IMG/VR virus record: IMGVR_UViG_3300009146_000035 | Location: 1 to 24,968 of that record | Reading direction: 5' to 3' (one strand) | DNA: 24,968 nt | DNA from: a virus | Shown here: in pieces, positions 1 through 24,968 of the stretch | Layout of the letters: each line of letters begins with the position of its first letter | Numbering within the stretch: the first letter of the stretch is position 1 | Made by a program: the position numbers and the translations under genes | The notes under the pieces: generated by a model | Seen by the model: the letters and a program-made list of their open reading frames with translations, nothing else | Told to the model about the DNA's origin: nothing | Databases searched by the model: none

Positions 1-31
1 GTGCAATTTTACCTTTGCCTACCCGTAACCC

Positions 32-1648
32 ATGGCTGACCCAGTAGTTACGCCGGTCAAGCGGGATCGTCGAGGTGGTTGGAACCGGAAGGCACCGATC
101 CGCGACGACGGGCCAACGGGTCAAGCCGCGGCCCCTTTAGAGCCGATCGCGTTTATCAATCGGCTCACGCACACGAAGGGCCAGTTCGGCGGACAGCGGT
201 TCAATCTGCGGCCGTGGCAACTGCGGATCCTGCGGCAATTGTTCAAAAAACGGCGGGACGGGCTGCGCCAATACCGCACGTGCCTGCTGATGCTGCCGCG
301 GAAGAACGGCAAGAGCGAGCTGGCCGCGGCGATTGCGCTGTACGGGCTCCTGGCGGACGGGGAGATCGGCGCCGAGGTGTATTCGGCGGCGAGCGACCGG
401 GACCAGGCGAGTCTTGTCTTTGGGGTCGCGGCGCAGATGATCCGGAACGATCCGGCGCTCGCCGCGGCGTGTTACATCGTCGATTCCCAAAAGCGGATCG
501 TGCATCCCTCGAGCGGGAGCGTGTACCGGGCGATCTCGGCCGAGGCCTCGAGTAAACACGGGTTCAATAGTTCGCTGGTGGTGTATGACGAGCTGCATGC
601 CGCGCAGGACCGGCGGCTGTACGACGTGCTCGCGACGTCGATGGGCGGCCGGCAGCAACCGCTGTTCCTGGTGATTTCGACGGCCGGGTACGATCGGCAT
701 TCGATTCTGTACGAGCTGTACGCACACGCGAAAAAGGTGCTCGAGAACCCGGCGCTCGATCCGACGTTCCTGCCGATTCTGTACGAGGCGCCGCCGGACG
801 CGGATTGGACGAAGCCGCGGGTCTGGAAGAAGGCGAACCCGGCACTCGGCGACTTTCGGAGTCTCGAGGAGTTGCAGACGCTCGCGGCGCGGGCGCAGGA
901 AATCCCGGCGCAGGAAAACACGTTTCGCCGGCTCTACCTCAACCAGTGGACCGAGCAGGCGTCACGCTGGATCCAGATGGCGGCCTGGGATGCCTGTCAG
1001 GCGGCCCCACGGGCCCGCCAGGCGCTGATCGGGCGCCGGTGCTATGTCGGGCTCGACCTGAGCGCGACGACGGACCTGTCGGCGCTGGTGGCGGTGTTCC
1101 CGGACGAGACCGGGTTCGACGTCCTGGCGCAGTTCTTCGTGCCGGCCGAGCGGATCCGGGACCGCTCGCATCGGGACCGCGTCCCGTATACCGAGTGGGC
1201 GCGGGACGGGCACCTGCAGGCGACGCCGGGCGCGACGGTGGACTACGAGATCATCCGGCAGGCGGTGAAGGACTGGGCGGCCGAGTTTGACGTGCAGATG
1301 ATCGCGTACGACCCGTGGAACGCGACCGACCTCGTCAAGCGGCTGCAGGAGCAGGACGGGCTGGCGTGCGTCCCGATGCGCCAGGGATTCGCGTCGCTGT
1401 CGGCGCCGACCAAGTCGCTCGAGCGCGCAATTCTCGGGAAGACGCTGCGCCAGGACGGGCATCCGGTCCTGCGCTGGAATGTGTCGAATGTGGCGGTGGA
1501 AAGTGACCCGGCCGGCAATCTGAAACCGTCGAAAGTGGCATCGACGGAGCGGATTGACGGCGTGGTGGCGTTGATTATGGCGGTCGATCTGATGGATCGG
1601 AACGCCCGGACGCCCACGAAGCAGTACGCGCTGACGGTGGTGGGATGA
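32..1648 (+). CDS. terL: Phage terminase large subunit (TerL)
   Basis: This is the ATPase/nuclease motor that pumps phage DNA into the prohead and cuts it. The N-terminal ATPase shows a Walker A motif PRKNGKS (residues 89-95), a Walker B VVYDE with D186/E187, and a coupling motif LFLVISTAG (211-219). The C-terminal RNase H-like nuclease shows three well-placed acidic residues: D342 (VGLDLS), D427 (AYDPWN) and D509 (RIDGV). At 538 aa it is full length for the HK97/Terminase_1 family. The ATG at 32 has no clear Shine-Dalgarno sequence. Two frames (1 and 3) upstream are open from base 1 and end at 39 and 47, so the gene before it, expected to be the small terminase, may end there by overlap. It opens the late operon and is followed by a small RHH-like gene and the capsid genes. 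Confidence 0.96.
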   Translation: MADPVVTPVKRDRRGGWNRKAPIRDDGPTGQAAAPLEPIAFINRLTHTKGQFGGQRFNLRPWQLRILRQLFKKRRDGLRQYRTCLLMLPRKNGKSELAAAIALYGLLADGEIGAEVYSAASDRDQASLVFGVAAQMIRNDPALAAACYIVDSQKRIVHPSSGSVYRAISAEASSKHGFNSSLVVYDELHAAQDRRLYDVLATSMGGRQQPLFLVISTAGYDRHSILYELYAHAKKVLENPALDPTFLPILYEAPPDADWTKPRVWKKANPALGDFRSLEELQTLAARAQEIPAQENTFRRLYLNQWTEQASRWIQMAAWDACQAAPRARQALIGRRCYVGLDLSATTDLSALVAVFPDETGFDVLAQFFVPAERIRDRSHRDRVPYTEWARDGHLQATPGATVDYEIIRQAVKDWAAEFDVQMIAYDPWNATDLVKRLQEQDGLACVPMRQGFASLSAPTKSLERAILGKTLRQDGHPVLRWNVSNVAVESDPAGNLKPSKVASTERIDGVVALIMAVDLMDRNARTPTKQYALTVVG

Positions 1649-1659
1649 CAGGAGGCCAC

Positions 1660-1836
1660 ATGACACGCCCGGGCCGGCCGCGCTTGACGCCGGAGGAACG
1701 CTCGACGCCGCTGTCGGTGCGCGTCTCCGCGAAACAGTTCGACGAGACCCAGCGCCAGGCGAGCGAAGCGGGTATGACGATGGCGGACTGGATCCGCCAG
1801 ATGCTCGCCCACGGCAATTTCCGTAAACAAAAATAG
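1660..1836 (+). CDS. Small ribbon-helix-helix-like protein
   Basis: A 58-aa basic protein between TerL and the capsid gene. I chose the ATG at 1660 because AGGAGG (1650-1655) lies just upstream; an in-frame ATG at 1645 overlapping the TerL stop is the alternative. After a basic GRPRLTPEER leader comes a short strand-like stretch (LSVRVSA) and two predicted helices (FDETQRQASEAG, MADWIRQML). This is the layout of CopG/MobC-type ribbon-helix-helix DNA-binding proteins. By position it could bind DNA as a packaging accessory or regulate late genes, but that is inference. The fold assignment is by pattern only. Confidence 0.7.
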   Translation: MTRPGRPRLTPEERSTPLSVRVSAKQFDETQRQASEAGMTMADWIRQMLAHGNFRKQK

Positions 1837-1860
1837 GCAAGCGCCGAGCCCGTCGGTATT

Positions 1861-3732
1861 GTGGCGGTCCACTTGGACCGCGCCTACAGCCTGCTCGAAA
1901 TCAAAGCCGTCGAACCGGCCCGCCGGACGTTCTCGGGTATTGCCTCGACGCCGGAACTTGATCGACAGGGGGACATGGTCGATCCGGCCGGCGTCACCTT
2001 CCGCAATCCGCTGCCGCTGCTGTTCCATCACGACGCCAAGCAACCGATCGGCACGGTGATCCTCACCGCGACGCCGGACGGGATCCTCTTCGAGGCGACC
2101 ATCCCGACGATCGACGAGCCCGGGCCGCTCAAGACGCGGACCGATGAAGCGTGGCAGTCGATCAAGGCCGGGATCATCACCGGCGTGTCGATCGGCCATC
2201 GCGTCCTGGCCGACGGCTACGAGCGCCTGAAATCCGGCGCCCGCAAACTCACGAAAACCGAAGTCTGTGAATTGAGCCTGGTCACGATTCCCGCGAACGC
2301 GACCGCCAGCATCTTGCTCGTTAAATCACTCGCCACACCGAAGAGGACACCTGTCATGAAGCAAACCGCGACCGACCACGTTGAGGCCCTGGAAAACAAG
2401 CGGGCGGCCCTGGCCGCGCGGTTGGGCGACATCATGACCACGGCGGCCGAAGACGCTGCCACGCTCACCGATGATCAGGCGACGGAGTACGACGGGCTCG
2501 AGCGGCAGGTGAAGAGCATCGACGGCGATCTCCAACGCTGGCGCGAATTAGAAAAGCTCCAGATCACCAGCGCCAAACCCGTCACGGAGTTGATCAAGGC
2601 GAGTCCGTATACGCAAGTCTCGGTGCGGCCGAACGTCGAGCCGGGCATCCGGCTGGCGCGCCTCGTGATCGCCAAGCTGGCCGCGCGGCTCGAGAACTGC
2701 GACGCCGCCACCTACGCCGAAAAACGCTGGAACGATTCCACGCCGGAAGTCGCGCTCGCGCTCAAGGCCGCGGTCGCCGCTGGCGACACGCAAAACGCCA
2801 CCTGGGCGAAGCCGCTCGTGAATCCGGCGATCGTTGATGACTTCCTGCCGCTGTTGCGCGCCGCCACGATTCTCGGCCGGATTCAGGGCCTGCGGAAAGT
2901 GCCGTTCAATGTGAATGTCCCGGCGCAAACCGGCGGCGCGACGATCAACTGGGTCGGTGAACTCAAACCGAAGCCGGTGAGCGCGCTGGCGTTGACGATG
3001 GAGAATCTGGGCTTTGCCAAGGTCGCCGCGATCGTGGTGCTGAGTCAGGAACTCGTGCGCTTTAGCAATCCGTCCGCCGAGGCGCTGGTCCGCGATTCCC
3101 TGGTCCGCGACATTGCGGCGTTTCTCGACGGGCAGTTCGTGAACCCCGCGGTCGCCGCCGTCGCGAATGTGAACCCGGCCAGCATCACGAACGGGGCCCC
3201 GACTGCCGCCGCCACCACGAACCCGCTGGCCGACATCATGGGGCTGATCAACCACTTCGCCGCGAACAACATCCCGATCGACAACCTGGCGTTTCTGATG
3301 TCGCCGTCGAATGCGCTGGCGCTGTCGTTTAGGACGAATCTGGACGGCTCACCGGAATTTCCGGGCATCGGCGTGAATGGTGGCAGCTACAAGGGCTTGC
3401 AGTTCATTACGTCGAACACCGTGACCACAAACGTGATCGCGTTGCAGCCGGCGTACATCCTCTACGCGGACGATGGCGGCGTGACGATCGACGCCTCGAC
3501 CGAAGCGTCGATCCAGATGGACAGCGCGCCCGCCTCGCCGATCGATGCCACGACCGTCCTGGCGTCGATGTTCCAGATGAACGCGGTCGCCATCCGCGCG
3601 GAGCGCTACACGACCTGGAAGCGGGTCGGCACCAACAGCGTGAAGTACCTGACCGCGACGGCCTGGCCCTCGCCGACTGGGTTCGCGAACGGTGAAGGCG
3701 CGGAGGCGGCGCGCAAGACGCGCGCGAGCTAA
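1861..3732 (+). CDS. Prohead protease-major capsid protein fusion (HK97 type)
   Basis: One 623-aa frame carries two head proteins that are usually separate genes. Residues 1-155 are an HK97-family (U35) prohead protease. They include candidate catalytic His in LLFHHD (56/57), Ser110 in ITGVSIGH, and the family signature CELSLVTIPANA (136-147). From M166 the sequence is an HK97-fold major capsid protein: a coiled-coil, charged scaffold-like delta region (about 170-235), then the shell domain, ending in a conserved-looking RAERYTTW segment. The protease would cleave the delta region during maturation. The start is the GTG at 1861; no strong Shine-Dalgarno sequence is visible. An in-frame ATG at 2356 with a GAGGA upstream could give free capsid protein of 458 aa. 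The portal gene follows after 5 bases. Confidence 0.93.
   Translation: MAVHLDRAYSLLEIKAVEPARRTFSGIASTPELDRQGDMVDPAGVTFRNPLPLLFHHDAKQPIGTVILTATPDGILFEATIPTIDEPGPLKTRTDEAWQSIKAGIITGVSIGHRVLADGYERLKSGARKLTKTEVCELSLVTIPANATASILLVKSLATPKRTPVMKQTATDHVEALENKRAALAARLGDIMTTAAEDAATLTDDQATEYDGLERQVKSIDGDLQRWRELEKLQITSAKPVTELIKASPYTQVSVRPNVEPGIRLARLVIAKLAARLENCDAATYAEKRWNDSTPEVALALKAAVAAGDTQNATWAKPLVNPAIVDDFLPLLRAATILGRIQGLRKVPFNVNVPAQTGGATINWVGELKPKPVSALALTMENLGFAKVAAIVVLSQELVRFSNPSAEALVRDSLVRDIAAFLDGQFVNPAVAAVANVNPASITNGAPTAAATTNPLADIMGLINHFAANNIPIDNLAFLMSPSNALALSFRTNLDGSPEFPGIGVNGGSYKGLQFITSNTVTTNVIALQPAYILYADDGGVTIDASTEASIQMDSAPASPIDATTVLASMFQMNAVAIRAERYTTWKRVGTNSVKYLTATAWPSPTGFANGEGAEAARKTRAS
2343..2358 (+). 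promoter_or_regulatory. Internal ribosome binding site for free major capsid protein
   Basis: GAGGA at 2343-2347 sits 8 bases before an in-frame ATG (2356-2358). This ATG lies exactly where the protease domain ends and the capsid delta domain begins (MKQTATDHVEAL). A second start here would yield a normal-length capsid protein in excess over the protease fusion, as nested starts do for scaffolds in lambda-type heads. That it is used is inference. Confidence 0.55.
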
Positions 3733-3737
3733 CCGCC

Positions 3738-5075
3738 GTGGGCCTGTTCGACGCGATCCGGTCACGGCTCGGGTCGGTGTTCGGCGCGCGCCCGGTCGCG
3801 ACCACTGGCAATGGGGGCTGGTGGCCGATCGTGCGCGAGCCGTATACCGGCGCCTGGCAGAAGAACGACGAGATCCGGGCCGACACCGCGCTCGGGAATC
3901 CGGTCGTGTTCCGCTGCGTCTCGCTGATCAGCACCGACGTCGCGAAGCTCCGGCTGCGCCTTGTCGAAATCGACGACGATGGCATCTGGACCGAAACGAC
4001 CTCGCCGGCGTTCAGTCCGGTCCTGCGCGTCCCGAACCGCTACCAAACGATCCAACTGTTCCTCGAGCGCTGGATGCTCTCCAAGCTGCTCTGGGGCAAC
4101 ACCTACGTCCTGAAGGACCGCGACGCGCGCGGGGTCGTGACCGCGCTGTACGTGCTCGACCCGGCCAAGGTGACGCCGCTGGTCGCCCCAGACGGCAGCG
4201 TCTACTACCAGGTGCAGACCGACGACCTCGTCGGCATCACGGAACAGCTCGCGATACCCGCGCGCGAAATCATTCACGACCGCTGGAACTGCGTCTTTCA
4301 TCCGCTCGTGGGCTTGAGTCCGCTCTACGGGTGCGGCGCCGCCGCGCAGCAGGGGAAACAAATCGAGTCCGCCTCGACGTCGTTCTTCACGGCCGGCGGC
4401 CGGCCATCCGGGATGTTGGCGCCGCCGGCGGGCGCCGCGGCGATCGATGCCGAGACCGTCAAACGACTGTCTGACGCCTGGCACGCGCTCGGCCCGGGCC
4501 GCACGGCGATCCTCAGCGACCACTTGCAGTACACCGAGGTCGGCTCAACCGCCGTCGATGCGCAGCTGACCGATCAGTACGGGATGACCGTCAAGACGAT
4601 CGCCGGCGCGTTCGGCGTCCCGATCTCGATGGTCGATTCGAGCCAGCAACCGCCCTACGCGAACAGCGAAGCCTCGGCGCTCCAGTACCACAGCCAGTGC
4701 TTGCAGACGCATCTGCTCGGCATCGAGACGGCGCTCGACGCGGGGCTCGAGCTGCCGGCGCCCTACGGCACCGAGTTCGACCTCGACGATCTGCTGTGGA
4801 TGTCCACGGACACGCGCGTCAAGGCGGCGCACGACGCGGTGGCCGCGGGCGTGATGACGCCGAACGAAGCGCGCTTCAAGTACTTCGGGCTGCCGCCCGT
4901 GACGGGCGGCGACAGCTGCCTGGTCCAGCAGCAGTACTACAGCCTGTCGGCGCTGGCCGAACGTGATGCGCAGGCGCCGCTGGCCACACCGGCGTCCCGC
5001 ATGACCGAGCCAGCGCCGCCGGAACCCACCGAGGAGACGGTCGCCGCCGCGGTCGGTGACCTGGCGACCTCATGA
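3738..5075 (+). CDS. Phage portal protein (HK97 family)
   Basis: A 445-aa portal, the dodecameric ring at one capsid vertex through which DNA enters and leaves. The sequence matches the HK97-type portal family. It has an N-terminal NPVVFRCVSLIS segment, a WGNTYVLKDRD core strand, the FHPLVGLSPLYG stretch, the FGVPISMVDSSQQPPYANSE region with a conserved asparagine, and the late NEARFKYFGLPPVTGG segment typical of the clip-to-crown part. The C-terminus is acidic and proline-rich. The start is the GTG at 3738, 5 bases after the capsid stop. Its TGA overlaps the next ATG (ATGA), so the two are translationally coupled. Placement between capsid and connectors is as expected. Confidence 0.95.
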   Translation: MGLFDAIRSRLGSVFGARPVATTGNGGWWPIVREPYTGAWQKNDEIRADTALGNPVVFRCVSLISTDVAKLRLRLVEIDDDGIWTETTSPAFSPVLRVPNRYQTIQLFLERWMLSKLLWGNTYVLKDRDARGVVTALYVLDPAKVTPLVAPDGSVYYQVQTDDLVGITEQLAIPAREIIHDRWNCVFHPLVGLSPLYGCGAAAQQGKQIESASTSFFTAGGRPSGMLAPPAGAAAIDAETVKRLSDAWHALGPGRTAILSDHLQYTEVGSTAVDAQLTDQYGMTVKTIAGAFGVPISMVDSSQQPPYANSEASALQYHSQCLQTHLLGIETALDAGLELPAPYGTEFDLDDLLWMSTDTRVKAAHDAVAAGVMTPNEARFKYFGLPPVTGGDSCLVQQQYYSLSALAERDAQAPLATPASRMTEPAPPEPTEETVAAAVGDLATS

Positions 5076-5404
5076 CGCTCTGGTACTCGCGCGTCACACT
5101 GCCGCCGCTCTGGACCGTTGCCGAGGCGAAGGTACATCTACACCTCACTTCGACCGACAGCGATGCGGACGTGTCACAGAAACTCGCGGCGGCACAGAAC
5201 GCCATCGAGGCGAAGCTCGGCACGGCAGCCGATCCGGCATGGACGGCGACGACGGTGCCGCCCCTGATCCGGCATGCAGTCGTCGTTCTGGCTGATGCCT
5301 TTATGGAACGGCGCGGCGGCGATGAAGCGGCCAAGCAGTTGATGGCCGCCTACGAGACGGTGGACGTGATGCTGAGTCAGTTTCGCGATGTGAGCGTGGG
5401 ATGA
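5072..5404 (+). CDS. Head-tail connector (gp6-like adaptor)
   Basis: A 110-aa mainly helical protein starting in the ATGA overlap with the portal. The WTVAEAKVHLHL start followed by helices (VSQKLAAAQNAIEAKL, IRHAVVVLADAFMERRGG) is the pattern of the HK97 gp6/SPP1 gp15 adaptor family, which forms a ring under the portal. Size and position fit that family. The C-terminus overlaps the next gene by 4 bases. The family call rests on pattern and order, since the sequences in this group are very divergent. Confidence 0.8.
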   Translation: MTLWYSRVTLPPLWTVAEAKVHLHLTSTDSDADVSQKLAAAQNAIEAKLGTAADPAWTATTVPPLIRHAVVVLADAFMERRGGDEAAKQLMAAYETVDVMLSQFRDVSVG

Positions 5405-5658
5405 ACACCGGCGCGCTGCGGCATCGCGTGACCCTGACCACCGGCGACGACGCCGTGCCGCTGTCGCCGCCGGATTGGTGGTGCGCGCATCTCGGGGAGG
5501 GCACCGGCGAGACGACCCTGATCGGCCGCTATCACCCGGAGATCACGACCGCCACCCGGGTCCACTTCAAGGATCGGGTCTATCACGTCGTGTCGATCAT
5601 CAATCGCGAAGAACGCAATGCGGAGCTGGTCCTGAGCTGCACCGAGGTGTTTGCCTGA
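5401..5658 (+). CDS. Head-tail joining / head closure protein
   Basis: An 85-aa beta-rich protein in the Phage_H_T_join (HK97 gp7/SPP1 gp16-like) family. It starts with the usual MNTGALRHRVTL and ends with the signature VHFKDRVYHVVSIINREERN followed by ELVLSCTE. These proteins plug or close the portal channel and dock the tail. It starts at an ATGA overlap with the connector and its own TGA overlaps the next ATG (TGATG at 5656-5660). It is slightly shorter than the usual 100-110 aa, with a short central region. Confidence 0.88.
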   Translation: MNTGALRHRVTLTTGDDAVPLSPPDWWCAHLGEGTGETTLIGRYHPEITTATRVHFKDRVYHVVSIINREERNAELVLSCTEVFA

Positions 5659-6089
5659 TGGCCAAACGACTTGAGGTGAGTTGGGCCGGCCTCGACGCGC
5701 TCAAGGCCGAACTGACGGCGCTGCCAGAGACCCTGATCGAGGAGGGCAACACGATCCTGTTGACCTCCGCGCAGGACGCGAAGGCTGCGATTGACGCCGC
5801 GTATCAGGCGCAGTGTCGTCCAGGCGGCACGGGCAACCTCCGGCGCGGCCTGGTGCTACGGCTGGCGCGCGGCCGGTTGGCCGGCGCGACGCTGTTGCAA
5901 CGCGCGCCGCATGGCTGGCTGTACGAGCGCGGCACCAAGGTCCGGAAAAACAAAGCCGGCCAGAACCGCGGCCGGATGCCGCGGAACCCGACGTTTCAGC
6001 CGATCGCCGCGGAGTATCAGAAAACCGCGCTCGCCGCCTTGATCGCGCGGCTGTATGCGCACGGCGCCGCAGAAGTCACCGCCGCCTAA
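5658..6089 (+). CDS. HK97 gp10-like tail/neck component
   Basis: A 143-aa protein. The ATG at 5658 overlaps the previous stop, and coding-like sequence begins exactly there, although the frame is open from further upstream. It begins with VSWAGLDALKAELTALP and a helix, followed by GNLRRGLVLR and a GWLYERGTK segment, and ends with MPRNPTFQPIAAEYQKTAL. This is the layout of the HK97 gp10/tail-completion family, in which the rARPFLRPAA-like tail is a hallmark. It would act at the tail terminator or neck. The gap to the next gene is 12 bases. Confidence 0.8.
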   Translation: MAKRLEVSWAGLDALKAELTALPETLIEEGNTILLTSAQDAKAAIDAAYQAQCRPGGTGNLRRGLVLRLARGRLAGATLLQRAPHGWLYERGTKVRKNKAGQNRGRMPRNPTFQPIAAEYQKTALAALIARLYAHGAAEVTAA

Positions 6090-6101
6090 GGGAGTTGAGC
6101 T

Positions 6102-6626
6102 ATGGCAATCAAGACGGGTCGATATGGCCAGGTGAAGTACTCGCCGGACGGCGTGACGCCGGCGACCGAGATCATCTCGATCAATGCCTGGACGGCCAGC
6201 TTTAAAACCGAATACGAGGACGTGTCGTGTTTCGGGGATGAAAACCGGGTCTATATCCCAGGTCTCCGGGACAGCAAGGGCAGTCTGAGCGGGTTCTGGA
6301 ACTCGGCCGAGGTCACGCTGTTCGATGCGGCGATCGCGACCGTGCCGGGCACGCTCGAACTCGTACCCAACAGTTCAGAGCCGACGTTCTTCTGGTCGGG
6401 CCTGGCGTACCTCGACGCCGAGGTGGACTGCAGCCTGGCGGCGCCGAAGATCTCCGGCGAATGGGTCGCGGCCGGGCCGTGGACCGGGCCGGAGCAGACG
6501 CCGCTCGCGCGCTCGCGCCGCGAGACCGGGCCGACCGAAGGGGAGAAGCGGCTGCGGGAACGCGAGGCCAAGGAACGCGCCGCGCAGGACCGCACCGCCA
6601 AGGAACCGGCGGCGCCGGCGGCCTGA
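6102..6626 (+). CDS. Major tail protein (tail tube) with charged C-terminal tail
   Basis: A 174-aa protein preceded by GGGAG. It starts with MAIKTGRYGQVKYS, followed by beta-strand-like blocks (ISINAWTASFKTEYEDVSCFGD, GSLSGFWNS) and an ISGEWVAAGPW strand. This matches small siphovirus tail-tube proteins in size and place. After about residue 130 the chain turns into a low-complexity, strongly charged stretch (EGEKRLREREAKERAAQ) and an Ala/Pro end, which tube proteins usually lack. The extension may project from the tube surface or mediate assembly; this is inference. The stop is followed at once by the next small gene. Confidence 0.8.
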   Translation: MAIKTGRYGQVKYSPDGVTPATEIISINAWTASFKTEYEDVSCFGDENRVYIPGLRDSKGSLSGFWNSAEVTLFDAAIATVPGTLELVPNSSEPTFFWSGLAYLDAEVDCSLAAPKISGEWVAAGPWTGPEQTPLARSRRETGPTEGEKRLREREAKERAAQDRTAKEPAAPAA

Positions 6627-6627
6627 C

Positions 6628-6912
6628 ATGGTCGGGCTGTTTCGCTCCGTGACGCTGCGCGGCGAGACCGCCGCGCGGCTGTCGTGGGGCTACCAGACGG
6701 CCGCCGTCCTGCGGACATGGCGGCTGTCGAAAAGTGAGAAGGGCGAGTGGACGCTGACGGCCGGGATTGATCGCGCCGATCCGTTCCGGCTGCAGCAGAC
6801 GCCGCTCCTGTTCACGGCGCCGCGGCCGGGCGGCTTGTTCTGTTTTCCCGTCAAGGCGATCACGCTCGGCAAGGAGTCGCTGGTCGCGTCACTCGGTCCA
6901 CCGGAGCACTGA
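6628..6912 (+). CDS. Small tail-region protein, unknown
   Basis: A 94-aa protein between the tail tube and the tail chaperone. I took the ATG at 6628, 1 base after the previous stop; coding-like sequence starts there even though the frame is open upstream. It is beta-rich, with no signal peptide or membrane segment: LFRSVTLRGETAARLSW, KGEWTLTAGIDRADP, LFCFPVKAITLGKESLVASLG. I do not recognise a family. Its stop overlaps the chaperone ATG (TGATG at 6910-6914), so it belongs to the same translational unit and is probably a minor tail or assembly factor. Confidence 0.75.
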   Translation: MVGLFRSVTLRGETAARLSWGYQTAAVLRTWRLSKSEKGEWTLTAGIDRADPFRLQQTPLLFTAPRPGGLFCFPVKAITLGKESLVASLGPPEH

Positions 6913-7334
6913 TGTCCCGATTCGTCACGCCCGCCGAAGTCCGGTTGCCGATCAGCGACGGCGACTATCTGATCGTCAAGAGCCGTCTCAACGCCGGTGA
7001 GACGCTCGAGATGTACGCGCGGATGCGGGGCGCCGGCGAGCAGGTCGATCCGTTGAAGTTTGGGATCGCGATGATCGCGGCCTACCTGCTCGACTGGTCG
7101 ATCACCGACGACGCCGGGCGCGTCGTCTCGGTCCGCGAGCAGCCGCCCGAGGTCATCGCCGGGGCGCTGACGAATCTCGAGTATCCGGACTTTCAGGAAA
7201 TCCTCACGGCCATCCGGACGCATGACGATGCGATCCTCGCGGCACGGCAGGAAAAAAAACCGACTACTGGCGAGCCGTCACCCGCAGCCAGCTCGCCATT
7301 GCGCGTCGTTGCCACTGGCGCTTCGAGTGGGTAG
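6912..7334 (+). CDS. Tail assembly chaperone, unshifted form (lambda G analogue)
   Basis: A 140-aa product of the zero frame. It is positioned directly before the tape measure gene, where siphoviruses encode the chaperone that coats the tape measure protein during tail assembly. The body is mostly helical (AGETLEMYARMRGAG, PLKFGIAMIAAYLLDWSITD, FQEILTAIRTHDDAILAA), and the DWSITDDAGRVV segment is typical of this family. After a run of eight A's the zero frame continues for only 24 low-complexity residues. The sequence in the -1 frame from the same point looks like real protein (see the shifted form). Confidence 0.88.
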   Translation: MSRFVTPAEVRLPISDGDYLIVKSRLNAGETLEMYARMRGAGEQVDPLKFGIAMIAAYLLDWSITDDAGRVVSVREQPPEVIAGALTNLEYPDFQEILTAIRTHDDAILAARQEKKPTTGEPSPAASSPLRVVATGASSG

Positions 7335-7405
7335 CCGAGTTGGACCCTGACGTGTACGAGCTGCTGATCGAACAACTGCAGGCTGAGGACGAGGCCGCCA
7401 GCTAA
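6912..7405 (+). CDS. Tail assembly chaperone, -1 frameshifted form (GT analogue)
   Basis: This is the long form made by a -1 ribosomal shift on A AAA AAA at 7253-7259, read as join(6912..7259,7259..7405), 164 aa. After the shift the sequence is TDYWRAVTRSQLAIA then WRFEWVAELDPDVYELLIEQL. The ELDPxxYELL block is characteristic of downstream chaperone halves in many siphoviruses. No good independent start codon precedes this segment. The -1 frame stops at TAA 7403-7405, overlapping the tape measure ATG, the usual gene order. The shift is not shown experimentally, but placement, heptamer and phase all agree. Confidence 0.82.
7253..7259 (+). other. -1 programmed frameshift slippery heptamer
   Basis: A AAA AAA lies in the correct phase (codons GAA AAA AAA CCG), so both tRNA-Lys can re-pair one base back. 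It sits near the end of the upstream chaperone frame, in a run of eight A's within otherwise GC-rich DNA. Confidence 0.82.
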
Positions 7406-8892
7406 TGGCGATCGAAGCCAAATTCACCGCGGACTTTTCGGAGCTGGAGAAGGCCGTGAAAGCGGCCTCCGGCACGCTCAAGAAGCTCGAGGGCGACGCG
7501 GCGTCCACGTCGAAGGAAGTCACCAAGCTCGCGGACACCAGCGCGACGTCGTTCCGCTCGGCCAGCAGCGCGACGCAGAACTGGACGAAAGACTTCAATA
7601 AGTTCGACAGCATTCTGTCGTCCGTCGGGGTCAACATCGGCACCACCGGGAAGGCGATCGGCGAGCTGGGTGCGGCGGCGGGGCAGTCGGCGACCTCGAT
7701 GGGGCTGCTCGGTACCGCGGGCCTGGCAGTGGGCGCGGCGATTGCCGGCTGGAACATCGGGCGGTGGATTGCCGACATCCTCGACCTCGACACCAAGATC
7801 GCGAATCTCAACGGGTCGATCGATGCGCTCCGGGCGCAGGAGAAAGGCGCCGGGCTCGACGTGCTCGCGAATGCCAGCCGACTCGCCGGCCGCGAGATCA
7901 CCAACATGGCCGAGGCGCTGCGCATCGTCAACAAGGCGCACGAGGATCACAACCTGGTCCTAAATGCGTCGAAGAATCCCGCGGGCGAAGCGGGCCGGGC
8001 CTACGCGGCGATGTACGCCGAGATCCGCGGCGTGCGCGAGCGCGGCGATCTGCCTGAACTCAACCGACAATTACTGTCCTACGACATCTCGCTCAATACG
8101 CTGACCACGCGATTCGGCGTCCATCGCGAGACCCTGGAGCAGTACCGCGCGACGCTCCAGCGGGCCGCGGCGCAGGACAAGGAACACGCAAAGATTCTCG
8201 AGGAACAGGTCGCGACGGCGCTGGCGCTCGCGACCAGCAACGCCAAAGGCCTGTCCGATGTCTGGCAGGATATCGCCAGCCAGGATCTGGGCTGGCTGTC
8301 GAAAGCCGCGACCGGCCTCGACGTCCTGGTCGATAAGTTCGACGCGATGGTCCTCGCGGAAATGAAGGCCCAGGAACAACTCGCGGCCGTGACCGATGCC
8401 GCTGACGAGATGGGCCCGGCGGTGGAGACGGCGGGCGCGGCGACCACCACGGCCGCCGCCGCGGCGTCGGCGGCGGTCAGTAGCTACCAGGCGCTCGGGG
8501 CCGCGGTGCAGTACGCCGCCGGCTCGTTTCAGAACATGTACACGGCGGTCGGGCACGGGTCCGGCTATGAGGCGTCGCTGCGGACGCTGAACGATATGGC
8601 GTCGGCGTATGGCCGCGCCGGCATCCCCGTGCATGGCGGGCTGATTCCCGGCGCCCGCGCCGCCGGCGGCCCGGTCAGCGCCGGCTCGGCCTACGTGGTC
8701 GGCGAGCGCGGCCCGGAGCTGTTTGTCCCGCGCACCTCCGGCGCGATCGTTCCGGGCGGCGCCGGTGCCGGCGGCGGCGTGACCGTCAACGTCTACGGCT
8801 CGGCGCTCGCGAGTAAATCGGAACTGGCGGCGCTCGTTCAGGAGGCGCTGATCAGCAGTTATCGGCAGGGCGGCAGTCGCCTGCCCGCCTGA
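7405..8892 (+). CDS. Tail tape measure protein
   Basis: A 495-aa protein that sets tail length and is ejected with the DNA. The N-terminus is coiled-coil (FSELEKAVKAASGTLKKLEG). A hydrophobic Gly/Ala stretch at about 98-116 (GLLGTAGLAVGAAIAG) could be membrane-active. Ala-rich helices follow at about 320-375. The C-terminus carries the signature AAGGPVSAGSAYVVGERGPE (419-438) with LFVP, common in tape measure proteins. It is short for the family, suggesting a short tail. It starts at TAATG overlapping the -1 chaperone stop. No lysozyme or peptidase motif is seen. Confidence 0.92.
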   Translation: MAIEAKFTADFSELEKAVKAASGTLKKLEGDAASTSKEVTKLADTSATSFRSASSATQNWTKDFNKFDSILSSVGVNIGTTGKAIGELGAAAGQSATSMGLLGTAGLAVGAAIAGWNIGRWIADILDLDTKIANLNGSIDALRAQEKGAGLDVLANASRLAGREITNMAEALRIVNKAHEDHNLVLNASKNPAGEAGRAYAAMYAEIRGVRERGDLPELNRQLLSYDISLNTLTTRFGVHRETLEQYRATLQRAAAQDKEHAKILEEQVATALALATSNAKGLSDVWQDIASQDLGWLSKAATGLDVLVDKFDAMVLAEMKAQEQLAAVTDAADEMGPAVETAGAATTTAAAAASAAVSSYQALGAAVQYAAGSFQNMYTAVGHGSGYEASLRTLNDMASAYGRAGIPVHGGLIPGARAAGGPVSAGSAYVVGERGPELFVPRTSGAIVPGGAGAGGGVTVNVYGSALASKSELAALVQEALISSYRQGGSRLPA

Positions 8893-8894
8893 CC

Positions 8895-11345
8895 ATGGCG
8901 ATTCCCTTGGCGCCCGGCGAGAAGGCCCACATGTATGCGCTGGGCGGCGTGATGCGCGGCGGCGTCGGCCGGGCCGGCTACGTCGGCAACCAGGCGCATA
9001 TCAGCGTGGACGGCGTGCAGATCGGCTATGGGCGCGACGACGATGACGTGGGCGTGATCCTGTCGTCGCTGTCGATCGGCGAGCAGCTCGACGAGACCCC
9101 GAACACCTGTGAGTTTCGCGTGAACGGCGCCGTCCCGGCGACCGGCAGCGAGATCGTGATCACGCTCGGCTCGCCGAACCGGCTCGATCGGTTGTTTGCC
9201 GGCTACGGCCTGACGGTGGAGCAGCGGTATGCCGGCGTGCCGCGGAACGTCCAGGCCGTCGTGCGCGCGGTGGACTATACGTGGCTGCTGGCGTTCCCGA
9301 AGATCACGCGCCAGTACCGGCAGACGTCGGCCGCCGCGGTGATTCGCGATCTGATCCAGACCTATGCCGCCGTCAACGGGTTCACCGTGAACGCCGTGCA
9401 TCCCGATCTCGACGGGTTCGCGATCGATGAACTGACCTTCACCGACGAGGATCTCGCCACGGCGATTACGCGCACGGTGCGGCGCGCCGGCGCCTACTGG
9501 TACGTGGACTATCTCAAGGACGTCCACGCCTTCCGCGCCGACCCGGGCACGGGGCTCCTGCCGCCGCTCGTGCCGACGCACAAGACCTTCGCGCATTTCA
9601 CGACCACCCAGGAGCGGACGCAAGTCCTGACGCGCGTCTATGTCGAGGGCCGCGGCTCGCGCATCATGTCGGCGCTGGCGCCCGGCGAGACGCGGATCCC
9701 GATCCGCGCCGCGGATATGTTCGAGCCCGGCGCGGACGTGTTCGCGAAGTTGAGCTTTAGCGGCGCCGAGGGCGGCGCGCAGCATCTGGACTTTACCGGC
9801 GTCATCGAAGGCGGCGGCGGCACACTGGTCGGCCCGGGCAACGCGCCGTCCACGGGGCCGACGCTGTCGGTCCTGCCGGGCGGCGCCGTCAATCCGGGCG
9901 CGCACGAATATGCGTTCACGTGGACGACGGCGGCCGGCGAGACGCGCCCGTCGCCGCTCGCCTGGATCACGGTGACGGGCGGCGTCATTACCGCGCCGAC
10001 GGGCGCGCCGGGCGTACTGATCAACAACGACCAGTACGCGACGCCGACGCCGCCGTATCCGCCGACGTGTTGGCGACCGGGGGACGCGGTCGAATGGGCC
10101 TACAGCTACGCCTACGGTACGGGGCCGTACCAGAACGCCATTTCGACGCCGCTGTCCCTGATCGGCGGGCCGATCATCGCGGAAGTGTCGCCGTACACCT
10201 GGTCGGGCACGACGCCGGGCTCCAACGCGAAGGGCTTTAAGGTCTGGGCGGCGTATTCGCCGAATCCCAGCGTCGGGCAGATTTTCTTTTTCCATCGGGT
10301 GAATGGCGGGCCGTGGTGGCGCTGGCACGGTGTGCCCGGCGGCTACAACAGCTATGGCGTGCTGAATGATCCGGGGAGCGGAGTCACCCCACAATTCGCC
10401 CTGTCCGAAGCGAACTATTACGCCAATCAGTCCGTCACGCCGCCGGTGGTGAATCCGGCGCCGCCGGCCACGGTGAAGGTGGACGGCATCGCCACCGGCC
10501 CGACCACTGGCGCGCAGCCCGTCACGGGGCGCAAGGTTTACCGATCGAAGGCCAACATCACGGGCTTGTTTCTGGCCGGCACGATCGCGAATAACACCGC
10601 GACGAGCTACACCGACACGATCGCCGACAGCGCGCTCGGCGCCGCGGCGCCCGTCGGTGATACGTCGGCCATCCCGGTCCCGACGGGCACCATCGCCGCC
10701 GGCGCGGCGCAGATCGTCATTGCCAGCCCGGCGCCGTTCCAGGCCGACGGCGGCTGGGCGCTGATTTCCGGCATGGCGATCCGCTACAGCGCCGTGAGTT
10801 TCGGCAACCTGATCGGCATCCCGCCGACCGGCATCGGCTCACTGACGGGTCCGGTCGCGTACGACACGCCGATCGAAGGCTTGCCGATGCTGACCGGCAT
10901 CCCAACGGCCGGCGCGCGATCGATCAGCGACTACCTCGACGACGGCGGCGAAATCTATGTGGTGGTCCAGGTGGACGACGCGCCGCTGGCGGCGACGCTC
11001 GCCGCGGCGCTGCACGTCGCCAACGGCGTCCGCGAGGAGTGGATCCAGGACCGGCGCCTGTCGGTCACCGAAGCCCGGGCGCGCGGCCGGGCGACCCTGG
11101 CCCAACGGCCGCTCGACGCGATCGACGTCCAGTACACCTGTCGGGACGTGCTGACCGCGGCCGGCAAAGCGATCCACGTCGATCTCCCGCCACCGACCGA
11201 CGTGCTCGGCGACTTCCGGATCCAGACCGTCACGATCCACAACTTCCGGCCGCACGCGAACCAGCCGCCGACCTACACCGTGCAGGCGTCATCGACCCAC
11301 TTCTCCTTCGAGGATCTGCTGAACCGCATCAAGACGAAGGAGTAG
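8895..11345 (+). CDS. Tail tip / baseplate hub protein with inserted Fn3-like domains
   Basis: An 816-aa protein just after the tape measure. Residues about 30-260 look like a gpD/gp27-type hub: NTCEFRVNG, a GSEIVITLGS strand, RLFAGYGLTVEQRY, VRAVDYTWLL, then the helical VIRDLIQTYA and the LATAITRTVRRAGAYWYVD block. Residues about 320-600 are Thr/Pro/Gly-rich and resemble two fibronectin-III-like or carbohydrate-binding modules (HEYAFTWTTAAGETRPSPL; ATSYTDTIADSALG). Hub-like sequence returns at about 730-816 (ARGRATLAQRPLDAIDVQYT to FSFEDLLNRIKTKE). It probably anchors the fibres and contacts the cell surface. The ATG is at 8895, 2 bases after the previous stop. Confidence 0.75.
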   Translation: MAIPLAPGEKAHMYALGGVMRGGVGRAGYVGNQAHISVDGVQIGYGRDDDDVGVILSSLSIGEQLDETPNTCEFRVNGAVPATGSEIVITLGSPNRLDRLFAGYGLTVEQRYAGVPRNVQAVVRAVDYTWLLAFPKITRQYRQTSAAAVIRDLIQTYAAVNGFTVNAVHPDLDGFAIDELTFTDEDLATAITRTVRRAGAYWYVDYLKDVHAFRADPGTGLLPPLVPTHKTFAHFTTTQERTQVLTRVYVEGRGSRIMSALAPGETRIPIRAADMFEPGADVFAKLSFSGAEGGAQHLDFTGVIEGGGGTLVGPGNAPSTGPTLSVLPGGAVNPGAHEYAFTWTTAAGETRPSPLAWITVTGGVITAPTGAPGVLINNDQYATPTPPYPPTCWRPGDAVEWAYSYAYGTGPYQNAISTPLSLIGGPIIAEVSPYTWSGTTPGSNAKGFKVWAAYSPNPSVGQIFFFHRVNGGPWWRWHGVPGGYNSYGVLNDPGSGVTPQFALSEANYYANQSVTPPVVNPAPPATVKVDGIATGPTTGAQPVTGRKVYRSKANITGLFLAGTIANNTATSYTDTIADSALGAAAPVGDTSAIPVPTGTIAAGAAQIVIASPAPFQADGGWALISGMAIRYSAVSFGNLIGIPPTGIGSLTGPVAYDTPIEGLPMLTGIPTAGARSISDYLDDGGEIYVVVQVDDAPLAATLAAALHVANGVREEWIQDRRLSVTEARARGRATLAQRPLDAIDVQYTCRDVLTAAGKAIHVDLPPPTDVLGDFRIQTVTIHNFRPHANQPPTYTVQASSTHFSFEDLLNRIKTKE

Positions 11346-11347
11346 CG

Positions 11348-11824
11348 ATGGCGATTACCCGGACCCCGATCACCAACGACGACGGCAGCGGCACCGTCGG
11401 GACGGTGTTTGAAAACGGCTGGAAGACCGAGCTGTATAACCAGATCGACGCCGCGATCGGCGCGCCGGGGAATGTCGCCGTCGGCGGCGCCTTCGCCCTC
11501 GCCGGCTCGGTCTCGATTGCGATCGCCGGCGGCACCTACAACAGCTACAGCCCGAGCGGCGGCGCGCTCAAGGCCGTGTGGGCCTGGAACCATACCGGCC
11601 CGGTGACGCTCACCGGAATCGCGTCGGCCGGCGAACCCGCGGGCGCGATGCACCTGATGGTCAACCAGACCGGCCATACGCTGACGTTCAACAACGCCTC
11701 CGCGTCGTCGCCGTTCGCCGATCAGCTCATCGGCCCGGGCTACGCGAATTTCGTGCTCGGCAGCTGGGGCGCGATCTGGGTCCGGCGCGCCGAGATCGGG
11801 TGCTGGCTGCTGCTGAAAGCCTGA
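11348..11824 (+). CDS. Tail-tip-associated structural protein, unknown
   Basis: A 158-aa protein starting at ATG 11348, 2 bases after the hub stop; the upstream part of this open frame is antisense-like and was discarded. The first third (ITRTPITNDDGSGTVGTVFE) is followed by NGWKTELYNQIDAAI, a pattern often seen in short phage proteins beside tail fibres. The rest is beta-rich with many small residues (YNSYSPSGGALKAVWAWNH, GHTLTFNNASASSPFADQLI) and a hydrophobic WGAIWVRRAEIGCWLLL end, resembling a beta-sandwich receptor-binding or fibre-head domain. I cannot give a specific function. Confidence 0.75.
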   Translation: MAITRTPITNDDGSGTVGTVFENGWKTELYNQIDAAIGAPGNVAVGGAFALAGSVSIAIAGGTYNSYSPSGGALKAVWAWNHTGPVTLTGIASAGEPAGAMHLMVNQTGHTLTFNNASASSPFADQLIGPGYANFVLGSWGAIWVRRAEIGCWLLLKA

Positions 11825-11825
11825 C

Positions 11826-12110
11826 ATGGCGCAAAAGCTCTACGTCGAGAAACCCGGCAAGGTGCTCGCCGAGCAGTACCTCGAGGGCACGACGCCGGAC
11901 GCCGCGGGCGTCCATCGCTGCGGCCTGCATCCGCAGATCGAGACGGGGCCGCCGCACGTCCACGCCCACAACCAGGTGTACTACCTGCACGATACCGATT
12001 GGATTCTCACCGACCACTGGACGCACGAACCCACCGGCGTTCTGACTGATGCGCAGTTCCAAGAGATGTACGGCGCCGGCCCGCCGCTGGCCGAAGGAGG
12101 CGAGGCATGA
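11826..12110 (+). CDS. Small histidine-rich phage protein, unknown
   Basis: A 94-aa protein whose ATG follows the previous stop by 1 base. The first part is QKLYVEKPGKVLAEQYLEG. The middle is rich in His and Cys (VHRCGLHPQIETGPPHVHAH), which might bind metal. An acidic Gly-rich end contains the strong Shine-Dalgarno sequence of the next gene. No membrane segment is seen. It sits among tail-fibre genes, so a minor structural role is likely; the family is unrecognised. Confidence 0.7.
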   Translation: MAQKLYVEKPGKVLAEQYLEGTTPDAAGVHRCGLHPQIETGPPHVHAHNQVYYLHDTDWILTDHWTHEPTGVLTDAQFQEMYGAGPPLAEGGEA

Positions 12111-12244
12111 TTACGATCCGCCTGGTGCTACTGATCGCGGCGCTGTTGTGTTTCGTCGTCGCGGCGTTCGGCGTACCATCCCGCGTGCAGTTGGTCCCGG
12201 CCGGCCTGGCGCTCTGGATCCTGTCGCTGCTGATCGTGTCGTGA
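12107..12244 (+). CDS. 45-aa membrane protein, two helices (possible holin-like)
   Basis: The start is ATG 12107 with an excellent AAGGAGG (12094-12100) 6 bases upstream, and the stop is TGA 12242-12244. The gene overlaps the 3' end of the previous gene and its stop overlaps the next ATG (TGATG). The translation has two hydrophobic stretches, residues 5-22 (RLVLLIAALLCFVVAAFG) and 30-44 (VPAGLALWILSLLIV), joined by a short PSRVQL turn. This is the geometry of a tiny class II holin or an inner-membrane peptide. Its place in the tail operon is unusual for a holin, and similar short membrane ORFs of unknown role occur in tail regions. Expression is well supported; function is not. Confidence 0.7.
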   Translation: MITIRLVLLIAALLCFVVAAFGVPSRVQLVPAGLALWILSLLIVS

Positions 12245-12582
12245 TGCCGATTCAATTCAACCTGAACTGTTACCGCGGCGACACGCACCGCTGGCGCTTC
12301 ACGCTCTGGGCGGACGCCGCGAAAACCGTGCCGGCGGACCTGACCGGCGTCACCGTGGCCGCCCAGGTCCGCCTGACGCCGAACGCCACGACCATCCTGA
12401 CGCCGCTGGATCTCACGGTCGCCGCGAACGTCATCGACGTCGAGTTGGCCTCGAGCGCCAGCCAACTCCTGCCGGCGTCGGCCGCCTGGGATCTCCAGCT
12501 CGTCTATCCCTCCGGCGACGTCCGGACCATCGTGGCCGGCGCCGTCTCGGCCCGTGCCGACGTCACCCGTCTGAGCGCCTAG
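12244..12582 (+). CDS. Tail fibre-adjacent beta-sandwich protein
   Basis: A 112-aa beta-rich protein. The ATG overlaps the previous stop, and coding-like sequence starts there. FNLNCYRGDTHRWRFTLWAD, LTGVTVAAQVRL, AWDLQLVYPSGDVRTIVAG and ARADVTRLS resemble the N-terminal domain of baseplate upper (BppU-like) proteins and small proteins that precede collagen-like fibres in many phages. It may be an adaptor linking the fibre to the tail tip. The family link is from pattern memory. The next gene has AGGAGG immediately after this stop. Confidence 0.68.
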   Translation: MPIQFNLNCYRGDTHRWRFTLWADAAKTVPADLTGVTVAAQVRLTPNATTILTPLDLTVAANVIDVELASSASQLLPASAAWDLQLVYPSGDVRTIVAGAVSARADVTRLSA

Positions 12583-12590
12583 GAGGCGAT

Positions 12591-13472
12591 ATGAGCCCCG
12601 AAGTCGTCGCCGTGGATGTCGTGGTGCTCGACGCGCCGATCGCCGTGGACGTGGCGTCTGTCGGGCCACAGGGCGACCCCGGCCCGGCCGGCCCGGCTGG
12701 TCCTGCTGGGCCACAGGGTGAGCCCGGCCCGGCTGGCCCGACTGGCCCCGCCGGCGCGCCCGGCACCGGCACCGGCGACGTGACCGGCCCGGCGTCCGCC
12801 ACGGCCGACGCGGTGGCCGTGTTCAGCGGCACGACCGGCAAGCTGGTCAAGGATGCCGTCGGCGCGGCGGCCTTCGGGCGCATCAACGCGATTGCCGTCG
12901 GTGTGAATCCGGCAGCGCAGGGTGCGATTCGACTAGCGAATAACGCAACGGTCAACGCGCGGAATGCGGCGAACACTGCCGACGTTCAAGTATTCCTACT
13001 CGGCGCGGACGATAACTTACAGCTTGGATTCGGCACGGCGAACGGCGTCGGCTTCGGCGGCAATCTGTATTGCAACGCGCATGACGTAGTTGGGGCGCGG
13101 GCCATCGATGCATCGGCCTCCGTCGCGGTCGGGGCGAACCCGGCGCAGTCGGGCGCGATCCGCTTGGCCAATAATCAGGCGATTGTCGGGCGCACGGCGG
13201 CGAACGATGCCGATATACCGATTGCCGTGCTCCGGACGGATGGCAATGTGTTTGTCGGGGCGGCCGAGGGGATGCGCGTCTACGTGACGCAATTGAACGT
13301 CATTTACAAACTCGAATTGCCCGGTGCGATCCAGTTCACGGAGAGCGGAACACCCGGTCCGCCGCCCGGCGATCAAGCGGCGCTCTATCTGGACGACAAC
13401 GGCGCGGGCAAATCGCGCCTGATGATGCGGTTCAATACGGGCAGTCCCGTGCAAATCGCGATTGAGCCGTAG
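12591..13472 (+). CDS. Collagen-like tail fibre protein
   Basis: A 293-aa protein with a strong AGGAGG (12581-12586) before ATG 12591. Residues 1-24 form a short beta segment (VVAVDVVVLDAPIAVDVASV). Residues 25-60 are 12 continuous Gly-X-Y triplets, a collagen-like trimeric stalk. Next is a SATADAVAVFSGTTGKLVKD segment common in phage fibres. Two copies of a module of about 46 residues (about 102-147 and 179-224) share VG(V/A)NPA..GAIRLANN...R.AAN.AD. A beta-rich tip ends in LMMRFNTGSPVQIAIEP. It is the last gene of the late plus-strand block and is probably the main receptor-binding fibre. Confidence 0.85.
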   Translation: MSPEVVAVDVVVLDAPIAVDVASVGPQGDPGPAGPAGPAGPQGEPGPAGPTGPAGAPGTGTGDVTGPASATADAVAVFSGTTGKLVKDAVGAAAFGRINAIAVGVNPAAQGAIRLANNATVNARNAANTADVQVFLLGADDNLQLGFGTANGVGFGGNLYCNAHDVVGARAIDASASVAVGANPAQSGAIRLANNQAIVGRTAANDADIPIAVLRTDGNVFVGAAEGMRVYVTQLNVIYKLELPGAIQFTESGTPGPPPGDQAALYLDDNGAGKSRLMMRFNTGSPVQIAIEP

Positions 13473-13487
13473 TTAACATAGGCCGCC

Positions 13488-13502
13488 TTATCAGACCTTC
13501 GA
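13488..13502. repeat. 15-bp inverted repeat, left copy
   Basis: TTATCAGACCTTCGA here is the exact reverse complement of 14509-14523. The pair bounds the accessory island of about 1 kb. Read on the minus strand it encodes Ser-Lys-Val followed by two stops. Confidence 0.6.
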
Positions 13503-13579
13503 TGCTTTGTTCGCCTGTTGCCAGTCGAGTAGAACTTGCAGGAACGCCGCGACGTTTTTGAGTTCGTCGTCCGTGATAG

Positions 13580-13669
13580 TGGCGGAGAGAGCGGGATTCG
13601 AACCCGCGAGAGCGTTGCCGCTCTGCGCGCTTTCCAAGCGCGTGCCATCGACCGCTCGGCCATCTCTCC
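13580..13669 (-). tRNA. tRNA-Ser (anticodon GGA)
   Basis: On the minus strand this 90-nt segment folds as a complete class II tRNA. It has a 7-bp acceptor stem (GGAGAGA/TCTCTCC), a D-stem GCC/GGC, an anticodon stem CGCGC/GCGCG around TTGGAAA (anticodon GGA, Ser UCC/UCU), a long variable arm with a 6-bp stem AGAGCG/CGCTCT, a T-arm GCGGG-TTCGAAT-CCCGC, discriminator G and an encoded CCA (13580-13582). Its 5' end lies 2 bases after the stop of the upstream HTH gene, so it is probably cut out of that transcript. It differs from the tRNA 3' half at the attachment site. Confidence 0.95.
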
Positions 13670-13671
13670 GT

Positions 13672-13959
13672 TTAGGCATGTCGGTTTTTCTGCTCGTAGG
13701 TTTCGACATCGGCCAGACGATAACGAACCGCACGCCCGACCTTGAAATACCGAGGACCGATACCTTTGACGCGCCATGATCGAACGGTGAACGCCGACAC
13801 GCCGAGTCGCTTGCTGACATCTAAGTCGGTGAGCGGCGGATTCGTGCGCGTATCGGGCGGCGCAGCGGGACGGGCGACCGCTTCAACGGCAGCGGTAAGC
13901 CGGTTAAGCGCCGCGATCAACGCGGGTATGTCATCGAAGCTAAGCCGGATGTCGTTCAT
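13672..13959 (-). CDS. AlpA/excisionase-type helix-turn-helix protein
   Basis: A 95-aa DNA-binding protein on the minus strand. The N-terminal half (SFDDIPALIAALNRLTAAVEAV) is a helical, probably oligomerising segment. Residues about 43-93 form a winged HTH of the MerR/excisionase class: LTDLDVSKRLGVSAFTVRSW, then GPRYFKVGRAVRYRLADVET, where the wing follows the recognition helix. The family includes excisionases and AlpA-type regulators. The gene overlaps the SpoVG-like gene by 20 bases and is followed after 2 bases by tRNA-Ser. It lies far from the integrase, so it may regulate the island rather than act as Xis; the HTH at 18055 is the rival Xis candidate. Confidence 0.82.
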   Translation of the reverse strand: MNDIRLSFDDIPALIAALNRLTAAVEAVARPAAPPDTRTNPPLTDLDVSKRLGVSAFTVRSWRVKGIGPRYFKVGRAVRYRLADVETYEQKNRHA

Positions 13960-14260
13960 GCGTGTGGTGCCTTTCTTCGATGCGCCGATAGGCGTCGAGA
14001 ATCAGGGTGCGGATTTGCGCGCCCGCGTCGGTCTCGGGTTGCGGACGCAACAGGGCAAACGATTTGCGCTGGCCGGGCGGCCCGTATTGGCGCGACGGGA
14101 AGGTGACGTGCGGATCGGCCGTGCCGCGCTTCGGCCAGTCCCACAGCGCAAAGCCGGTCAACAGCAGGCCAGCCAGTGGGCCGTCCGTGAACCACAGTTC
14201 AGCATCGGCGAGCTTGCCGGGCGCGGAGTCGCGTGCGGGCGGTGTGACGACGATACGCAT
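13940..14260 (-). CDS. SpoVG-like small phage protein
   Basis: A 106-aa protein on the minus strand. I use the ATG at 14258-14260, because residues upstream in the open frame are low-complexity. The core KLADAELWFTDGPLAGLLL then GFALWDW, VTFPSRQYG and GQRKSFALLRP is a recurrent phage/bacterial pattern. It resembles the SpoVG beta-sheet fold with its VTFPSR-type strand, a nucleic-acid-binding regulator in Firmicutes. A helical end (IRTLILDAYRRIEERHH) follows. The start lacks a Shine-Dalgarno sequence and sits close to AT-rich promoter-like sequence, so the message could have a very short leader. The SpoVG link is tentative. Confidence 0.72.
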   Translation of the reverse strand: MRIVVTPPARDSAPGKLADAELWFTDGPLAGLLLTGFALWDWPKRGTADPHVTFPSRQYGPPGQRKSFALLRPQPETDAGAQIRTLILDAYRRIEERHHTHERHPA

Positions 14261-14273
14261 GGGGACGTATATT
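14244..14273 (+). promoter_or_regulatory. Possible promoter of the zinc-ribbon gene
   Basis: GTGACG (14244-14249), an 18-base spacer and TATATT (14268-14273) make a plausible sigma70-type promoter, with a start about 45-50 bases before ATG 14329. It lies in the short divergent gap between the SpoVG-like gene and the zinc-ribbon gene. The AT-rich core stands out against GC-rich surroundings. Weak evidence. Confidence 0.3.
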
Positions 14274-14328
14274 ACAGCACACCAACGCATACCGCCCGGC
14301 GCGGCGGCCGGCTGACCACGGGGGCACC

Positions 14329-14520
14329 ATGAAACTGAAATTGCCACCGAAATGCGCCCGGTGTATTCCCGGCCATCGCACGAAAGTCTGGACGCACGAA
14401 GGGTTGCTGATTCAGGTGAGCTGCGCGATCTGTCGGCACTATATGAGCGAGCAAGACCAGATGCGTCCGCGCATGGCCTTAGTGGCAAAGGCTGAGGCGA
14501 AAGAACCGTCGAAGGTCTGA
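14329..14520 (+). CDS. Small two-CxxC zinc-ribbon-like protein
   Basis: A 63-aa basic protein. Two CxxC pairs, CARC (C9/C12) and CAIC (C32/C35), are spaced as in a zinc ribbon with a short beta hairpin between (TKVWTHEGLLIQVS), followed by HYM and a basic tail. Such peptides are common in phage accessory regions and usually bind nucleic acid or protein; I cannot assign a role. The final codons TCG AAG GTC TGA TAA form the right copy of the 15-bp inverted repeat. The methyltransferase follows 21 bases downstream. Confidence 0.7.
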   Translation: MKLKLPPKCARCIPGHRTKVWTHEGLLIQVSCAICRHYMSEQDQMRPRMALVAKAEAKEPSKV

Positions 14521-14523
14521 TAA
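14509..14523. repeat. 15-bp inverted repeat, right copy
   Basis: TCGAAGGTCTGATAA, exact reverse complement of 13488-13502. It covers the last codons and double stop of the zinc-ribbon gene. Confidence 0.6.
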
Positions 14524-14541
14524 CGGGGATTTCGTAAACCT

Positions 14542-15450
14542 GTGCGACTCCTGCTCCAAGCCGACGCCCGCGCCCTGCCGATAGCGTCCGGCGCCGTGTC
14601 GTGCGTGGTCACGAGCGACTACGGCCACGCCGATCAGATTGGCCTCGAGCCGAACCCGGACGCCTACGTGCAATCACTGGTAGCCGTGTTCCGCGAAGTC
14701 CGGCGCGTCCTCCGCCCCGATGGAACACTCTGGCTGAACCTGGGCGATAGCTACAGCGGCTCGGGCATGACGGGCGGCACGGCCGGGAAAGAGGGCAGTG
14801 CTAAGCGTGAAGCGCGGATGTTCAGCGGGTTCCGCCGCGAGGGTATCGGCTGGGGCAAGCAGAAGGACCTACTCGGGATTCCGTGGCGCGTGGCGTTCGC
14901 CCTGCAAGCCGACGGCTGGTATTTGCGGTCGGACATCATCTGGGCCAAGCCAAATCCGATGCCGGAATCGGTCACCGACCGGCCGACCAAGGCGCATGAA
15001 TACGTGTTCCTGCTGACGAAATCCGAACGGTATTTCTATGACGCCAAAGCCATCCGGGAGAAGTCGTTACTCGAGGGGCCGGTAGGGTTCTCGGATCGGA
15101 TGGGCGGCCGGGCGTATGCGATGGGCCGAGAACCATCCGGCAATGAAAAGCCGGGCGCGACCTGGCACTACAACGGATGGCGGAACAAACGTAGCGTTTG
15201 GGATATTGCGGCCCGGCCGTATACCGGCGCCCACTTCGCCACGATGCCCGAGTCATTAGCGGAGCCGTGCATCCTGGCCGGTTCACCGCTTGGCGGCGTC
15301 GTGCTGGACCCGTTCTGCGGCTCGGGCACCACGATAGCCGTGGCGGAACGGCTCGGGCGGCACGGCGTCGGCGTCGATCTCACGTATCACGGGCTCGCCA
15401 AGGAACGCACGGCGCAACGGGGCCTAGCGTTCGAGCAAGTCTCGGCCTAG
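14542..15450 (+). CDS. DNA methyltransferase (beta class) lacking catalytic motif IV
   Basis: A 302-aa protein, GTG start at 14542, closely patterned on phage N4/N6 (DpnA/Dam-like beta group) methyltransferases. It has the SAM-binding FxGxG motif DPFCGSGTT (256-264) near the C-terminus, the conserved VFREVRRVLRPDGTLWLNLG block (50-69), DIIWAKPNPMPESVTDRPTK, and HEYVFLLTKSERYFYD. Family members read TSPPYxGLRDYG where this one reads TSDYG (24-28). The seven residues PPYxGLR, including the catalytic S/DPPY, are absent, a clean 21-bp in-frame gap after 14616. The protein could bind SAM and DNA but should not methylate. The 3' end overlaps the antisense integrase fragment by 27 bases. Confidence 0.88.
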   Translation: MRLLLQADARALPIASGAVSCVVTSDYGHADQIGLEPNPDAYVQSLVAVFREVRRVLRPDGTLWLNLGDSYSGSGMTGGTAGKEGSAKREARMFSGFRREGIGWGKQKDLLGIPWRVAFALQADGWYLRSDIIWAKPNPMPESVTDRPTKAHEYVFLLTKSERYFYDAKAIREKSLLEGPVGFSDRMGGRAYAMGREPSGNEKPGATWHYNGWRNKRSVWDIAARPYTGAHFATMPESLAEPCILAGSPLGGVVLDPFCGSGTTIAVAERLGRHGVGVDLTYHGLAKERTAQRGLAFEQVSA

Positions 15451-15624
15451 GTCTTTCCGCGCCAGATCCCACATCCGCGAGTAGTACAGATCCTCAGCGA
15501 GCCGGCGGCTCTTGCGCTGTTGCGCCGCGGTCCGGCCAATGGGAATCTTCGTGGCGATCTTGCGCTTCAGCGGCTCCAGATAAATCCACCAGAACCGCGA
15601 CTCCGGCCGTTGGAAAACGCCCAT
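15424..15624 (-). CDS. Stand-alone integrase arm-binding (N-terminal) domain
   Basis: A 66-aa minus-strand frame from ATG 15624. It aligns without gaps to the first 60 or so residues of the integrase at 15887-16936: MGVFQRPESRFWWIYLE here and MGVYQRPESKYWWLYLE there, then IGxTxAQ and RRLA/KRLA blocks. By eye about half of the first 50 residues are identical. The core-binding and catalytic domains are absent. Either it is the 5' remnant of a second integrase, or a retained arm-binding peptide that competes for arm sites. An in-frame ATG at 15642 would add six residues encoded inside an arm-type repeat. No good Shine-Dalgarno sequence is visible, which favours a remnant. Confidence 0.68.
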   Translation of the reverse strand: MGVFQRPESRFWWIYLEPLKRKIATKIPIGRTAAQQRKSRRLAEDLYYSRMWDLARKDLGRDLLER

Positions 15625-15634
15625 CAGAATCTTA

Positions 15635-15653
15635 GGGAACAACTAGGGAATGA
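15635..15653 (+). repeat. Arm-type direct repeat, distal copy
   Basis: GGGAACAACTAGGGAATGA, 17 of 19 bases identical to 15866-15884 and in the same orientation. Within it, AGGGAA occurs twice, 11 bases apart (one helical turn). It lies on one side of the tRNA-like core, its twin on the other, as expected for integrase arm sites. Confidence 0.6.
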
Positions 15654-15667
15654 AGGACGCAGAAAGG

Positions 15668-15701
15668 CGGCGAATCCCGGCGAATGGTAACGATCGGTAA
15701 C
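15668..15701 (+). repeat. Phased short direct repeats in the att arm
   Basis: Two CGGCGAAT copies (15668-15675, 15678-15685) and two GGTAAC copies (15686-15691, 15696-15701), each pair 10 bases apart. Helically phased short repeats between an arm site and the core are typical binding sites for excisionase or integrase arms. Function is inferred. Confidence 0.45.
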
Positions 15702-15767
15702 ACCGTCGAGCTGCTGTCGGAATGTGCTGTTCGTGCCCGGATTCATTCGTTTAATTCGTCTTTTGGG

Positions 15768-15812
15768 TGGTGGACGGCGCGGGGCTCGAACCCGCGGCCT
15801 CCGCGTTGCGAA
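15768..15812 (-). other. attP: Attachment site core (attP), tRNA 3' half
   Basis: On the minus strand these 45 bases are the 3' part of a tRNA gene: anticodon loop TTCGCAA (CGC, tRNA-Ala-like), stem CGCGG, variable AGGCC, T-arm GCGGG-TTCGAGC-CCCGC, acceptor GCCGTCC, then A and CCA. The sequence further 5' does not complete a tRNA: the opposite anticodon-stem strand mispairs and no GGACGGC acceptor is present. Phages that integrate into a tRNA 3' end carry exactly such a segment so the host tRNA is restored. It lies 75 bases from the end of the integrase gene and between two arm-type repeats. Confidence 0.8.
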
Positions 15813-15865
15813 CGGGTCTATATCTGCGGTTTGCCTGAATGTTTTCGCGGGTTTCGCTAGGTTGT

Positions 15866-15884
15866 GGGAACAGCCAGGGAATGA
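15866..15884 (+). repeat. Arm-type direct repeat, integrase-proximal copy
   Basis: GGGAACAGCCAGGGAATGA, the partner of 15635-15653 on the other side of the tRNA-like core. It ends 2 bases before the integrase stop codon. Confidence 0.6.
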
Positions 15885-15886
15885 GA

Positions 15887-16936
15887 TCAGGCTTTTTTGC
15901 GCCGCGCGCCCACCATCGCGAGCTGATCGTCCCGCCGCGCTTCGGCGTAAATCTGCAGCAGCATTTCCGGGTGCTTCCAGTTCCCCTGCTTCTGCACGGC
16001 GCTGATCGGCGCGCCCTTCTCGAGCAGGTACCGCGTGGCGCCCGTCCGGCGGGTCGCCCAGTGGAACGTCAGGCCCGTCGCCCGGCCATATGTGACGTCG
16101 GCCGCCTTGCACAGGTGCTCGAACCGATGGCGCACCGAACTCAACCAGTCCCGCGGCTCCAGGGCGCGCCGGAACTTCGCGAAGTAGTACCGCTCGTCGG
16201 TCTGTTCGATCGCCTTCAGGACGGCCAGCGCACGCGGGGAGAGGGCGGTCTCGTAGGCCTCGCCGCTTTTCGCGTGCTTCACGTACAGCCACGACCCGTC
16301 CCGGTCGGTCCGCTCGAGGTCGAGGAGGTCACCGAGCCGGATCATCGTGTCGAGGCCGAGGACGATCAGCGCCTTGTCCTGCGCATCCTCGCAGGCGGTC
16401 AGTAGCCGCTTCTCTTCGGCCGGCTGGAGCAGCCGCCGCTTGACCGGCGCCGGCGGCACCCGCTTCAGGCCGGCGATCGGCGACGCCTCGAGATAGCTGC
16501 CGACCGCGTCGCGCAACATGCCCTTGAGGAGATCGACTTCCCGGTTGAAGGTGCGCGGCTTGACCGTGGCGCTCCGCTCGGCCATGTAGGCCCGCACGCG
16601 GTCGGCGGTGATCTTCGAGACCAGGTCGCTGTCGAAGAACCGGCGCAACGGTTTGAGCATCTCCAGCTCGCGACGGGCGCCGCGGCGCAACGGGATCACG
16701 TCGCGGGCGTAGGTCTCGGCGTAGGCGCTGAACCGGATCACCTTCCCAGCGAGCGGCCGGATCTTCTGCTCGGCGATCTCGAGCATCCGGCGCTGATACG
16801 TTTCGTCGGCGAGGCGCTTGGCGTCTTTCTTTTGCGCGACGGTCTCGCCGATCAGGATGTCGGTGCGTTCTTTTTGTTTGGCGGTCTCGAGGTACAACCA
16901 CCAATACTTCGACTCGGGCCGCTGATAGACGCCCAT
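15887..16936 (-). CDS. int: Tyrosine integrase
   Basis: A 349-aa site-specific recombinase that inserts the phage at the tRNA-type att site. Domains are an N-terminal arm-binding domain (about 1-65), a SAM-like core-binding domain (about 67-160) and the catalytic domain (about 165-349). Catalytic residues are R200 (DTMIRLGDLL), K223 (KHAKSGE), the box FHWATRRTGATR (291-302) with R296, GNWKH (318-322) and nucleophile Y330 (QIYAE). The usual H-x-x-R box is altered: by alignment W293 takes the His position, with H292 one residue early, and the usual second His of the box is R297. The ATG directly follows the stop of the small upstream gene (TAA-ATG), so the two are co-transcribed. Confidence 0.93.
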   Translation of the reverse strand: MGVYQRPESKYWWLYLETAKQKERTDILIGETVAQKKDAKRLADETYQRRMLEIAEQKIRPLAGKVIRFSAYAETYARDVIPLRRGARRELEMLKPLRRFFDSDLVSKITADRVRAYMAERSATVKPRTFNREVDLLKGMLRDAVGSYLEASPIAGLKRVPPAPVKRRLLQPAEEKRLLTACEDAQDKALIVLGLDTMIRLGDLLDLERTDRDGSWLYVKHAKSGEAYETALSPRALAVLKAIEQTDERYYFAKFRRALEPRDWLSSVRHRFEHLCKAADVTYGRATGLTFHWATRRTGATRYLLEKGAPISAVQKQGNWKHPEMLLQIYAEARRDDQLAMVGARRKKA

Positions 16937-17113
16937 TTACGCGAACCCGGCCAGCTTCGCCGTGAGCGTCAGCAGCTCGCCAATGATGGCGTGCGACCGC
17001 TGCAGGGAATCGTTCGCCCGTTTCAGCGCGGCGATCTCTTCGCCCTGGGCGTCGAACAGTTCCATCTGTAGGTCGTAGAGCTTCCGAATAATCGCGCGTT
17101 CCTGTTCGTCCAT
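16937..17113 (-). CDS. Small coiled-coil protein upstream of int
   Basis: A 58-aa acidic, almost wholly helical protein (ERAIIRKLYDLQMELFDAQG, AALKRANDSLQRSHAIIGEL). Hydrophobic residues in heptad spacing suggest a coiled coil. ATG 17113 is preceded by TAGGAGA about 10 bases upstream. A second in-frame ATG at 17158 also has AGGA about 9 bases upstream and would add 15 residues. Its stop directly abuts the integrase ATG, implying coupled expression. It could control recombination or simply be a leader gene for int; no family recognised. Confidence 0.7.
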   Translation of the reverse strand: MDEQERAIIRKLYDLQMELFDAQGEEIAALKRANDSLQRSHAIIGELLTLTAKLAGFA

Positions 17114-17158
17114 GTCAGTCAATCTCCTACAGCGTTTCAGGTAGCTGTGTGACCTCAT

Positions 17159-17173
17159 GTAGAAAAATCCTAC
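17159..17173. promoter_or_regulatory. Operator-like dyad upstream of int operon
   Basis: GTAGAAAAATCCTAC, a GTAG-7-CTAC dyad. A related site, GTAG-10-CTAC, lies at 17719-17736, and a TCCTAC half-site at 17125-17130. All fall in control regions around the repressor gene. Candidate repressor-binding sites; inference. Confidence 0.4.
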
Positions 17174-17277
17174 TAGCGGAGTTTCGTTTCGGTTTAAGGT
17201 GAGCGTCCCAGCGGATGAAAGGGGCATCGGTCTATGGCCTCGTCACGTCGTCGCAAGCATGAGTGGGTTATCGCGCA

Positions 17278-17790
17278 CTACGACGCTTTACTCCCCGTAG
17301 GCCAAGCCGCGGTGGACGCGGCGCTGGTCGCGCTGCCGCGCCGGCCGGCATCGGCGCAGTCCCGGTCACGTCGGCCGCCAGCGGCACGGCGTTCGCCAGC
17401 GCGAGGAACGCGCTCCGGCCCTCGACCGTCGTCTCGGAAAACCGCCGCACGATATGGGCGGCCTCCGGCGTCGAGGGGCGTAACCTTCTCGGCCAGGACG
17501 GATTGCAGGATGTCCACCAGCTCGAGCCCGAGCGCCCGCGCGCACTTGTCGAGGCTTTCGACGTTCCCGGCATCACCGCCCTCGATCGCCTGCACCGTCT
17601 TGTAGCTGGGGCCGCCGGCGCGCTCGACGTCGATCGGCCGCCAGTCCTTGTTGTGGCGCGCGTTCTGTAGTTCCTTGCCCACGGCCCGCCACAGTTCCGC
17701 TACGGTCACCGTCACATTGTAGAAAGTTTCTCCTACCGTTGCACGCACTTGTCCTCGCAGTCGGTCGTGGTTGGAATTAAATCCTAACAT
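17278..17790 (-). CDS. CI-like repressor, probably frameshifted
   Basis: Minus-strand gene divergent from the Cro-like gene. The HTH lies in VAELWRAVGKELQNARH to GPSYKTVQAIEGGD, followed by SLDKCARALGLELVDILQSV, the layout of XRE-type repressors. After KVTP (about 17480) this frame becomes Arg/Gly/Ala-rich and non-protein-like. In the frame one base on, the sequence instead reads STPEAAHIVRRFSETTVEG then RSAFLALANAVPLAA and ends at 17268. Removing one C from the CCCC run (GGGG at 17475-17478 on the plus strand) joins the two. The start is uncertain: ATG 17790 with AAGGA 10 bases upstream lies inside a palindrome, and GTG 17715 is the alternative. No LexA-like peptidase domain is seen. Confidence 0.68.
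   Translation of the reverse strand: MLGFNSNHDRLRGQVRATVGETFYNVTVTVAELWRAVGKELQNARHNKDWRPIDVERAGGPSYKTVQAIEGGDAGNVESLDKCARALGLELVDILQSVLAEKVTPLDAGGRPYRAAVFRDDGRGPERVPRAGERRAAGGRRDRDCADAGRRGSATSAASTAAWPTGSKAS
17475..17478 (-). other. Frameshift position in the repressor gene
   Basis: CCCC on the coding (minus) strand, where protein-like sequence leaves the open frame and continues in the frame one base on. An extra base here, a read error or a programmed +1 shift would each explain it. Confidence 0.5.
17719..17736. promoter_or_regulatory. Operator-like dyad near the repressor start
   Basis: GTAGAAAGTTTCTCCTAC, an imperfect dyad (GTAG...CTAC) next to the alternative GTG start of the repressor and related to 17159-17173. 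The TCCTA core recurs at 17783 and 17824. Possible autoregulatory site. Confidence 0.4.
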
Positions 17791-17803
17791 AGATTTAAAT
17801 TCC
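17773..17803. promoter_or_regulatory. Palindrome in the repressor-cro intergenic region
   Basis: GGAATTAAATC and GATTTAAATTCC form a near-perfect inverted repeat (one unpaired base) around CTAACATA. It directly abuts the -35 box of the cro promoter and covers the possible ATG of the repressor. It is AT-rich within a GC-rich genome. A strong candidate for the main operator of the lysogeny switch. Confidence 0.6.
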
Positions 17804-17832
17804 TTGACACGTCGGGAGAATTTTCCTAGATT
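17804..17832 (+). promoter_or_regulatory. Sigma70-type early promoter (cro promoter)
   Basis: TTGACA (17804-17809), 17-base spacer, TAGATT (17827-17832): a perfect -35 box with a good -10 box. Transcription would begin 6-8 bases later, at about 17839-17840, which is the ATG of the Cro-like gene. It is the clearest promoter in the window and probably drives the whole early plus-strand operon. Confidence 0.8.
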
Positions 17833-17839
17833 CTCGGGA

Positions 17840-18058
17840 ATGACTTTCCGGCAGCTACGCGAGCGCGCCGAGGTGACGCAGTACCGCCTGGCCCAACTGA
17901 GCGGCGTCGAGCAGACCACCATCAGCCAGATCGAACTCGGGAAGGTGCGGGATCCGCGCTGGTCCACCATCTCGGCGCTGGCGACCGCGCTGGGCGTCGC
18001 GCCCGGCACCGTCGCCAAAGCCATCACCGATACCGCCAAACACGGAGCGGTCGCATGA
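17840..18058 (+). CDS. Cro-like XRE-family regulator
   Basis: A 72-aa helix-turn-helix protein: MTFRQLRERAEVTQYRLAQL, SGVEQTTISQIELGKVRDPR, STISALATALGVAPGTVAKA. The HTH is complete and nearly fills the protein, as in Cro or small Xre regulators. The frame is open upstream, but promoter position and sequence quality fix the start at ATG 17840. With the promoter ending at 17832 the transcript would be leaderless or carry at most a base or two. It faces the repressor gene across the palindrome and overlaps the next gene by 4 bases. Confidence 0.88.
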   Translation: MTFRQLRERAEVTQYRLAQLSGVEQTTISQIELGKVRDPRWSTISALATALGVAPGTVAKAITDTAKHGAVA

Positions 18059-18264
18059 CTGAGAGCCCCTATCTCACGGCGCGCGAAGCCATCGCGTACC
18101 TGCGCCTCGAGTCGCAGTCCGCCCTATACCGCCTGATCCGCGAACACCGGCTCCCGTTCTGCCGGCGCGGCCGGCTGTACCTGTTCGACCGCCGCGAGCT
18201 GGACGCCTGGGCGCACGGCCACAGTTCCGCGCTCGAGTTCCGCCGCGCGTCCCGTTCCGCTTAA
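18055..18264 (+). CDS. Excisionase-family HTH protein
   Basis: A 69-aa protein starting in an ATGA overlap with the Cro-like gene. YLTAREAIAYLRLESQSALY then RLIREHRLPFCRRGRLYLFD and RRELDAWAHG is a textbook excisionase/HTH_17 winged domain: helix, recognition helix, wing, then the RxELDxW helix. In a temperate phage this class contains both Xis and CII-like regulators. Being in the early operon right after cro, it is the better Xis candidate in this window, with arm repeats near the att core as possible targets. Confidence 0.82.
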   Translation: MTESPYLTAREAIAYLRLESQSALYRLIREHRLPFCRRGRLYLFDRRELDAWAHGHSSALEFRRASRSA

Positions 18265-18281
18265 CCCTGGAGGATCCGCCC

Positions 18282-18482
18282 ATGCCGCAAACGCAGCCCG
18301 GCCCGCGTCGCCCTGGCACGACTGAACCCGCGCAACCCAAGCCGGCGCCCGGCCCCGAGCGCCGCGACCCGCGCGATCCCCAACCTGACCTCGAGCGGCC
18401 CGGCGCGCACCCGGATCAGGATCTCCCCGAGCCCGCCGCGCCGGACCCCGCGGCGCCCGTCCCGACGCCGCACACGGCCTGA
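18282..18482 (+). CDS. Proline-rich disordered small protein
   Basis: A 66-aa protein with a strong GGAGG 7 bases before ATG 18282. Nearly a third of the residues are Pro, with many Asp, Glu, Arg and Ala, and there is no hydrophobic core (RPGTTEPAQPKPAPGPERRD). It should be disordered. The C-terminal PTPHTA also occurs near the N-terminus of the beta-helix protein at 22876. The good ribosome site and tight packing before the annealing protein support expression; the role is unknown. Confidence 0.6.
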   Translation: MPQTQPGPRRPGTTEPAQPKPAPGPERRDPRDPQPDLERPGAHPDQDLPEPAAPDPAAPVPTPHTA

Positions 18483-18485
18483 GCC

Positions 18486-19217
18486 ATGAGTACCGCGCTC
18501 GCGACCCAGGACGCCATCGATCCGGCGGTCATCGCCCAGGTCATCCTGCACGGCGACCTGAGCAAGCTGACGCCGGCGCAGAAGGTCTCGTACTACAACG
18601 CCGTCTGTCGGTCGGTCGGCCTGAACCCGCTCACCAAGCCCTTTCAGTACCTGACCCTGAGCGGCAAGGAAATCCTGTACGCCGGCCGCGACGCCACGGA
18701 CCAACTGCGGAACACCCGCGGCGTCTCCCTGGACATCACGGCGCGCGAAGTGGTGGAGGACACCTACGTGGTCACGGCCCGGGCGACGATCGGCGACCGC
18801 CACGACACGTCGATCGGCGCCGTGCCGATCGGCGGCCTGCGCGGGGAGCCGCGGGCGAACGCGATGATGAAAGCCGAGACCAAAGCCAAGCGCCGCGTGA
18901 CGCTGGCGATCTGTGGGCTCGGGATGCTCGACGAGACCGAAGTCTCGAGCCTCGACGTCGAGCCCGAGCTGCCGCCGGCGCCGACCGTCGTGCCGGACTA
19001 TCCAACCGGCCGGCCGCTGATCACCGAGGGCCAGCGCCGGAAGTTGTTCGCCACGGCCGCCGACAGTGGCTGGAGTCGGGACCAACTCAAGGAATGGCTG
19101 GCCGGTCGCGGCATCGACAGCACGACGAAGATTGCGCAGGCCGACCTCAACAGCATCATCGAGGCGATTGAGACCCATGCCGCACCACAACCGGACCGCG
19201 ACGTCCGCGCGGAATAG
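18486..19217 (+). CDS. Probable ssDNA-annealing recombination protein (RecT/Rad52-like)
   Basis: A 243-aa protein. Conserved phage blocks are LTPAQKVSYYNAVCRSVGLN, PLTKPFQYLTLSGKEILYA, GRDATDQLRNTRGVSL, a TIGDRHDTSIGAVPI stretch, and NAMMKAETKAKRRVTLAICG followed by LGMLDETE. The NAMMKAETKAKRRVTL motif and the overall layout recall RecT/ERF/Rad52-type single-strand annealing proteins. A separate C-terminal helical domain of about 50 residues (EGQRRKLFATAADSGWSRDQ) is often attached to phage recombination and annealing proteins. It would act in phage replication and recombination with the nuclease at 21495. I am surer of the family than of the biochemical role. Confidence 0.62.
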   Translation: MSTALATQDAIDPAVIAQVILHGDLSKLTPAQKVSYYNAVCRSVGLNPLTKPFQYLTLSGKEILYAGRDATDQLRNTRGVSLDITAREVVEDTYVVTARATIGDRHDTSIGAVPIGGLRGEPRANAMMKAETKAKRRVTLAICGLGMLDETEVSSLDVEPELPPAPTVVPDYPTGRPLITEGQRRKLFATAADSGWSRDQLKEWLAGRGIDSTTKIAQADLNSIIEAIETHAAPQPDRDVRAE

Positions 19218-19473
19218 GCGGGAAGCGCAGTTGGACATCCTCGCGGACGACGCCCGCGAGACCTTAGCCGCGCGGTTCATCGACCAGATCGAAAACATGC
19301 TCGCCACGGAGGATCACCGCTGGGCCGAGCTGACCCTGCGCGGCATCCAGGCCACGGTCCAGCACACCGGGCGCGTCACCGTCGGCCAGCGGATCGCCGT
19401 GGCCCGGATCGCCACGAGCCCGAAGCCGGCCATCCCGCGCCGCTGGGAAGAGCGCCGCGGCCGGTGGTACTGA
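19177..19473 (+). CDS. Small early protein, unknown
   Basis: A 98-aa basic protein overlapping the end of the annealing-protein gene by 41 bases if ATG 19177 is used. A TTG at 19231 preceded by GGGAAG is an alternative that avoids the overlap. The core FIDQIENMLATEDHRWAELT then LRGIQATVQHTGRVTVGQRI is helical and well composed, and the protein ends in RRWEERRGRWY. No family recognised. The stop overlaps the next ATG (TGATG), indicating coupled translation. Confidence 0.7.
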   Translation: MPHHNRTATSARNRREAQLDILADDARETLAARFIDQIENMLATEDHRWAELTLRGIQATVQHTGRVTVGQRIAVARIATSPKPAIPRRWEERRGRWY

Positions 19474-19676
19474 TGCCGGTCTATGGCGTCGTGGAGTGCT
19501 GCCTGTGCGCCCGGAAGTTCCGCTGCGACATCGGGCGCGTGTTTCTGCTCACGATTTTGGGCTCGCGGCGGCCGGTCTGCCGGGGCTGTCTCGAGGCCGG
19601 AAACCGGACCCGAATGCGGCTCGGGAAACCGCTGCTGCCGGTGCCATTTGAAGCCTACGAACCGCAGCCGTCGTGA
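19473..19676 (+). CDS. Small zinc-finger protein
   Basis: A 67-aa protein with ATG 19473 overlapping the previous stop. CxxC pairs CLCA (within ECCLCARKF) and CRGC, separated by about 25 residues, form a likely zinc ribbon around RCDIGRVFLLTILGSRRPV. Similar small CxxC proteins are common in phage early regions. Function not assignable. Confidence 0.68.
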   Translation: MPVYGVVECCLCARKFRCDIGRVFLLTILGSRRPVCRGCLEAGNRTRMRLGKPLLPVPFEAYEPQPS

Positions 19677-19679
19677 CCT

Positions 19680-20003
19680 ATGAAATTGAACGGGCTGATG
19701 TGGTGGATTGACCGGTGGCGGAAGTCCACGGCCTATACCGATATGACGCTCGAGCAACAAGGCGCGTACCGCAACCTGTTGGATGAGTGCGCCTTACGGG
19801 GCGGCCCGATTCCGGACGACGACCGGATTCTCGGGAAAGCCTGCGGCGATCCGAAACGCTGGCCCAAGCTTCGGGACGTGCTCTTAAAGCGTTTCAAACT
19901 CGGTCCCGACGGGTACCGCAATGAAACCCTCGATGTAGTCCTCGGTGAAACCGTGAAACGACGCGAAAAGATGACGGCTTGGAGACGCAAACGGGACGGG
20001 TGA
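19680..20003 (+). CDS. DUF1376-like replication-region protein, short
   Basis: A 107-aa protein. WWIDRWRKSTAYTDMTLEQQ, GAYRNLLDECALRGGPIPDD and ILGKACGDPKRWPKLRDVLL followed by a KF..GPDGYRNETLD block match the N-terminal DUF1376 module found in phage replication-initiation proteins. Those proteins usually continue for 100-200 residues with a second DNA-binding or helicase-loader domain; here the chain ends at AWRRKRDG. It may be a shortened stand-alone version, or the C-terminal part may be split off to the gene at 20067. No clear Shine-Dalgarno sequence; ATG is 3 bases after the previous stop. Confidence 0.75.
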   Translation: MKLNGLMWWIDRWRKSTAYTDMTLEQQGAYRNLLDECALRGGPIPDDDRILGKACGDPKRWPKLRDVLLKRFKLGPDGYRNETLDVVLGETVKRREKMTAWRRKRDG

Positions 20004-20066
20004 TCCGGATCTAAGACCTAGAAAGAACCCTCTTGTAGCGTTTCTTTAATTCGTAAGAGTAGGGCA

Positions 20067-20288
20067 GTGCTTCGCACAAATTCTGCTGAGAAGGAAAAGA
20101 CGAAGACGACCCAGCACACGGTCTATGAGGCCCTGGTGCATGACGTCCTAAACCGCGGCGTCTACGACTCGATCGCGGACTTGACGGACGCCGTGAAGAC
20201 CGCCTGCGCCCAGCATCGCATTCCGTACAACGGCGACAACGTGGCCAAGGCGATCCGCTCGGTGGGCTCGAGACGGCGGCTGCTATGA
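20067..20288 (+). CDS. Small early protein, unknown
   Basis: A 73-aa protein, GTG start, after a 63-base gap that is visibly more AT-rich than its surroundings and contains AAAGAA and TTTCTTT arms of a weak hairpin. The sequence is a charged, Lys-rich start followed by helices (HTVYEALVHDVLNRGVYDSI, DLTDAVKTACAQHRIPYNGD). VAKAIRSVGSRRR ends the chain. It could be the displaced C-terminal module of the DUF1376-like gene, as it has the look of a small helical nucleic-acid-binding domain. The stop overlaps the next ATG. Confidence 0.62.
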   Translation: MLRTNSAEKEKTKTTQHTVYEALVHDVLNRGVYDSIADLTDAVKTACAQHRIPYNGDNVAKAIRSVGSRRRLL

Positions 20289-20506
20289 ACATCCACGAAC
20301 TATTCCCAGAACTTGAATGTGTGCAGAACGGCGATCCGTACCTGACCGACATCGTCAAAGCGGACGACATCATCACCGACCATCGCTGCAACTCGGATTG
20401 GCTCGGGATCGAGCCAGCGGCGGCTGAACACATTGCCGCGTGGACTGAACGGGCGCGACTGAGTTACGAACTCGCCGCGCTGTATGCCTGGTGGGCGCTG
20501 CCATGA
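20285..20506 (+). CDS. Small early protein, unknown
   Basis: A 73-aa acidic protein starting at an ATGA overlap: IHELFPELECVQNGDPYLTD, then DHRCNSDWLGIEPAAAEHIA and a helical WTERARLSYELAALYAWW end. The 3' end overlaps the methyltransferase ATG. No family recognised. Composition and tight packing support it as real. Confidence 0.62.
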   Translation: MNIHELFPELECVQNGDPYLTDIVKADDIITDHRCNSDWLGIEPAAAEHIAAWTERARLSYELAALYAWWALP

Positions 20507-21498
20507 GCACCGCCCTGATCCGGTACGACGCCGTTTGTAAAGCGCTGGCCGCGGCGAAGTCCGTCGATGTCGCCAAAGAAATTCGCAATGCCCACGAGGC
20601 GATCCGTGCTTATGCACGACAAGCCAAAAACAAGACGCTTGAAGTGGACGCCGCCGAGATCCGCATTCGTGCTGAGCGGCGCATCGGACAACTAATCAAG
20701 AACCAAAAAGCGACCGTTGGCCTTAATAAAGGCAGCCGCCTGGCGGGTTCAAGTAAAACCCGCCAGGCAGACGACAAGCCGACTCTGGCAGATGCCGGCA
20801 TAGATAAGACGCTCGCTAACCGGGCTCGTAAATTCGCTGCCATTCTGGACGAGACCTTTGAAGCCCTGATCGAGGAGTGGCGCGATCGAATTTTCGCGGA
20901 GACCCAGCGCGTAACAGTCAACCTCCTGCGCGAAGGCGACCGCGACCACATCGCCAGCGCCCGCCCGACACGCCCGTTGCCGGTGGGGATGTTCCGCCTG
21001 GTCTATGCCGATCCGCCGTGGCAGTACGAACACATCGTCACGGAGTCCCGCGCGATCGAAAACCAGTATCCGACGATGACCCTCGAGGCCATCTGTCAGT
21101 TACCCGTGCCGGCCGCGCCCGATGCCGTGCTGTTCCTGTGGGCGACGAGTCCTAAGCTCGCCGAGGCGATGCAGGTGATCGATCGGTGGGACTTCAGCTA
21201 TCGCACCTGTGCCGTCTGGGACAAAGAGCGGATGGGCATGGGCTACTACTTCCGTCAGCAGCACGAGCTGCTCCTAGTTGCGGCGCGCGGGACGTTGCCC
21301 GTGCCTGAACCGTCCGACCGGCCGCCGTCCGTCATTCGACTGCCGCGCGGGGCGCACAGTGATAAGCCGGCGATCGTCTACGGCCTGATCGAGCGGATGT
21401 ATCCGACCTTCACCGCCGACGATCGGCTGGAACTGTTCGCGAGACAGTCGCGCGCCGGCTGGACGATGTGGGGGAATGAACCGGCGGTGGCGCTATGA
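20503..21498 (+). CDS. MT-A70 family N6-adenine DNA methyltransferase
   Basis: A 331-aa protein. I chose ATG 20503 in the ATGA overlap; the GTG at 20491 would add four residues. Residues about 1-130 form a helical N-terminal domain common in phages (AKEIRNAHEAIRAYARQAKN, VDAAEIRIRAERRIGQLIKN). The methyltransferase domain carries DPPW (170-173, in LVYADPPWQYE), then NQYPTMTLEAICQLPV, VLFLWATSPKLAEAM, YYFRQQHELLLVA and DRLELFARQSRAGWTMWGNE. The motif set is complete, in contrast to the enzyme at 14542. Likely use is protection of phage DNA from restriction, or marking during replication. Confidence 0.9.
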   Translation: MSTALIRYDAVCKALAAAKSVDVAKEIRNAHEAIRAYARQAKNKTLEVDAAEIRIRAERRIGQLIKNQKATVGLNKGSRLAGSSKTRQADDKPTLADAGIDKTLANRARKFAAILDETFEALIEEWRDRIFAETQRVTVNLLREGDRDHIASARPTRPLPVGMFRLVYADPPWQYEHIVTESRAIENQYPTMTLEAICQLPVPAAPDAVLFLWATSPKLAEAMQVIDRWDFSYRTCAVWDKERMGMGYYFRQQHELLLVAARGTLPVPEPSDRPPSVIRLPRGAHSDKPAIVYGLIERMYPTFTADDRLELFARQSRAGWTMWGNEPAVAL

Positions 21499-21971
21499 AG
21501 AAAGCCGAACCGCGGTTCGATCTCGATCTGGCCTGGGGGCAACAAGGCGAACTGCAGATCGCCGAGTTTCTCGAATGGATTGCCAAAGGCAACGGGCGCG
21601 TGGAGGTCAAGCGCAAGCGTTATATCGACCTCGACTTCTATGTCGAGACCCACTGCGACAAGGGGCGCACGGGCCGATATGAACCGTCCGGCATCTCGAT
21701 TAGTACCGCGCACGCCTGGGCCTTTGTGATTGGTGATACCGGGATCGCGGTCATCGTGCCCGCCGATGAACTCCGCGCCGCACTGACCGAGCCCGGGGCG
21801 GTCGATCGGGAAGAACGCGACGGCAACTGTCCGACGCGCGGAAAGCTGATCAGTCTCTGGGTACTGCTTCGGCGTCACCAGAAAACAGCGCCGCAACAGG
21901 TCGCACCCGTCAAGGCGCCGCGCCGGGCGATCGAGCCGCTCGCCGCTACAGATATTCGCTGGAGCTCGTGA
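21495..21971 (+). CDS. PD-(D/E)XK nuclease-like protein
   Basis: A 158-aa protein in an ATGA overlap with the methyltransferase. The first 95 residues show an N-terminal helix with E19 (QQGELQIAEFLEWI), then RVEVKRKRYIDLDFYVE with E37-x-K39 as the (D/E)XK pair, and EPSGISISTAHAWAFVIGDT. This is a pattern I associate with phage PD-(D/E)XK nucleases. The last 60 residues are basic and poorly ordered. Next to a DNA methyltransferase and downstream of an annealing protein, it could be a recombination nuclease or part of a modification-linked pair. The fold call is tentative. Confidence 0.58.
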   Translation: MKKAEPRFDLDLAWGQQGELQIAEFLEWIAKGNGRVEVKRKRYIDLDFYVETHCDKGRTGRYEPSGISISTAHAWAFVIGDTGIAVIVPADELRAALTEPGAVDREERDGNCPTRGKLISLWVLLRRHQKTAPQQVAPVKAPRRAIEPLAATDIRWSS

Positions 21972-21988
21972 AGGTAGAGGGAGACGAT

Positions 21989-22588
21989 ATGAGCTATCCG
22001 TACTACGACGACGTCACGCGCGCACACACCGATCTCCTGAACGAAGGCTTGATCAAGCAGCGCACGAACCAGGACGCCATCGAGCAGGACAAGGGCTTAC
22101 TGACCGCCCGGGCGGCGTACTACGCCAATCAGCGCGATCCGTCGATCGGCTTGCTGTTCAAAGACAGCGGCAATAACTACCAGAAACATTCGGTCGACTG
22201 GCACGTCCGGAACACCGACGGCGAGGGCTGGGACATCGCGACCGATGACGGCACCCAAGCGTTACCGCTCAACGGTGGTCCGGCAGGCGCGGATCCGGCG
22301 CGCATCCCTGACTGGCGCCAGCCCACGGCCGAACTCGCGCAGATCAGCGACGACCCGGATCCCGAGCCGCCGCCGGACCAGACCGACATCGACGACATCT
22401 ACGCCTACCTCGAGGTATTGCAAGCGCAGCAGGCGCAGGACACACAACTCATGCTGGCGCGCGACGACGCGAACACGCAGAAGATCCTCGACACGATCGA
22501 CAGCATCAAGACGCAGGTCGAGGAGTCGCTGCAGAAGGCGCTGGCGCTGATCATTCACCGGAAGCGGGACGATGCCCCTGTCTCGTGA
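21989..22588 (+). CDS. Right-end protein with C-terminal coiled coil, unknown
   Basis: A 199-aa acidic protein. GAGGGAG sits just before ATG 21989, which I prefer to the GTG at 21968 that overlaps the previous gene. The N-terminal part (RAHTDLLNEGLIKQRTNQDA, ARAAYYANQRDPSIGLLFKD) is followed by a beta-type HSVDWHVRNTDGEGWDIATD segment and a Pro/Asp linker. The last 60 residues are a long amphipathic helix (YAYLEVLQAQQAQDTQLMLA, ILDTIDSIKTQVEESLQKAL), likely a coiled coil. I do not recognise a family. By position it belongs with the beta-helix protein, possibly as a partner or adaptor. Confidence 0.7.
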   Translation: MSYPYYDDVTRAHTDLLNEGLIKQRTNQDAIEQDKGLLTARAAYYANQRDPSIGLLFKDSGNNYQKHSVDWHVRNTDGEGWDIATDDGTQALPLNGGPAGADPARIPDWRQPTAELAQISDDPDPEPPPDQTDIDDIYAYLEVLQAQQAQDTQLMLARDDANTQKILDTIDSIKTQVEESLQKALALIIHRKRDDAPVS

Positions 22589-22781
22589 GGTACGCGCGGC
22601 GTATCTGGGCGACGGGGTGTATGTGCAGTTCGCGCCGGGCCGGATGATCCTGACGACGGAGAACGGCGTCGAGGTGACGAATACCATCGTGTTCGAGCCG
22701 GAAGTGTGGCAACAGCTGTTGCGGGTCGTGCGACAGTACGACGATGCCGAATGGCCGTTCACCGCGGCCAAGCTGATATGA
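22572..22781 (+). CDS. Small conserved phage protein, unknown
   Basis: A 69-aa protein: AYLGDGVYVQFAPGRMILTT, ENGVEVTNTIVFEPEVWQQL, then a short helix. This YLGDGVY...LTTENG...EPEVW pattern recurs in small phage and bacterial proteins of unknown function. It overlaps the previous gene by 17 bases and the next by 4. Confidence 0.75.
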   Translation: MPLSREVRAAYLGDGVYVQFAPGRMILTTENGVEVTNTIVFEPEVWQQLLRVVRQYDDAEWPFTAAKLI

Positions 22782-22867
22782 CCAAGGACGCCCGGGCCGC
22801 CGTGTCGCTGCTGTTTCTGGTGTCGATCTCCTGGGCGCTGCTGCTGATGCTGATGTCGTTGCTGTGA
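22778..22867 (+). CDS. 29-aa single-helix membrane peptide
   Basis: ATG 22778 lies in an ATGA overlap and the stop is TGA 22865-22867. After a short charged start (MTKDARAA) the rest is one transmembrane helix (VSLLFLVSISWALLLMLMSL). The position, just left of HNH/terminase, corresponds to where lambda-like phages keep lysis genes, so a minimal holin or pinholin-like role is possible. No endolysin accompanies it. The overlap structure supports translation. Confidence 0.55.
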   Translation: MTKDARAAVSLLFLVSISWALLLMLMSLL

Positions 22868-22875
22868 AGGATGGC

Positions 22876-24336
22876 ATGCCGAAAAAGAAACCGACCCCGA
22901 CCCCAACGCCGCATACGGCGACTGAAGACGCGCTCGTCAAACTCGACCAGGCCCAGGCCGCGATCTCGGAGGCCGATGGGCTGATCGCTGACGCCATGGC
23001 GCTGCTGACCGGCGACACGCCGCCGCCCGAACCGCCGGAGACCGGCGACGTCATCGAGGTCGGGCTCGAGGAGGATTTGAAGTCGGTCATCGACGAGGCG
23101 GCCGACGGCGCGACCCTGCGCCTGCACCCGGATTATGAATATGCACTCGGGGTATACACGCTCAAGAAATCCCTGACGATTGAGACCGCCGGCGAGTTGT
23201 CCGAGGGCCGTGTCGATCTCGACCTGGCCGCCCCGGCGCTGACCGGCGTGTCGCTGACCATCACGGCGCCCAACTGCACCCTGCGCGGCCTGTTCCTCGA
23301 AGGCGACGGCGCCACGCTGATCACCGCCGGCCCCGGCACGACGCTCGATCGCTGCTTACTGCTCGGCCGGGAAGGGAAGCAGCAGCATCGCGGCGTGGCG
23401 GCCAATGCGCCCGACATCACGATCACCGGCTGCCATATCGGCGGGATTTACAAGGACGTCGATACCCAGGCTGTCTGGTGCTACCAGAAAACCAGCCACC
23501 TGCGCATCACGGATTGCCTGCTCGAGGCGTCCGGCGAGAACTTCATGGCCGGCGGCGACGATGCGAAGTCCGAAGCCGACATGCCGCGCGACATCGTGAT
23601 CGAGGACTGCACGCTGTCGAAGCCGCTCGAGTGGATGGAACTGGCCGGCTGCGTCGTCAAAAACCTGCTCGAGCTGAAATGCTGTGTCGGGTTCCAGATG
23701 CGCCGCTGTGTGCTCGAAAACTGCTGGGCGCACGGCCAGGGTGGCTTTGCGATCGTGCTGTCTGTACGGAACCAATACGGCGCGGCGACCTGGACTACGG
23801 TGTCCGATGTCGTGATTGAGGACTGCACCATCCGCCACGTCGGCGCCGGGTTGTCCGTGCTCGGCCGGGACTACACGCACCCGTCCCAGGTCATGACCAA
23901 CGTCGTGTTCCGGCGCATCACCATCGAGGACATCTCGAAAACCTGGGCCAGGGGTTCGTCCGTGGCGGTCGGTCGGGCGCTGCAGATTTCAGGCGGCCCG
24001 CATGACCTCACGTACGAGGACATCAACGCCGCCATTGATCCCGGCAACATCAATGCGGCCATCTTTTTCGACCAGCCACAGTATCTCGTCGAAGGCCTGG
24101 TGCTCCGGCGCTGCACGCTGCACGAAGGGTCATACGGGATCATCGGCTGTATCCCCGATGCGGCGGCTGGCGTCCCGCAGATGGAAGGCCATGCGCCCGG
24201 GTACATCTGGGAAGCCTGCACCATCCAGCAGGGCAGCTCGGGCCGGAAGATTCAGTACCCGCCGGATACGACCATCCTGCCACCCGTCGGCCAGCGCAGC
24301 ACCGAGGATGCCGGCCAGCCGACCGTGGACGGGTAA
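22876..24336 (+). CDS. Right-handed beta-helix protein (pectate-lyase-like)
   Basis: A 486-aa protein. ATG 22876 has GAAGGA just before it; a GTG at 22864 is the alternative. It begins with a Lys/Pro/Thr-rich segment (KKKPTPTPTPHTA), a helix that could trimerise (about 15-48) and a Pro-rich linker. From about residue 75 to 470 it shows repeated short strand rungs of the form I.DC.L or V.R.C: ITGCHIGG, LRITDCLLEAS, IVIEDCTLSK, VVIEDCTIRHV, VFRRITIEDI, LVLRRCTLHEG. This is the hallmark of a right-handed parallel beta helix. Such proteins are tail spikes, polysaccharide lyases or hydrolases. It is encoded outside the tail operon, which is unusual. No catalytic residues can be assigned by eye. 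Confidence 0.82.
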   Translation: MPKKKPTPTPTPHTATEDALVKLDQAQAAISEADGLIADAMALLTGDTPPPEPPETGDVIEVGLEEDLKSVIDEAADGATLRLHPDYEYALGVYTLKKSLTIETAGELSEGRVDLDLAAPALTGVSLTITAPNCTLRGLFLEGDGATLITAGPGTTLDRCLLLGREGKQQHRGVAANAPDITITGCHIGGIYKDVDTQAVWCYQKTSHLRITDCLLEASGENFMAGGDDAKSEADMPRDIVIEDCTLSKPLEWMELAGCVVKNLLELKCCVGFQMRRCVLENCWAHGQGGFAIVLSVRNQYGAATWTTVSDVVIEDCTIRHVGAGLSVLGRDYTHPSQVMTNVVFRRITIEDISKTWARGSSVAVGRALQISGGPHDLTYEDINAAIDPGNINAAIFFDQPQYLVEGLVLRRCTLHEGSYGIIGCIPDAAAGVPQMEGHAPGYIWEACTIQQGSSGRKIQYPPDTTILPPVGQRSTEDAGQPTVDG

Positions 24337-24536
24337 TGGACCCGGGTACCTGCCCCTACTGCGACAGCGACGTCCGCGATCACCTCGTGGACTGTCCGCT
24401 GCTGGTGTGGCGGGATCAGCTCATGACGGTCATCGAATCCCTGGCCGTCACCGTCTGTGCCGTGCAGGAACTCCATGAGCGTGGGTGTGCGCTCGAGGCC
24501 AGCCTGCTGACTAAGCACGACGGTGTGACAGGGTAG
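24336..24536 (+). CDS. Small zinc-finger protein near HNH
   Basis: A 66-aa protein with ATG overlapping the previous stop (TAATG). C6-x2-C9 (CPYC) plus H16-x3-C20 (HLVDC) form a probable zinc site, followed by a helix (WRDQLMTVIESLAVTVCAVQ). Four bases later the HNH gene begins. It may assist packaging or HNH activity; unknown. Confidence 0.65.
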   Translation: MDPGTCPYCDSDVRDHLVDCPLLVWRDQLMTVIESLAVTVCAVQELHERGCALEASLLTKHDGVTG

Positions 24537-24540
24537 GTCC

Positions 24541-24849
24541 ATGCCGTACTGCGTCCAGCCCGGCTGCGGTGCGATTGTTCCACGTGGCAGATGCCCAGCA
24601 CACAGCGTCCAGCGCCGCAACTACGTGGTTCGACGCTGGTACTGCACGGATCGCTGGAGGAAGTACGTGCGCCCACAGGTGCTGCTCGAGGCGGCCCATA
24701 CCTGCGCCCAATGTGGCCATGTCCAGCGGCGTCTCGAGGTGGACCATATCGTCAAACACAACGGAGACCCCCGGCTGTTCTGGGATCCCGCCAACCTGCA
24801 GGCCTTATGTCCGACGTGCCACCTCGCCAAGACCCAGCGCGGGGCCTAA
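24541..24849 (+). CDS. HNH endonuclease
   Basis: A 102-aa nuclease. The HNH core includes CAQCG (C55/C58), LEVDHIVKHNGD with H69, NLQALC with N85 and CPTCHLAKTQRG with C90, C93 and H94, so both the zinc-binding cysteines and the His-Asn-His active site are present. The N-terminus has another Cys/His cluster (CVQPGCG, RCPAH). HNH proteins encoded directly upstream of the small terminase are needed for cos cleavage and packaging in HK97-like phages. Order here (HNH, then the window end, with TerL at the window start) fits that role. Confidence 0.92.
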   Translation: MPYCVQPGCGAIVPRGRCPAHSVQRRNYVVRRWYCTDRWRKYVRPQVLLEAAHTCAQCGHVQRRLEVDHIVKHNGDPRLFWDPANLQALCPTCHLAKTQRGA

Positions 24850-24944
24850 TCCCCCCATGCCTGCGTTTTTCATCCCCCCCCTGCCAAAATTTATGATCCC
24901 CTCCCCAATTTTTTGCGCGCACGTTGACGGGGGGAGGGTGAAAG
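24850..24944. other. C/G-tract intergenic region, candidate cos/packaging site
   Basis: A non-coding stretch with clustered C runs (CCCCCC at 24852-24857, CCCCCCC near 24874), AT-rich CCAAAATTTATG and CAATTTTTTG blocks, and a G run (GGGGGGAGGG). Strand asymmetry and homopolymer runs are unlike the rest of the genome. Its position between HNH and the terminase is where cohesive-end phages place cos. No exact nick site can be identified from one copy. Confidence 0.4.
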
Positions 24945-24968
24945 TTGACGGCTGAGGTGCTCCCAAAC
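24945..24968 (+). CDS. Partial 5' end of a gene, possibly small terminase (TerS)
   Basis: TTG at 24945 is preceded by GGGGAGG (24931-24937) at 7 bases, the best ribosome site in the neighbourhood. Eight codons (M-T-A-E-V-L-P-N) follow, open to the window end. The small terminase is absent from the rest of the window and is expected exactly here. A GTG at 24938 closes after five codons and is not a gene. Confidence 0.4.

Follow-up and report, generated by a model that had tools for sequence, protein, structure and literature searches.

The window, by which we mean the whole 24,968-base IMG/VR virus record analysed here, carries a protease and a capsid protein in a single open frame (1861–3732, plus strand; GTG start, 623 aa), as a sequence-only reading of this DNA had described. 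Pfam matched Peptidase_S78 at residues 50–154 of the product and Phage_capsid at residues 319–596, the NCBIfam protease match ended at residue 156 with the capsid match beginning at residue 178, and the match to phrog_617 spanned the whole fusion (positions 8–626 of 626). The gene thus has the single frame over both domains expected of an S78 prohead protease–capsid fusion of the phrog_617 type, together with the conserved protease histidine and serine, H53 and S106 (numbered from TTG 1873). These two residues were invariant in alignments of 23 and 39 rows, and we take them to be the catalytic residues of the protease. Against the NCBIfam model for prohead protease/major capsid fusions (NF045541), the product scored 38.3 bits, below the curated cut-off of 525. 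A terminase gene and a small NikA-like gene flank the fusion on one side and a portal gene on the other. The NikA-like gene (1645–1836), between terminase and fusion gene, encodes a 63-aa protein that could bind DNA and regulate the neighbouring fusion start region. The features of the locus are as follows.

1857–1862, plus strand: TATTGT, a -10-like hexamer starting 16 nt upstream of TTG 1873 (clade-wide motif fit)
1873–3732, plus strand: protease–capsid fusion gene, probable start TTG 1873 (619 aa), alternative start GTG 1861 (623 aa)
2008–2322, plus strand: Peptidase_S78 protease domain (Pfam match; invariant His and Ser)
2290–2355, plus strand: linker, of low model confidence and of variable sequence and length in relatives
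2343–2347, plus strand: putative internal Shine-Dalgarno (SD) sequence GAGGA (sequence, relatives and codon resampling)
2356–3732, plus strand: predicted nested capsid frame from ATG 2356, 458 aa (border start codon in 167/167 fused relatives, same column in 15/15 split relatives)
2368–2571, plus strand: two long predicted helices, delta-domain-like (AlphaFold2 model; profile match to residues 3–71 of 9gyi_B)
2815–3648, plus strand: HK97-fold capsid domain (Pfam Phage_capsid match)

The in-frame ATG at 2356 (codon 166 of the frame from GTG 1861) and the GAGGA that precedes it at a spacing of 8 nt were both found where the sequence-only reading had put them, and its placement of this ATG at the domain border held as well, between the protease and capsid matches. 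In the AlphaFold2 model of the fusion (mean pLDDT 75, pTM 0.44; residues from TTG 1873), protease strands extend to residue 137, residues 140–162 are of low confidence, and long helices follow at 166–193 and 200–233, with the nested methionine, residue 162, at the end of the low-confidence linker and just before the helices. The capsid part matches HK97-fold capsids, and profile positions 183–251, right after the nested methionine, match residues 3–71 of the independently encoded major head protein 9gyi_B. The nested methionine sits where a delta-domain-bearing capsid protein would begin. Nine in-frame Met codons of the window gene were scored for their SD: ATG 2356 ranked first (-5.8) and ATG 1975 second (-5.3), and an SD as strong as that of ATG 2356 arose in 3.9% of synonymous codon choices for the window alone. 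The two starts of the window gene score alike (TTG 1873, -5.5; ATG 2356, -5.8), the score of TTG 1873 coming from a non-classical G-rich stretch, and the advantage of the internal start is not extreme in the window.

Relatives were gathered by scanning with the window protein, which yielded 76 IMG/VR loci, and with an alignment query, for which the best 80 of 544 IMG/VR matches were kept; in a later search the best 80 of 600 were used. Bacterial genome contigs yielded no relative when scanned with the single window protein and 39 loci with the alignment query. Nine phage records were added. A copy of the window (L077) and 12 truncated loci were left out before counts were made; including the window, the 194 sequences comprised 167 fused, 15 split and the 12 truncated ones. 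Removal of near-duplicates at 90% identity reduced the 167 fused genes to 128.

The internal site, whose loss from functional relatives the sequence-only reading had named as evidence against it, was retained across this sample. A start codon was present at the border in all 167 fused genes, as ATG in 165 and as GTG in two copies in Hydrocarboniphaga that read CAGGAGGGCAAC followed by GTG; linker length varied from 7 to 51 residues. Several long linkers in distant members (L027, L136, L147, L151, L087, L078 and others) have the motif 'AASG' in common, in many cases with 'PGVSG' after it. An SD core, defined as at least 4 nt at a spacing of 3–12 before the start, preceded the border start in 111 of the 128 non-redundant genes, compared with 135 of the 1361 remaining in-frame ATGs in these genes; for two of the 17 genes without it (L017 and L024), the absence is due solely to scoring the second of two Met codons. 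Predicted folding was also weaker around the border start than at other in-frame ATGs (-8.3 vs. -12.9 kcal/mol).

The split relatives carried the same start. In all 15, the separate capsid gene opens with an ATG aligned to the nested methionine; this start scores -4.5 or below in 13, and the gene overlaps the protease stop by 4 nt in seven. In one phage record (Stenotrophomonas phage SOVA965, L083, 2181–3586), the capsid gene is annotated as two overlapping pieces in different frames, reflecting a frameshift that is either genuine or a sequencing artefact. The tree, built from 64 capsid parts (the window, 22 random rows of the 102 IMG/VR representatives, all 26 others and the 15 split genes), required at least eight changes between fused and split states, six of them forced by well-supported branches. 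To judge from this tree, the genes have fused and split repeatedly, and the capsid start has outlasted both kinds of change.

This recurrence bears on the strongest alternative, that only a 1:1 fusion is made, that the protease cleaves itself from every subunit as in a polyprotein, and that the border methionine and SD are relics of formerly separate genes. Recurrent fusion and fission would make some fusions young, and the part of PMC8508860 that deals with phage MD8 describes one protease–scaffold–capsid gene with no nested start. A relic would decay, yet the start codon was kept in every fused gene, and the SD was kept beyond codon expectation in registers that vary from clade to clade, including a deep IMG/VR clade in which all genes are fused. 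We therefore consider exclusive 1:1 synthesis unlikely.

The codon expectation came from synonymous resampling (400 draws over the 128 genes), in which a mean of 47 and at most 60 border starts reached -5 kcal/mol or below, while 99 were observed. The corresponding z was -10.8, a value which, like the other SD z-scores reported here, overstates significance because related sequences are treated as independent, although linkers and SD registers differ widely among clades. At six other conserved Met columns, z ranged from +0.4 to +5.6, indicating that SD-like codons are avoided or neutral there. The GG of the SD core occupied all three codon positions (68, 23 and 20 genes) and the encoded amino acids differed, so that the core is not dictated by the protein sequence. 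Lysine, glutamate, glycine and arginine, whose codons allow SD-like triplets, are common just before the border methionine, and one could suppose that the methionine and its purine-rich codons serve the protein, as a linker or cleavage site, instead of initiation. We regard this as very improbable: entropy was 0.07 bits at the border residue and 2.5–3.5 bits at its neighbours in the 128 genes, the rare substitute for ATG was GTG, another start codon, and resampling left the SD unexplained. That the open fusion reflects a sequencing or assembly error that deleted a stop codon is hardly credible, since one frame was kept in 167 of the 194 sequences through linkers of many lengths, even though a stop or frame change separates the two parts in some relatives. 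Comparison among relatives thus establishes a putative internal initiation signal that is under selection and homologous to the capsid start of the split genes.

The start of the fusion itself differed among clades. In the IMG/VR clade to which the window belongs, a start codon lies two to three codons ahead of an R-A-Y-S motif in 94 of 98 genes; in the window this codon is TTG 1873, and for this reason the fusion probably starts there, rather than at GTG 1861, and is 619 aa long. An SD of -4 or below was found for the fusion start in 13 of the 98 genes and for the internal start in 79, the internal start being the stronger in 90. In the proteobacterial clade, by contrast, the fusion start reached -4 or below in 23 of 26 genes, and the internal start was stronger in only 11. 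Upstream of the fusion start, the IMG/VR clade has a -10-like motif (TA, C/T, A/G, C, T) that mostly begins 13–19 nt before the start codon, a spacing at which transcription would begin no more than a few bases away from that codon. A consensus scan for sigma-70 promoters over 1500–4000 of the window found no full site; the call rests on the clade-wide motif fit (log-likelihood 124 vs. 13–15 in shuffles). The motif suggests a near-leaderless promoter for the SD-less fusion start in this clade. We also considered, and rejected, a conserved hairpin in the RNA ahead of the fusion start: its arms look palindromic in many rows, yet the mean folding z was only -0.8, with 12 of the 98 IMG/VR representatives below -2, and we make no claim of a family-wide RNA structure. 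In four genes (L020, L034, L036 and L130), a hairpin of some 16 pairs in the 40 nt before the fusion start abuts the start codon and is very strong (folding z between -7 and -8.7).

Taken together, the border start codon, the SD core and the starts of the split capsid genes support the proposal of the sequence-only reading that the internal ATG supplies free capsid protein: very probably, the fusion gene also makes the capsid protein alone from its conserved internal start. We assign a probability of roughly 0.85 to the reading that one gene yields two proteins with a common C-terminal part. The full-length protease–delta–capsid fusion would start at TTG 1873 (or GTG 1861), and free delta–capsid at ATG 2356, behind its own SD in the linker. 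Free capsid protein would be the main product; the fusion would join the prohead via its own capsid part, carrying the protease inside, and the protease would then cut off the delta domains and free itself, leaving uniform mature subunits. Fusion would thereby target the protease and the nested start would hold its dose low, with the stoichiometry presumably set by the two starts. We infer an excess of free capsid over fusion from the pattern in the window's clade and from the ATG against the TTG; against it stand the similar scores of the window's two starts and the proteobacterial genes, of which just 11 of 26 have the internal start as the stronger one.

Two other kinds of fusion gene emerged from a search of 99 Enterobacteriaceae genomes with NF045541; near-duplicates were removed at 95% or 90% identity, and two incomplete genes (L227 and L241) and the L199 row, represented by its copy L295, were left out. 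Genes of the first kind, L199-type, have Peptidase_S78 at 65–157 and Phage_capsid at 365–625, and two conserved methionines, the first just past the protease and the second ahead of the capsid domain, were each preceded by an SD in 14 of 14 representatives (resampling z -6.6 and -7.0). This arrangement of two SD-preceded internal starts marks L199, L200 and L295–L310, whose genes possibly encode three nested products. Their match to phrog_617 is weaker than that of PAJU2, and they may represent an early-diverging branch of the S78 lineage to which the phrog_617 fusions belong. Genes of the second kind have CLP_protease at 32–174 and Phage_capsid_4 at 350–654, and one conserved methionine with an SD just after the protease was found in 22 of 23 representatives (z -4.6), among them Gifsy-2, MD8, mEp460 and Pasteurella and Providencia phages; a distant Synechococcus phage was without it. 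Naming of these ClpP-type genes varies by phage record (head maturation protease, terminase protein, Nu3, major head protein). ClpP and S78 proteases have unrelated folds, and so the nested-start arrangement probably arose at least twice.

Protease–capsid fusions are known already, as are nested starts, from lambda C/nu3; our search, confined to the open-licence literature, turned up no description of nested capsid starts within protease–capsid fusions, and supports such an absence weakly. We think it fairly likely that protease–capsid fusions, in the three sampled groups and with two unrelated protease folds, are two- or three-product genes rather than 1:1 polyproteins, in which ribosome-binding sites hidden at domain borders make the bulk of the capsid or scaffold–capsid protein and the annotated full-length product is a minor, self-packaging form of the protease. 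L199-type genes would give three nested proteins from two internal starts, and in the window's clade the fusion would come from a near-leaderless promoter and the capsid from an SD start. The stoichiometry of such fusions is a puzzle, since each of several hundred shell subunits would carry a protease. A conserved nested start would resolve it and suggests how the protease enters the shell without a separate targeting signal. If this holds, the start of the main capsid product is missing from the Gifsy-2, MD8 and PAJU2 records consulted here. The prediction is precise, naming N-termini that can be tested on cultured phages.

The closest known systems include PAJU2 ORF003, annotated as 'prohead protease fused capsid protein', together with other phrog_617 fusions (JLK-2012, FSL SP-016, RHph_X2_26), at about 40% identity to the window. 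They likewise join an S78 protease to an HK97-type capsid and have a border ATG with an SD; their annotation has no nested start, and their fusion starts have a strong SD, in contrast to most of the window's clade. The ClpP-type genes of Gifsy-2 and MD8 resemble the window in having one frame, protease first and capsid last, with a conserved methionine and SD after the protease. They differ in their unrelated protease fold and in a long middle region, so that their short product would be scaffold plus capsid, which in MD8 would come from the single gene described for protease, scaffold and capsid. HK97 has an S78-type protease and a capsid whose N-terminal delta domain acts as scaffold, as set out in the relevant parts of PMC8508860 and PMC10275583, encoded by two separate genes (4 and 5) where the window has one fused gene. 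In lambda C/nu3, as annotated, an in-frame nested start yields a C-terminal partner without the protease, as we propose here, and the window gene likewise has an in-frame start at the domain border, with initiation signals that are conserved in its relatives; the lambda partner is a scaffold and that of the window a capsid protein. The annotated nu3 start scored weakly (-2.7), and the score can therefore miss real nested starts. Herpesvirus UL26/UL26.5 resembles the arrangement proposed for the window in placing the protease on a co-terminal fusion made alongside the free partner; it differs in having the scaffold as that partner and in making the short form from a separate transcript.
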